A DNA stretch of 64,000 nt from Actinophytocola gossypii. GTDB taxonomy: Bacteria > Actinomycetota > Actinomycetes > Mycobacteriales > Pseudonocardiaceae. The translations under genes and the position numbers were made by a program. Positions within the stretch are counted from its first letter, which is position 1; each line of letters opens with the position of its first letter. The notes under the pieces were generated by a model, which saw only the letters and a list, made by a program, of their open reading frames with translations, was not told where the DNA came from and made no database searches. Where the stretch lies: positions 186,001 through 250,000 of the forward strand of contig NZ_JAFFZE010000022.1 of the NCBI RefSeq assembly GCF_025165815.1, in the 5' to 3' direction. Positions 1 to 64,000 of this stretch are shown one piece after another.

Positions 1-1214
1 CCCGCCCAGTGCCGGTGGACGTCGCCGGTCAGCACGACGGTGCTGGTGTTCCCGCTCGCCTGCCAGGCGTCCTGGATCCGGGTGCGGTTGGGGCGGTAGC
101 CGTCCCAGCCGTCCATGCTGCGGTTGCCCGCCCCGGACAGGCGCTGGGCGAAGAACACCTGCTGGCCGATGAGGTCCCAGGTGGCCAGGCGCTGACCGAG
201 TCCGTCGAGCAACCACGACTCCTGGGCGCTGCCGGTGAGCGTGCGCGACGGGTCGTCGGCCTCGGCGCAGTCCTTCCAGCCGTCGCCGCAGGCCTGGTCG
301 GAGCGGTACTGGCGGGTGTCGAGCATGTGGAAGGTGGCCAGGCTCCCCCATCGCAGCCTGCGGTAGAGCTGGAGGTTCTCGCCGGACGGGGCCTGCGCCG
401 CGCGCAGCGGCATGTGCTCGTAGTAGGCGCGGTAGGCCGCCGCGCGCCTGGCGCGGAAGTCGCCGGCCGGGGAGTCGTTGTCGCGCACCAGGTTCGCGTA
501 GTTGTTCTCCACCTCGTGGTCGTCCCAGACCAGTACCCAGGGAGCGACGTGGTGGGCGGCCTGGAGGTCGACGTCGGCGCGGTACTGGGCGTGACGCACG
601 CGGTAGTCGGCGAGGCTGGTGATCTCCCTGCTGGGCGTGTGCGCGCGGACGTCGGCGCCGCCGCCCTCGTAGATGTAGTCGCCGAGGTGCAGGATCAGGT
701 CGGGGTGTTCCTCGGCCATCCGGCGGTAGGCGGTGTAGTAGCCGGAGGGGTAGTTCGCGCACGACGCGAACAGCATGGTCAGCGCTGGACTGGTACCGAC
801 CGCCGGCGCGGTGCGGGTGCGGCCGGCCTGGGAGATGTGCCCGTCGGCGCGGAATCGGTACCAGAACTCGCGTCCCGGCGGAAGACCGTCGAGTTCGACG
901 TGGACGCTGTGTGCCGCCGCGCGGACGGCGGACACCGATCCGTCGGCGACCACGTTCTGGAAGTGTTCGTCGGCGGCCACCTGCCACTCGACGGTGACCG
1001 GGGCGTCCGGCATGCCGCCGAAGCCGTCCTGGTCGAGCGGCCGGGGCGCGAGCCGGGTCCACAGCACGAAACCGTCCGCGCTGGGTTCGCCGGACGCGAC
1101 GCCGAGGGTGAAGGGGTAGGACGCGGCCGCCGCGGGCGCGGAGCTGAACACCGCCAGCCCCGTGCCGGCTCCGGCGAGCCCGCCCAGGAGGAACGTTCTT
1201 CTGCGCAGGGGCAT
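1..1214 (-). CDS. phoD: Alkaline phosphatase D (PhoD family), 3' end outside window
   Basis: Secreted phosphodiesterase/phosphomonoesterase that releases phosphate outside the cell. The visible 404 residues begin MPLRRRTFLLGG, a twin-arginine signal, followed by an Ala-rich cleavage region. An N-terminal Ig-like PhoD domain follows, then family metal-site motifs: HLGDYIYEGG (about residues 175-184), DDHEVENNY (about 229-238) and TGDVHRHW at the window edge. Tat export suits this metalloenzyme family, which folds before export. The ATG at 1212-1214 was chosen because it places the RRRTFL motif at the N-terminus; no strong ribosome site is visible. It is divergent from the amine oxidase gene. 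I saw no convincing PHO-box direct repeats upstream, so phosphate control is unproven. The gene runs off the left edge, so its C-terminus is unseen. Confidence 0.93.
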   Translation of the reverse strand, partial: MPLRRRTFLLGGLAGAGTGLAVFSSAPAAAASYPFTLGVASGEPSADGFVLWTRLAPRPLDQDGFGGMPDAPVTVEWQVAADEHFQNVVADGSVSAVRAAAHSVHVELDGLPPGREFWYRFRADGHISQAGRTRTAPAVGTSPALTMLFASCANYPSGYYTAYRRMAEEHPDLILHLGDYIYEGGGADVRAHTPSREITSLADYRVRHAQYRADVDLQAAHHVAPWVLVWDDHEVENNYANLVRDNDSPAGDFRARRAAAYRAYYEHMPLRAAQAPSGENLQLYRRLRWGSLATFHMLDTRQYRSDQACGDGWKDCAEADDPSRTLTGSAQESWLLDGLGQRLATWDLIGQQVFFAQRLSGAGNRSMDGWDGYRPNRTRIQDAWQASGNTSTVVLTGDVHRHWA

Positions 1215-1481
1215 AGCAAAGATGTGTACGGCACTTCCGCGCACGAACGGAAACATCTGGGAAAATCACCGACAGATTGAAGCTCAACGGCGGCAGACGA
1301 CTGCTCCGAACGCCGTACCCGTCGGACGTGTCGGTCATGATTCTTTGGGAGGAGCCGCGTGTACCGCGGGTGAGGTGTTCGCGGGCAGCCGCTCCACTCG
1401 GGAGTGAACGAGGTGTTCTCGCAGGTAGTTCGACTGCGCGGGTATCGCGTCGCCGCGAGCGGATCGCTTCTATCTGAGGGT

Positions 1482-3482
<2,001 letters not shown>

Positions 3483-3518
3483 CCGGTCTCGACTATGTAG
3501 CCCACTGTTCCGACTGAG

Positions 3519-3553
3519 CGGGGGCGGCCACGAGCCGGTGGTGGCCGTCCCCG
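3519..3553 (+). terminator. Strong hairpin terminator after the amine oxidase
   Basis: A 13-bp stem with one G-U pair (arms CGGGGGCGGCCAC and GTGGCCGTCCCCG) encloses a 9-nt loop, 37 nt past the stop codon. It has no U tract, which is usual for actinobacterial terminators. Confidence 0.75.
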
Positions 3554-3701
3554 ACGACCCCGGGCACACGGCGTCGAGCCCGGCTGGACGCGTACCCCGA
3601 GAAGCCGTCACCGACCGCCCGTGGACCTGGGAAGCGCGCGGCACCGTCGGTGGCGGGCGAAAGTTCTCCGAAAAACCGGGTCACATCTTGACTACCGGAG
3701 T

Positions 3702-3715
3702 GTTATCGCTCACAG
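3702..3715 (+). promoter_or_regulatory. Degenerate second LacI-type operator
   Basis: TGTTATCGCTCACA matches 12 of 14 positions of the core of the perfect palindrome at 3809-3824. The centres are 108 bp apart, compatible with looping. It lies just behind a TTGACT element (3689-3694) that could be the -35 of the GH62 promoter. The rest of 3554-3840 is otherwise non-coding leader/promoter DNA. Confidence 0.55.
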
Positions 3716-3808
3716 TCGCCTGTAGAACGCCCTCTGCAATTGTTCGCACGTGTTGTAGAGATCGGGAAACGTCCCATGATTTCGTCGATTGTGGACCTTT
3801 AACGGAGA

Positions 3809-3824
3809 ATGTTAGCGCTAACAT
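3809..3824 (+). promoter_or_regulatory. Perfect LacI/GalR-type operator upstream of GH62
   Basis: ATGTTAGCGCTAACAT is a perfect 16-bp palindrome with the central CG of LacI-family operators, ending 16 nt before the ATG of the arabinofuranosidase. No lacI-type gene is present in the window, so the repressor acts in trans. The expected inducer would be an arabinose- or xylose-containing oligosaccharide (inference). Confidence 0.85.
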
Positions 3825-3840
3825 ATGGCAGGAGAAGGCC

Positions 3841-5361
3841 ATGTCCGGGCTAGGCGGCTCCCCACTGTTCGTGCGCTTCGTCGTCACCGCACTGTTGAGC
3901 GGAGTCATGGTCGTGCTCGGTGCGACGCCGAGTTCGGCCGCCACCGTCGACACCGAGGCCTGGTACGTGCTGGTGAACCGCAACAGCGGCAAGGCACTCG
4001 ACGTCCACAACCTGGCCACGAACGACGGCGCCCGGATCACCCAGTGGGCCCGCAACGACGGCGCCCAGCAACAGTGGCGGTTCGTCGACTCCGGCGACGG
4101 CTACTATCGCCTCCGGTCCCGGCACTCGAACAAGGTCCTCGACGTCTACAACTGGTCCACCGCCGACGGCGCCGACATCGTCCAGTGGACGGACCTGAAC
4201 GGGGCGAACCAACAGTTCCGGCTCGCCGACTCGGACAACGGCCACGTCCGACTGATCAACCGGCACAGCGGCAAGGCACTCGAAGTGCGGGGGGCCGCCA
4301 CCACCGACGGCGCCGACGTCGTCCAGTACACCGACTGGGGCGGTGCCAACCAACAGTGGCGACTCGTCCGGGTCGGCGGCGACACCCAGCCGCCGGACTC
4401 GGCGCTGCCGTCGAACTTCCAGTGGAGCTCCAGCGGCGTGCTGGCGGGCCCGAGGTCGGACGCGAGCCACGACATCGTCGCCATCAAGGACTACACCGTG
4501 GTGCGCCACAACAACCAGTGGCAGGTCTACGCCACCACCGCCAGCCGGTCCGGTGGCTGGAACCTGGTGCACTTCGCGTTCCCGGACTGGCCGCAGGCGG
4601 CGAACGCACAGCACACCTTCCTCGACACCTCGTCGGGCGTCGGAACCGGCTACCGGGCCGCCCCGCACCTGTTCTACTTCGCGCCGCAGAACCTGTGGTA
4701 CCTGGTCTACCAGACCGGGCTGCCGTCCTACTCGGTCAGCAGCGACCCCAGCGACCCGAGGTCGTGGTCCACGCCGCGCAACTTCATGTCCGCGATGCCG
4801 GACATCGTCGAGGACAACATCGGCAACGGGCACTGGCTGGACTTCTGGATCATCTGCGACCCGGCCAACTGCTACCTGTTCTCCAGCGACGACAACGGCC
4901 ACATCTACCGCAGCCAGACCAGCACGGCCAACTTCCCCAACGGGTTCGGCAACACCCGGATCGCGCTGCAGGACACGCCGAACAACCTGTTCGAGGGCAG
5001 CGCCGTCTACAAGGTCGGGAACACCGACGAGTACCTGCTCCTCCAGGAGGCGATCGGGTCCGACGGCCGCCGCTGGTACCGGTCGTTCACCTCGGACCGG
5101 ATCGACGGCCAGTGGACCCCGCTGGCCGCGACCGAGTCCAACCCGTTCGCCAGGTCCAACAACGTCACCTTCCCCAGCGGGGCCTGGACCCGGGACATCA
5201 GCCACGGCGAGCTGATCCGCTCGGGCAACGACCAGACCCTCACGATCGACCCCTGCCGGTTGCGGTTCCTCTACCAGGGCATGGACCCCTCGGCCGGCGG
5301 CGAGTACTCCCAGCTTCCGTGGCGCATGGGCCTGCTCACCCAGACGAACTCGACCTGCTGA
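3841..5361 (+). CDS. Secreted GH62 alpha-L-arabinofuranosidase with N-terminal CBM13
   Basis: Removes arabinofuranosyl side groups from arabinoxylan or arabinan outside the cell. The 506-aa protein has a Sec-type signal (about 1-34, ending PSSAA), then a ricin-type beta-trefoil/CBM13 domain (about 36-180). The trefoil's three repeats end in QQWRF, QQFRL and QQWRL. After a short linker comes a GH62 catalytic domain (about 190-506) with FQWSSSGVL, HDIVAIKDYTVV and DFWIICDPANCYLFSSDDNG, characteristic of the family. The ATG at 3841 has a GGAG ribosome site 6 nt away. Two LacI-type operators precede it, implying substrate induction. The lectin domain is N-terminal, whereas many actinobacterial GH62 enzymes carry it at the C-terminus. 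Confidence 0.92.
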   Translation: MSGLGGSPLFVRFVVTALLSGVMVVLGATPSSAATVDTEAWYVLVNRNSGKALDVHNLATNDGARITQWARNDGAQQQWRFVDSGDGYYRLRSRHSNKVLDVYNWSTADGADIVQWTDLNGANQQFRLADSDNGHVRLINRHSGKALEVRGAATTDGADVVQYTDWGGANQQWRLVRVGGDTQPPDSALPSNFQWSSSGVLAGPRSDASHDIVAIKDYTVVRHNNQWQVYATTASRSGGWNLVHFAFPDWPQAANAQHTFLDTSSGVGTGYRAAPHLFYFAPQNLWYLVYQTGLPSYSVSSDPSDPRSWSTPRNFMSAMPDIVEDNIGNGHWLDFWIICDPANCYLFSSDDNGHIYRSQTSTANFPNGFGNTRIALQDTPNNLFEGSAVYKVGNTDEYLLLQEAIGSDGRRWYRSFTSDRIDGQWTPLAATESNPFARSNNVTFPSGAWTRDISHGELIRSGNDQTLTIDPCRLRFLYQGMDPSAGGEYSQLPWRMGLLTQTNSTC

Positions 5362-5534
5362 TCCACCGCCTCCGGAACAGGTGGACCGGACGCTCCCGGC
5401 GCGTCGGTGTACCGTGGGGGTGACGGCGGCCCGCTCAGTTCTGCCTCGGGCCGCGTTTCTCGTCGACCTCCACGCGCCGCGACCGGATCGGTTCGCGCCG
5501 GGCAGGACGACCCCCCTACGTTTCGGAGTACCAC

Positions 5535-6953
5535 ATGGCGGCTCGCCGCCCTCTCAACGCTGTTCCTTCCACATCCGACCACGCACCCACCTTCGCCGGG
5601 CTTGGTGTGCCCGCCGGGTTGGTGACCGCGCTCACCGCGCAGGGCATCACCAGCCCGTTCCCGATCCAGGCGGCGACGCTGCCGGACTCGCTGGCCGGTC
5701 GCGACCTGCTCGGTCGCGGCCGGACCGGCTCCGGCAAGACCTACGCGTTCGCGCTGCCGGTGCTCGCCCGGCTGGCCGCCGACAAGCGGCAGCGGCGACC
5801 GGGACGGCCGCGTGCGTTGATCCTGGCGCCCACCCGTGAGCTGGCCGACCAGATCGAGGCGACGGTGGCGCCGCTGGCCAAGGCCCTGTCGCTGCGCACG
5901 ATGACCGTCTACGGCGGGGTGCGCCCCGGACCGCAGGTCTCCGGCCTGCGCGCGGGTGTCGACGTGCTCATCGCCTGCCCCGGCCGGCTCGCCGACCACA
6001 TCGCCTCCGGGCACGCACGGCTCGACGGCGTCGAGATCACCGTGCTCGACGAGGCCGACCACATGGCCGACCTCGGCTTCCTGCCCGCGGTCACCAAGCT
6101 GCTCGACCAGACCCCGCGCGACGGTCAGCGGCTGCTCTTCTCGGCCACCCTCGACGCCGGGGTCGACGTGCTGGTCCGCCGGTTCCTGCGCGACCCGGTC
6201 ACGCACAGCGTCGACCCGCCGTCCTCGCCGGTCTCGGCGATGGCCCACCACGTGCTGCACGTCCAGCCGGCGGCCCGGCTCCCGGTACTGGTCGACCTGA
6301 CCGCGGCGCCCGGCCGGACGCTCGTGTTCACCCGCACCAAGCGGGGCGCCACGAAGCTGACCCGGCAACTCGTCGCGGAGGGGGTGCCCGCCGTCGAACT
6401 GCACGGCAACCTCGGCCAGTCGGCGCGCACCCGCAACCTGACCGCCTTCGCCGAGGGCACCGCGCCGACCCTGGTGGCCACCGACATCGCCGCCCGCGGC
6501 ATCCACGTCGACGACGTCGCGCTCGTGATCCACGCCGACCCGCCGATGGAGCACAAGGCCTACCTGCACCGCTCGGGTCGCACCGCCCGGGCCGGGGCAT
6601 CCGGCACCGTGGTGACGCTGATGACCGACGCCCAGGTCACCGACGTCCGCGACCTCACCCGCAAGGCGGGCATCACCGCCACCACCACCCGCCTGCGTCC
6701 CGGACACCCGCTGCTCAGCACGCTGGCGCCGGGCGAGCGCACCTTCGTGGCCCCGCCCACGCGGCCGGCGCCGAGCACCAGCTCGAACCCGCGCAAGAAG
6801 CAGAACGGCCGCAAGCCGGCGGGTCGATCGGCGGGTAAATCGGCGACGTCGTCGCGCACCCGCGGCCAGCAGGCGAACCAGGGCACCGAGCCGGCCAAGC
6901 GCACCGGGATGGCCGCGTTCTCGGCGGGCACCCGGGCCGGCCGGCGCCGCTGA
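5535..6953 (+). CDS. DEAD-box ATP-dependent RNA helicase
   Basis: Cytoplasmic RNA helicase of the RhlE/CsdA-like group, likely used in ribosome assembly, RNA turnover or cold adaptation. The 472-aa product shows all core motifs in order: a Q motif (GITSPFPIQ), Walker A GRTGSGKT (about 62-68), PTRELA (about 98), CPGR, DEAD (about 171), SAT (about 202), HGNLGQSARTRNL, ATDIAARGIH and HRSGRTAR (about 343). The C-terminal 80 residues are Lys/Arg/Ser/Thr-rich and probably bind RNA non-specifically. The start is supported by GGAG 6 nt upstream. About 170 nt separate it from the preceding stop, room for a long 5' leader. The stop lies 1 nt from the convergent sulfatase stop. Confidence 0.93.
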   Translation: MAARRPLNAVPSTSDHAPTFAGLGVPAGLVTALTAQGITSPFPIQAATLPDSLAGRDLLGRGRTGSGKTYAFALPVLARLAADKRQRRPGRPRALILAPTRELADQIEATVAPLAKALSLRTMTVYGGVRPGPQVSGLRAGVDVLIACPGRLADHIASGHARLDGVEITVLDEADHMADLGFLPAVTKLLDQTPRDGQRLLFSATLDAGVDVLVRRFLRDPVTHSVDPPSSPVSAMAHHVLHVQPAARLPVLVDLTAAPGRTLVFTRTKRGATKLTRQLVAEGVPAVELHGNLGQSARTRNLTAFAEGTAPTLVATDIAARGIHVDDVALVIHADPPMEHKAYLHRSGRTARAGASGTVVTLMTDAQVTDVRDLTRKAGITATTTRLRPGHPLLSTLAPGERTFVAPPTRPAPSTSSNPRKKQNGRKPAGRSAGKSATSSRTRGQQANQGTEPAKRTGMAAFSAGTRAGRRR

Positions 6954-6954
6954 G

Positions 6955-8232
6955 TCACTCGGCTCCGGGGGCGCCCTGGCGGACCGCTGGGGCCGGCTCC
7001 GGCACGACGCCGTGCCGGAGCGGGTCGCCGGTGGCTCGCATCCACTCGTCCAGGTGGGCCGACAGCGCGGCGCGCACCTCCGCGTGGCCGGGGTCCTCGG
7101 CCAGGTTCACCCGCTCCCACGGGTCGGCGGCGAGGTCGTAGAGCTCCTCGGCCGGCCGGGGAGCGAGGTGGTCGTCGCCCATGCCGAGCCGGGTCTGGCT
7201 CTCGGCCAGGTCGCGGGACAGGCGTAGTCGGGGGCCGGGTTCGATGTTGCGGATGTAGGCGTGGCGGCCGTCCCGGACGGCGCGGATGGGGTCGTAGCCG
7301 TCGTGGAAGGTCTTCTGGGTGACCAGGAGCCGGTCGGTGGGCGGCGCGCCGGTCAGGGCGGGCAGTAGGGACTCCCCTTCCAGTTCGTCGGGTGGCGCTG
7401 CCCCGGCGGCCGCCAGCAGGGTCGGCGCGATGTCGAGGTGGGAGACCAGGCCCGGGTACCGGCTGGGGGCGCCGCGCCACGAGCGGGGTGGTCGGATCAT
7501 CAGGGCGACGCCGGTGCCCGGCTCGTACAGGGTTCCCTTGGCGCCGGGGAACGCGGCGCCGTGGTCGGTGGTGACGATCACCATGGTGTTCGCCGGGTCG
7601 GTGTACCGGTCGACGGCGGCGAGTACGCGGCCCATCGCCTCGTCGAGTTGGCGGAGGGCGCCGTGGAACGCGGCGATGTCGGCCCTGGTGTGCGCGTTGT
7701 CCGGCAGGTAGCCGGGGACGTCGACGCGTTCCGGGTCGGCGTGCCGGTAGTCCTCGGCCGGCCAGGGGCGGTGTGCCTCCCACATGCCGACGGTCAGCAG
7801 GAACGGCTCGCCGGGCCTGCCGCGCAGCCAGCGCACGGCCTCGTCGGCGACCGGCAGCGCCCTGGGCAGGAACCCCAGCCCGTGCACCTCGTCGAAGCCG
7901 AGGACGGTCGGGTCGTGGTCCTCGTGCTGCAGGCCGACCAGGGCCGTGCGGTAGCCGAGCGGGCGCAGCAGCTCCGGCAGCGTGGTGACGCCCGGCCGGT
8001 ACCGCCAGCCGTGGTGGGTGAGCCCCAGCAGGCCGTGGCGGTGCGGGGACAACCCGGTGAACAGCGAGCCGCGGGCCGGCGTGCACAGCGGCGCGGTGGC
8101 GTGCGCGGCGTCGAACACGGTCGAGTCGTGGGCGAACCGGGTCAGCGCGGGGGCCGGGACCGACGGCATGCCGTAGGCGGGGAGCCAGCGCCCGAAGTCG
8201 TGGCCGTGCAGCAGGACGATGTTGGGTCGCAC
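6955..8232 (-). CDS. Cytoplasmic sulfatase (N-sulfoglucosamine sulfohydrolase-like)
   Basis: Type I sulfatase predicted to hydrolyse a sulfate ester or N-sulfate on a sugar. The formylglycine signature CTPARGSLFTG places the catalytic Cys at residue 50. The N-terminal HGHDFGR is the first metal-binding strand and resembles the HDLGR form seen in heparan N-sulfatase-like enzymes; VTTDHG supplies the second metal site. There is no signal peptide, so it should act on imported substrate and needs a formylglycine-generating enzyme encoded elsewhere. GTG at 8232 is preferred over GTG at 8241 because AAAGGTG lies at proper spacing from it. It is divergent from the secreted beta-propeller protein, and the two may treat the same sulfated polymer (inference). 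Confidence 0.88.
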   Translation of the reverse strand: MRPNIVLLHGHDFGRWLPAYGMPSVPAPALTRFAHDSTVFDAAHATAPLCTPARGSLFTGLSPHRHGLLGLTHHGWRYRPGVTTLPELLRPLGYRTALVGLQHEDHDPTVLGFDEVHGLGFLPRALPVADEAVRWLRGRPGEPFLLTVGMWEAHRPWPAEDYRHADPERVDVPGYLPDNAHTRADIAAFHGALRQLDEAMGRVLAAVDRYTDPANTMVIVTTDHGAAFPGAKGTLYEPGTGVALMIRPPRSWRGAPSRYPGLVSHLDIAPTLLAAAGAAPPDELEGESLLPALTGAPPTDRLLVTQKTFHDGYDPIRAVRDGRHAYIRNIEPGPRLRLSRDLAESQTRLGMGDDHLAPRPAEELYDLAADPWERVNLAEDPGHAEVRAALSAHLDEWMRATGDPLRHGVVPEPAPAVRQGAPGAE

Positions 8233-8309
8233 CGCGGGCACCTTTCGCTCGCCGGGTTTCGGATCGGGTCGTAATGGATGGTGACCCTTGTAATCGTCGT
8301 CACTGTCCT

Positions 8310-8329
8310 ATTACGGTACTGACCGTTAT
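8310..8329. promoter_or_regulatory. Inverted repeat in divergent sulfatase/propeller promoter region
   Basis: ATTACGGT and ACCGTTAT form arms matching at 7 of 8 positions around ACTG. The site lies between the two divergent starts (8232 and 8349), so it is a candidate shared operator. The surrounding 8233-8348 is noticeably more AT-rich than the genes. Confidence 0.45.
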
Positions 8330-8348
8330 TCAATCAAAGGAGGCACCG

Positions 8349-10679
8349 ATGATGCGACGGCGAACCCTGCTCGCGGCGGCCCTGGTGCCTCCGGTCGCCG
8401 GTGTGGCCGGTCTGGCCGCCCCGGTCGCCCACGCGTTCCCGGCTCGCCGCGACGCCACTGGCGAGCCGGAACCGCTCGCCGTCCCGATCACCGACGTCAA
8501 CCTGATCGGCGCCCAGGTGCTGACCGGAGCGGACGGCGTACCGCTGCTCTGCGGTGTGACCACGGGCGCCCCGGCCAAGGTGTCCACGGTGAACGCGCGC
8601 ACGGGCGAGCTGCTGTTCAGCGAACCGCTGCCGGGCGCCGGTGGCTCCTACGCGACCGCGGTCGGCCAGGACGGGCTCGTGTACGTCGGCACGTACTCCA
8701 ACAGCCACCTGTACCGGGTTGATCCGTGGGCCGGCACGGTCGAGGACCTCGGGGCGCCGCTGGCCGGCGAGACGTTCCTGTTCGCGCTCGCCTCGGGTCC
8801 GGACGCCCGGCTCTACGGCGGCACCTACCCGGGGACGAGGGTCTTCTCGTACGACGTGCGCACCGGCGACGTGCGCGACTACGGCCCGGTCGCCACGGGC
8901 ACGAAGTACGCCAGGACGATCGCGGTGTTCGGCGACGCGCTGTACGTCGGCACCGAGCGCGGCGTCCACCTCGTGCGGCTGGACCCGGACACCGGGGACC
9001 TTCGGGAGCTGCCGCTGCCGGCGGGCATCGAGCCGGGCGACCCCGGGCTGTCGGTCTGGGAGGTCAACGTCGCGGGCGACCGGCTCTACGCGCGCATCGG
9101 CGCGGACATCAAGCACTCGACGCTGTACGTCCTCGACCCGGCCACCGAGACCTGGACCGCCGAGCTGGCGAACGTCGCCGGCCTGCAGCTGCCGCCGCCC
9201 GGCCAGGACGGCGAGGTCTACGTCATGCACGACAACGAGCTGACCGCCTGGAACCCGGCGACCGGGCAGGTGACCGGCACCGGGCTGGTGTACCCGGGCC
9301 GGGTGTGGAACTACCGAGGCGTCGGGTGGGTCGAGCTGGACGACCCGGAGTGGCCGGGCCGGACGCTCACCGGCTGGTTCTGGCGCGGCGAGGTGTGGCG
9401 GTACAACCCGAGCACCGGGCGGCACTCGGTCACCGAGGGCTCGACCGTCCCCGGTGAACCGGCCGACGTGCTCTCGCTGACCACCGCGCGGGACGGCACG
9501 ATCCTGGCCGGCGGCTTCCTCGCCGGCCTCGCCAGGGTGGATCCCGCGGACGCGAGCGTCGAGTTCCACCGCTTCTCACAGACCGAGTCCCTGCTCGACG
9601 ACGGCGAGTCGGTCTGGATCGGCGCCTACCCCGACGCCCGCGGGTACCGGTACGACCCGGACCTGCCGTGGAACAGCCCGGAGTACTCCCCCGGCCCGCC
9701 GGGAGCGGCGGAGAACCCGGCGAAGGTCTGGGACCTGCACGACGCCGTGGACCCGCAGGACCGCGTCTTCGCGATCGCCAGGGTCGGCGACCGCGTCGTC
9801 GCGGCGACCGGTCCGCGTGGCCCGCTGTTCGGCGGGGCGCTGGTGGTGCACCACACCGGCAGCGGGGAGAGCAGCGTCCGGAGTGCCGGCCTCGGCGAGC
9901 TGACCACCTGCGACCTCGCCGTGATCGGGGACGTGGTGTACGGCGGCACCTGGATCCAGGGCGGGTCCGGGGCGCCCGAGCCCCCGCTCACCGAGGGTGA
10001 CGTGTACGCCTACGACCCGGTCGCCGACCGGGTGCTGTGGCGGTCCCGGCCGGTGCCCGGCGCCACCGGGTACGTCGCCGTCGTGGCCGACCGGGGCGGC
10101 CGGCTGTGGGTTCTCGGCGACACCACGCTCGCCGAGATCGACCCGGTCGACGGCTCGGCGCTGCGGACCATCCGGCTCGGCGACACGCTCGGCGGTGGCC
10201 GTACCTTCCCGAACTCGGTGGCGATCCTGCGCGAGGCGCCGGACGCGCCCCTGCTCTACGCGAAGTCCGCGAACCGGCTGTGGCGGGTCTGGACCGACAC
10301 CGGTGCGGTCGAGGACCTTGGCCTGACCGGCTACGGGCTGTTCACCGTGCTCCCGGACGGGACGCTGGCCCTCGCCCGGGACGAGCAGGTGTTCCACTGG
10401 CGGCCGCCGGCCTACGACCGGTCCCGGCCGACGGTGTCGATCGAGCTGGTCGACACCCCGGGCCGGCGGCTGCCGTCGGTGGCCGTCGAGGTGGCGGACA
10501 CCGGCGGGTCGGGCATGCGGCGGGTGCGGTACCGGATCGACCGGGGCCCGTGGACCGACTACACCGGCCCGGTGCCGCTGTCCCGGCCGGGCCTGCACCG
10601 CGTCCGGGCCGTCGCCGTCGACGGGGCCGGCAACCGGACCGAGGTTGCCCGGCCGGTGCTGGCCCGGCCGCGGCGCTGA
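8349..10679 (+). CDS. Secreted beta-propeller protein with C-terminal Ig-like domain
   Basis: Function not firmly known. The 776-aa protein starts MMRRRTLLAAALVPP, a Tat-like signal. Repeated blades containing YVGTYSNSHLYRVDP, LYGGTYPGTRVFSYD and LYVGTERGVHLVRLD mark a WD40/PQQ-like beta-propeller over about residues 60-690. The last 80 residues (RYRIDRGPWTDY, GLHRVRAVAVDGAGNRTEV) form an Ig-like/OmpL47-type module common at the end of secreted carbohydrate-active proteins. AAAGGAGG lies 5 nt before ATG 8349 (8 nt before ATG 8352). Divergence from a sulfatase hints at a polysaccharide lyase or sugar-binding role; several lyase families are propellers, but no catalytic residues can be assigned. 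Moderate confidence for fold, low for activity. Confidence 0.8.
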   Translation: MMRRRTLLAAALVPPVAGVAGLAAPVAHAFPARRDATGEPEPLAVPITDVNLIGAQVLTGADGVPLLCGVTTGAPAKVSTVNARTGELLFSEPLPGAGGSYATAVGQDGLVYVGTYSNSHLYRVDPWAGTVEDLGAPLAGETFLFALASGPDARLYGGTYPGTRVFSYDVRTGDVRDYGPVATGTKYARTIAVFGDALYVGTERGVHLVRLDPDTGDLRELPLPAGIEPGDPGLSVWEVNVAGDRLYARIGADIKHSTLYVLDPATETWTAELANVAGLQLPPPGQDGEVYVMHDNELTAWNPATGQVTGTGLVYPGRVWNYRGVGWVELDDPEWPGRTLTGWFWRGEVWRYNPSTGRHSVTEGSTVPGEPADVLSLTTARDGTILAGGFLAGLARVDPADASVEFHRFSQTESLLDDGESVWIGAYPDARGYRYDPDLPWNSPEYSPGPPGAAENPAKVWDLHDAVDPQDRVFAIARVGDRVVAATGPRGPLFGGALVVHHTGSGESSVRSAGLGELTTCDLAVIGDVVYGGTWIQGGSGAPEPPLTEGDVYAYDPVADRVLWRSRPVPGATGYVAVVADRGGRLWVLGDTTLAEIDPVDGSALRTIRLGDTLGGGRTFPNSVAILREAPDAPLLYAKSANRLWRVWTDTGAVEDLGLTGYGLFTVLPDGTLALARDEQVFHWRPPAYDRSRPTVSIELVDTPGRRLPSVAVEVADTGGSGMRRVRYRIDRGPWTDYTGPVPLSRPGLHRVRAVAVDGAGNRTEVARPVLARPRR

Positions 10680-10695
10680 ATTTTCTTCTCGTGGG

Positions 10696-10722
10696 TGTCC
10701 ATCCTCGCCGGTCCCGTTCGTA
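10696..10722 (+). promoter_or_regulatory. Candidate ECF-type promoter
   Basis: TGTCCA (10696-10701) and CGTA (10719-10722), spaced 17 bp, resemble the TGTCGA/CGT-type promoter reported for ECF42 sigma factors. It precedes the DGPF gene and would give autoregulation of the DGPF/ECF pair. The hexamer has one mismatch, so this is tentative. Confidence 0.45.
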
Positions 10723-10762
10723 GTCATGCTGTACGAGGACGACGAACGACAAGGACACCGAC

Positions 10763-11113
10763 ATGAAGTACATGCTGTTGATCAACGCCGGCGCCGTGGA
10801 CGAGCAGGGTGGGGCCGCGGACTGCACGCCGGAGGACTGGATGGTCTACGACAAGCAGGTGCGCGACGCCGGCATCCTGGTCTCCGGCGAATCACTCGCC
10901 GACCTGGTCACCGCGACCACGGTGCGGGTCGACGCGGACGGGCGGCGGACGGTGACCGACGGGCCGTTCGCCGAGACCCGGGAGGTGCTCGGCGGGTTCT
11001 ACGTCATCGACGTGCCGGACCTGGACGTCGCGCTGGACTGGGCGGCGCGGTGCCCGGGGGCGCGCGGCAGCGGGTCGATCGTGGTGCGGCCGGTCGCCGA
11101 CTTCGGGGCCTGA
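10763..11113 (+). CDS. YCII/DGPF-domain protein
   Basis: Small 116-aa protein of the YCII-related (DGPF) family, ferredoxin-like fold. It contains the family motif DGPFAETREVLGGFYVIDVPDLDVALDWAARCPGA. Its biochemical role is not established; DGPF proteins are characteristically encoded next to ECF42-type sigma factors, as here, where the sigma gene starts 1 nt past the stop. The pair is probably co-transcribed, with the DGPF protein either regulating the sigma factor or being its main target. The ATG at 10763 is preceded by AAGGACACCGAC. Confidence 0.92.
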   Translation: MKYMLLINAGAVDEQGGAADCTPEDWMVYDKQVRDAGILVSGESLADLVTATTVRVDADGRRTVTDGPFAETREVLGGFYVIDVPDLDVALDWAARCPGARGSGSIVVRPVADFGA

Positions 11114-11114
11114 C

Positions 11115-12347
11115 GTGGACGTGGGGGCGTCGGTGGCGGCCGTGTTCCGCGAGGAGCGGGGGCGGCTGCTCGCCGCCCTCGCCCGGCGGTTCGGCGACCT
11201 CGACCTGGCCGAGGAGGTCACCTCCGAGGCGATCGAGGCGGCGCTGGCGCGCTGGCCGGTCGACGGAGTCCCGCCGCGGCCGGGTGCCTGGCTGATGACG
11301 ACCGCCCGGCGCCGGGCGGTCGACCGGCTACGGCGGGACCGGACCTACGCGGCCCGGCTCGCCGTCCTCCAGGTGGAGGCGGACCGGGCGAACCCCGAGC
11401 CGGTCACCGGCGACGAACTGCCGGACGAGCGGCTGCAGCTGTTCTTCACCTGCGCCCACCCGGCCCTGCCGGCCGCGGACCACGCCGCGCTGATGCTGCG
11501 CTGTCTGGGCGGACTGACCACGGCGGAGATCGCGCGGGCGTTCCTGGTGCCGACCGCGACGATGGCCAAGCGGATCGTGCGGGTGAAGAAGAAGATCCGC
11601 GAGGCACGCATCCCGTTCCGCGCCCCCGAGCCGGACGAGCTGCCGGAGCGGCTGCCCGGCGTGCTCCAGGCCGTCTACTCGATCTTCACCGAGGGCTACG
11701 CGGCCAGCTCCGGCCCGGACCTGCAGCGGCTCGACCTCGCCGAGGAGGCCGTCCGGCTGGCCAGGATCCTGCACCGGCTGCTGCCGGCCGAACGCGAGGT
11801 CACCGGCCTGCTCGCGCTGATGCTGCTCACGCACGCCCGCCGGAACGCGCGGACCGGGCCGGACGGCGACCTGGTGCTGCTGGCGGACCAGGACCGCGGC
11901 CGCTGGGACCGGACGATGATCGAGGAGGGCCGGGAGCTGGTGGTCGCCGCGCTCACCGGCGGTCCGGCCGGGCCCTACGGGGTGCAGGCCGCGATCGCCG
12001 CGCTGCACGCCGAGGCGGCGGACCTCGCGAGCACCGACTGGCCGCAGGTCGTGGCGCTCTACGACGTGCTGCTCGCGCTCGCGCCGTCGCCGGTCGTGGC
12101 GCTGAACCGGGCGGCCGCGGTGGCGATGCGGGACGGCCCGGCGGCCGGCCTCGCGCTGCTCGACGAGCTGGCCGGCGAGCCCCGGCTGCGCGGCCACCAC
12201 CCGTACCCGGCCGCCCGGGCGGACCTGCTCGCGCGGCTCGGCCGGTCCGGCGAGGCGGCGTCGGCCTACCGGGAGGCCATCGAGCTGGCCGGTACCGAGC
12301 CGGAACGCGCCCACCTCCGGCGACGGCTCGACGCGCTCGATCGGTAG
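11115..12347 (+). CDS. ECF42-type RNA polymerase sigma factor with C-terminal extension
   Basis: Directs RNA polymerase to a small regulon that usually includes the adjacent DGPF gene. The 410-aa protein has sigma region 2 at about 10-75 (DLDLAEEVTSEAIEAALARWP, RPGAWLMTTARRRAVDRLRR) and region 4 at about 110-165 (LGGLTTAEIARAFLVPTATMAKRIVRVKKKI). A helical, TPR-like extension follows to the end (RLPGVLQAVYSIFTEGY and on). This extension, in place of an anti-sigma factor, is the mark of ECF42; it is known to matter for activity in this group. GTG start at 11115, immediately after the DGPF stop, implies translational coupling. The inducing signal is unknown. Confidence 0.92.
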   Translation: MDVGASVAAVFREERGRLLAALARRFGDLDLAEEVTSEAIEAALARWPVDGVPPRPGAWLMTTARRRAVDRLRRDRTYAARLAVLQVEADRANPEPVTGDELPDERLQLFFTCAHPALPAADHAALMLRCLGGLTTAEIARAFLVPTATMAKRIVRVKKKIREARIPFRAPEPDELPERLPGVLQAVYSIFTEGYAASSGPDLQRLDLAEEAVRLARILHRLLPAEREVTGLLALMLLTHARRNARTGPDGDLVLLADQDRGRWDRTMIEEGRELVVAALTGGPAGPYGVQAAIAALHAEAADLASTDWPQVVALYDVLLALAPSPVVALNRAAAVAMRDGPAAGLALLDELAGEPRLRGHHPYPAARADLLARLGRSGEAASAYREAIELAGTEPERAHLRRRLDALDR

Positions 12348-12374
12348 CATCCCGGGCTTTCGGGGAAGGGGATC

Positions 12375-13661
12375 ATGGTGCGGCAGGTCAAGGAATGGGA
12401 GCCGGGGGCCGGGCGGTACACGCGGCCCGAGCGGCCCAGGGTGCTGGTCGGAGCCGAGGCGCTCGACGAGGTCGCGGAGCTGTTCGCCGAGGACTTGGCG
12501 GCCGTGGTCGGCGGGCCGGTCGAGGTGCTCGCCGGGGAGCCGGAACCCGGGGACGTGGTGCTGGAGCTGGGGCCGACGGACCTCGGGGACGAGGGCTACA
12601 CGCTGACCGTCGGCTCGTGGATCACCGTGCGGGCGGACACGGCGACCGGGGTGTTCCGGGGGACGCGGACCGTGCTGCCGATGCTGCGCGAGCGGGAGCT
12701 TGCGGCCGGCACCGCGCGGGACTGGCCGCGCCGGGCGGTGCGGGGGCTGATGGTCGACGTGGGGCGCAAGGACTTCAGCCTCGGGTGGCTGCGGGACCGG
12801 GTGCGGGAGCTGGCCGACCTGAACCTGAACCACCTGCACCTGCACCTGTCCGACGACCAGGGCTTCCGGGTGGAGAGCGACACCTGCCCGGAGGCGGTGT
12901 CCCCGGTGCACTACTCGAAGGCGGAGGTGCGCGAGCTGATCGAGTTCGCGCGGCGCAGGCGGGTGACGGTGCTGCCGGAGATCGACATGCCGGGGCACAT
13001 GGGGGCGTTGCTGGCCGGGCGGCCGCACCTGGCGCTGACCAACAAGCACGGCGTCACGGCCACGAACCTCGCGCACGCCGAGTCCTGGGACCTGGCCGAG
13101 CGGCTGATCGCGGAGTACCTGCCGCTGTTCCCCGGGCCGTGGTGGCACCTGGGCGCGGACGAGTACGTGATCGACGGCGTCTACCCGGAGCTGGCGCGGG
13201 CCGCCCGCGAGCGGTACGGGCCGGACGCGACGCCGAAGGACCTGTTCTACGGGTTCGTCAACTGGGCGGCGGAGCTGGTCCGGCAGGGCGGCCGGCAGCC
13301 GGTGATCTGGAACGACGAGGTGAAGACCGACGACGGCACGGTTCCGCTCGACAAGTCGCTGACCATCGACTACTGGTCCAACCGGGGGCCGACGCCGGCA
13401 CGGCTCGCCGCCGACGGGCACGAGCTGTTCAACTCCAGCTTCACCGCGCTGTACTACGTCCTCGGCGACCTGCGGCCCCGCCAGGACGGCTGGCACTCCG
13501 GGGTCTTCGACGGCGGGCACGTGCTGCCGCCCGAACTGGACGACGCCCTGCTGGGGGCGAAGCTGCACGTGTGGTGCGACACCCCGGACGCCGAGACCGA
13601 GGAGCAGGTCGCCGAGGGCATCGCCGAGCCGTTGCGGGTGACCGCGCGTGCGACCTGGTAA
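12375..13661 (+). CDS. GH20 beta-N-acetylhexosaminidase, apparently cytoplasmic
   Basis: Predicted to cleave terminal GlcNAc or GalNAc, for example from chitooligosaccharides. The 428-aa product has a short N-terminal alpha/beta domain and a GH20 barrel: VRGLMVDVGRKDFSLGWLRD, LNLNHLHLHLSDDQGFRVES, VLPEIDMPGHMGALL and WHLGADEY. The last holds the Asp262-Glu263 pair that polarises the acetamido group and acts as acid in substrate-assisted catalysis. No signal peptide is visible, so it likely works on imported oligomers. GAAGGGG sits 3-9 nt before the ATG. It complements the secreted chitinase encoded nearby, though I found no GGTCTAGACC site in front of it. Confidence 0.9.
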   Translation: MVRQVKEWEPGAGRYTRPERPRVLVGAEALDEVAELFAEDLAAVVGGPVEVLAGEPEPGDVVLELGPTDLGDEGYTLTVGSWITVRADTATGVFRGTRTVLPMLRERELAAGTARDWPRRAVRGLMVDVGRKDFSLGWLRDRVRELADLNLNHLHLHLSDDQGFRVESDTCPEAVSPVHYSKAEVRELIEFARRRRVTVLPEIDMPGHMGALLAGRPHLALTNKHGVTATNLAHAESWDLAERLIAEYLPLFPGPWWHLGADEYVIDGVYPELARAARERYGPDATPKDLFYGFVNWAAELVRQGGRQPVIWNDEVKTDDGTVPLDKSLTIDYWSNRGPTPARLAADGHELFNSSFTALYYVLGDLRPRQDGWHSGVFDGGHVLPPELDDALLGAKLHVWCDTPDAETEEQVAEGIAEPLRVTARATW

Positions 13662-13776
13662 GCCCGTGATCACGCGCCGGCTCGCCGCGCCGCTGCCGAG
13701 ATTTCTCGGGTTTCTTGACCGGTGTTCAGCTGACTAGGCTTGCGCGGCACAAGTGCACAAGGGAGATGGTGTCGCG

Positions 13777-14586
13777 GTGTCGCAGCAGACGAACTGGATT
13801 CCCACCTCGGTCGACCTCACGAAGCCGAGCGCGGCGAGGATGTACGACTACCTCCTCGGCGGCAACCACAACTTCGAGGTCGACCGCGAGATCGTCGAGC
13901 GGATCATGGAGTTCCAGCCCGAGGTCAAGCGGATCGCCATCCTGAACCGGTCGTTCCTGCGGCGCGCCGTGTTGTTCATGCTGAACAACGGGATCCGGCA
14001 GTTCCTCGACCTCGGCTCCGGCATCCCGACCGTCGGCAACGTGCACGAGATCGCGCAGGCGGTCGACCCGTCGTCCCGCGTGCTGTACGTCGACAACGAG
14101 TACGTGGCGGTCGCGCACAGCCAGCTGATCCTCGAGGGCAACGAGAACGCGGCCATGCTGCACGCGGACGTCACCCTGCCGGGTCTGGTGCTGCAGGACC
14201 CGCTGATCAACGAGCTGCTCGACCTCGACCAGCCGGTCGGGCTGCTCGCGGTCACCCTCGGGCACTACATCCTCGACGACCAGGACCCGCTGGGCATGTT
14301 CGCCGCGTACCGGGACGCCGTGCCGTCCGGCAGCCTGCTCGCGATCACGCACCTGACCGACGACCTGGAGGCGATCAAGGGCGAGCAGCTGCGGCAGCAG
14401 ATGACCCGGACGCAGAACAACATCCGCCTGCGGTCCCGGTCCGAGGTGCTGGAGCTGTTCGGCGACTTCGAACTCGTCGAACCTGGCCTGACCACCACGT
14501 CCGCCTGGCGCCCCGAACGCGGCGGCCAGCTCCCCGACGACGCCGCCCTGGACGCCCTCTACGCCGGCGTGGCCCGAAAGCCATGA
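13777..14586 (+). CDS. DUF574-family SAM-dependent methyltransferase
   Basis: Member of the actinobacteria-restricted S-adenosyl methyltransferase family PF04672, with many paralogues per genome and unknown substrates. The 269-aa protein shows the family hallmarks KPSAARMYDYLLGGNHNFEVDRE, the SAM-binding FLDLGSGIPT and VLYVDNEYVAVAH, and LGHYILDDQDP. GTG at 13777 is preferred because AGGGAGA lies about 10 nt upstream and the family starts just before the Asn-Trp-Ile-Pro region; an in-frame GTG at 13753 would overlap the ribosome site. The stop codon is the first base triplet of a nested hairpin element that separates it from the convergent chitinase gene. Confidence 0.9.
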   Translation: MSQQTNWIPTSVDLTKPSAARMYDYLLGGNHNFEVDREIVERIMEFQPEVKRIAILNRSFLRRAVLFMLNNGIRQFLDLGSGIPTVGNVHEIAQAVDPSSRVLYVDNEYVAVAHSQLILEGNENAAMLHADVTLPGLVLQDPLINELLDLDQPVGLLAVTLGHYILDDQDPLGMFAAYRDAVPSGSLLAITHLTDDLEAIKGEQLRQQMTRTQNNIRLRSRSEVLELFGDFELVEPGLTTTSAWRPERGGQLPDDAALDALYAGVARKP

Positions 14587-14628
14587 AGGTGACCTTCGGG
14601 ACGCTGGGCGTCTCGACGGTCACCTTCA
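14584..14628. repeat. Nested hairpin element 1 at a convergent junction
   Basis: Outer arms TGAAGGTGACC and GGTCACCTTCA are perfectly complementary, with an inner perfect hairpin GACGC-tgg-GCGTC. It lies between the methyltransferase stop (whose TGA is inside the left arm) and the chitinase stop, so it probably acts as a bidirectional terminator. A homologous element is at 52617-52668. Confidence 0.85.
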
Positions 14629-14639
14629 GGGCACTTCAC

Positions 14640-16010
14640 TCAGGGCAGGTGCCACACCTGGTTGGTGCTGACGGCGCAGTCCCAGATCTGCAGCCGGGTG
14701 CCGTCGGCCGAGCTGGGGCCGGTGGCGTCGAGGCAGCGGCCGGACGCGGGATTGCGCAGGGTGCCGTTCGACTGGGCCTGCCAGACCTGCGCGCCGGTGC
14801 CGTTGCAGTGCCACAGCTGGATCTTCGTACCGTTGGCCGTGCCGGCGCTGGTGACGTCCATGCACTTGCCGAGCGCGCGGATGGTGCCGTCGGAACCCAC
14901 CGTCCAGCGCTGCGCGTCGGTGCCGTTGCACGTCCACAGCTGGATCGGCGTGCCGTCCGCGGTGTTCGCGGCCGCCACGTCGACGCACTTGCCGCCGATG
15001 CCGGTGATCGGGCCGGTGTCGCCGGTCGGCGGCGTGCTGCCGCCGGTCGCGACCTCGTAGATCGCGCTGACCAGGGACGTGCTGCCGGTGGTGTCCTGGG
15101 ACAGCTCCCAGTTCATGATGCCGCCGGCGTTGGCCATCGCCCACTCGGTCTTGCGCTTGATCGTCGGGATGCCGTTGTAGCACTGCTGGGCGCCGCCGAC
15201 GCTGACGCAGTCGCGGTTGGCGTTGGCCGGGTCCATGGCGACCAGTTGCGCGTAGGTGTAGTAGTTCGGGCGGCTGTAGAACGGCACGCCGAGCACGGTC
15301 TTGTCGGCCGGGAGTCCGCGCGACTTCCAGAAGTTCGCCGACGCGATCGCCCAGTCGTAGTTGGCGTGCGGGCTGCCGCCGTCGTAGGCCATGATGTTGA
15401 GGAAGTCGACCATGCCGAACACCGCCGGCTGCACGCCGTTCGCGGTGTTGCCGCCGGAGACCACGGCCGCGGTGAGCAGCTTGCCCCGGCTGTGCATGGC
15501 GTCGCTGAGCTGCCGCATCAGCGCGGTGAAGTTGTCCGCTGAGGCACCGGGATCCGGGTACTCCCAGTCGATGTCGACACCGTCCAGGTTGTACTGCTCG
15601 ACGACGCCGACAACGCTGTTCACGAACGTGCCTCGGCTGCCGGCGTTGGCCGCGAGCGCTTCGAACGCCGAGTCGTCGCCGTTGTTCCAGCCGCCGATGG
15701 CCAGCGAGACCTTGACCCCGTTGCCGTGCCCGAGGTTCACCAGGGACGACAGCTTGCCGGGGTTCGGGATGCCCTGCAGCGTGCCGTTCGGGTTGGGCAG
15801 CGCGAAGGCGTAGTTGATGTGGGTGAGCTTGTCGTACTGGATCGCGTTGACGTCGCCGGACCAGGACGGCATGTAGCCGACGCTGCGGAAGCCGTTGGGC
15901 AGCACCGTGGCGGCGGCGGACGTGCTGGTCACGGTCAGTCCGGTGACGACGGTGACCACCGCGACCGCGGCGGCGGCGAGTCTGCCGAGGACCGTGCGTG
16001 TTCTCTTCAT
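14640..16010 (-). CDS. Secreted GH18 chitinase with C-terminal CBM13
   Basis: Endochitinase or chitobiosidase acting outside the cell. The 456-aa protein has a Sec signal (about 1-34, ending TSAAA), a GH18 barrel (about 40-330) with the catalytic DGVDIDWE at 143-150 (Glu150 the acid), SLAIGGWNNG and IMAYDGG. A short Pro/Thr/Gly linker (STPPTGDTGP) leads to a ricin-type CBM13 domain with three QxW-like repeats (DAQRWTV, GAQVWQA, TNQVWHLP). A DasR-like GGTCTAGACC site lies 50-59 nt upstream, so it is likely repressed by DasR and induced by GlcNAc-derived signals (known in Streptomyces, inferred here). It lacks the chitin-insertion domain typical of larger processive chitinases. Confidence 0.94.
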   Translation of the reverse strand: MKRTRTVLGRLAAAAVAVVTVVTGLTVTSTSAAATVLPNGFRSVGYMPSWSGDVNAIQYDKLTHINYAFALPNPNGTLQGIPNPGKLSSLVNLGHGNGVKVSLAIGGWNNGDDSAFEALAANAGSRGTFVNSVVGVVEQYNLDGVDIDWEYPDPGASADNFTALMRQLSDAMHSRGKLLTAAVVSGGNTANGVQPAVFGMVDFLNIMAYDGGSPHANYDWAIASANFWKSRGLPADKTVLGVPFYSRPNYYTYAQLVAMDPANANRDCVSVGGAQQCYNGIPTIKRKTEWAMANAGGIMNWELSQDTTGSTSLVSAIYEVATGGSTPPTGDTGPITGIGGKCVDVAAANTADGTPIQLWTCNGTDAQRWTVGSDGTIRALGKCMDVTSAGTANGTKIQLWHCNGTGAQVWQAQSNGTLRNPASGRCLDATGPSSADGTRLQIWDCAVSTNQVWHLP

Positions 16011-16059
16011 GGATCACCTTCCGGGGCAGGGGGCGAAGGTGGAGATCCTCTGATTATTT

Positions 16060-16069
16060 GGTCTAGACC
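16060..16069. promoter_or_regulatory. DasR-responsive element (dre-like) upstream of chitinase
   Basis: GGTCTAGACC is a perfect 10-bp palindrome and the invariant core of the Streptomyces dre consensus ACTGGTCTAGACCAGT; 12 of 16 positions match overall. It lies 50-59 nt upstream of the chitinase start, the usual position for chitinase promoters. It also lies about 16 nt past the end of the convergent SARP gene. Confidence 0.85.
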
Positions 16070-16085
16070 TATCTGACCGCAAGGG

Positions 16086-19000
16086 TCAGTCTCGTTCGAG
16101 GGCGGCGTCCAGCTCAGCCAGGTAGTGCGCGACCGGGTGCAGGGTGACCAGCCCGCTGCCGGCTCCGGCCAGTTCGCCGGCCGCGGGGAGCAGGTCGGCC
16201 CGGCAGCGTTCCATCGCCGCGCGGTCGCCGCGCCGGATGGCGACCAGCGCGTGCAGGCAGGTGCGGGCCTCGAAGAGCAGGTCGCGGGGCGAGTCCGGGA
16301 TCGGTCCGGTGTCCTCGGGTCGCACCAGCGGGCGGCACCACGGTTCGTAGCCGCCGAAGCTCGCGGGTTCGCCGACGGGCAGGTCGTGGCGGAGGCGGTG
16401 GCAGAGCAGGGCAAGCTCGAGGATCCCGTCGTCCACACCGGACATTCCGGTGCCGGCCAGGCGCGCGGCGGCGGCGCGGTAGGCGGTCTCGGCCTCGGCC
16501 GGGTCGCCGGTCAGGGACGTGCGCATGGCCCGGTACCACTGGGTGAACACGCTCACCACGGGCAGGTCGTGGTCCTCCCCCAGCCGGTCCGCGGCCCGGG
16601 CGTGGTGGTCGGCGGTTGGAAGATCGGCCAGCGCGGCGTGTGCCTGGACGAGGATCAGGTGCCCCAACACCTCGAAGGTCACCAGGTGGTGCCGGCGGGC
16701 CAGGTCGACCAGCTCGGTGCCGATCGCGGCCCGGCGCGGTGCGAGGCCGGCGCGCTCGAACGACTGGATGAACCTGGCGTTCAGGGCGAACGCGAGCACG
16801 GCGGGGTCGCCGAGTTCCCTGGCCAGGGCCTCGGCCTCGCGGGCGGCGGCGCGGGCGCGGGCGCCGCCGGTGTTGCGCGACTCCAGCGCGAGGGTGGCGA
16901 GCAGGCGGCTGCGTTCGGCTACGGCGGTGGGCGGGAGCTGGGCCAGGGTGCGTTCGGTGACCGCGACGACCCGGGCGGCCAGCGCGGGGTCGTCGTTGGC
17001 GGTCCAGATCGCGGGGACGTCGAACGCGGCGAGCACCGCGGCCGTCCGGGACGGGTCGTCCAGGGTGTCGGCCAGGTCGAGGGCCTCGGCGCGGTACCGG
17101 CGGGCCTGGTCGAGCGCGCCGGTCACGGCCAGCGCGCGGACGAGGCCCATGACGATCGCCAGCCGTTCGGCGGTGTCGGGTCCGGCGTGGTCCAGCGCGG
17201 CCCGCCACAGCCGGGCGGCCTCGTGCGGGGCGTACCGGTGCTCGGCCCGCTCGGCGGCGGCGCGGGCGTACCGGGCGGCGTGTGGGCTGTGGGCGAGGAG
17301 GTGGTGGTGGGCCAGGGCGTCGACGTCGCCGGGACGCAGCGCTTCGATGGTCTCGGCGACGGCGGCGTGCCAGCGGGCGCGGCGGGAGCGGGACAGGTCG
17401 TGGTAGACGGTGTCACGGACCAGGTCGTGCGCGAACCGGAACCGGCCGGGGGCCTGCTCGACCAGGAAGCCCTGGCGGGTCGCGGTTTCGAGCGCGTCGA
17501 GGGCGTCCGGCCCGTGCAGGGCGGTGAGCACGTCGAGGTCGACGCCGGTGCCGATCACGGCGGCCTGCCGGACGGCGTCCCGGACCGGTTCGGGCAGTGC
17601 CGCGATCCGGTGGCGGACGACGTCGCGGACGCCGGGCGGGACGGCGTCCAGGTCGGTGTCCGCCAGGCGGGCGAGTTCCCGGACGAAGAACGGGTTGCCG
17701 CCGCTGCGCCGGTGGATCGCGGTGGCGGTCGCGTCGTCGACGTGGCGGCCGGTGACGGCCTGGACGAGGTCGGAGACGGCGTTCGGGGGCAACCCGCCGA
17801 GGTGGATCCGGACCGGTTCGGCGCGGGCCGCGCGGCCGAGCAACGTGACCAGGGCGGGTGGCGGGTCGGTGGTGCGGTGGGTCGCCAGCAGGAGGGCGGG
17901 GGCCCGGACGGGTTCGGTGACCACGGAGGCGAGCAGCGCGAGGGTCTCCTCACCCGCGTGGTGCAGGTCGTCGAGTACGAGCAGGAGAGGCGCGCGGTTC
18001 GCGACCTCGCCGAGGTGCGCGACGACGGCCCGGTGCCAGCCGAACCGGGCGGCGACGGGGTCGCTGCCGGCGGTGGGTGCGGCGGGGCCGTCGAGGGCGG
18101 TCAGGATCCGGGTCCACGGCCAGGCGGCGGGCAGGCCCTCGTCCTCCGGGTTGGCGCCCCACGCCACGGTCCAGCCGTGGGCGGCTGACCGCTTGGCGAA
18201 GGCCTCGGCCAGCGCGGTCTTGCCCGCACCGGCGTCCCCCGAGACGAGCACGAGCCCCAGCCTCTTTCCGGCGAGGACGGCGGACGCGGCCTCGTCGAGC
18301 CGGGCGAGTTCGACGCCCCGGCCGACGAGGGGTGTGGGCGAATGCGCGGGCTTGTCCGGCCGCGTCTGGTGGGCGAAGCGTGCCGGGTCGGCGGAATCGG
18401 GCGAGCGCTCGGGGTCGGCCGGACGCGCGGGCTCCGATGGGTGCGCGAGTTCCGGCGGGTGCGCGGGCTCCGCCGGACGCTCGGGTTCGGCGGTCACTGG
18501 CGCCGCCAGGTGCGGGGCCTGCGCCAGCACGTCCGACTCCAGCTGCCGGAGGGCTGGGCCGGGGTCGACGCCCAGGTCGGTGGCGAGTACCGCGCGGGCC
18601 CGGCGGAGCGCGCCGAGCGCGTCGCCCTGGCGTCCCGCTCGGTACAGGGCCAGCGCGAGCAGGCGCCAGGCGTCCTCGCGCCACGGGTGTGCCGTGACGT
18701 GTGTCTCCAGGTCGGGTACCGCCTCCGCCGGGCGGCCGTCGTCCAGTAGCGCCTGGGCTCGGCGTTCCAGGGCGAGCAGCCGCAGCTCGTCCAGGCGGGT
18801 GGCCTCCGCGCGGGCCCACGGCCGGTCGCCGAACTCCCCGTACGCGGGGCCGCGCCACAGGTCCAGGGCCTCCTCTAGGCGCGCCAGCACGGGTGGTCGG
18901 GTGGCCACCGTCGTCTCGAACCGCCAGGCGTCCACGTCGGAGACGTCCGGCACGTGCAGGGCGTAGCCGGGGCCGGACGTCACCAGGACGCGCGCGGGCC

Positions 19001-19244
19001 CGCGTGGTGGGCGGTGCGGCTCCAGTGCCCGGCGCAACGTCGACACGAACGTCCGCAGCGCGCCGACCGCGCCGTCCGGCGGCACCTCCCACAGGTCGTC
19101 GACCAGCCGGGTCACCGGCACCACCCGGCCGCGGGCGACCAGCAGGCGCGCCAGCACCGCGCGGTGCCGCGGGCCGCGGAGGTCGATCGGCCCGTGCTCG
19201 TTCTCGGCGATCAGCGGGCCGAGCACCCCGAACCGAACGGACAC
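16086..19244 (-). CDS. SARP/LuxR-like large ATPase regulator (BTAD-AAA-TPR)
   Basis: Transcriptional regulator of about 1,052 aa. The N-terminus (FGVLGPLIAENEHGPIDLRG) is an OmpR-like winged-helix SARP domain, followed by the bacterial transcriptional activation domain to about residue 240. Then comes a Pro/Glu/Ala/His-rich linker with repeated EPA/HP units. An AAA/STAND ATPase follows, with VSGDAGAGKTALAEAFAKR (Walker A near 335) and LLLVLDDLHHAGEE (Walker B), and the C-terminus is TPR-like helices. GTG at 19244 is chosen because the SARP fold begins there and TAGGGT lies exactly 7 nt upstream, a leaderless-type -10; an upstream ATG at 19322 would overlap the divergent hydrolase gene. Its target genes are unknown, and no biosynthetic cluster is adjacent. 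Confidence 0.88.
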   Translation of the reverse strand: MSVRFGVLGPLIAENEHGPIDLRGPRHRAVLARLLVARGRVVPVTRLVDDLWEVPPDGAVGALRTFVSTLRRALEPHRPPRGPARVLVTSGPGYALHVPDVSDVDAWRFETTVATRPPVLARLEEALDLWRGPAYGEFGDRPWARAEATRLDELRLLALERRAQALLDDGRPAEAVPDLETHVTAHPWREDAWRLLALALYRAGRQGDALGALRRARAVLATDLGVDPGPALRQLESDVLAQAPHLAAPVTAEPERPAEPAHPPELAHPSEPARPADPERSPDSADPARFAHQTRPDKPAHSPTPLVGRGVELARLDEAASAVLAGKRLGLVLVSGDAGAGKTALAEAFAKRSAAHGWTVAWGANPEDEGLPAAWPWTRILTALDGPAAPTAGSDPVAARFGWHRAVVAHLGEVANRAPLLLVLDDLHHAGEETLALLASVVTEPVRAPALLLATHRTTDPPPALVTLLGRAARAEPVRIHLGGLPPNAVSDLVQAVTGRHVDDATATAIHRRSGGNPFFVRELARLADTDLDAVPPGVRDVVRHRIAALPEPVRDAVRQAAVIGTGVDLDVLTALHGPDALDALETATRQGFLVEQAPGRFRFAHDLVRDTVYHDLSRSRRARWHAAVAETIEALRPGDVDALAHHHLLAHSPHAARYARAAAERAEHRYAPHEAARLWRAALDHAGPDTAERLAIVMGLVRALAVTGALDQARRYRAEALDLADTLDDPSRTAAVLAAFDVPAIWTANDDPALAARVVAVTERTLAQLPPTAVAERSRLLATLALESRNTGGARARAAAREAEALARELGDPAVLAFALNARFIQSFERAGLAPRRAAIGTELVDLARRHHLVTFEVLGHLILVQAHAALADLPTADHHARAADRLGEDHDLPVVSVFTQWYRAMRTSLTGDPAEAETAYRAAAARLAGTGMSGVDDGILELALLCHRLRHDLPVGEPASFGGYEPWCRPLVRPEDTGPIPDSPRDLLFEARTCLHALVAIRRGDRAAMERCRADLLPAAGELAGAGSGLVTLHPVAHYLAELDAALERD

Positions 19245-19311
19245 CGTGCGCACCCTATCCCGCTGACCCGGTACTGACCGGGCGCTGACCGGCGGCTCGC
19301 ACGCTGGTGCC

Positions 19312-20181
19312 ATGCAGCTCACCGGATTCGACTACCAGCGGGTTCCCGTCGCGGACGACGTCGCACTGTCCGTGGCCGTCGGCGGCGCGGGTGACCCGAT
19401 CGTGCTCCTGCACGGCTTTCCGCAGACCCACCTGATGTGGCGGCACGTCGCCGCCGACCTCGCCGCCGACCACACCGTGATCTGCCCCGACCTGCGCGGC
19501 TACGGAGCCAGTGACAAGCCCGCTGACACGGGCGACACCTACGCCAAGCGGACGATGGCCGCGGACGTCGTTGCGGTGGCCCGCGCGCTCGGGCACGAGC
19601 GGTTCGCGCTCGCCGGACACGACCGGGGCGCGCTCGTCGCCGTCCGTGCCGGGCTCGACCATCCCGAGCGCGTCACCCACCTCGCCGCGCTCGACGTGCT
19701 GCCCACCCTCGACATGTGGGACGTTCTGCACGGCACGAGCGCCGCGGTGGGGTTCCACCTCTATCTGATGGCGCAGCCGCCCGGGCTGCCGGAGCGGATG
19801 ATCGACGCCGCTCCGGACGTGTTCTTCGGGCACTTCCTCGACCTCTGGAGCCAGCGGCCGGACGCGATCCCGGGCGACGTGCGCGCCGAGTACCTGCGGG
19901 CGTCGCGGAACGCGGTCACCTCGATCGTCGCCGACTATCGCGCGTCGGCGACCGTCGACGTCGAGCACGACACCGCCGACCGGGACGCGGGCTCGACACT
20001 GCGGATGCCGGTCACCGTGCTCCAGCAGGACTGGGGTGCGGCGCTGGGCTACGACGCGGCGGCGCGGTGGCGGGCGTGGGCTCCCGACCTGGTGCACGAG
20101 ACGGTGTCGTGCGGGCACTTCATGGCCGAGGAGGCGCCCGCGGACGTGGTGCGCGCCCTTCGTGGCATGACCACGCGGTGA
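19312..20181 (+). CDS. Alpha/beta hydrolase (haloacetate dehalogenase/epoxide hydrolase-like)
   Basis: Cytoplasmic 289-aa alpha/beta-fold hydrolase. Its sequence follows the fluoroacetate dehalogenase group closely: LLHGFPQTHLMWRHVA (oxyanion region), DLRGYGASDKP, KRTMAADV, the nucleophile elbow AGHDRGA (Asp about residue 103), LDVLPT, and the catalytic His in SCGHFMAEEAP. However, the elbow reads DRGAL where true fluoroacetate dehalogenases have DRGAR, and the cap motif reads FHLY where a His-Trp pair is expected. The carboxylate and halide pocket therefore looks altered, and an epoxide or other ester substrate is more likely. It is divergent from the SARP regulator with a 67-bp gap, so it may be a target of it. 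Confidence 0.85.
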   Translation: MQLTGFDYQRVPVADDVALSVAVGGAGDPIVLLHGFPQTHLMWRHVAADLAADHTVICPDLRGYGASDKPADTGDTYAKRTMAADVVAVARALGHERFALAGHDRGALVAVRAGLDHPERVTHLAALDVLPTLDMWDVLHGTSAAVGFHLYLMAQPPGLPERMIDAAPDVFFGHFLDLWSQRPDAIPGDVRAEYLRASRNAVTSIVADYRASATVDVEHDTADRDAGSTLRMPVTVLQQDWGAALGYDAAARWRAWAPDLVHETVSCGHFMAEEAPADVVRALRGMTTR

Positions 20182-20202
20182 CGAGGGGTACTGTGCGGTC
20201 TC

Positions 20203-20631
20203 GTGAAGCCCGCTAGTGACGAGCGGACCCCGGACGGCGGCGAGTACCTCGCGGCGAGACCGGACCGCGAGCAGCTCCTCTCCGTCCGATCGACCGACCG
20301 GGACGACGCGGTCGTGCTCACCGTCGAGGGCGATGTCGACGGGCTGACCGCGCCCCGGCTCGGGACCGCCCTCGCCTCGGCGTTCAACCGGCTCGGCGGG
20401 CGGCTGCTCGTCGTCGACCTGAGCCGAGTGGTGTTCCTCGGCTCGTCCGGGCTCCGCACGCTGCACGAGAGCGCGCTGGTCGCGGCCCGCGAGCACGACC
20501 TGGACCAGCTGCGGATCGTGGTGGACCACACCAGGCCGGTGATCCGGCCGATCGAGATCGTCGGGCTGGACCAGGTTCTCGCGTTGTTCAACACCGTCTC
20601 CGACGCCCTCGCCGCGGGCGATCTGCGGTAG
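20203..20631 (+). CDS. STAS-domain anti-sigma factor antagonist
   Basis: 142-aa SpoIIAA/RsbV-like protein. The STAS core has VVLTVEGDVDGLTAPRLGTAL and VVDLSRVVFLGSSGLRTLHES; one of the two adjacent serines in LGSSGL (about 80-81) is the expected phosphorylation site. When unphosphorylated it should bind and inactivate an anti-sigma kinase, freeing a SigB/SigF-type factor. It is followed 25 nt later by exactly such a kinase. GTG start; TACTGT 8 nt upstream fits a leaderless -10. The cognate sigma factor is not in the window. Confidence 0.9.
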   Translation: MKPASDERTPDGGEYLAARPDREQLLSVRSTDRDDAVVLTVEGDVDGLTAPRLGTALASAFNRLGGRLLVVDLSRVVFLGSSGLRTLHESALVAAREHDLDQLRIVVDHTRPVIRPIEIVGLDQVLALFNTVSDALAAGDLR

Positions 20632-20656
20632 CCGGCAGAACTGGGACAATAGGACA

Positions 20657-21154
20657 GTGCCTCCGAGCTCAGACCAGGACAGGCGGCTGGAACACGACCG
20701 GTCGCGGGCGGCCGAGGCGACCCTGCAGCTCGTGCTCGACGTCGACTGGGTCTCCCCATCGATCGCCCGCGACCGGCTGCGACGGTGGCTCACCGCGCAC
20801 CGCTGGTCCCCCGCGCACGTCGACGACCTCGTGCTCGCGCTGAACGAGGCGGTCAGCAACAGCATCGAGCACGGTCACGGGCTGACCGCGCCGACCAGGG
20901 ACGACTCGGCCCAGCCGGTCGAGGTGCACGGCCGGGTGGTGACGGAGTCCGACGGCGCCCGGCACGTCGAGCTGACCGTGCGGGACCGGGGCAGCTGGCG
21001 GGCCCCGGCCGACGCCCACTCCAGTGCCGGCTCCAGCCGGGGGCACGGGGTCACGATCATGCGTGCCTGCGTCGAGGAGGTCACCGTCGACCGGACCGAC
21101 GACGGCACCACCGTCGTCCTGCGCAGCCGGTCGGTCCCACCACCACTGACCTGA
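20657..21154 (+). CDS. RsbW-like anti-sigma regulatory serine kinase (HATPase_c)
   Basis: 165-aa GHKL-fold protein that should bind a sigma factor and phosphorylate the STAS antagonist encoded just upstream. The N box is VLALNEAVSNSIEHGHG; LTVRDRGSWRAP is the G1-like box and SRGHGVTIMRACVEEVTVDRTDDGTTVVLRS completes the ATP lid and last strand. This is the standard architecture of actinobacterial anti-sigma kinases. GTG at 20657 is used; GACAAT 6 nt upstream may be its own leaderless -10, or the gene is read from the STAS promoter. Confidence 0.88.
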   Translation: MPPSSDQDRRLEHDRSRAAEATLQLVLDVDWVSPSIARDRLRRWLTAHRWSPAHVDDLVLALNEAVSNSIEHGHGLTAPTRDDSAQPVEVHGRVVTESDGARHVELTVRDRGSWRAPADAHSSAGSSRGHGVTIMRACVEEVTVDRTDDGTTVVLRSRSVPPPLT

Positions 21155-21198
21155 TCGTCCACAATGGATTCAACGACACCGCGTGGTAGCCTTGACGT

Positions 21199-21265
21199 GG
21201 GGCGCCGGGAAGTCTGGTCGGCAGAGAACGGGCCGCGCCGGAACGATTGACCAGGGGGTGCCGCG
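21199..21265 (+). ncRNA. Possible structured 5' leader of nfeD-SPFH operon
   Basis: Downstream of a TAGCCT -10-like hexamer (21187-21192) the leader can fold: GGCGC (21201-21205) pairs with GCGCC (21235-21239), and inside it CCGG can pair with CTGG across AAGT, and GGTC with GGCC. The compact GC-rich leader with CCGGGAAGTCTGGTCGGC looks conserved to me by eye, but I cannot name a riboswitch class. Candidate only. Confidence 0.35.
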
Positions 21266-21700
21266 ATGGAAGTGTGGCTCATCTGGCTCGTGATCGCGGT
21301 CGCCGCCGGCGTGGTGGAGGTCTTCACGCTGACCGCCGCGCTCGGGGTGCTCGGCGCCGCCGCGCTCATCCCCGCCGCGCTCGCCGCCCTCGGCCTGCCG
21401 CTGCCGATCCAACTGCTCACGTTCACCGTCGCGGCCGCCGCCGGGGTGGTCCTGGTCCGGCCGATCGCGCTGCGGCACATGCGCACCCCGCAGGTGGAAC
21501 AGTTCGGCGTCGACGCGTTGGTCGGCAAGCGGGCCTTCGTACTGCGCGAGGTGACCGACCGCGACGGGTTGGTGCGCATCGACGGCGAGGAGTGGACGGC
21601 ACGACCGGCGTTCGAGGACGCCGAGGCCATCCCCGTCGGTGCGGCGGTGGACGTCATGCGCATCAGCGGGACGACGGCGTACGTCTTTCCGCATGAATGA
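21266..21700 (+). CDS. NfeD-family membrane protein
   Basis: 144-aa protein with two or three N-terminal membrane helices (about 4-65) and a C-terminal OB-fold (about 78-142: DALVGKRAFVLREVTDRDGLVRIDGEEWTAR split over the fold). NfeD proteins pair with SPFH/stomatin proteins in membrane microdomains, and an SPFH gene starts 15 nt downstream. This is the short NfeD1b-type form without the ClpP-like protease domain. Likely role: partner or scaffold of the SPFH oligomer in the cytoplasmic membrane. Confidence 0.9.
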   Translation: MEVWLIWLVIAVAAGVVEVFTLTAALGVLGAAALIPAALAALGLPLPIQLLTFTVAAAAGVVLVRPIALRHMRTPQVEQFGVDALVGKRAFVLREVTDRDGLVRIDGEEWTARPAFEDAEAIPVGAAVDVMRISGTTAYVFPHE

Positions 21701-21715
21701 CACCTGGGAGAGAAC

Positions 21716-22738
21716 ATGGACATCTCGCCACTGCTGATCGCGACCCTGCTGATCGCGCTGCTGGTCGTCTTCACGATCGTGCGCGCGATCCGGATCGTGC
21801 CGCAGGCGCGGGCGCGCAACGTGGAGCGGCTCGGCCGGTACAACCGCACCCTCCAGCCGGGGCTGAACTTCGTCATCCCGTACATCGACCGGGTCTACTC
21901 GCCGATCGACCTGCGCGAACAGGTGGTCTCGTTCCGCCCGCAGCCGGTGATCACCGAGGACAACCTGGTCGTGGAGATCGACACGGTGCTGTACTTCCAG
22001 GTCACCGACCCGCGCGCGGCCGCCTACGAGATCGCGAGCTACCTGCAGGCGGTCGAGCAGCTCACCGTGACCACGCTGCGCAACGTCGTCGGCTCGATGG
22101 ACCTGGAGAGCACGCTCACCTCCCGCGACACGATCAACAGCCAGCTGCGCGGCGTGCTCGACGAGGCGACCGGCAAGTGGGGCATCCGGGTGAACCGCGT
22201 CGAGATCAAGGCGATCGACCCGCCGAAGACGATCAAGGACGCGATGGAGAAGCAGATGCGCGCCGAGCGGGACAAGCGTGCCGCGATCCTGGCCGCGGAG
22301 GGCCAGCGCCAGTCCCAGATCCTCACCGCCGAGGGCGACAAGCAGTCGGCCGTGCTGCGCGCCGAGGGCAACCGGTCCGCGCAGATCCTCAAGGCGGAGG
22401 GCGAGGCGAAGGCGATCGACGCGGTGTTCCAGGCCGTGCACCGCAACGACCCGGACCCCAAGCTGCTCGCCTACCAGTACCTGCAGACGCTCCCGCAGCT
22501 CGCGAACGGGCCGAACAACACGTTCTTCGTCGTGCCGAGCGAGCTGACCGCGGCCCTCGGCAGCGTCTCGAAGGCCTTCACCGACGCGCTCCCCCAGTCG
22601 CCGGCCACCCGCGAGCCGGAGCCGGTCGTGGAGACCAGCTCACCGGCGGCCGACGACGCGGCGAAGGCCGCCGAAGCCGCCGCCGAGGCGGTCGCCGACG
22701 CCGCCGAGGCCCAACGCCCCGGTCCGGGAAAGCTCTGA
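21716..22738 (+). CDS. SPFH/Band 7 (stomatin-like) membrane protein
   Basis: 340-aa protein with one N-terminal membrane helix (LLIATLLIALLVVFTIV) and a Band 7 domain (about 25-200: RNVERLGRYNRTLQPGLNFVIPYIDRVYSPIDLREQV). A long Glu/Ala/Lys/Arg-rich coiled coil follows (about 185-250), then an Ala-rich acidic tail. Stomatin-like proteins form ring oligomers that organise membrane domains and modulate membrane proteases. It pairs with the upstream NfeD gene in one operon. Its TGA lies in the left arm of a long hairpin that also contains the stop of the convergent pntB gene. Confidence 0.93.
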   Translation: MDISPLLIATLLIALLVVFTIVRAIRIVPQARARNVERLGRYNRTLQPGLNFVIPYIDRVYSPIDLREQVVSFRPQPVITEDNLVVEIDTVLYFQVTDPRAAAYEIASYLQAVEQLTVTTLRNVVGSMDLESTLTSRDTINSQLRGVLDEATGKWGIRVNRVEIKAIDPPKTIKDAMEKQMRAERDKRAAILAAEGQRQSQILTAEGDKQSAVLRAEGNRSAQILKAEGEAKAIDAVFQAVHRNDPDPKLLAYQYLQTLPQLANGPNNTFFVVPSELTAALGSVSKAFTDALPQSPATREPEPVVETSSPAADDAAKAAEAAAEAVADAAEAQRPGPGKL

Positions 22739-22783
22739 ACGACCCTTGGGGGCTCTGAACGTCCCAAGAGGGTCGTTCAGAGC
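22732..22783. repeat. Long hairpin at the SPFH/pntB convergent junction
   Basis: Perfect 15-bp arms GCTCTGAACGACCCT and AGGGTCGTTCAGAGC, extended inward by TGGG/CCCA past a 2-nt bulge. The word GCTCTGAACG is repeated inside the loop. Both flanking stop codons (TGA at 22736-22738 and its mirror at 22777-22779) lie in the arms, so this is almost certainly a bidirectional terminator. Confidence 0.88.
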
Positions 22784-24147
22784 CCTTTGACCGCGGCGAC
22801 GAGCTTGCCGAGGGAGTCCTTGGCGTCGCCGAACAGCAGGGTCGTCTTCGGGTCGAACAGCAGCTCGTTCTCGATGCCGGCGAAGCCAGGGCGCATGGAG
22901 CGCTTGAGGAACACGACCTGGCCGGCGTGCTCGACGTCGAGGATCGGCATGCCGTAGATCGGCGAGCCGGGCGAGGCGTGGGCGGCCGGGTTGACCACGT
23001 CGTTGGCGCCCACCACGAGCGCCACGTCCGCGGTGCGGAACTCGGGGTTGACCTGCGCCATCTCCTTGAGCTTGTCGTAGGGCACGTCGGCCTCGGCGAG
23101 CAGCACGTTCATGTGCCCGGGCATCCGGCCGGCGACCGGGTGGATGGCGTAGGACACCTCGATCCCTCGGCGCTCCAGCTCGTCGGCGAGGTCGCGCAGG
23201 GTGTGTTGGGCCTGCGCGACCGCGAGCCCGTAGCCGGGCGCCACGATCACCCGGCGGGCGTAGCCGAGCAGGATCGCGATGTCCGCCGCGCCGGCCGAGC
23301 GCACCGGGCGGTCGGACTCGGTGGTGCTGCCCAGCGTCGACCCACCGGCGAACGCGCCGAACATGATGTTCACCAGCGACCGGCCCATGGCGTCGGCCAT
23401 CATCTTGGTCAGCAGCGTGCCGGACGCGCCGACCAGCGTGCCGGCGACGATCAGCAGCGTGTTGGACAGCACGTAGCCGCTGGCCGCGACGGTGATCCCG
23501 CTGAACGCGTTGAGCAGCGAGATCACGATCGGCACGTCCGCGCCGCCGACCGGGAGCACGAGCAGCAGCCCGAGCCCGAGCGTCAGCACTGCCAGCAGGA
23601 CGGCGCCGAGCACCGACGAGCCGACGGCCACCCAGATCCCGGTGCCGAGCGACCCGGCGACCACCGCGATCGCCACCCAGCGCATTCCCGGGAAGATCAT
23701 CGGCCGGCCGGTGACGATCTCCTGCAGTTTGGCGAAGGTGAGCACCGAGCCGGAGAAGGTGACCGATCCGATGAGGACGGTGAACGCCAGCACCCCGAGG
23801 TGCGCGAGTCCGCCGCCGGTGCCCTCGGCCAGCTCCAGCAGCGCGACCAGCGCGCCCGCCGCGCCGCCGACCCCGTTGAACAGGGCCACCATCTGCGGCA
23901 TCGCGGTCATCGCGACCCGCCGCGCGGCGATGAGTCCGATGCCGCCGCCGACCGCGATGGCCAGCAGGATCCACACCAGCCGGTCGGGCCGCTCGGCGGC
24001 GAACACCACGAGCACCGCGACGAGCGCACCGGCGGCGCCGATCACGTTGCCCAGCCTGGCCCGCTTCGGCGAGGACAGGCCCTTGAGGGCGATGATGAAG
24101 CAGACGGCGGCGACCAGGTACAGCAGCGCGGTCCAGTCCTCGTTCAC
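22777..24147 (-). CDS. pntB: NAD(P) transhydrogenase subunit beta
   Basis: Proton-translocating transhydrogenase subunit that binds NADP(H) and reduces it at the expense of NADH and the proton gradient. The 456-aa protein has about eight to nine membrane helices in the first 270 residues. A cytoplasmic NADP-binding domain III follows, with APGYGLAVAQAQ, YAIHPVAGRMPGHMNVLLAEADVPYD and GANDVVNPAAH. The end (LLFGDAKDSLGKLVAAVKGL) is the expected C-terminus. It overlaps the upstream pntA part 2 gene by 4 nt (ATGA), consistent with a three-gene pnt operon transcribed leftwards. Provides NADPH for biosynthesis. Confidence 0.97.
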   Translation of the reverse strand: MNEDWTALLYLVAAVCFIIALKGLSSPKRARLGNVIGAAGALVAVLVVFAAERPDRLVWILLAIAVGGGIGLIAARRVAMTAMPQMVALFNGVGGAAGALVALLELAEGTGGGLAHLGVLAFTVLIGSVTFSGSVLTFAKLQEIVTGRPMIFPGMRWVAIAVVAGSLGTGIWVAVGSSVLGAVLLAVLTLGLGLLLVLPVGGADVPIVISLLNAFSGITVAASGYVLSNTLLIVAGTLVGASGTLLTKMMADAMGRSLVNIMFGAFAGGSTLGSTTESDRPVRSAGAADIAILLGYARRVIVAPGYGLAVAQAQHTLRDLADELERRGIEVSYAIHPVAGRMPGHMNVLLAEADVPYDKLKEMAQVNPEFRTADVALVVGANDVVNPAAHASPGSPIYGMPILDVEHAGQVVFLKRSMRPGFAGIENELLFDPKTTLLFGDAKDSLGKLVAAVKGL

Positions 24148-24440
24148 GCGCGGGGCTCCTTCTCCTTGCGGGAGCGGAACATCTGCAGCATCCGGTCGGT
24201 CACCACGAACCCGCCGACCAGGTTGATCGTGGCGAGCATGATCGCGATCAGCTCCAGTACGAACAGCGCGGTCGACTCGGTGTGCGCGGCGACCGCGATC
24301 GTGCCGACCAGGACGATGCCGCTGATCGCGTTGGAACCGGACATCAGCGGCGTGTGCAGGGTCGTGGACACTTTGGAGATGACCTCGTAGCCGACGAACA
24401 CGGCCAGCACGAAGATGGTGAGCAGCGCGATTCCGTCCAC
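24144..24440 (-). CDS. pntAB: NAD(P) transhydrogenase subunit alpha, part 2 (membrane)
   Basis: 98-aa membrane part of the alpha subunit (domain II helices): LLTIFVLAVFVGYEVISKV, TPLMSGSNAISGIVLVG and an AHTESTALFVLELIAIMLATINLVGGF helix pair written here in two runs. In many actinobacteria and alpha-proteobacteria the alpha subunit is split into a soluble and a membrane polypeptide, as here. The start directly abuts the stop of the soluble part, and the end overlaps pntB by 4 nt, so the three subunits are translationally coupled in equimolar amounts. Confidence 0.96.
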   Translation of the reverse strand: MDGIALLTIFVLAVFVGYEVISKVSTTLHTPLMSGSNAISGIVLVGTIAVAAHTESTALFVLELIAIMLATINLVGGFVVTDRMLQMFRSRKEKEPRA

Positions 24441-25565
24441 TTAGGACTCCTCTCCGAGCAGCTCGCGGGTGGGGGCGTGCCGGACCTCACCGGCGTGCGT
24501 GACGCAGGCGCCGGCGACGATCTCGTCGTCGAAGTCCGGCGTGACCGTGCCGTCGGAGTGCATGAGCAGCAACAGGTTCACCACGTTGGTGGCGTAGAGC
24601 TGGCTGGCCTGCGCGGCGAGCTGGCTCGGCACGTTCTGCCCACCCCACACCGAGACCTCGCCGATCGTGACCTCCTCGCCCGGCTTGGCGCCCTCGACGT
24701 TGCCGCCCGACTCCGCCGCGAGGTCCACCACGACCGAGCCCGGCCGCATCGCCGCCACCATGTCCGAGGTGACCAGCATCGGCGCCGCCCGCCCTGGCAC
24801 CGCGGCGGTGGTGATCAGCACGTCCGCGTCGGCGACGTGCGGGGCGAGCAGCTCGCGCTGCATCCGGGAGCGTTCCTCGGTCATCTCCCTGGCGTAGCCG
24901 CCGGCGCCCTCCAGCGTCGGCAGCTCCAGCTCGACGAACTCCGCGCCCAGACTGCGCACCTCCTCGGCGGACGCGGCCCGCACGTCGTAGGCCCGCACGA
25001 CCGCGCCGAGCCGCCGCGCGGTCGCGATCGCCTGCAGTCCCGCGACACCCGCGCCGAGCACCAGCACCCGGGCCGGCGGGATCGTGCCGGAGGCGGTCAT
25101 GGACAGCGGGAAGAACCGGGGCAGCCGCTCGGCCGCGACCAGCACGGCCCGGTACCCGGCGACGAACGCCTGCGAGGACAGGGCGTCCATCGACTGCGCG
25201 CGGGAGATGCGCGGCACCAGTTCCATCGCCAGTGCGGTGTGCCCGGCGTCGCGCAGCGCCCGGACCAGCTCGAGCTCCTGCGCGACGGGCAGGAAGGAGA
25301 TGGTCACCGCGTTCGGCGCGAGATCCCGCACCTGCCGGGCGGCCAGCGGCTGGACGGACAGCGCCACCCCGGCCCCGGCGAGCGCGCCGGCGTCGACCTC
25401 GGCGCCGGCGTCGCGGTAGTCGTCGTCGGTGATCCCCGCGGCCGCACCGGCACCCGGCTCGACCGCGACCTGAAGGCCAACTTCGATGAGGCGGGACACC
25501 AGACCGGGTACGAGCGCGACCCGCCGCTCGCCCGGTCGGGTCTCGCCGACCACGGCGATCTTCAC
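24441..25565 (-). CDS. pntAA: NAD(P) transhydrogenase subunit alpha, part 1 (NAD-binding)
   Basis: 374-aa soluble domain I that binds NAD(H). MKIAVVGETRPGERRVALVPGLV is the conserved N-terminus; the Rossmann motif VLVLGAGVAGLQAIATARRLGAVVRAYDVR and the mobile-loop region KPGEEVTIGEVSVWGG follow. The protein resembles alanine dehydrogenase in fold. GTG start at 25565; TATGGT lies exactly 6 nt upstream, so a leaderless transcript is likely, and this would be the promoter of the whole pnt operon. A hairpin lies 22 nt further upstream. Confidence 0.96.
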   Translation of the reverse strand: MKIAVVGETRPGERRVALVPGLVSRLIEVGLQVAVEPGAGAAAGITDDDYRDAGAEVDAGALAGAGVALSVQPLAARQVRDLAPNAVTISFLPVAQELELVRALRDAGHTALAMELVPRISRAQSMDALSSQAFVAGYRAVLVAAERLPRFFPLSMTASGTIPPARVLVLGAGVAGLQAIATARRLGAVVRAYDVRAASAEEVRSLGAEFVELELPTLEGAGGYAREMTEERSRMQRELLAPHVADADVLITTAAVPGRAAPMLVTSDMVAAMRPGSVVVDLAAESGGNVEGAKPGEEVTIGEVSVWGGQNVPSQLAAQASQLYATNVVNLLLLMHSDGTVTPDFDDEIVAGACVTHAGEVRHAPTRELLGEES

Positions 25566-25587
25566 CGAATCACCATAACCGCTGCCG

Positions 25588-25614
25588 GCGAAATGTCACG
25601 CTTTCACATTTCGC
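25588..25614 (-). terminator. Hairpin between esterase and pnt operon
   Basis: Perfect 9-bp arms GCGAAATGT and ACATTTCGC around a 9-nt loop that contains the stop codon of the esterase gene. It sits just upstream of the proposed pntAA promoter and would insulate the two units. Confidence 0.6.
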
Positions 25615-26675
25615 GGCTCGGCCGCCGGGACGGTGTCGCGCAGGAATTCCTCGATCCGGGGGATCAGGGTGGCGAGGTGGTAGGTGAGGAACAGGTCGAA
25701 GCAGTGGTGCGCGCCGGGAAGCTCCAGGTAGTCGACGCGGTTCGCCGAGGTCGCCCGGAGCCGGGCGGCGAGGTCGCGGGCGTCGGCCACCGGCACGAGG
25801 GCGTCCCGGTCCCCGTGCGCCAGGAGGATCGGCGGCGCGTCGGGACGGAGGTGGTCCAGCGGGGAGGAGTCCTCGACGTCCCCGTAGTAGCGGCCGTGGT
25901 ACCCGTACAGGGACACGGCCGCGGCGACGGACGTGTCGGCCCGTTCGAAGCCGGGCTGGTAGCGCGGATCGTCGGCGGTCAGGGCGCACAGGGTCGCCAG
26001 GTGGCCACCGGCGGAGCTGCCGGCGACGACCACCGGGCCCTTGGCGATCCCCTGCTCCCGGACCCAGGCGATGGCCTGCTTCGCGTCGACCAGGTGACCG
26101 GGGAACGTGGTCCCCGGCCGCAGGCGGTAGTTGGCGCTCACGCAGACCCAACCCTGGGCGGCGAGGTGGTACAGCAGCGCCCTGGCCTCGCGGTTCTTCC
26201 GGCCGCTGAAGTAGCCGCCACCGTGGAAGTGGACGAGCGTCGGCCCGGTCGGGCGCGCCGGGCGGTAGACGTCGAGCAGGTTGCGGCGACCGTGCGGGCC
26301 GTAGCGGAGGTTCGCCGCGCGGGTCACGCCACGCCGGCGGACGGCGAACGGGGCGAACAGGATGCGCGCCCACGGCAGGCCACGGGTGCCGGACGCGAGC
26401 GACCGGCGAACCACCTCGGCGAGCCCGAGCACCGTCACCACCGCGACGGCGGCACCCGCCCAGCCGGCGGGGCCGGCGATGTCGCCCTCGGCGAACGCGA
26501 GCGCGGTCGAGGCCGCGAGCAGGTACCCGACCAGGAACGGCAGCTCACCGGCCAGCAGCCCGAGCCGGAACGTCAGCGGCCAGAGGAACCGCGGCCGGGT
26601 CGGCGCCACCAGCGCGCAGTAGGTGGCCGTGGCGACGACACCGACGGTGACCAGGTATCCGAGCGGGATGGGCAT
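25596..26675 (-). CDS. Membrane-anchored alpha/beta hydrolase (esterase/lipase-like)
   Basis: 359-aa protein with three to four N-terminal membrane helices (about 1-100: LGYLVTVGVVATATYCALVA, LAGELPFLVGYLLAAS, WAGAAVAVVTVLGLAEV). A hormone-sensitive-lipase/BD-FAE-like esterase domain follows: oxyanion motif HFHGGGYFSG, nucleophile elbow GSSAGGHLA, acid in HGDRDALVP and His in LPGAHHCFD. It should hydrolyse short acyl or acetyl esters at the membrane. ATG at 26675 is taken because the first helix starts there; an in-frame ATG at 26711 adds 12 polar residues. No ribosome site is obvious for either. Gene ends in a hairpin ahead of the pnt operon. Confidence 0.87.
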   Translation of the reverse strand: MPIPLGYLVTVGVVATATYCALVAPTRPRFLWPLTFRLGLLAGELPFLVGYLLAASTALAFAEGDIAGPAGWAGAAVAVVTVLGLAEVVRRSLASGTRGLPWARILFAPFAVRRRGVTRAANLRYGPHGRRNLLDVYRPARPTGPTLVHFHGGGYFSGRKNREARALLYHLAAQGWVCVSANYRLRPGTTFPGHLVDAKQAIAWVREQGIAKGPVVVAGSSAGGHLATLCALTADDPRYQPGFERADTSVAAAVSLYGYHGRYYGDVEDSSPLDHLRPDAPPILLAHGDRDALVPVADARDLAARLRATSANRVDYLELPGAHHCFDLFLTYHLATLIPRIEEFLRDTVPAAEPRNVKA

Positions 26676-26885
26676 GGGCTCAGCATGGCGCCGGCACCGG
26701 ACAGGGGACATCGGCCGGCGGTCGGCGCCGGGTTCGACTTTGGTCGGTAGCTGTCGCGGACGACGCAGGCCGCGAAACCGTCACATTTCCGACCTGTGCC
26801 CACGGGGCACCGGCACGACCTGCAGGGATCACCTAACGTGGGAGGTGGCGTCACGGTGCGTGGAACCGTGGGATTGGGGGAACGC

Positions 26886-28898
26886 GTGGACGAGACCGGG
26901 CCCAGACCGGGCGGCGAGCGATTACTCGTTCCCCGGCAGCTTCCCGCGCCGCCCGTGCATTTCGTCAACCGGCTTCCCGAACTGTCGCGTTTGGACTCCG
27001 TGGTCAACGCGGGGCGGGGAAGAACGCCCGGGATCGCCGTGTTGCGTGGTCCCGGCGGGATCGGGAAGTCCGCCCTCGCCCTGAACTGGCTGGAACGGGT
27101 GCGTCGGCGATTCAGTGACGGCGAGCTGTACGCGGGTCTGGCCTCCTCGGCGGGGCGACCGGTCGCCGTCGAGGACGTGTTGGGCGGGTTCCTCCGCGCG
27201 CTCGGGGTCGCGCCGGACCGGGTGCCGTCGAGCCTGGACGAACGGGCCGCGCTGTACCGGTCGGTGACCGACGGGCGGGCGGTGGCCGTGCTGCTCGAGG
27301 ACGCCGTGTCCGCGGCTCAGGTCAAGGTGCTGCTGCCGGCCTCGGCGGACAGCCTGGTCGTGGTCACCACCCGGCGGCCGCTCGCCGGGCTGCTCACCGA
27401 GGGCGCGGTCGTGGTGCCGGTCGACCCGCTCGACGAGGCGGGCGCCATCGAGCTGCTGGAGCGGCAGGTCGGCCCCGAGCGGGTGGCGACCGAGCACCGG
27501 CCGACCCGCACGCTCGTCTCGCTCTGCGCGGGCTTCCCGCTCGCGTTGTCCGTGGTGGCCGCCCAGCTGGTGCTGCGGCCGCACCGGTCGACCGCGCGGC
27601 TGGTCGACGAGCTGCGCAGCGAACGCCGACGATTGGACCTGTCCGTGGAGGAAGACCTGTCCGTCCGGGCCACCTTCGAGCTGTCCGTCCGCGCGCTGCC
27701 GGCGGACGCCATGGCCGCCTACCTGGCGATCGGGGTGCAGCCGGGGTCGCTCGTGTGCACCGAGCTGACCGCCGCCGCCTGCCGGATGGGCCAGCACCGG
27801 GCCCGTCAGGCCCTCGACGAGCTGGTCGACGCGAGCCTGCTCGACGAGGTCGACGACGGGCACTACCGCTGTCACGACCTGGTGCGCGCACACGCCAGGG
27901 TGGAGGCCGACGAACGACTCGATCTCGACGAGCGGCTGGCGGTCGCCCGACGCTCGCTGGAGTGGTACCTGCACGCCGCCCACGCGGCCGGGCGCACGGT
28001 GATGCCCGCCCGACCACCGATGACGCTGCCGGACACGACGAGTCGGTACGAACTGCCCGACGGCCTGGACCAGTACGCCGGCGCCCTCGACTGGCTCGAA
28101 CGACACCGGCACGACCTCGCCGCCGCGGTACGCCTGTCCGCCGAGACCGACCAGCACGCCCTGACCCATGCGCTCGGCCAGGCCATGCAGCCGCTGTTCT
28201 ACCTGCACCGCCACTACCGGGTAGCCGCCGAGGTTCACGAGCTGGCCATGGACGCCGCCGCGGCGATGGGCGACACCCGCGCGGAGGCGGGAATGCGCCG
28301 CCGCCTCGCCCGGGTACTGGTCCACCTCGACGAGCTTCCGCGAGCCCGCACGCAGATCGACACCCTCCTCCTGCGGGCCAGGGAGACCGGTGACCGCCGC
28401 GAGACCGCGCACGCGATGAAGAGCCTGGCCCGGCTGCACAGCCGGCGCGGGGAGCACCACCTGGCCGCGACGGCGCTGGAGGAGGTGGCGGAGATCCTCC
28501 GCGGCCTCGGCCTACGGCGAAGCCTTGCCCTCGCGCTGATCGAGTTGGGCGCGACGCTCGTTGAGCAGGACCTGCCCGGCGAGGCGGTGTCCCACCTCGA
28601 CCAGGCCAGGGCCCTGCTGCTGGCGCTGGACCCGCCCGACGAGTACAACGCGGTCCAGGCCGTGGTCGGGCTCGCCGACGCGCAGCTGCGCCGGGGCGAC
28701 CACGGGGCCGCCCTGGCGCTGCTCACCGACGCGCTCCCGGTCCTCTCCTCGCTCGGCTCGGCCTACCATCTCGGCCGCGCCCACGCGCTGCTCGCCGAAC
28801 TGCACACCGCGCGAGGTGAGCACGAGCGCGCGCGGGAGCACCGGCTCCAGGCCGACGACCTGCACGGGCGGGTCGCCGGCCCGGAGCGCGAGGACTAA
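26886..28898 (+). CDS. STAND NTPase-TPR regulator without a SARP domain, TTA codon
   Basis: 670-aa protein resembling the ATPase and TPR parts of AfsR-type regulators but lacking the N-terminal DNA-binding and BTAD domains. It has NRLPELSRLDSVV, Walker A LRGPGGIGKSALALNWL, the RxTTRRP sensor (VVVTTRRPLAG), GFPLALSVVAAQL and RCHDLVRAHARVEA, then C-terminal TPR helices. GTG at 26886 has GGGGG 5 nt upstream; an in-frame GTG at 26856 is possible. Codon 13 is TTA (26922-26924), rare in such genomes and a mark of bldA-dependent translation in Streptomyces. Its stop overlaps that of the convergent PfkB gene by 4 nt. Likely a signalling switch; ligand and output unknown. Confidence 0.85.
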   Translation: MDETGPRPGGERLLVPRQLPAPPVHFVNRLPELSRLDSVVNAGRGRTPGIAVLRGPGGIGKSALALNWLERVRRRFSDGELYAGLASSAGRPVAVEDVLGGFLRALGVAPDRVPSSLDERAALYRSVTDGRAVAVLLEDAVSAAQVKVLLPASADSLVVVTTRRPLAGLLTEGAVVVPVDPLDEAGAIELLERQVGPERVATEHRPTRTLVSLCAGFPLALSVVAAQLVLRPHRSTARLVDELRSERRRLDLSVEEDLSVRATFELSVRALPADAMAAYLAIGVQPGSLVCTELTAAACRMGQHRARQALDELVDASLLDEVDDGHYRCHDLVRAHARVEADERLDLDERLAVARRSLEWYLHAAHAAGRTVMPARPPMTLPDTTSRYELPDGLDQYAGALDWLERHRHDLAAAVRLSAETDQHALTHALGQAMQPLFYLHRHYRVAAEVHELAMDAAAAMGDTRAEAGMRRRLARVLVHLDELPRARTQIDTLLLRARETGDRRETAHAMKSLARLHSRRGEHHLAATALEEVAEILRGLGLRRSLALALIELGATLVEQDLPGEAVSHLDQARALLLALDPPDEYNAVQAVVGLADAQLRRGDHGAALALLTDALPVLSSLGSAYHLGRAHALLAELHTARGEHERAREHRLQADDLHGRVAGPERED

Positions 28899-29827
28899 CG
28901 CAACCGGTGCACGGCAGGCAACCCGTGCGTGTCCGCCAGCGCGGCGAGCCCGGCCGCGGAGAGGCCGAACTCCTCGTCCGGATGCCCGCCGACCTTCCAG
29001 CCGGCGCCGAGCACCGCGTACCGCGCGGCGAGCACGGGGTCGCCGATTTCGTGGTATCGGTGCACGAACACCGCCAGCAGCGTGTCGCCGGCGCCGTTGG
29101 TGTACCGGACACCCCGCGGCGTGGCCGCGTCGACCTGCCACACCGACCGGTCGTGACGCACCGCGACCACCGCCCCGCCGCTACCGCACCCGACCAGGGC
29201 CACCGGCGTCGCGAACCGGCGCCACAGCCCGTCGACCCACGCCAGTGGGCCGTCCGGCAGCCGCTCGTGCGAGCAGGCGAGGATCGTCGCCGCGCTGAAC
29301 CAGTCGCGCTTGTGCGGGTTGTCGACGTCGGTGTTGAGGTGCAGGTCGGTCGCGATCGGCACGCCGCGGCCGGCGGCGACCTCCACCAGGGACCGGGTGA
29401 ACGCGGTGCTGTTCACCAGCGCCACCTCGCACCCGGCCTCGTCCAGCAGCGCGCCGAACAGCTCCGGCGGGTAGCGCAGCGCCGGAAGGGAGCGCAGGTC
29501 GGTGGTACCGGCCCGGGTGCCGTCCCGGTCGTAGAGCACCAGCGACCTCGGCTGCTCGGCGCACACCTGCGTGGCCGGCCCGTACCAGCCGCGCTCCCGG
29601 AGCCCGTGCATGGCGAGGATCCCGAGCGGGTCGGAGCCGACGTAGGTGGCGAACGTGACCGAGGCCCCCAGCGCGCGCAGCGTGGTCGCCCCGGTCCAGC
29701 CCGTGCCGGACAACCGCACGCTGAGCCCGTTCGGCCGGTGCTGCCCGGAGGCGAACGGCACCGGGAAGGCCTCCACCGCGTGCGCCAACCGGACATTGAC
29801 CACACCGGCCACCGCGACGGCGGTCAT
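28895..29827 (-). CDS. PfkB-family sugar/nucleoside kinase
   Basis: 310-aa ribokinase-like kinase that should phosphorylate a sugar, nucleoside or related alcohol with ATP. Visible are the N-terminal VAGVVNVRLAHAVEAFPVPF with a following substrate-lid region, LRALGASVTFATYVGSDPLG (PfkB signature 1 area) and RYTNGAGDTLLAVFVHRY (signature 2, with the catalytic base Asp in GAGD). ATG at 29827 is preceded by AGGAGGG. The stop of the upstream 110-aa gene overlaps the start (TGATG), so it is the last gene of a coupled three-gene operon. Substrate cannot be inferred; the transferase partner suggests glycan or sugar-phosphate chemistry. Confidence 0.88.
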   Translation of the reverse strand: MTAVAVAGVVNVRLAHAVEAFPVPFASGQHRPNGLSVRLSGTGWTGATTLRALGASVTFATYVGSDPLGILAMHGLRERGWYGPATQVCAEQPRSLVLYDRDGTRAGTTDLRSLPALRYPPELFGALLDEAGCEVALVNSTAFTRSLVEVAAGRGVPIATDLHLNTDVDNPHKRDWFSAATILACSHERLPDGPLAWVDGLWRRFATPVALVGCGSGGAVVAVRHDRSVWQVDAATPRGVRYTNGAGDTLLAVFVHRYHEIGDPVLAARYAVLGAGWKVGGHPDEEFGLSAAGLAALADTHGLPAVHRLR

Positions 29828-30159
29828 CAGCGGTCCCTCCTGTTCCACTGTGGACCAAGCCAGGCGCCGTAGACGCTCCGGCCGAGGCGGACGGCGTCCT
29901 CCGCCGACCACGGGCGACCGCGAACGAGCCGGACGCGGACCCCGTCCGGCAGGCCGACCAGGCACCAGCGGCCGGCGCGCTGCCTGCTCACCACGACGAC
30001 GCACCCCGGGTAGCGCCGGCGCGCGACCGAGAGCCAGCGCCGCGCGAACCAGCCGGTCCGGTGCCGGGCGATCAGAATGTCGGCCGCCTGCGCCCACTCC
30101 CGGCCGTCGACGTCCACGACCGCGACCACGGCCGCGCGGGCGACGTCCCGCTGTCTCAT
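29827..30159 (-). CDS. Unknown 110-aa basic protein in the transferase-PfkB operon
   Basis: I do not recognise this protein. It starts MRQRDVARAAVVAVVDVDG and has an Arg/Trp-rich middle (RHRTGWFARRWLSVARRRYPG). A beta-rich stretch follows (CVVVVSRQRAGRWCLVGLPDGVR in two strands), ending SVYGAWLGPQWNRRDR. No signal peptide, membrane helix or metal motif is seen. It is real by context: its ATG overlaps the stop of the upstream transferase (ATGA) and its stop overlaps the PfkB start (TGATG), so all three are stoichiometrically coupled. It may be a small subunit or adaptor for either enzyme (inference). The shared, unusual high Arg and Trp content argues against a random open frame. Confidence 0.75.
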   Translation of the reverse strand: MRQRDVARAAVVAVVDVDGREWAQAADILIARHRTGWFARRWLSVARRRYPGCVVVVSRQRAGRWCLVGLPDGVRVRLVRGRPWSAEDAVRLGRSVYGAWLGPQWNRRDR

Positions 30160-31358
30160 CGCCACCGCCTCTCCCCCGCGACCGGGACCGGCACCGGCTC
30201 CACGGCGCGGTGCCGGCCGCGCGCGGTGATGCCGAGCAGCCGGTACATCTCCTGTCGCAGCAGCCGGTGCGACTGCCCCGGCCGCGACGTGACCAGCCGC
30301 GCGAACGCGTCCCGCGCGACCGTCGCCCGCCACTGCGCCGCGGCGAGCAACTGCGGCTCGATCGGCTGGGACCGGACGAGCCGGGGCGCGGTGCCGAGCA
30401 GTGTCTGCGGCGAGTCCGGGTTGAGCGACTCGATCGGCAGGTCCGTGCACAGCACCGGCTTGCCGAGCGCGGCCGCGTAGACGGTGGTCGAGCCCTGGTC
30501 GCCGATCACGTAGTCGGCGGCGATCGCGAAACCGCGCCAGTCCTCGTCCGGCTCGACCAGCAGCATGCCGCCGGTACGCGCCGAGCCGAGCCAGGACCGC
30601 ACCTGCCGCAGCCCGTGCCCGAACCAGACGCCGGGGTGCATCATCATCGCCACCCGGTAGCGCGCCGGGTCGAGCTGGCGGAGCAGGGTCGGCAGGTAGC
30701 GCTCGAACCGGCTGAACAGCGAGTGCGGGCCCCAGGTGGAGGTGACCAGCACGAGCCGCCGTTCCGGCCCGACGCCCAGTGCCGCGCGGTACTCGGCACG
30801 CTTGCGGGTGCTGGCGAGCATCCGGTCGAAGCAGGGGTCGCCCGCGACGAGCGCGACGTCGAGGGCCGGCGGGCACTGCCGTTCGAGCAGTTCGAGCTGC
30901 GAGTCGTGGGACAGCACCAGCGAGGACGGCAGCACCCGGCCGTCGCGGGTGAGTCGTCCGGCGTCAAGCCCGTAAACCGGGCCGGCGCTCCCGCCCGCCC
31001 GCTTTCCGAAGGACGCGCCGTGCGGGAAAACCATTAGCGGCGCGTGAATTCGATCATTGTCGGCGTGTGCCGCCGCGAGCGCCAGATCGAACCGCTCCCG
31101 AGTTGCCTGCGCCCAGGGAATCCGCATCGCGCCCAACGATTTCAGATAGTCCCCGACACCGCCGCTGAACACGGCTGGCGCCTGGCTGTAGACCAGTTGC
31201 ACTCTCGGGTCGGACTCGATCAGGTCGACCACGTCCAACAACCGCTGACCGGCCACCAGTGAGTGCACGGCAACGAGCACCTTCTTGCTCCCGACGCGGG
31301 AGACGTACCCGGGCGCGTCGAGCCCTATGGGCACCGGCTTCCATTCCTGTTCGGTCAT
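30156..31358 (-). CDS. GT-B-fold transferase-like protein (CDP-glycerol transferase-like)
   Basis: 400-aa cytoplasmic protein of uncertain function. An N-terminal Rossmann-like half (KKVLVAVHSLVAGQRLLDVVDLI, LMVFPHGASFGKR, LVLSHDSQLELL) and a C-terminal half (RLVLVTSTWGPHSLF, MMMHPGVWFGHG, ADYVIGDQGSTTVYAAALGKPVL) match the GT-B architecture of CDP-glycerol glycerophosphotransferases and UDP-GlcNAc 2-epimerases. The GDQGST...A..GKP segment is the usual donor-binding site. ATG at 31358 is preceded by GGGAGAGGGAGTG; an upstream ATG at 31415 would place the ribosome site inside the gene. First gene of a coupled operon with a 110-aa protein and a PfkB kinase; divergent from an AfsR-like regulator, a plausible controller. 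Confidence 0.75.
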   Translation of the reverse strand: MTEQEWKPVPIGLDAPGYVSRVGSKKVLVAVHSLVAGQRLLDVVDLIESDPRVQLVYSQAPAVFSGGVGDYLKSLGAMRIPWAQATRERFDLALAAAHADNDRIHAPLMVFPHGASFGKRAGGSAGPVYGLDAGRLTRDGRVLPSSLVLSHDSQLELLERQCPPALDVALVAGDPCFDRMLASTRKRAEYRAALGVGPERRLVLVTSTWGPHSLFSRFERYLPTLLRQLDPARYRVAMMMHPGVWFGHGLRQVRSWLGSARTGGMLLVEPDEDWRGFAIAADYVIGDQGSTTVYAAALGKPVLCTDLPIESLNPDSPQTLLGTAPRLVRSQPIEPQLLAAAQWRATVARDAFARLVTSRPGQSHRLLRQEMYRLLGITARGRHRAVEPVPVPVAGERRWR

Positions 31359-31550
31359 ATCACTCCCTCTCCCATACGACATGACGGGAGGGAGCTTGCG
31401 GCACCGCACGGACAACCGACTTTCAGATCACTTTCACTCGGCACACGAAGGAGTAACAGTTGAATATCAGCGCGTGACATCACTTAATTTGATGTTTCTT
31501 CGGGCCGACTCTGCTAGGGGAAATACGCCGAAACTGTGTGGGGGCGTAGG

Positions 31551-34496
31551 GTGCAGCTGCAAATTCTGGGGTCCGTGCAGATGACCGTGCACGGAGCACG
31601 CGCGACGGTCGGTCCCACGAAGATCCGTAGCCTGCTCGGGATACTGGCGTACCGGTGCAACGAGCCGGTCGCGCTGAGCGTCCTGGCCGAGGCGCTGTGG
31701 GATGACGACGGACCGACGGATCGGATCGCGACCCTTCAGTCCTACAAGTCGCGGTTGTGCCGGACGCTCGAGCTGCACGGGCTCGCCGAGGTGAGCAGAG
31801 AGCACGGCGGGTACCGCCTGCGCATCGATCCATCCGCAGTGGACTTCCACCGCTTCGAGGCCACGGTCCGCGACGGACACCGAGCGGCCGGTCGGGGAGA
31901 TCACGCCGCGGCGGCCGATCTGTTCGATGCCGCGGTGCGCCTGTGGCGCGGTCCGCTGATCGCCGACCTCAGCACGACCTGGGCTCGTCGGCAGCAGGAA
32001 TCGCTCAGGATACGGAACCTGCTGCCAGCTCAGTGCGCGCTGCTCGAGGCGAAGCTGCGGCTCGCCGACCATGACTTCGTTCTCGGCGCTCTGTCGTCGT
32101 TGCTGGACGACTACCCGCTCGAGGACCAGCCGGCAATGCTCTTGATGCGCGCGCTGGCGGCCGCGAATCGAGCGCAGGAGGTGCGGCCCTTCTTCCGCGA
32201 CTACTGCCAGCGATTACAGGACGAGCACGGCACTGTCCCCGGTGCGGATCTCATGGCGACGTACCAGGAAGTCACCGGGCGAGGCGAGACCAGGACGCAC
32301 CCCGCGCCTGCTCCGAGACCGCCCAGGGCGACGCCGCACTTCATCGGCCGCGAGCACCTGATCGGGCAACTCGACGCGCTGCTGACCGGGCCCGAGCCTC
32401 CCACGACGCTGGTGGCACTCGACGGTCAGCCCGGCGTCGGCAAGACCACCCTCGTCAAGCACTGGGCCCACAGCCGGCAGCACCTCTTTCCGGACGGGGT
32501 CCTGCACGCCGACCTCGGCGGCTACTCCACCACCGGCCCGGTCGAGCCGGGGACGGCGATCGCGGGCTTCCTCGACATGCTCGACGTTCCGGCCGCCGAC
32601 GTGCCACCCACCACCGAGGACCGAGCGGCGCTGCTGCGTCAGCGGCTCGTCGGCCGGCGTGTGCTCGTCGTCATCGACAACGTGCGGAACAGCTCGCACG
32701 TCCGTCCCGTCCTGGCCGCCGTCGCGAACTGCCCTACCGTGATCACCAGTCGTCAGCGACTGACCGGGAACGCCGTTCGGGACGGGGCCGAGCGGTTCAC
32801 CGTGCCGGAACTCAGCACGAACGAGGCGGCCGGCCTGCTGGCGGCCCACGTCGGCCCGAGGACAGCCGACGAGCCGGCCGCAGTGGCCGAGTTCGTCGCG
32901 CTGTGCGACCGGCTGCCGATGGCGGTGTGTATCGCCGGGCAGTACGCGGCGTCTCGGCCCGCGGTGCCGATCGGCGACCTGGCCGACGAACTGCGCCAGA
33001 CCCGACGGCTGCTCGACATCGGCTCACACGGCGACGACACCACTCTCCGGTCCACCTACGCGCTGTCCTACCGAGCACTCCCCGCCGCGCAGGCCAGGCT
33101 GTTCAGGTTGATCGGTCTGTTGCCCGCGCGTTTCTCGGTGGCGGCGGCCGGAGCGGTGAGCGCGGTGCGGCGACCCGATGTCGACGACCTGTTGGACGGG
33201 CTGGTCAGCGCGCACCTGGTGGAGCAGGAGGGTGCGGGACGGTTCCGGATTCACGACCTGTTGCACCAGTTCGCGGCCGACAGCGCGGACGAGGACGAGC
33301 CGGCAGCCGACCGCGAAGCCTCCATGCTGCGGCTACTGACCTGGTACGTGTGTTCCGCCAGGAACGCGAGGCCGTTCCTCACCTCCGATCCGCACGACGT
33401 CCCGGAACTGACCGGGGTGGAGCCGGTGACCGCACGCGAGTTCGTCGACCGCGACGACGCCCGCGCGTGGTTCACTCTCGAACGGAAGACCATGGTGTCA
33501 CTGGTGCAGCGCGCCGGCGAACAAGGGCACCACGAACACGTCTGGCGCCTGGCGGCCTGCTTGAACCTGGTCAACACCCAGGGCGACCTGCACGAGATGC
33601 TCGGGGTGCACCAGCGGGGAGCCGAGTCGGCGGCGATCGTCGGTCAGCGGGTGGCGGAGGCCGGCTGCCTGAACAACGTCGGTTACATCCACCAGAAGCT
33701 GCAGGACGCGGTGCGGGCCGGCCGCTACTTCAAGCAGGCATACCACGCATTTCACGCCGTGGGTGAGACCTATGGCGAGGCGGTCAGCTTGCACAACATC
33801 GGCACGACGCATCTGGAGCTCGGTGACCCGGCCGACGCCATCGCGTGGTACCGCCGGGCGCTGCACCTGTTCAGTGCGGCCGACCAGGAGTGGGCGATCG
33901 CGAACGTGTACAGCAGGCTCGGCGAGGCATTTCGTCGGCTGGACCAGTTCGACGAGGCGGACTCGCACTACCAGCGAGCCTGGCGAATCCACGAGAAGCT
34001 CGGTGACCAGCGGCGCCAGGGCGAGGTGTTGAACCGTTTGGCGCGGCTGTACCTCGACCGGGACCAGCCACGGGACGCCGTCGCCTTCGGGCAACACGCG
34101 CTGGATCTCCACGACCGGACCGGCGACCGCGACAGCGCCGCCGAGGTGCTGTGCACGCTCGCCGAAGCCCGGCTGAGGCTCGGCGAGCGTGCAGAGGCCA
34201 CAGCGCACGCGTCGGAAGCGGCACGGACCTACGCCGAGATGGGCAACGTCTCGGGGCAGGCGACGGCGCTGTCCGTGCTCACCGAGGCCCAAGCTGCGGC
34301 CGGTGAGGAGGACCAGGCCCGGACGACGTGGGCACAGGTCACGGAGTTGCTCGACGGCATTGACGACGAGCGCGCTTCGAACGCCAGGGAGCGCTTACGG
34401 TGGCACAGCCCGTCAGTACCTGCCCCACGCTCGACCGAACCGGCCATGACCCGATCGCGTGTCACCCGATCCAACCACCTAATGAAGCCTGAGTAG
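31551..34496 (+). CDS. AfsR/SARP-type regulator with NB-ARC and TPR domains, two TTA codons
   Basis: 981-aa pathway regulator. Domains: OmpR-like winged helix (about 1-90: QLQILGSVQMTVHGARATVGPTKIRSLLGILAY split in two), BTAD (about 95-240), and NB-ARC ATPase with Walker A DGQPGVGKTTLVKHW, Walker B VLVVIDNVRN, TSRQRLTG and RLPMAVCIAGQYA. Multiple TPRs follow (about 700-950, e.g. GEAVSLHNIGTTHLELGDPADAIAWYRRA in two pieces). GTG at 31551 is chosen because the SARP fold starts there; GTG at 31536 is an alternative. TTA codons at 32214-32216 and 34395-34397 suggest bldA-type control. Divergent from the transferase operon, which it probably activates. Codon use looks slightly more relaxed than in neighbours. 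Confidence 0.9.
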   Translation: MQLQILGSVQMTVHGARATVGPTKIRSLLGILAYRCNEPVALSVLAEALWDDDGPTDRIATLQSYKSRLCRTLELHGLAEVSREHGGYRLRIDPSAVDFHRFEATVRDGHRAAGRGDHAAAADLFDAAVRLWRGPLIADLSTTWARRQQESLRIRNLLPAQCALLEAKLRLADHDFVLGALSSLLDDYPLEDQPAMLLMRALAAANRAQEVRPFFRDYCQRLQDEHGTVPGADLMATYQEVTGRGETRTHPAPAPRPPRATPHFIGREHLIGQLDALLTGPEPPTTLVALDGQPGVGKTTLVKHWAHSRQHLFPDGVLHADLGGYSTTGPVEPGTAIAGFLDMLDVPAADVPPTTEDRAALLRQRLVGRRVLVVIDNVRNSSHVRPVLAAVANCPTVITSRQRLTGNAVRDGAERFTVPELSTNEAAGLLAAHVGPRTADEPAAVAEFVALCDRLPMAVCIAGQYAASRPAVPIGDLADELRQTRRLLDIGSHGDDTTLRSTYALSYRALPAAQARLFRLIGLLPARFSVAAAGAVSAVRRPDVDDLLDGLVSAHLVEQEGAGRFRIHDLLHQFAADSADEDEPAADREASMLRLLTWYVCSARNARPFLTSDPHDVPELTGVEPVTAREFVDRDDARAWFTLERKTMVSLVQRAGEQGHHEHVWRLAACLNLVNTQGDLHEMLGVHQRGAESAAIVGQRVAEAGCLNNVGYIHQKLQDAVRAGRYFKQAYHAFHAVGETYGEAVSLHNIGTTHLELGDPADAIAWYRRALHLFSAADQEWAIANVYSRLGEAFRRLDQFDEADSHYQRAWRIHEKLGDQRRQGEVLNRLARLYLDRDQPRDAVAFGQHALDLHDRTGDRDSAAEVLCTLAEARLRLGERAEATAHASEAARTYAEMGNVSGQATALSVLTEAQAAAGEEDQARTTWAQVTELLDGIDDERASNARERLRWHSPSVPAPRSTEPAMTRSRVTRSNHLMKPE

Positions 34497-34500
34497 TGGC

Positions 34501-34527
34501 GACCGGGGCTACGGGACGATCCCGGTC
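34501..34527 (+). terminator. Hairpin terminator after AfsR-like gene
   Basis: Outer arms GACCGGG and CCCGGTC, with an inner CGGGA-cga-TCCCG hairpin as an alternative fold, a few nt past the stop. The remaining DNA to 34743 shows no gene I can support; a 24-codon reading frame on the minus strand (34509-34583) is too short to call. Confidence 0.6.
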
Positions 34528-34755
34528 ATCTCAAACCACTCCGCGAAGTACATGCCGGCCTTGGCACAGACGACGGTCCACATGCGGCGCGTAAACCTGC
34601 TTTCGTGTCCAATAAGGGATCCTGGCGACCAGTTCTGCCGCCGAGCGACATGATCGGGGATCATGATGCCCGAGGGCCACAGGTTTGGGCACAGGGGTCA
34701 CCCGATCGTGTGGAGCGTCCAACTGAGAGTGCGCGTGGGCCGGTAGTGTGCCGGA

Positions 34756-35601
34756 GTGATTTCCTACGTCATCGCCGATGTGTTCGCCGATGAGGCGCTT
34801 CGGGGCAATCCGGTCGCGGTGTTCCTGGACGCCGACGACATCCCCGGTGAGCGGATGCAGCGCATCGCGCGGGAGATGAACTTGTCCGAGACGACGTTCG
34901 TCCTTCGGGCGGAGCGGGGTGGGGATGCTCGGATCCGGATCTTCACCCCGGTGACCGAGCTGCCGTTCGCGGGGCATCCGACCTTGGGGACGGCGATCGT
35001 GCTGGGGGCGGGCTCCGGCTCGGACGAGATGGTCCTGGAGACCGGGAAGGGGCCGGTGCCGGTCCGGTTCGAGCGTGGGCACGGTGGCGTCATTCGGGAG
35101 GCGACGATGCGCCAGCCGATCCCGACCTGGGAGCCTTACCCGCACGCCGAACAGCTGCTGGCGGCGCTCGGGGTCGGGAAGTCCACGACGCCCGTGATCG
35201 CCTATCGGAACGGGCCTCGGCATGTCTACGTGGGGATGCCGGATGTCGACGCGCTCTCGGCGTTGCGGCCGGATCTGGGGGCGCTTGGCGAGCTGGAGGA
35301 CATCGGGGCGAACTGTTTCGCGGGGGACGGTGCCTCCTGGCGGTTGCGGATGTTCGCTCCCGCTTACGGGGTCGCCGAGGATCCGGCTACGGGCTCGGCG
35401 GCGGGGCCGCTCGCGTTGCATCTCGCTCGGTGCGGGCTCGTGCCGTACGGGACTCGGGTGGAGATCGGGCAGGGCGTCGAGATCGGGCGGGCGTCGACGA
35501 TGTACGCGCGGGTCGTCGGGTCGGACTCCGCGGTGGAGCGGATCGAGGTGGCGGGGTCGGCGGTCGTCGTGGCGCGCGGGGAGTTTCTCGCCGCTCGGTG
35601 A
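34756..35601 (+). CDS. PhzF-family isomerase/epimerase
   Basis: 281-aa member of the PhzF/diaminopimelate-epimerase-like superfamily. It has two-lobed symmetry with VFADEALRGNPVAVFLDA, the catalytic acid in EMNLSETTFVL (the Glu equivalent to Glu45 of PhzF), RIFTPVTELPFAGHPTLGTA and AEDPATGSAAGPLALHL. Most PhzF relatives in actinobacteria are not phenazine enzymes and have unknown substrates; no other phenazine genes are nearby, so a phenazine role is not supported. GTG at 34756 lies 6 nt after TAGTGT, a leaderless-type promoter. Tandem with a lipoprotein gene 35 nt downstream. Confidence 0.9.
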   Translation: MISYVIADVFADEALRGNPVAVFLDADDIPGERMQRIAREMNLSETTFVLRAERGGDARIRIFTPVTELPFAGHPTLGTAIVLGAGSGSDEMVLETGKGPVPVRFERGHGGVIREATMRQPIPTWEPYPHAEQLLAALGVGKSTTPVIAYRNGPRHVYVGMPDVDALSALRPDLGALGELEDIGANCFAGDGASWRLRMFAPAYGVAEDPATGSAAGPLALHLARCGLVPYGTRVEIGQGVEIGRASTMYARVVGSDSAVERIEVAGSAVVVARGEFLAAR

Positions 35602-35636
35602 ACCTGGCACGACTCGGGTCCGTACCTGCTGGTGTG

Positions 35637-36101
35637 ATGCGACTACTCGCCTCGTGCCTTGCCGTGGTGTCGATGGTGCTCGCGGGGTGCGCCGCGGAGC
35701 TGACCGAGGAGGAGCTGCGGGCCGCGGAGGGGTACGGGTCGCACGAGGAGGGTGGGCACGGGGCGGCCGCGCCGCGCACCACGAACTCGATGCCGTCGGA
35801 GTTTCATACCTGGCGGGAGCTCGCGGACACCGTCGGGTGCACCGCTCGGCTGCAGGGGCGGGCGGACGACTTTCGTCACGCCGCGTGTGTCAAGGATGGT
35901 GACACGATCGTGTTCCTCGACTTCGACAGCGTCGAGGGGCAGCGGGACTGGCTGGACTCGGGACTGCTGTACGGCGGGGTCTACCTGGTCGGCGAGCGGT
36001 GGGTGCTGTCCGGTCGGTCACGGGAGTACATGGAGAGCCTCCGCCCGGAGCTGGGCGGCGACATCGAGGAGGCACTCACCCACGGTGGGGGTGCCTCGTA
36101 A
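35637..36101 (+). CDS. Small lipoprotein of unknown function
   Basis: 154-aa exported lipoprotein. The signal MRLLASCLAVVSMVLAGC ends in a LAGC lipobox with Cys18 as lipidation site. The mature part begins AAELTEEELRAAEGYG, has a His/Gly/Ala-rich stretch, then a compact domain: TWRELADTVGCTARLQGR, CVKDGDTIVFLDFDSVEGQRDWLDSG in two strands, and VGERWVLSGRSREYMESLRPELGG. The last part resembles small secreted domains in actinobacterial lipoproteins that I cannot assign. Two Cys in the domain could form a disulfide. It ends close to a 250-nt stretch (36102-36351) in which I see no gene. Confidence 0.8.
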   Translation: MRLLASCLAVVSMVLAGCAAELTEEELRAAEGYGSHEEGGHGAAAPRTTNSMPSEFHTWRELADTVGCTARLQGRADDFRHAACVKDGDTIVFLDFDSVEGQRDWLDSGLLYGGVYLVGERWVLSGRSREYMESLRPELGGDIEEALTHGGGAS

Positions 36102-36351
36102 GGAAAACGGTCACCGGGTTCGCGGTTCGGGAGATGAGTTTCCGTTCCGCCACCAAGCCGTTCGGGCGCTCGCCCGACCGCCGTCCCGGTTCCCCTCGTC
36201 CACACCGGGTCCGATCGGCCGAACTGGAAGTCAGCGGCACCGCCGCGACCACCAAGCCGGGCGGTGACCGCCGGTACCGGTCCGGGCATCCGACACGGTG
36301 CGGGCGGCGGGGCTTGCACAGATCCTGGTTCCGAACATGCTGGTCACCTCC

Positions 36352-37302
36352 TCAATCCCCCGTATGATTCCGTTGATCCCCCACCGGTTCCAGGGTTGCC
36401 CAGGATCGTTGCCGTTCCGCTACCTCGCGTTCCACCCAGCCGGCCGGCCACTTCCGTCTCAGGCCGCGGGCCGTCCGGGTGCGGGCTCCGGCCAGCGACA
36501 CCGACGTCGTCGTGCCGAAGTCGACCTCGCCCTCGAACACGCTGCCACGGAACGGTTTCGGCTCGGCGCCGAAGTCGACGCGGCGGAAGTCGGCCAAACC
36601 GACGAACCGGGCGTCGCGGAAGTCCGCGGTCTCCGCGACGGCCGTGCCGCGGAACGTCGTGGGGCCGATGAACGTGGTGCCGGCGCACCGGATCGAGCGC
36701 AGTTCGCAGTGGGTCAGCACCAGGCCGGTCAGGGTCGCGCCGGTGAGGTTGAGGTCGGTGTCCGGCCAGAACCGGTCGCCCGGCCGCAGGTGCCGGGCGA
36801 GGATGTCCTGCGCCGCGCCGCGGACCTCGGCCTCCTCGTCACCCCGGCGCGGCAGCGGTCGGGCCGGCATCCGCAGGTACGCGCAGAACAGGTCGACGAT
36901 CGTCTGCCGGTGCGCAGGGTTCTCCTGCGCCAGCCGTTCCAGCCCGTACAGGCCGGCCAGCCGGACCGGGGCCTTGTCGCTGCCGAGCTGGTCGGCCGCC
37001 CTGCCGTACAGCTCGGTCACCCGGCGCTCGGTGGCGTCCAGGTCGCGCTGCCGCACGTCGATCTCGGTGACCCGCTGCCGCCGCGCCGCCAGCAGCAACG
37101 CCGCCGCGCCGCCGGTGCCGACCACGATGCTCGCGGCCGTGCGGATCACGTCCAGCCGCACGGTGTCCCGCGTCTGCCCGGAGCCGAGTACGGTCCACAA
37201 CACGGTGACGACGACCGCGGCGAGGGCGAGCAGGCCGCCCGCCCAGACCGCGATCGTGGTGGTGGACAGCACCTGGTGTCTGTCCGCGCGCTTGTTGTTC
37301 AT
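36352..37302 (-). CDS. Pentapeptide-repeat membrane protein
   Basis: 316-aa protein with two N-terminal membrane helices (WAGGLLALAAVVVTVLWTVLG and IRTAASIVVGTGGAAALLLAA), a helical linker (ERRVTELYGRAADQLGSDKAPVRLAGLYGLERLAQ in three pieces) and a C-terminal pentapeptide-repeat segment. Repeats are of the A(D/N)LxxA type, e.g. LNLTGATLTGLVLTHCEL, TTFRGTAVAETADFRDARF and ADFRRVDFG. The layout is common in actinobacteria, and the function is unknown; the repeat domain faces the cytoplasm. A GGAGGT site directly precedes the ATG. Its start lies only 28 bp from that of the divergent pseudokinase-TPR gene, suggesting shared control. Confidence 0.85.
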   Translation of the reverse strand: MNNKRADRHQVLSTTTIAVWAGGLLALAAVVVTVLWTVLGSGQTRDTVRLDVIRTAASIVVGTGGAAALLLAARRQRVTEIDVRQRDLDATERRVTELYGRAADQLGSDKAPVRLAGLYGLERLAQENPAHRQTIVDLFCAYLRMPARPLPRRGDEEAEVRGAAQDILARHLRPGDRFWPDTDLNLTGATLTGLVLTHCELRSIRCAGTTFIGPTTFRGTAVAETADFRDARFVGLADFRRVDFGAEPKPFRGSVFEGEVDFGTTTSVSLAGARTRTARGLRRKWPAGWVEREVAERQRSWATLEPVGDQRNHTGD

Positions 37303-37330
37303 ACCTCCGTCCGAGGGTAGCGGTCATGAG

Positions 37331-40297
37331 GTGAGTGCGATCGGGTGGCGACAGGGAGCGACCGTACTGGGCGAGTTCACCGTCGAGCGGGACCTCGGCC
37401 GGGTGACGCTCGTGCGCGACGGCGAGCGGTACGGCGTCACCCGGATCCCCGCCGGTGACCTGGTGGCGCAGCGGCGGCTGCTGACCGAGCTCCGGCGCTG
37501 GGCCGCGCTGCCCGCGCACCCGCACCTCACCGCCTGCCGGTTCGTCCGGGCCACCGGCGACGAGCTGTTCGTGCTCACCGACCACGCACCCGGTGGCTCG
37601 CTCGCCGCCCGGATCGGCGACGGGAGCCTCTACGCCGGCGACGACCCCACGGCGACCGTGCCGCGGGTCGCGGCCGAGATCGCGTGGGGGCTCGACGCCG
37701 CGCACGCGATGGGCGTGCCGCACCTCGGCCTTACCCCGGACGCGGTGCTGTTCACCGGGGAGAACGCGGCCACCCTCACCTGGTTCGGCATCGCGCCGGC
37801 CGCGGCCGAGAGCGCGTACTCGGCGCCGGAGCAGGCCGGGGACCAGCCGGTCGGACCGGGTGCGGACGTGTGGAGCTGGGCGGTCATCGTGCTGGAGATG
37901 TTCGCCGGGGAGCGGAGCTGGCCGTCGGCCGCGCTCGCCGACGCGGTGCTCGAACAGCTGGTGGCGCAGCGGCGCTGGCGGGTGGAGATGCCGTCGAAGG
38001 TCGCCGAGGTGCTGCGGGAGTGCCTGCGGTTCGACCCGACGCGCCGGCCGGCGTCGCTGCGGGACGTCGCGGCCGCGCTCACCGACCAGCCGCCACCGCA
38101 GCGCCCGTCGGTGCTCGACAGCGAGCCCGGCGATCCGCGGGCCTGGCTGACGTTCGCCTACGAGACCGCGGGCCTCGACCCGAGGACGGCGACGGTGTTC
38201 TGGCCGGGCGAACGCCCGCAGGAGGAGGTCCGCGCGTTCGCGGTCGCCCGGCGGGTGCTCGACCAGGCCGGCACGGTCTGGGCGCGGGCCAGGCTGCGCG
38301 CCGACGCCGGGCGGGCGGCGCTGCGCCACGGAGACACCGGCACCGGGGTGGCGCACCTGCTGGCCTGCGCCGACCTGCTCGCCGACCGCACCGACGAGGA
38401 CTCCCGGCTCCTGCTGGCCGCCGTCCGCACCGACCTGGCCCCGCACGACGACCCGGGCCGGGCGGTCGCGGTGGCCGCGGAGCTGACCGGTCGCCCCGAG
38501 GTACTCGGCGCCGCCCTGCTGGCCCAGGCCGGCACGCTCGGCGACCCGAACCTCTACGCGAAGGCCCTGGCCGCCTACGAACGGGCCGGTGACGCGGCGG
38601 GCGCGGCGCGGTCGGTGATGGCCAAGGCCAAGGCGTTGGACCTGGCCGGTGCGCCCGACCTCGCCGACCGGCTGCTGGCCGGTCTCCAGCCGGACGATCC
38701 CGTGCTGGCCGGGCGGATCGCGCTGGACCGCGCGGGTCTGGCGCGCCGGCCGCCGGCGGCGGTGCTGGCGCACGCGCTCGCGGCGGTCGCCCGGTTCGCG
38801 CCGTTGGTGCGCGAGCACGGCCGGCACGAGTTGGCCGGCGACCTGGGGCTGGCGTGGTCGCTGGCCGCCGCGGCGCACGCGGACCTTGGCCGGCCGGGAC
38901 CGGCCTGGGACGCCTACCGGGCGGCGCGGGTGATGCTGGCGGCGGCCGTGGTGCGGGACGGGCGGGACGACCTCGCCGACGAGCTGGCCACGGTCTTCGA
39001 CCACGAGGCGACGTTGGCGCGAGAGCTGGCCGGTGCGCGGGCCGGGGCGGAGGCGGCCGGCCGGGCGGTCGAGCTGTGGCGGAGCCTCGGCGAGCGGGGT
39101 GACCGGCTGGCGGAGCTGGCGACCGCGCGGGAGCGGTACGGCACCGCGCTGATGGAGGCCGGTGACACCGCGGGGGCGCGGGAACAGTTCGACGCGGTGC
39201 TGCGGCTGGTGCCGGAGTCGGAGGTGTCGAGCCGGTGGCGCACGCTGGCGGCGATGGCACACCGCCAGCACGGGGTGCTGCTGCGCCGGGCCGGTGACCC
39301 GGTTGGGGCGTGCGGCCGCTACCAGCACGCGCTGTACCTGCTGGCCGACGCGGACGATTCGGGGTTCACCCGGGTGCTGGTGCTGGAGAGCCTGAGCGGT
39401 GCGCTCGGCGACGCCGGGCACCTGGACGAGTCGGTGCAGGTGCTGCGGCAGTCGTCGGAGGAGCTGGCGATGCTGGTCACCACGGGGGTGCGTGGGGAGG
39501 CTGACCTGGCGGACTCGACGCGGCGGCTGGCCGGGGCGCTGTTGGAGCTGGGTGACTTCCCGGCGGCGCGGGAGACCGCGTTGGCCGGTTTGGCGCACTA
39601 CGGGCGACTGATCGCCGGCGGGCGGGACGACCTGGTGGTGCCGGCAGCGCGGCTGCGCGCCACCTACGGCTACGTCTGCCACCGGCTGTCCGATGTGGAC
39701 GGCGCGGTGGCCGCGATCAGCGAGGCCAGGGCGGTGCTGGGCGCGGACGCGGTGGTGGCCAGAGGACTCGACGCGCAGCTGGCGGTGCTGCGCGCGGTGG
39801 CCGCGTTGCGCCCGGAGGACCTGGACGGCTGGTTCGCCGAGCAGCGGGTGGCGTTGTCGGCGGCGGCGGCGTTGTCCCGGTCGGGGCGGACGCGGGAGGC
39901 GTCCCGGCAGGGCGAGGAGATCCTCGGCAGCCTTGGCTGGCTGACCCGCACGCTGCCGACCGAGCAGGGCTACGCGCTGTGCGGGCGGGCCGGGGTGCAC
40001 CTGGGCATGTGGGCACTGCACGCGCGCCGCAACGGGGCGGCGCGGCACGGGTTCGCGGTGGCGGCGGAGAGCTTCGGCACGCTGGTCGACAACGGGCTGC
40101 GCCAGTACGTCGAGGACTGGGCACGGGCCTACGTGGGCACCGCGTCGCTGCTGACCGTCCTCGGCGACGACGGTGGCGCCGAGGACGCGGTGGCCGAGCT
40201 GCTGGCGATCATGGCCGACGTGGACGGCGCCGCGGTGCCGGAGTGGCGGGAACGCGCCGCGCGGGTGGTGGCGGAGATGCGGTCCGCGCGGGGTTAG
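37331..40297 (+). CDS. Pseudokinase-TPR signalling protein
   Basis: 988-aa protein with a protein-kinase fold (about 12-290) and a long TPR-like helical region (about 300-980). The fold is recognised by ACRFVRATGDELFVLTDHAPGGSL, the APE motif (SAPEQ, 164-168), DVWSWAVIVLEMFAGE and RFDPTRRPASLRDVA. Key catalytic motifs are missing: no Gly-rich loop, the VAVK lysine region reads YGVTRI, the HRDLKPEN loop reads HLGLTPDAVL (131-140), and DFG reads WFG (151-153). It should not phosphorylate and is probably a scaffold or sensor. GTG at 37331 is the only start between the divergent pentapeptide gene and the domain. Related STAND/kinase-TPR proteins act as signal platforms; partner unknown. Confidence 0.86.
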   Translation: MSAIGWRQGATVLGEFTVERDLGRVTLVRDGERYGVTRIPAGDLVAQRRLLTELRRWAALPAHPHLTACRFVRATGDELFVLTDHAPGGSLAARIGDGSLYAGDDPTATVPRVAAEIAWGLDAAHAMGVPHLGLTPDAVLFTGENAATLTWFGIAPAAAESAYSAPEQAGDQPVGPGADVWSWAVIVLEMFAGERSWPSAALADAVLEQLVAQRRWRVEMPSKVAEVLRECLRFDPTRRPASLRDVAAALTDQPPPQRPSVLDSEPGDPRAWLTFAYETAGLDPRTATVFWPGERPQEEVRAFAVARRVLDQAGTVWARARLRADAGRAALRHGDTGTGVAHLLACADLLADRTDEDSRLLLAAVRTDLAPHDDPGRAVAVAAELTGRPEVLGAALLAQAGTLGDPNLYAKALAAYERAGDAAGAARSVMAKAKALDLAGAPDLADRLLAGLQPDDPVLAGRIALDRAGLARRPPAAVLAHALAAVARFAPLVREHGRHELAGDLGLAWSLAAAAHADLGRPGPAWDAYRAARVMLAAAVVRDGRDDLADELATVFDHEATLARELAGARAGAEAAGRAVELWRSLGERGDRLAELATARERYGTALMEAGDTAGAREQFDAVLRLVPESEVSSRWRTLAAMAHRQHGVLLRRAGDPVGACGRYQHALYLLADADDSGFTRVLVLESLSGALGDAGHLDESVQVLRQSSEELAMLVTTGVRGEADLADSTRRLAGALLELGDFPAARETALAGLAHYGRLIAGGRDDLVVPAARLRATYGYVCHRLSDVDGAVAAISEARAVLGADAVVARGLDAQLAVLRAVAALRPEDLDGWFAEQRVALSAAAALSRSGRTREASRQGEEILGSLGWLTRTLPTEQGYALCGRAGVHLGMWALHARRNGAARHGFAVAAESFGTLVDNGLRQYVEDWARAYVGTASLLTVLGDDGGAEDAVAELLAIMADVDGAAVPEWRERAARVVAEMRSARG

Positions 40298-40332
40298 GGC
40301 GGGTCGGGGCGCGGCCAGAGCGCGGCCAGAGC

Positions 40333-40365
40333 GGGGTCGGGGCGCGGTCGGGGGCGCGGTCGGGG
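40333..40365 (+). repeat. Potential G-quadruplex in G-rich tandem repeats
   Basis: Four G-runs (40333-40336, 40339-40342, 40350-40354, 40362-40365) with loops of 2, 7 and 7 nt, lying in degenerate tandem units (GCGCGGCCAGA twice, then GGGGCGCGGTC twice) over about 40302-40370. It fills the gap between the convergent pseudokinase and thioredoxin genes and could act in transcript termination. Confidence 0.5.
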
Positions 40366-40370
40366 CCCGG

Positions 40371-40697
40371 TCAGCGCGGGGTTAGCGCGTCGTCCAGGTC
40401 GGCGAGCAGGCGGGTGCGGGACTTGGCGCCGACGATCGTGCGGATGGGTTCGCCGCCTCGGTAGAGGATCATCGTGGGCAGGGCGAGCACGTGGTGGTCG
40501 CGGGCGGTGGCCGGGTTCTCGTCGGCGTTGATCGTGCGGACGGCGAGTTCGCCGGCGCGCTCCTGTTCGATCTCGGCGAGCACCGGGGCGAGCATCCGGC
40601 AGGACGGGCACCAGGATCCCCAGAACTCGACCAGCACGGGGATGTCGTGCCGGACGACGTCGCGGTCGAAGGTCTCGTCGGTGACGGCGGTGGGCAT
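40371..40697 (-). CDS. trxA: Thioredoxin with WCPSC active site
   Basis: 108-aa cytoplasmic disulfide reductase. The fold is clear: VLVEFWGSWCPSCRMLAPVLAEI with redox Cys30 and Cys33, and the cis-Pro loop VLALPTMILYRGGEP. The active site is WCPSC instead of the usual WCGPC; the change of the two intervening residues shifts redox potential in model thioredoxins, so it may prefer a particular target. It is 10 nt downstream of a MerR-family regulator gene in the same orientation, implying one transcript under MerR autoregulation, perhaps in response to thiol or oxidative stress. Confidence 0.92.
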   Translation of the reverse strand: MPTAVTDETFDRDVVRHDIPVLVEFWGSWCPSCRMLAPVLAEIEQERAGELAVRTINADENPATARDHHVLALPTMILYRGGEPIRTIVGAKSRTRLLADLDDALTPR

Positions 40698-40707
40698 GGT
40701 CGGCTCC

Positions 40708-41097
40708 TCAGGGGTTCACGACGCACGGGTCGACGAACCCGTCGCGGCGGGTGACGGCGTCGGCGAGCTTGCCGGCGAGTTCGGCGCGAACGGCGGCGAG
40801 CCGGTCGAGGCACGCGTCGACCTCGGCGAGCTTGCGGCGGTAGACCTCGATGGAGTCCACACAGGAGTCACCGGTCTCGTGTCCGGAGCGCAGGCACTCG
40901 ACGAACGGGCGGGTGTCCTCCAGGGACAGTCCGACCGTGCGCAGTGTCTGGATCTCGGTCACCAGGCGCAGGTCGTGCTCGTCGTAGTCGCGGTAGCCGT
41001 TGGCCGACCGCGCCGCGGGGAGCAGGCCCTGCGACTCGTAGAACCGCAACGCCCGGGTGGTGGTGCCCGCGCGCCGGGCGAGCTCGCCGATTCGCAT
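40708..41097 (-). CDS. MerR-family regulator controlling thioredoxin
   Basis: 129-aa regulator: MRIGELARRAGTTTRALRFYESQGLLPAARSANGYRDYDE carries the winged-helix DNA-binding domain, in two joined parts. A dimerisation helix with VEVYRRKLAEVDACLDRL-like heptads follows (text reads IEVYRRKLAEVDACLDRL). Cys at 68, 79, 96 and 125 could serve metal or thiol sensing. ATG at 41097 is chosen because it begins the HTH domain and lies 7 nt after TACGCT, a leaderless -10. The promoter has the stretched 19-bp spacer and central dyad that MerR proteins untwist. Thioredoxin is the only linked target. Confidence 0.92.
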   Translation of the reverse strand: MRIGELARRAGTTTRALRFYESQGLLPAARSANGYRDYDEHDLRLVTEIQTLRTVGLSLEDTRPFVECLRSGHETGDSCVDSIEVYRRKLAEVDACLDRLAAVRAELAGKLADAVTRRDGFVDPCVVNP

Positions 41098-41104
41098 GCC
41101 GCCG

Positions 41105-41135
41105 AGCGTAGACATTGACGCCGACGTCAAGGCAA
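41105..41135 (-). promoter_or_regulatory. MerR-type promoter with 19-bp spacer and dyad
   Basis: On the minus strand TTGCCT (41135-41130) and TACGCT (41110-41105) are separated by exactly 19 bp. The perfect dyad TTGACG-N4-CGTCAA (41130-41115) occupies the -35 edge and spacer. This is the hallmark geometry of MerR-activated promoters. Confidence 0.85.
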
Positions 41136-41137
41136 GC

Positions 41138-41662
41138 TCAGCGGCCGCCCCAGGACCGCTGGCGGTCGGTCATGGTGGTCCACACCTCGGCCGGGAGCAG
41201 GTTCTCGGCGGCGTCGTGCACCCGGTCGAGGATGTCCTGGGCCTCGTGGGTCAGGCCCAGTGTGCCGAGGTCCCGGGTGCTGCCGCCGGCGGTCAGCTCG
41301 ATCGAGCCGGTGGGGCCACCGGCGATGCCCGAGTCGACGGGCGGCACGGGGTCGAGCGCACCGGCGGACCGCAGCGCGCGGTGGAACTCGGCCCGCTGCT
41401 CGCCGGTGACCGGGACGGTCTCCACCCACGACTCCTGGTCGCGCTCGTAGCCGGGGCGCCAGCTCAGCTCGGCGGTCGTCTCGTCCACCCGCAGTACCCA
41501 CTCGTAGTGGTATTCCGGCGGCACGCTCCCGTTGCGGTACACCACGGTCGCGGCGAAGTCGGCCGGCATCCGCCCGGCGGCGGCCGGGACCGGGGTACCG
41601 GCGCCGGCCTGGGAGCAGCCGGCGACCAGCAGGAGGCCGACGAGTCCGAGCAGTAGGCGCAT
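41138..41662 (-). CDS. Lipoprotein of unknown function
   Basis: 174-aa exported lipoprotein: MRLLLGLVGLLLVAGC provides a signal with VAGC lipobox (Cys16). The mature region has a linker (SQAGAGTPVPAAAG) and a single domain: FAATVVYRNGSVPPEYHYEWVLRVDE in two strands, ELSWRPGYERDQESWVETVPV, and a helix ALRSAGALDPV. It ends DRVHDAAENLLPAEVWTTM. I do not recognise the family; similar actinobacterial lipoproteins are annotated only as hypothetical. It lies just downstream of the membrane beta-lactamase-family gene (22-nt gap, same strand) and may be co-transcribed with it. Confidence 0.82.
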   Translation of the reverse strand: MRLLLGLVGLLLVAGCSQAGAGTPVPAAAGRMPADFAATVVYRNGSVPPEYHYEWVLRVDETTAELSWRPGYERDQESWVETVPVTGEQRAEFHRALRSAGALDPVPPVDSGIAGGPTGSIELTAGGSTRDLGTLGLTHEAQDILDRVHDAAENLLPAEVWTTMTDRQRSWGGR

Positions 41663-41684
41663 GTGGGTTCGATGGGACCTGAGC

Positions 41685-43124
41685 TCATCCGGTTCCCGGC
41701 CGGCGGCGTAGCTCGAACGGCAGCAGCACGAGCCGGGCGAGCACGAGCGCCGACCCGAGCACGACGGCCGCGACCGCCAACTGCCCGACGTCCGGCAGGA
41801 ACAGCAGGATGTGCCGCAGCGTCAGGTCGACCGCGCCGGGCAGCCACACTCCGACGCCGAGCGCGGCGATCGCGCCGAGTCCGCCCCAGCCGACGGCACC
41901 GAGCCACGGGCGGCGCGAGCACCGGCGGAACGCCCGCCGGGCCGTCCAGCCGAGGCCGGCGGCGAGCACCAGGACCAGCGCGCCCATCCCGGCCAGCAGC
42001 AGCGTGCTCGTCGACGAGCCGGGCGGCGGGTCGGGGGTACCGCCGAGCGCGATCGTGAGCGCGCCGAGTGCGGCCGCGTTGAGCTGCGGGTCGGCCAGCG
42101 GGGACCACACGTTCTGCTGCACGGCGACGGCCCAGCCGGTGTCCGGCGCGGTGACCAGCACGGTGTGGTAGCCGGGGGACGCGCCGGCGTGCCAGACGAT
42201 CGTGGTGTCGACCGTGCGGAGGGTGTCGACCCGCCAGCTGAGCCCGTAGTGCCCGTTGCCGGCCCGAGGGCCGGGGCCGCGCAGGTCCCGGACCGCCCGC
42301 TCGGACAGCACCTCGCGACCGCCGAACCGGCCGTCGTTCGTGTGCAGCATCGCCAGGTGCGCGAGGTCGGTGACGCTGCCGGCGAGGTAGCCGTAGGGCA
42401 CGCCGGACGTGTCGAACTCCGCGTCGCCGACCCGCACGCCGCCGAAGTAGAACTCGTGCCCCGGCGGCAGCTTGGCAGCGGCGGTGGCCGCGTCGGCGAC
42501 GGCGTCGGCCATGTCCAGCGGGCCGAGCACCTCGCGGTGCAGGAACTCCGCGAACGTCAGCCCGGACACCTCCTCGACCATCGCGCCGAGGATCTGCGCG
42601 TTCGCCGGGTTGTACTGGTGCCGCTCGCCCGGTGCGGCGTTCGGACCGGTCTCCGCGAGGCTCTCCACCCAGCGGCGCAGGGCGCCGGGCTCGTTGTCGC
42701 CGATGTCGGAGCGGGCGTACCCGTCCGCCGGGGCCAGCCCGCTGGTCTGTTCGAGCAGGTGCCGCACGGTGATCCGCTCGGCGTGTCCCCGGTCGGCGAG
42801 CCGGAACCACGGCAGGTGCTCGAACACCGGGTCGTCGAGGCCGACGGTGCCGGCGTCGACGAGCCGCATGACCGCGACCGCGGTGACCGGCTTGGCGACC
42901 GACCCGAACCCGACGGGCGTGTGGGTGGTCATCGGTCGACCGTGGCCGTCGGTGCCCCAGGCCCCCGAGGACACGATCCGGTCACGGTTCACCAGCGCGT
43001 AGGACATGCCCGGTGCCTCGACGGCCGCCATCCGGTCGGCCAGGAACTCCGTCACATCGCCGGGCGGCTGGCCGACCGGCGCCGGAAACACCAGCAGGAC
43101 AACGGACAACACGCGTGCGAGCAT
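41685..43124 (-). CDS. Beta-lactamase-family serine hydrolase with C-terminal membrane helices
   Basis: 479-aa exported serine hydrolase of the class C/ PBP-like (DUF/COG1680) group. It has an N-terminal signal (LARVLSVVLLVFPAP), the SxxK motif GSVAKPVTAVAVM (Ser75, Lys78), the YxN motif QYNPANAQILGAM and the HxG motif VWHAGASPGYH. Three C-terminal helices follow (STLLLAGMGALVLVLAAGLGW, WLGAVGWGGLGAIAALGVGVWL, VGQLAVAAVVLGSALVLARLVLL in part), tethering it to the membrane. Function is likely D-amino-acid peptide or ester hydrolysis rather than antibiotic resistance. ATG 43124 has AGAGGGG 9 nt upstream. The divergent TetR gene and two palindromes in the 79-bp gap indicate dedicated repression. 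Confidence 0.9.
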   Translation of the reverse strand: MLARVLSVVLLVFPAPVGQPPGDVTEFLADRMAAVEAPGMSYALVNRDRIVSSGAWGTDGHGRPMTTHTPVGFGSVAKPVTAVAVMRLVDAGTVGLDDPVFEHLPWFRLADRGHAERITVRHLLEQTSGLAPADGYARSDIGDNEPGALRRWVESLAETGPNAAPGERHQYNPANAQILGAMVEEVSGLTFAEFLHREVLGPLDMADAVADAATAAAKLPPGHEFYFGGVRVGDAEFDTSGVPYGYLAGSVTDLAHLAMLHTNDGRFGGREVLSERAVRDLRGPGPRAGNGHYGLSWRVDTLRTVDTTIVWHAGASPGYHTVLVTAPDTGWAVAVQQNVWSPLADPQLNAAALGALTIALGGTPDPPPGSSTSTLLLAGMGALVLVLAAGLGWTARRAFRRCSRRPWLGAVGWGGLGAIAALGVGVWLPGAVDLTLRHILLFLPDVGQLAVAAVVLGSALVLARLVLLPFELRRRPGTG

Positions 43125-43140
43125 CGCCACCAACCCCTCT

Positions 43141-43176
43141 CAATATGGCCATATTGCTTCTAATATGGACATATTG
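43141..43176. promoter_or_regulatory. Twin TetR operators, 20-bp spacing
   Basis: CAATATGGCCATATTG (43141-43156) is a perfect 16-bp palindrome. TAATATGGACATATTG (43161-43176) is a near copy with two changes, shifted by exactly 20 bp, about two helical turns. Both lie between the divergent beta-lactamase-family and TetR genes, in strikingly AT-rich sequence. Confidence 0.88.
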
Positions 43177-43203
43177 TCAACCGTACGGGGATACTGGGTG
43201 GCG

Positions 43204-43824
43204 ATGGCAACCGAGGAGTACCACGCACAGCGCCGCAACCAGGTCGCGGACGCGGTGGAGCGGCTCGTCGCCGCGCACGGGCTGGACGGCGTGACCGTGG
43301 CGCGGACCGCGGCCGAGGCGGAGGTGTCGGTCGGGCTGGTGCAGCACTACTTCGCCAGCAAGGACGACATGCTGCGCTTCGCCTACACGCGCGTGACCGA
43401 GCGCGCGATGGAGCGGGTGGAACGGCAGGCGCGGGACCTCGCGGAGCACCGGAGCACGATCCGCGCGGTGGTCCGCCAGGGGCTCGGCGAGCGGCTGCCG
43501 CTGGACGACGCGCGGCGCGCGGAATGGCGGGTGTCGTTCGCGTTCGCGGCGCGTGCGGTGGACCGGCCCGACCTCGCGGCGGTGCGCAACCGCACGGAGG
43601 CGGCGATCCGGGCGCGGGTGGCGCAGGTCGTCGAGAACGGCAAGGAGTGCGGCGAGGTACCGGAGGGGGCGGACTCCGAGGAGGGTGCGGCGGGGCTGAT
43701 GGCGGTCGTCGAGGGGCTCGGCCTGCACGCCTACCTCGAGGCGGTGCCGGCGGACGTGGTACTCGGCGTGCTAGACCGCCACCTCGCCGAGGTCTTTCCC
43801 GGCGAGTGTCACCAGTACGACTGA
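43204..43824 (+). CDS. TetR-family repressor
   Basis: 206-aa TetR regulator. The N-terminal HTH is VADAVERLVAAHGLDGVTVARTAAEAEVSVGLVQHYFASKDDML in three joined pieces, the classic helix-turn-helix plus YF-x-x-K-x-x-M ending. The C-terminal ligand domain contains RAEWRVSFAFAARAVDRPDLAAV and GLMAVVEGLGLHAYLEAVP, resembling the BetI/TetR_C_6 group. ATG at 43204 is the best start; GTG at 43198 is near. It should bind the twin palindromes upstream and repress both itself and the divergent membrane hydrolase. Its stop overlaps a terminator hairpin. Confidence 0.92.
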   Translation: MATEEYHAQRRNQVADAVERLVAAHGLDGVTVARTAAEAEVSVGLVQHYFASKDDMLRFAYTRVTERAMERVERQARDLAEHRSTIRAVVRQGLGERLPLDDARRAEWRVSFAFAARAVDRPDLAAVRNRTEAAIRARVAQVVENGKECGEVPEGADSEEGAAGLMAVVEGLGLHAYLEAVPADVVLGVLDRHLAEVFPGECHQYD

Positions 43825-43855
43825 AAGGGCGGACCCGTCACGGGCCCGCCCTTTC
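43823..43855. terminator. Bidirectional hairpin terminator
   Basis: Arms GAAAGGGCGG-a-CCCG and CGGG-c-CCGCCCTTTC, with one central mismatch and a 3-nt loop, lie between the TetR stop and the convergent sortase-substrate gene. It ends in CTTTC on either strand, giving a short U run. Confidence 0.85.
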
Positions 43856-43883
43856 GGTCGGTACTTGAGCTATTCGGTTGTGC

Positions 43884-44525
43884 TCAGGCGCGGCTGCGGC
43901 GCTTGACGACGACCATCAGCACGACACCGCCGGCCAGCAGCACGGCGCCGATACCGATCGGGAGCGCGACGCTCGCGCCGGTCTCGGCCAGGGCGACCGG
44001 CTCGACCTCGGTGGTCTCGGCCACCGGCGGGGCGGCCTCCGAGGACGTCGGCTCCTCGACCGGAGCCGAGGGCTCGGTGGTCGCCGGCGGCTCGGACGGC
44101 TGCGGCTCCTCCGGCGGAGTGGTCTGGTCGACGCACGCGCCGACGCCGAGCTCCCGGGTGAACGACCAGCCCCTGTCGCCGTTCGGGTCGTCCCACGCCT
44201 GGACCTCGATCACGAAGGTGTGGTCGACGGTGGCGTCGAGGTCGTTCCACTCCTGGGAGAAGTTCTCGCCGAACTTCTCCTGCGCGAGCACCGTGTCGCC
44301 GTCGGTGACCTTGACGGTGTTCGACTCCCGGGCGTTGTACGCCCTCAGCTCAACCTGCAGCGTGGTGACGCCCTCTTCGGCCGAGCACTCCGCCGAGAAG
44401 TCCGGCGTGTGCGCACTGGCCGTGCCGGCCATGCCGACGAGTGCGGCGGCGGCGGTGACGGCGGTGACGCCGAACGCCCCCAGTGCGGCGCCGAACCGGC
44501 GGCGCGCGGTCGAGGTGTGTGCCAT
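43884..44525 (-). CDS. Sortase-anchored surface protein (LAETG)
   Basis: 213-aa exported protein. The signal peptide (about 1-38, ending TASA) is followed by a small beta domain (TPDFSAECSAEEGVTTLQVEL, VKVTDGDTVLAQEKFGENF, HTFVIEVQAWDD). Two Cys may form a disulfide. A long Pro/Glu/Thr/Ser cell-wall spanning region follows (about 135-175), and then the sorting signal LAETG, a hydrophobic helix (VALPIGIGAVLLAGGVVLMVVV) and the tail KRRSRA. LAxTG is the preferred motif of class E sortases in high-GC actinobacteria. Likely a small wall-displayed adhesin or hydrophobic surface protein; no sortase gene is in the window. Confidence 0.9.
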   Translation of the reverse strand: MAHTSTARRRFGAALGAFGVTAVTAAAALVGMAGTASAHTPDFSAECSAEEGVTTLQVELRAYNARESNTVKVTDGDTVLAQEKFGENFSQEWNDLDATVDHTFVIEVQAWDDPNGDRGWSFTRELGVGACVDQTTPPEEPQPSEPPATTEPSAPVEEPTSSEAAPPVAETTEVEPVALAETGASVALPIGIGAVLLAGGVVLMVVVKRRSRA

Positions 44526-44734
44526 TTATGCCTCCGGCTGGAAGATGTGAGCCCCAAGTCGTCGATCGCTGGCGACGATCAACAACCCACGATGGAGTGA
44601 CAGACTAGCCACCCTCCGCGAGGACTTTTCACCGGGTACCTACACGGCGAACCCATTCGAAAAGGCGGACTCGACCGTTCGAGTGAATTCGCTCAACGCT
44701 CGGTTTCCTCCGGGTGGACACCAACGACACAAAG

Positions 44735-44786
44735 CGGCCGGTCACGACCGTGCGCCGGGGGTGAGCGCGTTGGTCGTGACCGGCCG
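44735..44786. terminator. Large perfect hairpin after the two-helix membrane protein gene
   Basis: Perfect 15-bp arms CGGCCGGTCACGACC and GGTCGTGACCGGCCG around a 22-nt loop, 16 nt beyond the stop of the leftward gene at 44803. The remaining DNA between 44526 and 44734 shows no gene. Confidence 0.8.
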
Positions 44787-44802
44787 TGGGCGGGCCAGTT
44801 CG

Positions 44803-45306
44803 CTACCTGGAAGGCGACTGGCCGGGACGGATGTTGGTGATCGGACCCCGCTGGTCGTGCGGCACGGCGTGCCGGCCGCTGTCCGTCGTGCCCGGCGGGG
44901 GCGGCGCGGGCGGCGCGGGCGCGCCGGGCTGGGTGGCGACCGGCTGGGTCGGCTGCCCGACCGGCGGGTCGGCGGCGGGCTCGGTCACGCGGTTCTCCTC
45001 GTCCCGCCGAAGCCGGTCGGCGAGCTCGTCCCGCTCCGCGGCCGCGGTCTTCGCCTCGCGGCGCGCCTCCCGGTAGCGGGCCCGGTTCTCCCGGCCACGC
45101 CGGCCGGCCCTCAGGATCATCCACAGGCCGAGCAGGAACACCAGCGAGAGAACGAGTCCGGCGACGAACGCCTGCATGACCGTGACGTCGGCGATGTCCC
45201 GCCCGAACGCGGACACGGTCTGCGCCGTGCCGCCGGTGTTGTACGCGATCAGGATGACTGCCGCGGCACCACTAGCCACCACCAGCAGCAAGCCGAGGAT
45301 CAGCAT
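44803..45306 (-). CDS. Two-helix membrane protein with coiled coil, unknown function
   Basis: 167-aa protein with two membrane helices (MLILGLLLVVASGAAAVILIAY and VMQAFVAGLVLSLVFLLGLWMIL). A charged cytoplasmic coiled coil follows (RENRARYREARREAKTAAAERDEL in part), then a Pro/Ala/Thr-rich tail. The layout resembles LapA-like/DUF1049 envelope proteins of actinobacteria, but similarity is too short to name it. ATG at 45306 is preceded by GGAGG about 9 nt upstream; an upstream ATG at 45384 would lie in the promoter region of the divergent molybdenum enzyme operon. Probably cell-envelope associated. Confidence 0.78.
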   Translation of the reverse strand: MLILGLLLVVASGAAAVILIAYNTGGTAQTVSAFGRDIADVTVMQAFVAGLVLSLVFLLGLWMILRAGRRGRENRARYREARREAKTAAAERDELADRLRRDEENRVTEPAADPPVGQPTQPVATQPGAPAPPAPPPPGTTDSGRHAVPHDQRGPITNIRPGQSPSR

Positions 45307-45370
45307 CGCTCTGCACCTCCAAGGTCCGCACTCCTGTCTCCGCGTGTACCCGAAGCGGCCTCCGCTCAAC

Positions 45371-45430
45371 CCCCGAGTTAACACAACGACGGTCTCTTGT
45401 TAGTTCAACACCGTTCTGTTAACTTCGGGG
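45371..45430. promoter_or_regulatory. Long imperfect inverted repeat before the molybdoenzyme operon
   Basis: CCCCGAGTTAACA (45371-45383) mirrors TGTTAACTTCGGGG (45417-45430) with one extra base, each containing GTTAAC. A related TGTTAGTTCAACA lies between them. The right arm ends 1 nt before the ATG. This is a candidate operator set for the TetR regulator encoded at the end of the operon. Confidence 0.55.
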
Positions 45431-45431
45431 C

Positions 45432-45917
45432 ATGGCAACTGTTCGGATGCGGGTCAACGGCGCGGAAACGTCCGCGGAGCTGGAACCACGGGTCAGCCTG
45501 CTCGACGCGCTGCGCGAGCACCTCGGCGTCACCGGCCCCAAGAAGGGATGCGACCAGGGCGCGTGCGGCGCGTGCACGGTCCTCGTCGACGGCCGGCGCG
45601 TGGTGTCCTGCCTCGGGCTCGCCGTGCAGTACGACGGCCGGGAGGTGACCACGATCGAGGGCGTCGACCACCCGGTGCAGCGGGCGTTCGTCCGCAACGA
45701 CGGGCTCCAGTGCGGTTACTGCACCCCGGGCCAGATCTGCTCGGCCGTCGGCATGCTCGCCGAACACGCGGCGGGCGAGCCGAGCGCGGCCACCGAGCGG
45801 GTGACGTCCCGGCCCACCCTCACCGAGGCCGAGATCCGCGAGCGGATGAGCGGCAACCTGTGCCGCTGCGGCGCCTACAACGGGATCGTCGCGGCGATCG
45901 CGGAGGTGGCGGGATGA
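45432..45917 (+). CDS. Molybdenum hydroxylase 2Fe-2S subunit (PaoA/YagT-like)
   Basis: 161-aa electron-transfer subunit of a xanthine-dehydrogenase-family aldehyde oxidoreductase. The plant-type ferredoxin cluster ligands are Cys40, 45, 48 and 60 (GCDQGACGACTVLVDG, SC). The second 2Fe-2S cluster uses the CGYCTPGQ and LCRCGAY cysteines (94, 97, 144, 146). Unlike E. coli PaoA it has no Tat signal, so the complex is cytoplasmic. ATG overlaps in phase with the next subunit (ATGA at 45914). An inverted repeat with GTTAAC words precedes the start. Confidence 0.94.
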   Translation: MATVRMRVNGAETSAELEPRVSLLDALREHLGVTGPKKGCDQGACGACTVLVDGRRVVSCLGLAVQYDGREVTTIEGVDHPVQRAFVRNDGLQCGYCTPGQICSAVGMLAEHAAGEPSAATERVTSRPTLTEAEIRERMSGNLCRCGAYNGIVAAIAEVAG

Positions 45918-46906
45918 AGGACTTCGCCTACGTCGCCGCCCCGGACGTCGCCACCGCGGTGCGCGCGGCCGCCGACGCGCCGGGTGCGCGGTTCCTCGCC
46001 GGTGGCACGAACCTGGTCGACCTGATGCGCCAGCACGTCGAGCGCCCGGACACGGTCGTGGACATCAGCCGGCTGCCGCTGACCTCCGTCGAGGAGACCA
46101 AAAGCGGCGGGCTGCGGATCGGCGCGCTGATGCGCAACAGCGACCTCGCCGCCCACCCGCTGGTCCGCACCCGGTACCCGATGCTGACCCAGGCGCTCCT
46201 CGCCGGTGCGTCCGCGCAGCTGCGCAACATGGCCACGGTCGGCGGGAACCTGTTGCAGCGCACCAGGTGCCCGTACTTCTACGACCGCGCGACGCCGTGC
46301 CACAAGCGCGAGCCCGGCACCGGCTGCGCGGCGGTCGGCGGGTTCAACCGGAGCCACGCGATCCTCGGCACGTCCGCGAGCTGCGTGGCCACCCACCCGT
46401 CGGACATGTGCGTCGCGCTCGCCGCGCTGGACGCCGTCGTCGAGGTCGAGGACGTGCGCGGCACCCGCCGGATCCCGCTCGCCGACCTGCACCGGCTGCC
46501 CGGCGACACCCCGCACCTGGAGACCACCCTGGCGCCGGACGAGCTGATCACCTCGGTGGAGCTGCCGGCACCGGCGGCCGCGCCGTCCCGGTACCGCAAG
46601 GTGCGCGACCGCGCGTCGTTCGCGTTCGCGCTGGTGTCGGTGGCCGCGGCCCTGGAGGTGACCGACGGCACGGTCGCGGCGGTCCGGCTCGCGCTCGGCG
46701 GGGTCGCGCCGAAGCCGTGGCGCGCGGTCGAGGCCGAGCGGGTGCTGACCGGCGCCCCGGCGACCGAGGAGTCGTTCCGCGCCGCCGCCGACGCCGAGCT
46801 GGCCCCGGCGGTCACGCTGGACGGCAACGAGTTCAAGGTCGAGCTGGCTCGCCGCACGATCGTGGCGACCCTGCGCGACCTCGCCCGCGAAGGGAGCCGG
46901 GCATGA
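45914..46906 (+). CDS. Molybdenum hydroxylase FAD/4Fe-4S subunit (PaoB/YagS-like)
   Basis: 330-aa FAD-binding subunit. Family motifs include FLAGGTNLVDLMR (FAD pyrophosphate site), MATVGGNLLQRTRCPYFYD and a cysteine-rich insert PCHKREPGTGCAA that in the PaoB group binds a 4Fe-4S cluster. SASCVATHPSDMCVALAALDA and the C-terminal CO-dehydrogenase flavoprotein domain follow. ATGA overlaps with both neighbours (45914 and 46903) show a tight three-subunit operon. The insert places the complex with periplasmic aldehyde oxidoreductase-like enzymes rather than xanthine dehydrogenase proper. Confidence 0.94.
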   Translation: MKDFAYVAAPDVATAVRAAADAPGARFLAGGTNLVDLMRQHVERPDTVVDISRLPLTSVEETKSGGLRIGALMRNSDLAAHPLVRTRYPMLTQALLAGASAQLRNMATVGGNLLQRTRCPYFYDRATPCHKREPGTGCAAVGGFNRSHAILGTSASCVATHPSDMCVALAALDAVVEVEDVRGTRRIPLADLHRLPGDTPHLETTLAPDELITSVELPAPAAAPSRYRKVRDRASFAFALVSVAAALEVTDGTVAAVRLALGGVAPKPWRAVEAERVLTGAPATEESFRAAADAELAPAVTLDGNEFKVELARRTIVATLRDLAREGSRA

Positions 46907-49185
46907 CCCAGGCACCACCGGCTCCGGTGACCGAGGCCCCCGTGCTCGGCGCCCCGGTCGACCGGATCGACGGCACCGCGAAGACCACCGGGCAGGCGCG
47001 CTACGCGGCCGAGTTCGACCATCCCGGCCTGGTGCACGCCGCGCTGGTGTGCGCGACCGTGCCGAGGGCAAGGCTCGTCGGCATCGACACCGCCGACGCG
47101 CTCGCCCACCCGGGCGTGCTCACGGTGCTCACCCACGAGAACGCGCCGACGATGCGGAAGTCGCCGTCGCCCGGGCTGCCGGACATCAGCACGATGGCCA
47201 CCGCGACCTCGGTGACGTACCTGAACACCGACGAGGTGCACTGGAACGGGCAGCCGGTCGCGGTCGTCGTCGCGACCACGTCGGACGCGGCGAAGGAGGC
47301 CGCCGCGCTGGTCCGGCCGTCCTACGAGCCCCTGCCGGCCACTGTGGACTTCCAGGCGGCGTTGCCGGACGCGCGGCCGCAGAAGCGCAACCCGTTCAGC
47401 CCCGCAGGCGGTGCCAAGGGTGACGCGGAGGCCGCGCTCGCGACGGCGCCGGTGTCGGTCGACCTGACCTTCACCACGCCGATGCACCACCACAACGCGA
47501 TCGAACCGCACGCCACCACGGCCGTCTGGCACGGCGACCGGCTGACCGTCCACGAATGCACGCAGACCATCGACTGGACGCGCCGCCGGCTGGCGCACGT
47601 GTTCGGGGTACCGGTGGCGGACGTGCGGGTGCTCGCCGAGTTCGTCGGCGGCGGGTTCGGCGGCAAGGGCTACCTGTGGCCGGGCACGGTGCTCGCGGTG
47701 CTGGCGGCGCGGGTCACCGAACGCCCGGTCCGCCTGGCGCTGAGCCGCGAGGAGGTGTACCGGACGGTCGGCGGCCGCACCCCGTCCACCCAGCGGGTCG
47801 CCCTCGGCTCCACTGTGGACGGGAAGCTGACCGCGCTGGTGCACACCAGTATCACCCAGCTGGGCCGGATCGGCGGCTGGCCCGAGCAGGTGACCTCGCA
47901 GTCCCGGCACCTCTACGACGCCGAGCACGTGCTGCTGCGGCAACGCCAGGTGGAGCTGGACGCGCTGAGCACCACGACCATGCGCGCGCCGGGCGAGTCG
48001 ATCGGCACCTACGCGCTGGAGTCGGCGGTCGACGAGCTGGCCCACCGGCTCGGCATGGACCCGATCGAGCTGCGGATGCGCAACGAACCGGACCGGAACC
48101 CGTTGGGCGGCACCAGGTTCTCCCACCGGCGGCTGCGTGAGGCGTACGCGCTCGGGGCGGAGCGGTTCGGCTGGGCCGAGCGGAGCCCGGAGCCGGGCTC
48201 GATGCGGGACGGGCGGTGGCTGGTGGGCTGGGGCGTGGCCTCGGCGTACCACCCGGCGCAGATGTTCCCGGCGAACGTGACCGTGCGGCTGTTCGCGGAC
48301 GGCACGGTACTGCTGCGCAGCGCGTTCCACGAGACGGGCATGGGGCAGCCGACCACGCAGGCGCAGATCGTCGCGCACGAGCTGGGGGTGCCGTTCGAGG
48401 CGGTGCGGGTGGAGCACGGCGACACCGCGCTGCCGACCGGGCCGCCGGCGGGCGGGTCGATGCAGACCGCGAGCCTGGCGGCGAGCGTGCGGGCCGCGTG
48501 CGCGGACCTGCGCCGCTCGGTGCACGGCCTGGCGCGGCGCTCGGGTTCGGTGGTCGGCCGGCAGCGGCCGGCCGACCTGGTCGCCCGCGACGGCGGCCTG
48601 TTCGGCCCGGACGGCGGCGAGACGTACGCGGCGATCCTGTCCCGTGCCGGCCAGTCGCGGGTGGACGCCAAGGTGGGCTCGGACACCGGGCTCGGGCGGG
48701 TGACCGGGCAACTGCGGTTCGCGGCACGGATGGTCCGGGACGGCATGCGCTGGGTGCGGGCGTCGACCGGGGCGCAGTTCTGCGAGGTTCGGGTCGACCC
48801 CGACACCGGCGAGGTGCGGGTGACCCGCTGGGTGGGCGCGTTCGACATCGGCACCGTGGTCAACGCGAAGACCGCGACCAGCCAGCTGCGCGGCGGGATC
48901 GTGATGGGGATCGGGCTCGCGCTGAGCGAGGAGACGCTGGTCGACCCGAGGACCGGGCGGATCATGAACCCGAACCTGTCCGGCTACCACGTCCCGGTGC
49001 ACGCCGACGTGCCGGAGCTGGACGTGGCGTTCGTGGGCGACCCGGATCCGACGATGCCGCTGGGCGTGCTCGGGGCGGGCGAGGTCGGCATCACGGGCGT
49101 GGGCGGGGCGGTCGCGAACGCGGTGTTCCACGCGACCGGGCGACGGGTGTACGACCTGCCGATCACCCTCGACAAGCTGCTCTAA
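46903..49185 (+). CDS. Molybdenum hydroxylase catalytic subunit (PaoC/YagR-like)
   Basis: 760-aa molybdopterin-binding subunit. APVDRIDGTAKTTGQARYAAE is the family start; EFVGGGFGGKGYLWPGT is the first cofactor motif, and TTMRAPGES, HETGMGQPTTQAQI and GAGEVGITGVGGAVANAVFH follow, the last with the catalytic Glu that deprotonates water at molybdenum. Expected to oxidise aldehydes, possibly aromatic, to acids. A cofactor-insertion chaperone (PaoD-like) is not encoded here. A TetR gene starts 10 nt downstream in the same operon. Confidence 0.95.
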   Translation: MTQAPPAPVTEAPVLGAPVDRIDGTAKTTGQARYAAEFDHPGLVHAALVCATVPRARLVGIDTADALAHPGVLTVLTHENAPTMRKSPSPGLPDISTMATATSVTYLNTDEVHWNGQPVAVVVATTSDAAKEAAALVRPSYEPLPATVDFQAALPDARPQKRNPFSPAGGAKGDAEAALATAPVSVDLTFTTPMHHHNAIEPHATTAVWHGDRLTVHECTQTIDWTRRRLAHVFGVPVADVRVLAEFVGGGFGGKGYLWPGTVLAVLAARVTERPVRLALSREEVYRTVGGRTPSTQRVALGSTVDGKLTALVHTSITQLGRIGGWPEQVTSQSRHLYDAEHVLLRQRQVELDALSTTTMRAPGESIGTYALESAVDELAHRLGMDPIELRMRNEPDRNPLGGTRFSHRRLREAYALGAERFGWAERSPEPGSMRDGRWLVGWGVASAYHPAQMFPANVTVRLFADGTVLLRSAFHETGMGQPTTQAQIVAHELGVPFEAVRVEHGDTALPTGPPAGGSMQTASLAASVRAACADLRRSVHGLARRSGSVVGRQRPADLVARDGGLFGPDGGETYAAILSRAGQSRVDAKVGSDTGLGRVTGQLRFAARMVRDGMRWVRASTGAQFCEVRVDPDTGEVRVTRWVGAFDIGTVVNAKTATSQLRGGIVMGIGLALSEETLVDPRTGRIMNPNLSGYHVPVHADVPELDVAFVGDPDPTMPLGVLGAGEVGITGVGGAVANAVFHATGRRVYDLPITLDKLL

Positions 49186-49194
49186 CGTAGGGGG

Positions 49195-49845
49195 GTGACG
49201 TTTCAGCGCGCCCGCCGGCCGGAGCACAAGCGACAGCGGTACGAGGCCATCCTCACCGCCGCGCGCGAGCTCGCCACGCGCGAGGGGGTGCGCGCGGTGA
49301 CGCTGTCGGACATCGCGGGCGCGGTCGGGATGCACAAGTCCGCGCTGCTGCGGTACTTCGAGACCCGTGAGGAGATCTTCCTCCGGGTGGCGCAGGCCGA
49401 CTGGGAGGACTGGGCGGCGGCGATGACCGGCGCGCTGGCCCCGCTGGCGCCTGGTTCGGTGGCGGAGGTGTCGGCGGCGCTCGCCCGCACGCTCGCCGAG
49501 CGGCCGCTGCTGTGCGACGTGCTGACCCACGCCCCGCTGAACCTGGAGCGGAACGTGTCGATGGACGCGGTGCGCGCGTACAAGCGCGCCGCGCACGCCG
49601 CGACGGTCGAGGTCATGGCCGCGGCGCGGCGGGTGCTGCCCGAGCTGTCCGAGGAGGACGCCCTGGATCTGGTCGGGGCCACCTGCATGGTCGCGGCGAG
49701 CCTGTGGCAGGTGACCCACCCGCCCCCGCTGCTGGCGGACCTGTACGAGCACGAGCCGGGCCTCGAACACGCCACCCTGGAGTTCGAGCCGACGATCGTC
49801 CGGCTGGCGACCACCCTGATCCTGGGCATCCGGGCGCGCACCTAG
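49195..49845 (+). CDS. TetR-family regulator of the molybdenum hydroxylase operon
   Basis: 216-aa TetR protein. HTH: RYEAILTAARELATREGVRAVTLSDIAGAVGMHKSALLRYFETREEIFL in three joined pieces, a canonical TetR recognition region. The ligand domain (about 70-210) resembles the TetR_C family with LTHAPLNLERNVSMDAVRAYK. GTG at 49195 follows AGGGGG, and TAACGT lies 6 nt upstream as a possible second, leaderless promoter overlapping the previous stop. Linked position suggests it senses an aldehyde or its acid and represses the operon through the GTTAAC sites at 45371-45430 (inference). Confidence 0.9.
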   Translation: MTFQRARRPEHKRQRYEAILTAARELATREGVRAVTLSDIAGAVGMHKSALLRYFETREEIFLRVAQADWEDWAAAMTGALAPLAPGSVAEVSAALARTLAERPLLCDVLTHAPLNLERNVSMDAVRAYKRAAHAATVEVMAAARRVLPELSEEDALDLVGATCMVAASLWQVTHPPPLLADLYEHEPGLEHATLEFEPTIVRLATTLILGIRART

Positions 49846-49865
49846 CCCTACTTTTGGTGCGAACG

Positions 49866-49901
49866 GGCGAAAGTTCGCCGATATTCGGCAAAAGTCTTGC
49901 C
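49866..49901. promoter_or_regulatory. Two small inverted repeats upstream of GH97
   Basis: GGCGAA-ag-TTCGCC (49866-49879) and GGCAA-aagtc-TTGCC (49887-49901) lie about 100-135 nt before the GH97 start in AT-richer DNA. A related string GGGCGAAAAGTTC occurs upstream of the GH62 gene near 3655. CGAAA-type elements are known before actinobacterial glycosidase genes, so these are candidate operators. Confidence 0.4.
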
Positions 49902-50001
49902 TTTGCCACACAGCTCCAGTATCTGTCTGAACAGGAAGAACACAGAAACCTTCATATTCACACAGGGTGAGCCGCCCGACGTCGTGCGCGGAGGTAACCG
50001 A

Positions 50002-52605
50002 ATGCCGTCCCTGTCCCGTCTGGCCGCCGGCGTGACCGTCGCCGCGCTGGCCCTCGCCGGCACCACCGTTCCCGCCACCGCGGCACCGCGGCAGGACACC
50101 TGGACGGTGTCGCAACGCGGGATCTCCGCCGAGGTCGGCCTTACCGACGGCGCCCTGCACCTCGACGTCGAACGGCACGGCCGGACCGTGCTGAGCGGCG
50201 CCCTGGGCCTGCACACCACCGGCGCCGACCTGAGCAGCGGCCTGCGCGCGGTCGACGACGACCGGCGCACCGTGGTCGAGCGGTACGAGACAACCACCGG
50301 CAAGCAGCGCCACCGCGCGACCCCGATGTCCGAGCTGCGCCTCGAACTGCGCGGCGCGGACGACGCCAGGATGGACCTGGTCGTGCGGGTCGCGGCCGAC
50401 GGCGTCGCCTACCGCTACGAGCTGCCCGAGGCGGCCACGATCACCGGCGAGGCGTCGGCGTACACGCTGCCCGAGGACGCGCCGGCCTGGCTGCTCCCCT
50501 ACAACGCCTGGTACGAGCAGAACCGCGTGGCCACCACCGCCGGCGGCGCCGAGGCCGGCGACTTCGGCCACCCGTCGCTGTTCGAGGTCGGCGAGGACTT
50601 CGCACTGCTCACCGAGTCCGATGTGGACGGCCGGTACTCCGGGAGCAGGCTGCGGCACACCGAGGGCACCGGCGAGTACCACGTCGTGCTGGCCGACGAG
50701 ACGGTGACCGCGGACCGCACCCCGTGGCGCACCGCGATCGTCGGCGACCTCGCCACGGTGACCGAGTCCACCCTGGTCGACGACCTGGCGTCGCCGTCGA
50801 AGATCCGGGACACGTCGTGGATCCGGCCGGGCAAGGTGGCGTGGTCGTGGCTGTCGGACCACTCGAGCCCAAGCGACTTCGAGCGGCAGAAGGAGTTCGT
50901 GGACTTCGCCGCGCGGAACAACTGGTACGCGGTGCTCGTCGACGAGGGCTGGAGCGCGGAGTGGGTGCCGGAGCTGGTGCGCTACGCCAGGGCGCGCGGC
51001 GTGGAGATCCTGCTGTGGTTCCACTGGACCAGGCTGGACACCGCCGAGGAGCAGGACACCGTGCTGCCGCTGGTGAAGAGCTGGGGCGTGCGCGGGGTGA
51101 AGCTCGACTTCATGGAGTCGGACACCCAGGAGCGCTACCGGTGGTACGACACGGTGCTCGCGAAGACCGCGTCGCTGGAGCTGATGGTCAACTTCCACGG
51201 CTCGACGATCCCGCACGGGCTGGCGCGGACGTGGCCGCACATCATGACGATGGAGGCGGTGCGCGGCGCGGAGAACTACCCGCTACCGGTGAACAACCCG
51301 GTGCAGGCGTTCACCAGGAACGTGGTCGGGTCGATGGACTACACACCGGTGTCGCTGGACACCGGGATCCAGCGGGCGTCGGTCGCGCACGAGGTGGCGC
51401 TGCCGGTGGTGTACGAGTCGGGCTGGCAGCACTTCGCGGACAGCCCGGAGGCCTACGAGCGGCACCCCGAGGCGCTGCGGTTCCTCAACCAGGTGCCGAC
51501 CACCTGGGACGAGACCGAACTGGTCGCCGGGCACCCGTCCCGCGGCGCGGTGTTCGCGCGGCGCGGCGACGACCGCTGGTTCCTCGGCGCGATCTCGGCC
51601 GGTGAGCCGCGCACGGTGTCGGCTCCCCTGCGCTTCCTGGACGGCGGCCGCTGGCTGGTCGAGGTGATCCGGGACGGCGAGGGGCCGCGCGGCGACGTGG
51701 TCCGGTCGAGCCGGGTGCTGACGGCCCGCGACACCCTGTCGGTCGAGGTCGCCGCCGACGGCGGGTTCGCCGCGATCGCCTGCCGGGCGTGGCCGGGGCG
51801 GACCACGTGCGACGAACCGCTCCAGCACGTCCCGTCGTCCACTCTGGACGTGTCGCCGGCCGGTGAGGTGGACGTGACGAAGGGCGAGTCGTTCGAGGTC
51901 ACCGCGACGTTCCACACCGACCGGGACGTGCGTGACGTGCGCCTGTCGGCGGTGGCGCCGTCCGGCTGGTCGGTCTCCGGTCGGACCGTCACCCGCCACC
52001 GGTTGCCAGCCGGCGAGCACCTGACCGCCCGGTGGACCGTCCACGTGGGACAGGACAGCCCGTCCGGTTACGTGGACGTGCCCGTGGTGGCCGAATTCGA
52101 CGCGCCGCGGTGGAGCGACCGGGTGCATGTCGAGCGGGCGGTGCGGACGTTCGTGCCCCCGCCGCCGCTGGCCGGCGAGCCGTGGGTGAGCGACGTGCCG
52201 TTCGTGGCGGAGACCAACGGCTGGGGACCGGTGGAGCGTGACCGGTCGGTGAACGAGTCCGCGGCCGGCGACGGCAACCCGCTGACGATCGACGGTGTGG
52301 TGTACGAGAAGGGGCTCGGCACGCACGCGCCGTCGAGGGTCGAGGTGTACCTGGGCGGGCAGTGCTCGCGGTTCGACGCGCTGGTGGGCCTGGACGACGA
52401 GACGACGGAGCCGGGCTCGGTCGCGTTCCGCGTGCTCGCCGACGGTGCGGTGCGGTACGACAGCGGACTGGTTCGCCCCGGCCCGGGGATCCCGGTCTCG
52501 GTGGACGTGTCCGGCGCGCGGATGCTCACCCTCGAGGTGACCGACGGCGGCGACGGCAAGAACTTCGACCACGCCGACTGGGCGGACGCCCGCCTGACCT
52601 GCTGA
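50002..52605 (+). CDS. Secreted GH97 alpha-glycosidase with NEW3 and NPCBM domains
   Basis: 867-aa exported enzyme. Sec signal (about 1-27, ending ATAAP), GH97 N-terminal beta-sandwich (about 35-270), and a GH97 barrel with WSDH-type calcium/substrate region WSWLSDHSSPSDF, GVRGVKLDFMESDTQERY, LMVNFHGSTIPHGLARTWP and MEAVRGAENYP. It lacks an obvious pair of inverting acid residues in the standard place; VKLDFMESD may carry the retaining nucleophile (alpha-galactosidase-like). An alpha-galactosidase NEW3 domain (about 620-720) and a C-terminal NPCBM sugar-binding domain (about 730-865) follow. GGAGG lies 7 nt before the ATG. Probably cleaves alpha-galactosides or alpha-glucosides. Confidence 0.9.
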   Translation: MPSLSRLAAGVTVAALALAGTTVPATAAPRQDTWTVSQRGISAEVGLTDGALHLDVERHGRTVLSGALGLHTTGADLSSGLRAVDDDRRTVVERYETTTGKQRHRATPMSELRLELRGADDARMDLVVRVAADGVAYRYELPEAATITGEASAYTLPEDAPAWLLPYNAWYEQNRVATTAGGAEAGDFGHPSLFEVGEDFALLTESDVDGRYSGSRLRHTEGTGEYHVVLADETVTADRTPWRTAIVGDLATVTESTLVDDLASPSKIRDTSWIRPGKVAWSWLSDHSSPSDFERQKEFVDFAARNNWYAVLVDEGWSAEWVPELVRYARARGVEILLWFHWTRLDTAEEQDTVLPLVKSWGVRGVKLDFMESDTQERYRWYDTVLAKTASLELMVNFHGSTIPHGLARTWPHIMTMEAVRGAENYPLPVNNPVQAFTRNVVGSMDYTPVSLDTGIQRASVAHEVALPVVYESGWQHFADSPEAYERHPEALRFLNQVPTTWDETELVAGHPSRGAVFARRGDDRWFLGAISAGEPRTVSAPLRFLDGGRWLVEVIRDGEGPRGDVVRSSRVLTARDTLSVEVAADGGFAAIACRAWPGRTTCDEPLQHVPSSTLDVSPAGEVDVTKGESFEVTATFHTDRDVRDVRLSAVAPSGWSVSGRTVTRHRLPAGEHLTARWTVHVGQDSPSGYVDVPVVAEFDAPRWSDRVHVERAVRTFVPPPPLAGEPWVSDVPFVAETNGWGPVERDRSVNESAAGDGNPLTIDGVVYEKGLGTHAPSRVEVYLGGQCSRFDALVGLDDETTEPGSVAFRVLADGAVRYDSGLVRPGPGIPVSVDVSGARMLTLEVTDGGDGKNFDHADWADARLTC

Positions 52606-52616
52606 GGCACCACAAA

Positions 52617-52668
52617 GCCCTGAAGGTGGCCTTGGGACGCCGAGCGTCTCGAAGGCCACCTTCAGGGC
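52617..52668. repeat. Nested hairpin element 2, homologue of 14584-14628
   Basis: Perfect 17-bp arms GCCCTGAAGGTGGCCTT and AAGGCCACCTTCAGGGC enclose GACGC-cga-GCGTC. Compared with the element at 14584, the arm base pair A-T is replaced by G-C, a compensatory change. It separates the GH97 gene from the convergent gene at 52675. Confidence 0.9.
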
Positions 52669-52674
52669 GTTCGG

Positions 52675-53073
52675 TCAGTTCGAGTCGCCCCGGCGGCGTC
52701 CGATGAGGAAGACCACCAGGCCGACCACGGCGGTCGCGGCGGCGCTGAGCGGGCCCAGCGCCAGCCCGATCACCAGGACGGCGGCCGCGAACAGCAGCGC
52801 GAGGCCCAGCGCCGCGCGCAACGTCGCGGCCCAGTCGCCGACCACGCGCTCGGCCAGGCGAAGCCAGTCGTCACGACGGGTGGGCGCGAACGACGTGCGT
52901 ACCGGGGGCGTGGGGACGACCACCGGCGACGTGGGTTCCGGCGGATCCGGCTCGGTGGTCAGTACCGCCAGGCCGGCCAGCTCCACGGTGCGCCGGTCGG
53001 GCGCGCTCGTCGGGCTGTCGGTGGATCTTGCCTCTTCTGGTGTCGAGGCGGTGCGCGACCGTAGAGTGGTCAC
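52675..53073 (-). CDS. Small membrane protein of unknown function
   Basis: 132-aa protein with a disordered Pro/Thr/Ser-rich N-terminal half and two C-terminal membrane helices (LGLALLFAAAVLVIGLALG and AATAVVGLVVFLIG) ending in RRRGDSN. No recognised domain. The topology suggests an N-terminal cytoplasmic tail. GTG start at 53073. It is terminated against the GH97 gene by the nested hairpin at 52617-52668. Upstream lies a 400-nt non-coding stretch with a strong hairpin. Confidence 0.7.
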   Translation of the reverse strand: MTTLRSRTASTPEEARSTDSPTSAPDRRTVELAGLAVLTTEPDPPEPTSPVVVPTPPVRTSFAPTRRDDWLRLAERVVGDWAATLRAALGLALLFAAAVLVIGLALGPLSAAATAVVGLVVFLIGRRRGDSN

Positions 53074-53472
53074 CGTTCTGTGCCCTTTCGATCGTGTTCG
53101 CGTGTGGACTCGGGTCGGCTGGGATCGGACGTCGGTGGCTCCCTGTGCCAGCAGGGAGCCACTTCATCATCACCGATTGATCTTGTTATCCGGACGTGAC
53201 CCTTCCGTCCAAGCGATAAACGGTGCGTATCCGTCGATGAGCGGACCGTCTCACTCTGAGCAGCCGATGGGTGAAGCGTGCAACTGCACATGCATACGAC
53301 CGGTGCGTGTTCACCTGCGATTACACTTTAAACAACCCGATCGGGTGACTTGTACCCTCTCACCTGGGGTGATTAAGTTGTTTGTTCGGCACCACGGTTT
53401 TGGTCACGCTCCGGAGTCGCGGAGTGATGCAGACCACGGCGAGCACCACACGTTCGGGGACACTCGGTGCCG
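53074..53472. other. Intergenic region with a strong hairpin
   Basis: About 400 nt without a gene I can support and clearly more AT-rich than its surroundings (for example TTACACTTTAAACAA). It contains a perfect 11-bp hairpin, GTGGCTCCCTG-N6-CAGGGAGCCAC (53135-53162), followed on the plus strand by TTCATCATC. This could be the terminator of a small RNA or an attenuator for the minus-strand gene. Confidence 0.5.
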
Positions 53473-54168
53473 TTACTCCCCGGAGTCGACGTGTTCGTCC
53501 CACCACGCCGTCCACCGGTCTCGCAACTCGGCGAACCGGGCGTCGTCGAGGCCGTAGGTGGATAGCAGTGCCATCGCCACCCCGTTCGGCTTGCCGTCGA
53601 CCGGGCCGTGGCTGGACAGCACCAGCAGCCCACCGCCCCAGGCGTCGACGGCGATGCCGAGCTGGTTCGCCGAGCGGTACCAGTGTTCGCCGGTCACGTG
53701 CTCGCCGAGCAGGTCCGTCGCGACCGGACCGGACAGCGGCAGTCCGAGGTCCTGCGCGAGCGACCGCCCGGACGGGTTGGCGCCGGTGAGGAACACCGTC
53801 CGCCGCGCCGCCCCCGGCCCGCGCTCCACGGCGAACCGCAGCTGGTGCAGGAAGGTGATCCAGCCCTCGGTGATCTCGCCGTAGTAGGCGTCCCAGTCCG
53901 GGTTCACGCCGCGCGGCGCCCGGGTCAGCGTGACGCGCGTGCCGTCGCCGTCCGGTTCGAGCCGGATCACGTCGCCGGCCTGAACGCTGAGGGTGCGGGC
54001 CGCCGGGTCCTCGTCGACCTCGGTGAAGTAGATCAGGTCGATCTCGTCGTCGAGGCCGTCGTAGTCCCACCCGTGCCAGTGGCGGATGGTGTCCTTGTCG
54101 CGCAGCGCCCGCCAGACGGTGTCGACGGGGGCCGCGACGGTGACCTCGATGCGCGGGGTGTCGTTCAT
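53473..54168 (-). CDS. SRPBCC (AHSA1-like) domain protein
   Basis: 231-aa protein with an N-terminal START/AHSA1-like fold: RIEVTVAAPVDTVWRALRDKDTIRHWHGWDYDGL split in two, DVIRLEPDGDGTRVTLTRAPRG and GWITFLHQLRFAVERG. The C-terminal half repeats a shorter related region (YRSANQLGIAVDAWGGGLLVLSSHG). Such proteins bind hydrophobic ligands and are commonly encoded next to ArsR-type regulators, as here: the ATG overlaps the regulator's stop. It is therefore the probable target and effector of the regulator. Ligand unknown. Confidence 0.87.
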   Translation of the reverse strand: MNDTPRIEVTVAAPVDTVWRALRDKDTIRHWHGWDYDGLDDEIDLIYFTEVDEDPAARTLSVQAGDVIRLEPDGDGTRVTLTRAPRGVNPDWDAYYGEITEGWITFLHQLRFAVERGPGAARRTVFLTGANPSGRSLAQDLGLPLSGPVATDLLGEHVTGEHWYRSANQLGIAVDAWGGGLLVLSSHGPVDGKPNGVAMALLSTYGLDDARFAELRDRWTAWWDEHVDSGE

Positions 54169-54758
54169 GACCGGCCTTCCTGAGTTTCCACGGTTCCCGC
54201 GGGCGCGGGGTGGCCCGCGGCGACCATTCGGTACGGCCGGCCGTCCGGGCTGTCGTACCGGGCGACGACCTGCCGGATCGCGTCGGCCAGTTCGTCGGTG
54301 AACGAGTGCACGTCGCCCGGCTCGGCGAAGCGGACCTCGGTCTCGACGGTGAACGTGAGCAGCCGCTTGCCCTCCTCGGCCGCCCTGGCCTGCATGCGGG
54401 CGACGTCCCGGACGGTGCCGGCCGCCACCCCGACCAGGTGCTCGGCGGCGTACTGGTCGTGGATCCGGGTGAGTTCGGCGCCCAGCACGGCCGGGTCGAC
54501 GACGAACGCGCCGGGCCGGGTGCGCAGGATCCGCTCGACGCAGCCGCGGCGCGGGCGTTCCTCGACGAGTTCGACCAGGCCGGCGTTCTCGAGCGCGCGC
54601 AGGTGGTAGTTGACGCGCTGCCTCGGCAGCTCCAGCGCGGCGGCGACCTGCGTGGCCGACGCCGGTTCGCGCAACTGGGCGAGCAGCCGACGGCGCAGCG
54701 GTGAGAGCGCGAGCCGGACCCGGTCCGGCTCGTCGACGTAGGTGATCCCGGTTGGCAC
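54165..54758 (-). CDS. ArsR-family (HTH_20) regulator
   Basis: 197-aa winged-helix regulator: DRVRLALSPLRRRLLAQLREPASATQVAAALELPRQRVNYHLRALENAGLVEL in three joined pieces is the ArsR fold with recognition helix RQRVNYHLRAL. The C-terminal half (about 85-195) is a polyketide-cyclase-like/ligand domain with no metal Cys, so it is not a metal sensor. GTG at 54758 is chosen because TAGATC lies 8 nt upstream, giving a leaderless start; an upstream ATG at 54812 would encode through the operator. The operator at 54773-54794 covers this promoter, implying autorepression of this gene and the AHSA1-like gene. Confidence 0.88.
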   Translation of the reverse strand: MPTGITYVDEPDRVRLALSPLRRRLLAQLREPASATQVAAALELPRQRVNYHLRALENAGLVELVEERPRRGCVERILRTRPGAFVVDPAVLGAELTRIHDQYAAEHLVGVAAGTVRDVARMQARAAEEGKRLLTFTVETEVRFAEPGDVHSFTDELADAIRQVVARYDSPDGRPYRMVAAGHPAPAGTVETQEGRS

Positions 54759-54772
54759 GGAACCAGGATCTA

Positions 54773-54794
54773 ATTGACAGGATTTTTTGTCAAT
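54773..54794. promoter_or_regulatory. ArsR-family operator
   Basis: Perfect arms ATTGACA and TGTCAAT separated by 8 bp (54773-54794). The right arm doubles as a TTGACA -35 element on the minus strand, so binding would block polymerase at the regulator's own promoter. Confidence 0.82.
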
Positions 54795-54833
54795 AGACGC
54801 GCCAGCGCGCACCGAGCGAGCGGGAGTGCTTGG

Positions 54834-55634
54834 TCAGACGCCGGTGACCAGGGAGGGACGGGTCGCCAGCAGATGCGAGAAGCGGGCGGCGCCGGCTCGG
54901 GCGGCCCGTTCCAGGTGCCAGCGGCGGGCCTGGAAGGTCGCCGCGGGCACGGAGAACGCCACCGCGCCCATCACCCGGTTGCGGGTGTCCAGCACCGGCG
55001 CCGACAGGCACGCCAGCTCCGGCTGGAACTCCTCGATCTCCAGCGCCATACCGGCCCGGTCGACGTGGTCCAACTCGGTGTCCAGGTCGACGGCCCGGAC
55101 GGTGGTGCGGTCGGTCAGCTTGGGCATCCCGGCCCCGGACAGGTAGTCCCGGCGCTGCCGCCTGGGCATCGACGCCAGTAGCACCTTGCCGAACGCGGTG
55201 GCGTGCGCGGCCTCGTGGAAGCCGAAGTCGAGCGGGGTCGCGCGCGGGTACTCGGCCGAGTCCGCCACCGCGGCGACGACGATGTCGGTCTCCCGGAACA
55301 CCGTGTAGTACGCGGCCGCCTCCGCACGCCGGTGCAGGTGGTGCAGCTCGTCCTGCAGCTCCTGGCCGACGTCCAGCTCGGCGCACAGCCGCTGGTACAG
55401 GCTGCCGACCTTGTACCCAAGCCCGAAGCCGCGACCGTGCCCGAGCCGGATCAGGTAGCCCTCGTACACCAGCGTGTTCAGCAGGTGGTAGGTCGTCGAC
55501 AGGTTGTACCCCGCGCGCCTGGCCACGGCCTTCGCGCTGATGCCGTCGCCCGCCGAGCCGACGATGTCCAGCACCCGCAGCGCCCGCTGCGCGGAGCCGA
55601 TCAGCCCGCTGCTCTCCCGCGTCGCATCGGTCAT
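54834..55634 (-). CDS. IclR-family regulator
   Basis: 266-aa IclR protein. HTH: SAQRALRVLDIVGSAGDGISAKAVARRAGYNLSTTYHLLNTLVYEGYLIR in three joined pieces. The effector domain is recognised by ATPLDFGFHEAAHATAFGKVLLA and LACLSAPVLDTRNRVMGAVAFS. ATG at 55634 has GGAGG 5 nt upstream. It is the last gene of a leftward series: alcohol dehydrogenase, amidohydrolase, DUF59 and IclR (58-nt gap to the last). In propane-oxidation and phenolic-catabolic clusters such regulators control adjacent catabolic genes; the effector here is unknown. Confidence 0.92.
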   Translation of the reverse strand: MTDATRESSGLIGSAQRALRVLDIVGSAGDGISAKAVARRAGYNLSTTYHLLNTLVYEGYLIRLGHGRGFGLGYKVGSLYQRLCAELDVGQELQDELHHLHRRAEAAAYYTVFRETDIVVAAVADSAEYPRATPLDFGFHEAAHATAFGKVLLASMPRRQRRDYLSGAGMPKLTDRTTVRAVDLDTELDHVDRAGMALEIEEFQPELACLSAPVLDTRNRVMGAVAFSVPAATFQARRWHLERAARAGAARFSHLLATRPSLVTGV

Positions 55635-55692
55635 GACAACCTCCACGGCCCGCCGCTCTGCCGACCCTCCGCCGACCCTACGTCAGAGCACG

Positions 55693-56364
55693 TCAGGACG
55701 ACAGGTCCGACATCACCGCCTCCGGGTAGCGGGTGCGCAGCAGGCCCCGGCAGAGGCCGGCGTTGCCGTCGATGCTGACCCGGACCGCGCGGGCGAACCG
55801 CAGGCGCAGCGGGGCCTCGGCGGCGTCGATCGGGACCCCGTGGTCGTCCAGCAACAACGGCGAGGCCGGAGCGCGGGTCAGGCCCAGCTCCGCCCGCCGG
55901 CGCAACAGCGAGGTCAGCTCGGGTGACTCCGGCACCGCGCCCAACGGGAGGCCGACCGGGTCGACGCCGGCGGCGGCCAGCCTGGCCGCCAGCCGGTCCA
56001 GGCTCGCCAGGTACGCCTTGCGGCGGAACGTCGTCCGCAGCGCGTCCAGCTCCTCGGTCGCCTCGCCGGGGAACGAACCGGCGAAGCCCGCACCGCCCGC
56101 CACGCCCGCGTTGATCTCCTCGGCGGCGAAGTGGTCCTCCAGCCGCACGTCGACCGAGGACACCGAGGGCAGCGCCAGCACCGCGTCGTGCGCGTCGGCG
56201 ACCATGAGGTAGGCGAAGTTCGGCGCGCAGAAGTACGTCGGCAACCGCAGCCGGACCTCGGCGTGGCCGTCGGCCAGCGTCGCCGACGACACGAAGCCCA
56301 GCTCGGTGATGGGCTGGTCCAACTCGGGGTCGAGTACGGTGCCGAGCGCTTCCCGGAGGCTCAT
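55693..56364 (-). CDS. DUF59/MIP18-family iron-sulfur cluster assembly protein
   Basis: 223-aa protein with an N-terminal DUF59 domain (about 1-90: MSLREALGTVLDPELDQPITELGFVSSATL in two pieces, RLRLPTYFCAPNFAYLMVADA). Cys in YFCAPN is the usual cluster-transfer ligand. A helical C-terminal domain follows that is seen in versions encoded with soluble di-iron monooxygenases. Overlaps the upstream amidohydrolase by 4 nt (ATGA). In propane monooxygenase (prm/mim) clusters a DUF59 gene stands next to an amidohydrolase and an alcohol dehydrogenase; here the monooxygenase and its chaperonin are absent from the window. Confidence 0.85.
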   Translation of the reverse strand: MSLREALGTVLDPELDQPITELGFVSSATLADGHAEVRLRLPTYFCAPNFAYLMVADAHDAVLALPSVSSVDVRLEDHFAAEEINAGVAGGAGFAGSFPGEATEELDALRTTFRRKAYLASLDRLAARLAAAGVDPVGLPLGAVPESPELTSLLRRRAELGLTRAPASPLLLDDHGVPIDAAEAPLRLRFARAVRVSIDGNAGLCRGLLRTRYPEAVMSDLSS

Positions 56365-57389
56365 GCCGGGACCTTCGGCGAGGAGCCGACCGCGCCGTCC
56401 GGCGCGGGGGCCGCGTCCAGCTCCGGCGGCACCTCGATGTCGTAGAGGCGGGCCGCGTTCAGGCCGAGGATCTTCTTCTTGACCTCGGTGGTGAGCGGCG
56501 GGTACTCGGTCATGTCCTCGGGGATCTGGAAGTCGACGAACCGCTCGACCAGCCACCTCGGCGTCCAGATCGCGTAGTCGCTGGCGAACGTGATCCGGTT
56601 CTCGTCGAGCCAGTACAGCAGCTCGCCGATGATCTGGGCGAAGTACCTCGGCCGGGAGTGGATGAACGGCAGCGCCACCGCGAGCCCGCCGTAGACGTTC
56701 GGCTCCTGGGTGGCGATCCAGCAGAAGTCCTCCAGCCTGGGCAGTCCGACGTGCTCGACGATGAACCGCAGGCCCGGGAAAGCCGACGCCACGTCGTCCA
56801 CGTCGGCCACGTCGAACGCGTCCCGGTTCAGCGGGTAGATCGTCGGTCCCTTGTGGACGTGGATGTTGCGGATTCCCAGCTCCTGGCAGCGTTCCAGGTA
56901 CCGGTAGGACCACGGGTCGGACAGCTTCCAGCCCTTGGAGTCGCCCTTCCACTCGGCGGTGTAGAGCTTGACGCCACGCAGGTTCCACCGCTGCGCCAAC
57001 GCCTCCAGCCGGTCCAGCCCGGCCTCGCCGTCGCGCGGGTCGAACGAGCCGTTGACGATGAACCGGTCCGGGTACTTCTCCGCGAGCGCGCCGTCCTGCT
57101 CGGTGGTGTTGAAGCCGTCGACGAAGAAGTCGGTCAGGTAGGTCGGCTGGAAGATCGCCTTGTCGACGTAGCCGACCTCGAACAGGTCGTGCAGTACGCG
57201 TTCCTCGCTCTGCTGCCAGAAGTCCTGCAACGACCACAGCTCCGACTCCGGGGAGAGGTTGCGGTGGTAGTCGTAGAAGCAGTTGATGAAGCCCTCGCCG
57301 TAGCGGTTGGCCTGGTTGGACGGCCGCCCGTCCCAGTAGTGGACGTGGCTGTCGACGACGAAGTAGCGCTGTCCGTCCTTTTCGTACAC
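56361..57389 (-). CDS. Amidohydrolase (metal-dependent, ACMSD/amidohydrolase_2-like)
   Basis: 342-aa TIM-barrel hydrolase. Metal-binding motifs: VVDSHVHYWDG near the N-terminus, HVHKGP, FIVEHVGLPR and TFASDYAIWTP (the catalytic Asp). This is the amidohydrolase_2 type that accompanies monooxygenase clusters for propane and acetone and may act on a decarboxylation or hydrolysis step or have a maturation role; its reaction is not established. It overlaps the downstream DUF59 gene by 4 nt and follows the alcohol dehydrogenase with a 5-nt gap. The product begins MYEKDGQRYFVVDSH with GGAGCTGAGCACGGT ahead. Confidence 0.9.
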   Translation of the reverse strand: MYEKDGQRYFVVDSHVHYWDGRPSNQANRYGEGFINCFYDYHRNLSPESELWSLQDFWQQSEERVLHDLFEVGYVDKAIFQPTYLTDFFVDGFNTTEQDGALAEKYPDRFIVNGSFDPRDGEAGLDRLEALAQRWNLRGVKLYTAEWKGDSKGWKLSDPWSYRYLERCQELGIRNIHVHKGPTIYPLNRDAFDVADVDDVASAFPGLRFIVEHVGLPRLEDFCWIATQEPNVYGGLAVALPFIHSRPRYFAQIIGELLYWLDENRITFASDYAIWTPRWLVERFVDFQIPEDMTEYPPLTTEVKKKILGLNAARLYDIEVPPELDAAPAPDGAVGSSPKVPA

Positions 57390-57394
57390 CGTGC

Positions 57395-58429
57395 TCAGCT
57401 CCGTTCCGGAACGAGGATGCCGCGGCCGGTCAGGCGACCGTTGTCCAGGTCGTCCATGGCCTCGTCGACGGCGTCCAGCGGGTAGGTGGTGGTGTGCAGG
57501 CTGACCTTCCCCCGCGCGGCGAGGGTCATCAGCTCGTCGAGGTCGTTGTAGGAGCCGACCAGGTTGCCGATCACGTTGATCTCGCTGGAGATGATGTCGA
57601 TGGTCGGGATCCGCACGCTGCCGCCGTACCCGATGACGAAGTACGAGCCGGCGCGACGCAGCATCGCCACGCCCTCGGCCTCGGTGCCGTTCTCGCCGAC
57701 GAAGTCGAGCACCACGTGCGCGCCATCGCCGCCCGTCAGGTCGAGTACCGCGTCGACGTGCTTCCCGTCCGCCACCACGGTGTGTGCCGCGCCGTGACCT
57801 TTCGCCAGCTCAAGCGCGGCCGGCGACCGGTCGACCACGATCGTCTCCGCCGGGACCATCGCGGCCAGGCACTGCACGCCGATGTGCCCGAGCCCGCCCG
57901 CGCCGATCACCACGACCCGGGTGCCCGGGTACAGCAACGGCACGGCCTTGCGCACGGCGTGGTAGGCGGTGAGCCCGGCGTCGGCGAGCGCGGCGACGTC
58001 GGCCGGCCGCAGCGACGGGTCGAGCTTGACCACCGACCGGGCGTTGGTGAGCAGGAGCTCGGCCATTCCGCCGTCGGAGTCGATGCCGGGGAACCGGGAG
58101 TTCGCGCAGTGCACGTCGTCGCCGGCGCGGCAGGCCCGGCACAGTCCGCAGGTGGCCAGCGGGTGCAGGATCACCGGGTCACCGGGCGCGACGTTCGACA
58201 CCGCGGCGCCGACCGCGCGCACCCAGCCCGCGTTCTCGTGGCCGATCGTGTACGGCAGCGTGACGCCGGACTTCTCCGCCCACTGCCCCTCCACGATGTG
58301 CAGGTCGGTGCGGCACAGCCCGGCGCCGCCGACCTCGACCAGCACGTCCCACGGGCCGGTGACCTCGGGCTCGGGCACCTGCTCCACGACCGGGCGCTTG
58401 TCGTACTCGTGCAGCCGTACGGCCTTCAT
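57395..58429 (-). CDS. Zinc-dependent NAD(P)-alcohol dehydrogenase
   Basis: 344-aa medium-chain dehydrogenase/reductase. GLCRTDLHIVEGQW and TIGHENAGWVRAVG hold catalytic zinc ligands. CGLCRACRAGDDVHC is the four-Cys structural zinc site, and VVVIGAGGLGHIGVQCLAA is the Rossmann motif with a following acidic/basic position VDRSPAAL suggesting NAD. ATG at 58429 has AAGGAGA at correct spacing; GTG at 58435 is too close. Probably oxidises a secondary alcohol such as propan-2-ol to a ketone, in line with the linked amidohydrolase and DUF59 genes (inference). Confidence 0.93.
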   Translation of the reverse strand: MKAVRLHEYDKRPVVEQVPEPEVTGPWDVLVEVGGAGLCRTDLHIVEGQWAEKSGVTLPYTIGHENAGWVRAVGAAVSNVAPGDPVILHPLATCGLCRACRAGDDVHCANSRFPGIDSDGGMAELLLTNARSVVKLDPSLRPADVAALADAGLTAYHAVRKAVPLLYPGTRVVVIGAGGLGHIGVQCLAAMVPAETIVVDRSPAALELAKGHGAAHTVVADGKHVDAVLDLTGGDGAHVVLDFVGENGTEAEGVAMLRRAGSYFVIGYGGSVRIPTIDIISSEINVIGNLVGSYNDLDELMTLAARGKVSLHTTTYPLDAVDEAMDDLDNGRLTGRGILVPERS

Positions 58430-58567
58430 CGCCACTCTCCTTCGAGTCGGTTCCCCGATCGTTGGCCGAGACTCGTCGAGGGGTCAACGCACCGGATTCC
58501 ACCCAGGCGGAAATCGGGCCGTTATTTCACGGAGCCGGAAAACGGCGGGTACGGCAGAATCCGGCCC

Positions 58568-59518
58568 ATGGACTGGCTCGATGTCCGCAAGCGGTTGCGC
58601 GACAACAGGTTCCGGCTCTCGGTCGAGGCCGCCGGGCGGTACCCGGACGTGCGTAGGCTCGCCGGGACTCCGCTGCTGACCAGGCCGGAGTGGGTGCCCG
58701 AGGAGCCGGTTCCGCTGGCCGACGTCGCGATCGCGCTCGGACCGGCACCGCCGCTGCCGGAGCTGCCCGGCCGCGGGTACGCCGCGCGGATGGCCGAGCT
58801 GGACCCGCCCGCGGTGTTCGAGGACCGGCCGACGTACCGGCTGCTGTCCGCGTCGCTGACCGGCGAGCCGCGGCTGGCGTTCGGTCCCGGAACGTACTTC
58901 GACCACATCGACACCGGCGAGGCGGCCGCGCACGAGTACGCCGCCGGTGGCCCGACTCCCCTGCGGGACGCGGTCGGCGACCCGTGCGACCTGACCAGGC
59001 GACCGGCGAACCTGGCGGTCAGCGTCGTGACGATCCGTGGTGGGCGGTTCTTCCTGCACTGGCGCGACCCGGCGCGGGTGGGGCACGCGGGTGGGCTGTA
59101 CCAGGTGCTGCCGGTCGGCGTGTTCCAGGCGACCGGGCCGGGCCGGGACGACCAGGACTTCTCGCTGTGGCGGTGCGTCGTGCGCGAGTACGCCGAGGAG
59201 CTGCTCGGCGAGCCGGAACGATCCGACGTGGACTACGGGACGTGGCCGTTCGCGGTGGCGATGACCGACGCGCTGCGCGCGGGGCGGATCCGCGCCGAGT
59301 GCCTGGGGCTCGGCGTCGACCCGTTGACGTTCGCCACCGACCTGCTGGTCTCGGTCACCTTCGACGACGACGTGTTCGAGGACCTGCTGGGCGGCTGGGT
59401 GTCGCACAACGACGAGGGCGCGGTCACCGAGCACCCGTTCACGCCGGCGTCGGTCGACGGCCTACCGATGCAGGCCGCGGGCGCCGCCGCGGTCCGCCTC
59501 GCGCTCGCGGGGAGGTAG
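58568..59518 (+). CDS. Nudix-like hydrolase domain protein
   Basis: 316-aa protein. A Nudix-like segment starts at NLAVSVVTIRGGRFFLHWRDP and reaches LWRCVVREYAEELLGEPE, which fits the REUXEEXGU core of the Nudix box. GLYQVLPVGVFQATGPG supplies the preceding Gly-rich turn. The N-terminal 130 residues (MDWLDVRKRLRDNRFRLSVEAAG, FGPGTYFDHIDTGEAAAHEYA) form an unassigned domain found in actinobacterial homologues annotated as XRE-linked proteins, here without the HTH. ATG at 58568 lies 7 nt after CAGAAT, so leaderless. Substrate unknown. Confidence 0.75.
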   Translation: MDWLDVRKRLRDNRFRLSVEAAGRYPDVRRLAGTPLLTRPEWVPEEPVPLADVAIALGPAPPLPELPGRGYAARMAELDPPAVFEDRPTYRLLSASLTGEPRLAFGPGTYFDHIDTGEAAAHEYAAGGPTPLRDAVGDPCDLTRRPANLAVSVVTIRGGRFFLHWRDPARVGHAGGLYQVLPVGVFQATGPGRDDQDFSLWRCVVREYAEELLGEPERSDVDYGTWPFAVAMTDALRAGRIRAECLGLGVDPLTFATDLLVSVTFDDDVFEDLLGGWVSHNDEGAVTEHPFTPASVDGLPMQAAGAAAVRLALAGR

Positions 59519-59521
59519 CGC

Positions 59522-59591
59522 CTCAGGCCGTGCGGGGGCGGCTCGGGTCGCGCGGCGCGGCTCAGGCCGTGCGGGGGCGGCTCGGATCGCG
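59522..59591. repeat. 31-bp direct repeat duplicating the end of the HxlR gene
   Basis: Two copies of a 31-nt unit (59522-59552 and 59561-59591), one mismatch, offset by 39 nt or 13 codons. The second copy holds the last codons and stop of the HxlR gene (reading RDPSRPRTA then stop on the minus strand); the first repeats the same coding end beyond the stop. Confidence 0.8.
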
Positions 59592-60041
59592 GGGTGGGCG
59601 GCGGTGCGGGTCCGCGCCCGGGCCGGCGACGGCGACCACGTCGGCCGCGGCCGGCTCGTGGCCGCAGTCGTCGCAGCGGGTGTGCACGTGGACCGGGCCG
59701 CCGCAGTCCTCGTGCTCGAACAGGATCGGCGGGCCCTGCGGCGCGACCCACCGGTCGCCCCACTCGGTCAGCGCGATGATCACCGTGGACAGCTCGCGAC
59801 CCTTTCGGGTGAGCACGTACTCCCGGCCGTCGCGCCGCTCCATCAGGCCGTGGGCGACGAACCCGTCCAGGCGCTTGGCCAGGATGTTCGGCGCGACGCC
59901 GAGCCTGCGCTCGAAGTCGGAGAACCGGGTCATCCCGGCGAAGACCGCGTTGCGGATGATCAGCAGGCTCCAGCGTTCGCCGACCAGTTCCAGCGCCCGC
60001 GCCGCCGAGCAGTTCTCGTTCTCGTACGTCCGACCCAGCAC
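59562..60041 (-). CDS. HxlR-family regulator
   Basis: 159-aa HxlR/DUF24 winged-helix regulator: RTYENENCSAARALELVGERWSLLIIRNAVFAGMTRFSDFERRLGVAPNILAKRL in three joined pieces. GTG at 60041 gives MLGRTYENENC, the usual start of this family; ATG at 60077 would lie inside an operator. Beyond the core the C-terminus has a CxxC-like segment CGGPVHVHTRCDDCGHE, possibly metal-binding, and an Arg/Pro-rich tail that is locally duplicated at DNA level. It is divergent from a DUF899 gene across two mirrored operators and should repress both directions. Confidence 0.9.
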   Translation of the reverse strand: MLGRTYENENCSAARALELVGERWSLLIIRNAVFAGMTRFSDFERRLGVAPNILAKRLDGFVAHGLMERRDGREYVLTRKGRELSTVIIALTEWGDRWVAPQGPPILFEHEDCGGPVHVHTRCDDCGHEPAAADVVAVAGPGADPHRRPPRDPSRPRTA

Positions 60042-60062
60042 GACGACGATGTTCCCTCTTCT

Positions 60063-60111
60063 ACTTGTGTGATGCAAGCTCCTGTTCTACGGTTACTTGC
60101 ATCACACAAGT
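60063..60111. promoter_or_regulatory. Mirrored HxlR operators and divergent promoter
   Basis: Site A ACTTGTGTGATGCAAGC (60063-60079) and site B ACTTGCATCACACAAGT (60095-60111) are each ACTTG-N7-CAAG-type dyads. They are exact reverse complements over 16 bp, separated by 17 bp. TTGTGT (60065) and TACGGT (60088-60093), 17 bp apart, make a promoter for the DUF899 gene with site A over -35 and site B over +1. Confidence 0.88.
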
Positions 60112-60124
60112 CAGGGAGAGAATC

Positions 60125-60859
60125 ATGAACCGACCGCGGATCGGCACCCGGGACGAGTGGCTCGACGCCCGCCGGGAGCTGCTGACCAGGGAGAAGGAGC
60201 TGACCAGGGCCATCGACGCGCTCAACGCCGACCGTCGGCGGCTGCCGATGGTGCGGGTCGAGCGGGACTACCGGTTCACCGGGCCGGACGGCGAGGTCGG
60301 ACTGCTGGACCTGTTCGACGGACGCGGCCAGCTGGTGCTGCAGCACTTCATGTTCGACCCGTCCTGGGACGAGGGCTGCGGCAGCTGCACCGCGATGGCC
60401 GACGACCTCAGCGAGGGTGCCCGCGCCCACCTGGCCGCCCGCGACACCGCGTTCGCCGCCGTGTCCCGCGCGCCGTACCCGAAGCTGGCCGGCTACCGGG
60501 CGGCCAGGGGCTGGACCTTCCCCTGGTACTCCTCGTACGGCAGCGACTTCAACTACGACTTCCACGTCTCGCTGGACCCGGCGGTCACGCCGAACGCGTA
60601 CAACTTCCGCAGCGGTGACGAGTTCGTCGCGGCCGGTGAGGAGTGGCTGGTGGACTACGTCGGCGAGCAGCCGGGGGTCAGCGCGTTCCTCCGGGACGGC
60701 GACGAGGTCTTCCACACCTACGCCACCTACGGCCGCGGCGTCGAGGTGATGATGCACGCGTACCGGCTGCTCGACATCACCGCGCTGGGCCGCCACGAGG
60801 AGTGGGAGGAGCCGAAGGGCCGGGGTGCGCATTCCGCCGACCCCGGCTTCACCGGCTAG
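60125..60859 (+). CDS. DUF899 thioredoxin-like protein
   Basis: 244-aa cytoplasmic protein of the DUF899 (AhpC/TSA-like, thioredoxin-fold) family. RDEWLDARRELLTREKELTRA begins the domain; VRVERDYRFTGPDG, LVLQHFMFDPSWDEGCGSCTAMAD, FPWYSSYGSDFNYDFHVSLD and VFHTYATYGRGVEVMM are family motifs. CGSC may be a redox site. Function is unestablished; proteins of this family are often encoded beside HxlR regulators, which respond to electrophiles or aldehydes. ATG at 60125 follows AGGGAG. Controlled by the mirrored HxlR operators. Confidence 0.9.
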   Translation: MNRPRIGTRDEWLDARRELLTREKELTRAIDALNADRRRLPMVRVERDYRFTGPDGEVGLLDLFDGRGQLVLQHFMFDPSWDEGCGSCTAMADDLSEGARAHLAARDTAFAAVSRAPYPKLAGYRAARGWTFPWYSSYGSDFNYDFHVSLDPAVTPNAYNFRSGDEFVAAGEEWLVDYVGEQPGVSAFLRDGDEVFHTYATYGRGVEVMMHAYRLLDITALGRHEEWEEPKGRGAHSADPGFTG

Positions 60860-60980
60860 CCCGGCCCGTTGTCCCTCCTGAGAGCTACCCGGATTGTTGT
60901 TCCCAGCGGGATTCCATGGCTGACCTGGATTCCTAATCTCTGTGTCGCACAAGGAATTCGTCACAGAGAGGTCGAGGGCA

Positions 60981-61829
60981 ATGGTTCTGTCGAAGGAAGT
61001 CGGGCAGCTGCGCAGGTATCGGTTCCCCGTGCTGCTGGTCGCGTTCACCGTCGTGATGCTGGCGAACGCGGCCATCATGCAGCTGGTGTCGCCCGTCGTG
61101 CTGCTCGCCCTGCCGTTGGGGATCGGCTCCGTCATCGCTGTTCTGGCCGGTTACCGCAAGTTGTCGCGGGTCGTGGAGCGGCGGGCGGACATTCCCGAAC
61201 TCGCCAGGGTGCGGGTGTGGTCCCAGCTGCGGCGGGGGGCGTTGCTCGGGTCCGGGCTGTTCGTCCTGCTGATCCTGCTGATCGGGATGTTCGGCGGCTG
61301 GCAGGACATGTCGTGGGGCTCGATCTGGGGCTGCCTCGGCACCGCCGGGATGGTGGCGAGCGTCGCGGTCACCGAGGAGGTGCTGTTCCGCGGTGTGCTG
61401 TTCCGGATCATGGAGGAACGCACCGGGACGATGACCGCGCTCGTGCTGTCGTCGCTGATCTTCGGTCTGACGCACTCGATCAACGCCGAGGCGACGCTCT
61501 GGGGCGTGCTGTCGATCGCGCTGACGGGCGGGATGCTGACGACCGCCGCCTACGTCGCGACCCGGTCGCTGTGGCTGTCGATCGGCCTGCACTTCGCCTG
61601 GAACTTCACCCACGCCGGCATCTTCGGCGTCGCGCTGTCCGGCTCGGCCGACGCGCCGGCCGGGCTGCTGCGGACGACGTTGTCCGGTCCGACCGTGCTG
61701 ACCGGCGGCACCTTCGGACCCGAGGCGAGCCTGTTCGCGCTGCTGGTCTGCGTCGTGCCCACCGTCCTCCTGCTGCGCCGCGCCGCCCGCACCGGACGGA
61801 TCCAGCGCCGTGTCCAAGCCCGGGCCTGA
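60981..61829 (+). CDS. CPBP-family intramembrane metalloprotease (CAAX-like)
   Basis: 282-aa membrane protein with about eight helices. The catalytic motifs are SVAVTEEVLFRGVLFRIMEE (EExxxR) and FGLTHSINA and LHFAWNFTH (His of motifs 2 and 3). In bacteria such proteases cleave prenylated or membrane-peptide substrates and can serve bacteriocin immunity; here substrate is unknown. ATG at 60981 has GAGAGG 9 nt upstream. TAATCT (60934-60939) may be its -10, and an 8-bp inverted repeat TCTCTGTG / CACAGAGA (60937-60969) overlaps the ribosome site, so translation could be modulated. It is followed 16 nt later by a two-component pair. Confidence 0.88.
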   Translation: MVLSKEVGQLRRYRFPVLLVAFTVVMLANAAIMQLVSPVVLLALPLGIGSVIAVLAGYRKLSRVVERRADIPELARVRVWSQLRRGALLGSGLFVLLILLIGMFGGWQDMSWGSIWGCLGTAGMVASVAVTEEVLFRGVLFRIMEERTGTMTALVLSSLIFGLTHSINAEATLWGVLSIALTGGMLTTAAYVATRSLWLSIGLHFAWNFTHAGIFGVALSGSADAPAGLLRTTLSGPTVLTGGTFGPEASLFALLVCVVPTVLLLRRAARTGRIQRRVQARA

Positions 61830-61845
61830 CCAGTACGCTCGCGCG

Positions 61846-62988
61846 ATGCTCTCGTGGTGGCAGCGACAGTCCCCGTCCATCAAGGACAGTGCGCTCGCGC
61901 TGGTTCTCACGGCCCTGGCGTTCGTACCGACCGTGTCGGCCATCGGCCCCCAGCTCGGCGACCTGCCGAAACGCCCGGTCGACGCGCTCGCGCTCGTGCT
62001 GGTCGTCGCGCAGGCCGCGCCGCTGGCGATCAGGCGACGCTCGCCGGTCGGCGCGCTGGCGGTCACCGGCGTCGCCTTCGCCCTGCACCAGTCGTTCGGC
62101 TACCCGGACACCGTCGCCGGCATCGGGTTCTACCTGGCGCTCTTCGCGGTCGGTGCGCACCAGGTCCGGTACCGCCGGGTCACGGCGGTGACCGCGACCG
62201 CGGGCTACACCGGGCTGGCGATCACGTTGCACCTGCTGGGTTCGCCCAGCCAGCTCCAAGTCTTCGTCGTCTTCTACCTGACTCTGGTGGTGATGTGGAT
62301 GGCCGGGACCGCGATGCGCCGGTGGCGGGCCGAGGAGGCGGAGCACCGTCGGCTGAGTGTCGAGGTGGCGACCGCCGGCGAGCGGGCCCGGATCGCCCGG
62401 GACCTGCACGATGTGGTGACCCACCACGTGACCGCGATGGTCGTCCAGGCGGACGCGGCGCAGTTCCTGCTCGACGGGTCCCCGGAACACGTGGGGAAGG
62501 GGCTCCACGCCATCAGCGACACGGGCCGCCGGGCGTTGACGGAACTGCGGCACCTGCTCGGCGTGCTCGAGGCGACGGGTGACTCGGCGAGGGCCGACCG
62601 GTCGCCGACCCTCGGCCGGGTCAGTGACCTCGTCGAGCAGGCCCGGTTGTCCGGTCAGCCGGTCGAGCTGAACAGGCGGGGCGACCAGCGTGAACACGCC
62701 GTCGACATCGAGCTGGCGGCGTACCGGGTGGTGCAGGAGGCGCTGACCAACGCGATGAAGTACGCGACGGGACACCTGACCCGGGTCGAGATCGACGATC
62801 ACGACGACCGGATCGAGATCGAGGTGACGACGGACGGGACCACCGCTGGCACGCCCGCGGTCGGGTCGGGTGGGCGCGGCCTGAGTGGGCTGCGGGAGCG
62901 GGTACGGATGCTCGATGGTGAACTGGTGGCCGCGGCCCGGCCCGAAGGCGGGTTCCGGGTGCACGCGCTCATCCCCTCACGGAGGTAG
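61846..62988 (+). CDS. Sensor histidine kinase (NarL/DesK type)
   Basis: 380-aa kinase with five or six N-terminal membrane helices (about 10-150), a HisKA_3 dimerisation segment RARIARDLHDVVTHHVTAMVVQADAAQ with the phosphorylated His at about 188, and a HATPase_c domain ending GRGLSGLRERVRMLDGELVAAAR. There is no clear extracellular sensing loop, as in DesK-like sensors of membrane stress. ATG at 61846 follows TACGCT by exactly 6 nt, a leaderless promoter; a GTG at 61810 is less likely. Overlaps nothing but is 2 nt before the response regulator gene. Confidence 0.92.
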   Translation: MLSWWQRQSPSIKDSALALVLTALAFVPTVSAIGPQLGDLPKRPVDALALVLVVAQAAPLAIRRRSPVGALAVTGVAFALHQSFGYPDTVAGIGFYLALFAVGAHQVRYRRVTAVTATAGYTGLAITLHLLGSPSQLQVFVVFYLTLVVMWMAGTAMRRWRAEEAEHRRLSVEVATAGERARIARDLHDVVTHHVTAMVVQADAAQFLLDGSPEHVGKGLHAISDTGRRALTELRHLLGVLEATGDSARADRSPTLGRVSDLVEQARLSGQPVELNRRGDQREHAVDIELAAYRVVQEALTNAMKYATGHLTRVEIDDHDDRIEIEVTTDGTTAGTPAVGSGGRGLSGLRERVRMLDGELVAAARPEGGFRVHALIPSRR

Positions 62989-62990
62989 GC

Positions 62991-63671
62991 ATGACTGTCC
63001 GGGTGCTGGTGTGCGAGGACCAGGAACTGGTGCGCGCCGGGTACACCACGATCTTCTCGGCGCAACCGGACATGGAGGTCGTCGGCGAGGCCGCGGACGG
63101 CAGGCAGGCCGTCGAGGAGGCGCTGCGGTTGCGCCCGGACGTCGTGGTGATGGACATTCGCATGCCCATCGTCGACGGTATCGAGGCCACTCGCCGGCTG
63201 GCCGGGCCAGGCGTGGACAACCCGGCGAAGGTGTTGGTGGTCACCACCTTCAACGTCGACGAGTACGTCTACGAGGCGCTCAAGGCCGGGGCCAGCGGGT
63301 TTCTGCTCAAGGACTCGGCCCCGGCGGAACTGGTCAAGGGCGTGCGTACCGTCGCCGCCGGGGAATCGCTGGTGGCCCCGGCCGTCACCCGTACCCTGAT
63401 CGGCCACTTCGCCGAGCGCCTGCGACCCACCGACACCACCCACCCGGCCCGGGACCACGTCCGGCAGACCCTCGCTCGCCGGGAACTCGAAGTGCTCGAG
63501 CAGATCGCCGAGGGCCTGTCGAACGCGGAGATCGCCGAGGAGCTGCACATCACCACGGAAACCGTGAAGACCTACGTCTCCCGGATCCTGACCAAGCTCG
63601 ACCTGCGTGACCGCGTGCAGGCGGTTGTCCTCGCCTACCGGGTAGGACTGGTCAGCGTCGGGCAGGAGTGA
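62991..63671 (+). CDS. Response regulator, NarL/LuxR type
   Basis: 226-aa partner of the upstream kinase. Receiver domain (about 1-120) with the phosphoacceptor in VVVMDIRMPIVDGIEATRRL (Asp55), Thr and Lys in VVTTFN and GFLLKDSAPAEL. A LuxR HTH follows (about 155-215: LARRELEVLEQIAEGLSNAEIAEELHITTETVKTYVSRILTKL in two pieces). Likely targets include the adjacent CPBP protease. The 3' end overlaps the convergent PLP decarboxylase gene by 20 nt. Confidence 0.95.
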   Translation: MTVRVLVCEDQELVRAGYTTIFSAQPDMEVVGEAADGRQAVEEALRLRPDVVVMDIRMPIVDGIEATRRLAGPGVDNPAKVLVVTTFNVDEYVYEALKAGASGFLLKDSAPAELVKGVRTVAAGESLVAPAVTRTLIGHFAERLRPTDTTHPARDHVRQTLARRELEVLEQIAEGLSNAEIAEELHITTETVKTYVSRILTKLDLRDRVQAVVLAYRVGLVSVGQE

Positions 63672-64000
63672 ACAGCGCGCCGAGGAACTCGACCAGCAGG
63701 CGTTCCCGCAGGCGCGGCGGGGCCACCGCGAGCATCGCGTTCACCTCGGCCATGCGTCTCGGGGTGGACACGCCGTCCAGGCCGGCGGCGGTGAGCAGGC
63801 CGGCGAACTGGTCCGGGGTCAACGTGTCCGGGTCCAGGGCGGTGATCGCGGTGACCAGTTCGGGCGCCAGGCGGATCGGGCCGGCGGCGCGGGCGGCGGC
63901 GACCGCGGCGGTGAGGTCGGCCAGGAGCTCCGGTTCGCCGCCGTGGTTGGCGGCGGTGACGGTCAGGTGCAGGTTCGGCGGGGACGCGACGAAGCCGAAC
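63652..64000 (-). CDS. PLP-dependent decarboxylase/aminotransferase, C-terminal part
   Basis: Only the last 115 residues are in the window: FGFVASPPNLHLTVTAANHGGEPELLADLTAAV in two pieces, an Ala-rich helix, and the end RLRERLLVEFLGALFTPARR before TGA at 63654-63652. The pattern matches the C-terminal domain of group II PLP decarboxylases of the glutamate/tyrosine decarboxylase and sphingosine-phosphate lyase type. The lysine and active site lie beyond the right edge, so the identity is provisional. Confidence 0.7.
   Translation of the reverse strand, partial: FGFVASPPNLHLTVTAANHGGEPELLADLTAAVAAARAAGPIRLAPELVTAITALDPDTLTPDQFAGLLTAAGLDGVSTPRRMAEVNAMLAVAPPRLRERLLVEFLGALFTPARR

Follow-up and report, generated by a model that had tools for sequence, protein, structure and literature searches.

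Parts of the locus described here resemble several known systems. Large SARP regulators of the AfsR type (NF053617, S. coelicolor AfsR) carry BTAD, NB-ARC and TPR domains in that order, and the available part of PMC10936776 gives repeats spaced 11 or 22 bp as SARP targets. It also names STAND regulators with a sugar-sensing role, MalT (maltotriose) and GutR (glucitol). NLR/Bell pairs (Dyrka et al. 2020) are amyloid signalling pairs with BASS motifs, as set out in the available text of PMC7889193 and PMC8086366. GT4-STAND proteins tie a glycosyltransferase fold to STAND ATPases in multicellular bacteria and, in the available part of PMC8195603, are mostly fused or encoded in one operon. Among enzymes, the TagF/TarL family (PF04464) has a GT-B fold, and the PfkB family includes acarbose kinase Mak1 (acarbose 7-phosphotransferase). 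In a search limited to the open-licence literature we found no description of the module that is presented here.

The window is a stretch of 64,000 nucleotides from Actinophytocola gossypii (contig NZ_JAFFZE010000022.1, positions 186,001 to 250,000). A preliminary description had picked out three overlapping genes in it, and these are present with the overlaps that it gave. Gene A (30156-31358, reverse strand) encodes a 400 aa GT-B-fold transferase-like protein; gene B (29827-30159, reverse strand) encodes a degenerate PfkB C-terminal half of 110 aa; and gene C (28895-29827, reverse strand) encodes a 310 aa PfkB-family sugar kinase with a GAGD motif. The overlap of A and B is 4 nt (ATGA) and that of B and C is 1 nt (TGATG). 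A codon-usage gene caller, trained on 8 window genes including A, C and both STAND genes and with B left out, also predicted gene B, weakly (score 24, 110 aa). Pfam and the gene caller bear out the two flanking genes as well. Divergent from A is an AfsR-like large SARP of BTAD-NB-ARC-TPR type (31551-34496, forward strand; alternative start GTG 31536), and convergent with the operon is a lone STAND ATPase of NB-ARC-TPR type (26856-28898, forward strand; alternative start GTG 26796), the 3' end of which overlaps that of gene C by 4 nt. No search assigned a known function to any member of the module. The PADLOC models gave no match for A, B, C or the lone STAND, and for the SARP-STAND regulator gave a TPR model and one weak match only.

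Is the three-gene operon the unit that has been conserved? Relatives were sampled as 40 stretches picked mostly by score and as the best 80 of 450 confirmed relatives, from which L097, L132 and L152 were dropped because the caller found no A. Among the resulting 115 distinct A genes, a lone STAND lies within 5 genes of A in 102, a SARP-STAND within 3 genes in 86, and both kinds accompany 81. Of the genes six or more positions away from A, only 1/94 and 1/188 are STANDs, in two sets that share loci with one another and with the 105 STANDs discussed below (at least L036/L077, L037/L085, L041/L154 and L054/L076). Gene C is downstream of A in 22 of the 115, and no C was found beside the other 93. 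Since C adjoins only 22 A genes and a STAND 102, what has been conserved is not the operon as such, and the fixed, self-contained three-gene pathway that had been suggested does not hold. The conserved core is A with the lone STAND, usually with the divergent SARP-STAND; B and C are optional. The co-occurrence with AfsR-type and lone STAND genes that the preliminary description had proposed to look for is thus strong, and its two grounds for abandoning the operon, a small protein that is not conserved and a transferase and kinase that are not linked in other genomes, do not apply: B has relatives, and A and C are linked elsewhere.

The arrangements among the 115 are A-B-C (13), A-C (9), A-B (17), A fused to a B-like domain (at least 17, labelled with a model built partly from the fused domains themselves) and A alone (54, including L055_9 and L075_7, which were cut by the caller yet have a B-like C-terminus); neighbours may be hidden where loci adjoin contig ends. 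Linkage of A and C occurs in two parts of the A tree, one in Pseudonocardiaceae and one in Streptosporangiaceae/Thermomonosporaceae (the tree leaves out L116_0, L055_9, L075_7 and L063_4). When L116_0, L055_9 and L075_7 are left out, none of the 18 A genes with a long C-terminal extension has an adjacent SARP-STAND and 13 have a lone STAND; for the remaining 94 the figures are 86 and 86. An A that is not fused usually has the divergent SARP-STAND. Distances between A proteins follow those between their STANDs (Mantel r 0.83 over 95 pairs, 0/1000 permutations as high, 1 of 7 paralogue pairs being unusable), and r falls to 0.36 among distant pairs (A distance >0.5). This co-divergence could reflect a shared genome history. 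Gene A was found in 56/298 genomes of the order, 7 of these by weak matches, and in 7/72,556 plasmid records. In many soil bacteria of filamentous growth the transferase-like A is inherited next to STAND switch proteins, across five or more actinomycete families (Pseudonocardiaceae, Micromonosporaceae, Streptosporangiaceae, Thermomonosporaceae and Streptomycetaceae); Pfam and NCBIfam have no match for the window copy, and the Pfam matches in 30 relatives are weak. A P450-like gene, recognised by eye, recurs in the neighbourhoods of the 80-locus set (cluster c4, 13 genes).

Our tentative reading, plausible but short of probable and with its chemistry and purpose inferred, is of sugar-transfer machinery that a regulator switches on and that is tied to an NLR-like sensor. 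The SARP-STAND would be freed when it binds ATP, which is the mechanism described for AfsR, and perhaps also by a ligand, and would then bind the 11-bp repeats and switch on A-B-C. The A protein, with B riding on it as a non-catalytic subunit, would take a sugar or polyol-phosphate unit off an activated donor and pass it to an acceptor, C would phosphorylate a sugar substrate or product, and the lone STAND would sense or respond to the outcome. In relatives with an amyloid-like motif and a Bell-like neighbour, the lone STAND is probably tied to a response of the cell-death type. Two different STANDs, one an activator and one NLR-like, flank a single enzyme, which suggests that its product or target may be what they sense. 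Through the module, what bacterial NB-ARC-TPR receptors detect becomes a testable question.

The regulator has the BTAD, NB-ARC and TPR domains of a large SARP, at 87.7, 39.8 and 87.6 bits (TPR_12) against Pfam cut-offs of 22.1, 23.5 and 30.1, and these stand in the same order as in AfsR. Its N-terminal DNA-binding domain had no Pfam match among the matches listed. It scores 386.3 bits against the AfsR model NF053617, for which the cut-off is 1430, and is therefore not AfsR itself; unlike AfsR, it accompanies a transferase-like gene and a lone STAND. The gap between A and the regulator contains a direct repeat with an 11-bp period (ACTTTCA-gatc-ACTTTCA, 31419-31436), a candidate SARP binding site that matches the 11-bp direct repeats described for SARP targets. 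Exact 6-mers at 11-bp spacing are present in 22/42 distinct A/SARP gaps versus 23/173 other divergent gaps (Fisher p 2.8e-7), and a spacing of 12 is likewise raised (19/69 versus 29/173). Visual inspection of the window repeat showed no clear -10 element at the distance where one would be expected.

That the third gene encodes a sugar kinase is upheld by Pfam (PfkB, 33.2 bits against a gathering cut-off of 25.8) and by its GAGD motif at residues 245-248, which is kept in 21/21 members of the C cluster in the 80-locus set. Its closest solved relative is the acarbose kinase Mak1 (6wb4), matched by the C profile over most of its length (E 3.1e-24); no acarbose genes were noticed around the module's C. 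SARPs activate antibiotic biosynthesis, according to the available text of PMC10936776 and PMC10972967, and the acarbose kinase phosphorylates acarbose. Might this then be a specialised-metabolite or self-resistance locus, in which a cluster-situated SARP drives a transferase and a kinase that glycosylate and phosphorylate an antibiotic or inhibitor, with the lone STAND as a further regulator? The P450-like gene that recurs near A would fit, but no core gene of the polyketide, NRPS or RiPP type adjoins A in the window gene list, inspected by eye, and C was not found beside most A genes; we consider this explanation unlikely. At E<=1e-40, C is present in 4/298 genomes of the order, linked to A in two and without A or a STAND in the examined stretch in the other two.

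The lone STANDs of many relatives begin with a RHIM/BASS-like motif that is common to small Bell-like proteins. A model built from the C-termini of small Bell-like neighbours matched 66/105 lone STAND N-termini at E<=0.1, and 0/105 shuffled sequences, 0/92 SARP-STANDs and 0/132 A proteins; it superseded a strict regular expression that had found 11/36 and 20/69 STANDs and 19/744 proteins under 300 aa. As in NLR/Bell pairs, the N-terminal motif of the NB-ARC-TPR protein, of V-Q-A-G/R type, is the C-terminal motif of the small neighbour. The Bell label of these neighbours (cluster c3) comes from gene position and C-terminus, Pfam giving no match above its cut-off, and no Bell-STAND fusion turned up in a search with a Bell-domain model. 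The profile did not find the motif in the window STAND or in that of A. oryzae, and the available text of PMC7889193 and PMC8086366 does not mention a GT-B enzyme, pseudo-PfkB or PfkB, so that the window copy differs from those pairs on both counts.

The motif is an argument for a conflict or abortive-infection module, in which, on infection, the STANDs would sense an invader, A would be the effector that modifies a molecule of the cell or the invader, and a BASS/Bell branch would kill the cell. BASS-carrying NLR/Bell pairs are proposed cell-death systems (PMC7889193, available text), and GT4-STAND proteins have been put forward as counter-invader effectors (PMC8195603, available part). However, the window STAND lacks the motif, A, B and C have no PADLOC match, and A was found in 0/50,697 phage records. 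A and the lone STAND are convergent and thus do not form one operon of the effector kind; the module differs from GT4-STAND systems in having separate genes and a TagF/epimerase-like GT-B protein, and the GT4 protein MshA ranks under TagF by E in the Foldseek list of a relative of A. We consider a conflict or abortive-infection module unlikely.

The nature of A bears on the reading as switched sugar transfer. Neither Pfam (E<=1) nor NCBIfam matches window A, which does not reach the gathering score of Glyphos_transf (PF04464), and no solved structure matches it by sequence at E below 0.09. Profile comparison with PF04464 gave 82%, E 1.2e-6 (hhalign; the strand of the PF04464 sequences was picked from its number of HG, HP and DYSS-type motifs), with the HG..K, H(P) and D-x-S-type positions of A lined up. 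Weak Pfam matches among 30 A proteins were to DUF6365 (4 members, best E 0.0033), Glyphos_transf (2, 0.027), Epimerase_2 (1, 0.016) and ABM (1, 0.078). The predicted fold of a natural A-B fusion, L134 (pLDDT 89.9), has TagF as its best Foldseek match (E 1.4e-10), whereas VIA Z is 22.2 for UDP-GlcNAc 2-epimerase and 20.8 for TagF, so that epimerase structures fit equally or better. By these profiles and models A distantly resembles both CDP-polyol phosphotransferases (TagF) and UDP-GlcNAc 2-epimerases, and the relative's predicted fold does not tell a transferase from an epimerase. The likeness to CDP-glycerol transferases that had been claimed for A is visible only by profile comparison and in the relative's predicted fold. 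In the PDB search, PaJOS (E 0.091) and a mitoribosomal protein (E 0.3) were taken as chance matches. Envelope decoration, in which A, controlled by development, would attach a sugar or polyol-phosphate to a glycopolymer of wall or lipid and C would make the precursor, would suit the likeness to PF04464 and TagF but is quite improbable, as no teichoic-acid-type genes adjoin A in the window gene list (by eye), the genome carrying the window has no PF04464 match, and the patchy spread of A is ill-suited to a housekeeping wall step.

Switched sugar transfer can be extended by analogy with the sugar-sensing STAND regulators. A and C would make an intracellular alarm signal, a phosphorylated sugar or glycoside, that binds the TPRs of both STANDs; the SARP-STAND would amplify A-B-C, and the lone STAND, in copies with the RHIM-like motif, would seed a Bell-type killer amyloid. 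We regard this as speculative and very unlikely; if true, it would amount to a sugar-phosphate second-messenger circuit for immunity or cell death.

The small protein B, listed as unrecognised in the preliminary description, is, by profile comparison, the degenerate C-terminal half of a PfkB kinase. It matches the PfkB C-terminal half at 99.2% (E 8.6e-20, hhalign), and a three-sequence B profile matches the C proteins of relatives with E values as low as 6.5e-11. The alignment covers the PfkB C-terminal half only; GAGD and the N-terminal substrate half are absent, which makes B a PfkB homologue and, by sequence, not an active kinase. The domain that relatives carry at the C-terminus of A as a fusion matches B at 99.2% (E 6.8e-20) and the PfkB half at 98.3% (E 1.8e-14), against 0.2% for A with C as a control, and the 23% match of the B profile to the first A alignment is located on the columns of eight fused members. 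These comparisons rule out B as a new orphan protein, and suggest a degenerate kinase half kept, free or fused, as a likely partner of the transferase. Pfam (E<=1) and NCBIfam had no match for B, and Foldseek matched nothing to its predicted fold at E<=1e-3; the best VIA Z was 7.1, under the meaningful level, and the structural matches, CoaB and ribokinase-like, were weak only. A profile match to NapD (E 0.0018 over 36 residues) was taken as chance. The search for relatives that had been recommended found them in 5/60 genomes at E<=0.001, the window genome included, the best having 52% identity and coming from a genome of the same genus.

The preliminary description had placed three overlapping genes here, and their positions, minus-strand orientation, and ATGA and TGATG overlaps are all confirmed. 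Gene A (30156-31358, minus strand) overlaps gene B (29827-30159, minus) through ATGA, and B overlaps gene C (28895-29827, minus), PfkB by Pfam, through TGATG. Upstream and divergent is an AfsR-like BTAD-NB-ARC-TPR regulator, the SARP-STAND (31551-34496, plus); downstream and convergent is a lone NB-ARC-TPR protein, the lone STAND (26856-28898, plus). We read this module as regulator-switched sugar-transfer machinery tied to an NLR-like sensor, in which enzyme chemistry, signal and outcome are inferred. Its components are from known superfamilies. A second large regulator, of 1055 aa and SARP-like to judge by visual inspection of its length and N-terminus, is present at 16086-19253 (minus).

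Is this arrangement found around other A genes? Neighbourhoods were taken from 40 stretches and 80 named loci (A called in 77), with some loci common to both sets. A convergent lone STAND is present downstream of A, within 4 genes, in 32/40 stretches and 63/77 named loci; a divergent SARP-STAND is upstream of A in 20/40 and 66/77, and the two occur together in 19/40 and 56/77. Among genes at least 6 away from A, STANDs are 1/94 in the stretches and 1/188 in the named loci. With duplicate A sequences removed from both sets, 115 distinct A genes remain: 102 have a lone STAND within 5 genes, 86 a SARP-STAND within 3, and 81 both. Six loci, five from Nonomuraea and one from Microtetraspora, instead have the STAND on the opposite side of the SARP; the gene order varies there, but the set remains together. 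Ten Actinomadura loci (L119, L124, L128, L129, L131, L135, L136, L138, L139 and L140) have two tandem A genes between SARP-STAND and lone STAND, and in six of these a B-like gene of 164-180 aa comes next.

The 115 A genes are found as A alone (54, including two fusions cut by the gene caller), A-B (17), A fused to a B-like domain (17), A-B-C (13), A-C (9), A followed by a small gene of no assigned family (4), and A with another extension (1). A tree of 111 A rows, built by a fast method, places the window together with Actinophytocola oryzae (L054), Actinokineospora iranica (L036) and Amycolatopsis anabasis at a support of 100, all of them A-B-C. Other A-B-C rows and the A-C rows are from Streptosporangiaceae, Thermomonosporaceae and one Streptosporangiales MAG. 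The tree requires at least 4 label changes for A-B-C, 2 for A-C and 3 for fusion. With the tree positions, this means that the A-C link has arisen or been retained on more than one occasion, and that C is dispensable. Where A has a long extension at its C-terminus (17 B-like and one of another kind), a SARP-STAND never adjoins it (0/18), yet a lone STAND is present in 13/18; in the other 94 A there are 86 with SARP-STAND and 86 with lone STAND. A and the lone STAND are therefore the smallest constant set. Distances between A proteins correlate with those between their STANDs (r 0.83, 95 pairs, 0/1000 permutations; r 0.36 for distant pairs), and the STAND of the nearest A ranks among the three nearest STANDs in 73/95. 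In six within-genome paralogue pairs the STAND distances are 0.60-0.75 against 0.63 for the median pair, so each of these paralogous copies goes with a STAND of its own.

At E<=1 neither A nor B has a Pfam or NCBIfam match, and neither matches a PADLOC model. The fold of A was predicted from a Saccharothrix sp. protein in which A and B are naturally fused (L134, pLDDT 89.9), rather than from the window protein. Its first Foldseek match is TagF (E 1.4e-10), and VIA gives UDP-GlcNAc 2-epimerase at Z 22.2 (4.4 A, 319 aligned) and TagF at Z 20.8 (4.3 A, 328 aligned). A 50-protein A profile aligns over its full length with 17 PF04464 proteins (82%, E 1.2e-6), pairing PHG..K with WHG..K, the H of HP with a conserved H, and GDxGS with TDYSS. 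In the Pfam search the window A gave no PF04464 match. We call A a GT-B transferase-like enzyme and not a PF04464 member. Envelope decoration is a rival role for the module. In L056 (G294:C48), a predicted 1003-aa protein has an N-terminal part of about 430 aa, of no assigned family, ahead of the fused A-B protein.

B resembles half a kinase. A 17-protein B-family profile and a 17-protein C profile align along the kinase's C-terminal half (hhalign 99.2%, E 8.6e-20), and a profile built from just three B proteins picks up C proteins in relatives, with E as low as 6.5e-11. Long A proteins carry a C-terminal extension that aligns with both B (99.2%, E 6.8e-20) and the PfkB half (98.3%, E 1.8e-14). 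The control comparison of A with C gave 0.2%; that of B with an A alignment containing eight fused members gave 23%, falling on the fused columns. The catalytic GAGD motif is absent from B, while each of the 21 C-cluster proteins in the named locus set keeps it. The predicted B structure is confident (pLDDT 86.8), has no Foldseek match at E<=1e-3, and in VIA is weakly matched (best Z 7.1, a CoaBC domain; ribokinase-family chains 6.2), so the identity of B rests on the profiles. By the Rosetta-stone argument, the fusion of the B domain to A in relatives makes B most likely a binding partner of A. In Lentzea (L081, L084, L087) a 78-80-aa gene overlaps the end of A; by eye its resemblance is confined to the final portion of the B domain, and it may mark an additional step in B decay.

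C scores 33.2 bits against PfkB (cut-off 25.8), and its nearest solved relative is the acarbose kinase Mak1 (E 4.8e-9 as a single sequence, 3.1e-24 as a profile). The C profile at E<=1e-40 matched 4/298 genomes of the order: the window genome, G261, which has the module, and two with kinase genes lacking A or STAND in the stretches examined. A specialised-metabolite or resistance locus is another reading.

Exact 6-mer repeats with 11-bp spacing are present in 29/69 gaps between A and SARP-STAND (22/42 after collapsing A at 75% identity), against an average of 4.5/69 when shuffled. At the same loci they are in 23/173 other divergent gaps (Fisher p 2.8e-7 against 22/42) and, with those included, 57/531 of all other gaps. 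The 12-bp spacing is raised too (19/69 versus 29/173). SARP targets are described as carrying direct repeats at an 11- or 22-bp spacing, and AfsR as restrained by the NOD and TPR regions of the protein itself before ATP binds; no AfsR ligand is given as known in that source (PMC10936776). The window gap has the direct repeat ACTTTCA gatc ACTTTCA at 31419-31436, which could serve the A side, the regulator, or both.

Lone STANDs of many relatives have an N-terminus like N..SG.V.G..VQAG.I.GG.H. A similar, RHIM/BASS-like motif ends small proteins of 109-134 aa in 17 named loci (cluster c3, e.g. L082, L085 and L128), mostly adjoining the lone STAND, and similar small proteins are present in the 40 stretches. 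A model made from the C-termini of these 17 proteins only matched 66/105 lone STAND N-termini at E<=0.1, of which 44 also pass E<=0.01 (E values scaled to 1000 sequences; some loci counted twice). At E<=0.1 it matched 0/105 shuffled sequences, 0/92 SARP-STANDs and 0/132 A proteins; it matched 27/1166 other proteins, 26 among the matches listed being small (71-141 aa, seeds included). RHIM-like BASS motifs have been described at NLR N-termini and Bell C-termini in filamentous bacteria, with a proposed role in cell death (PMC7889193, PMC8086366). The lone STANDs of Actinokineospora iranica and Amycolatopsis anabasis match at E<=0.01, whereas those of the window and A. oryzae do not match; the amyloid branch thus belongs to the wider module family and not the window copy. 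A conflict effector system is a further rival reading. The closest published idea found, GT4-STAND counter-invader proteins, differs in transferase type and gene layout (PMC8195603). No description of the module or the A family was found in open-licence literature, judged mostly from listings.

A is found at E<=0.001 in 56/298 genomes of the order and 18/77 genera, with 49/56 matches counted as strong, at E 1.2e-38 or below, and the remaining 7 as weak, at E 1.2e-6 or above, and by profile in 40/394 genomes of the class. One pattern gave at least 597 candidate stretches in the named collection and at least 450 confirmed A relatives, the best 80 of which are all, going by their names, from actinomycetes. 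The module is also present in a second Actinophytocola, A. oryzae (L054 and L076, the same locus). A matched 0/50,697 phage records and 7/72,556 plasmid records. In the two plasmid records examined the match falls in a gene annotated as a hypothetical protein; one of them has an 'ATP-binding protein' gene next to it in convergent orientation, and the other lists no such gene at that place. The window genome assembly (7.38 Mb) has two partial A sequences elsewhere, at G000:C47 231042-231560 (L182), beside a truncated STAND of 336 aa, and 279454-280022 (L183), where no gene was called. Both look like decayed module copies.
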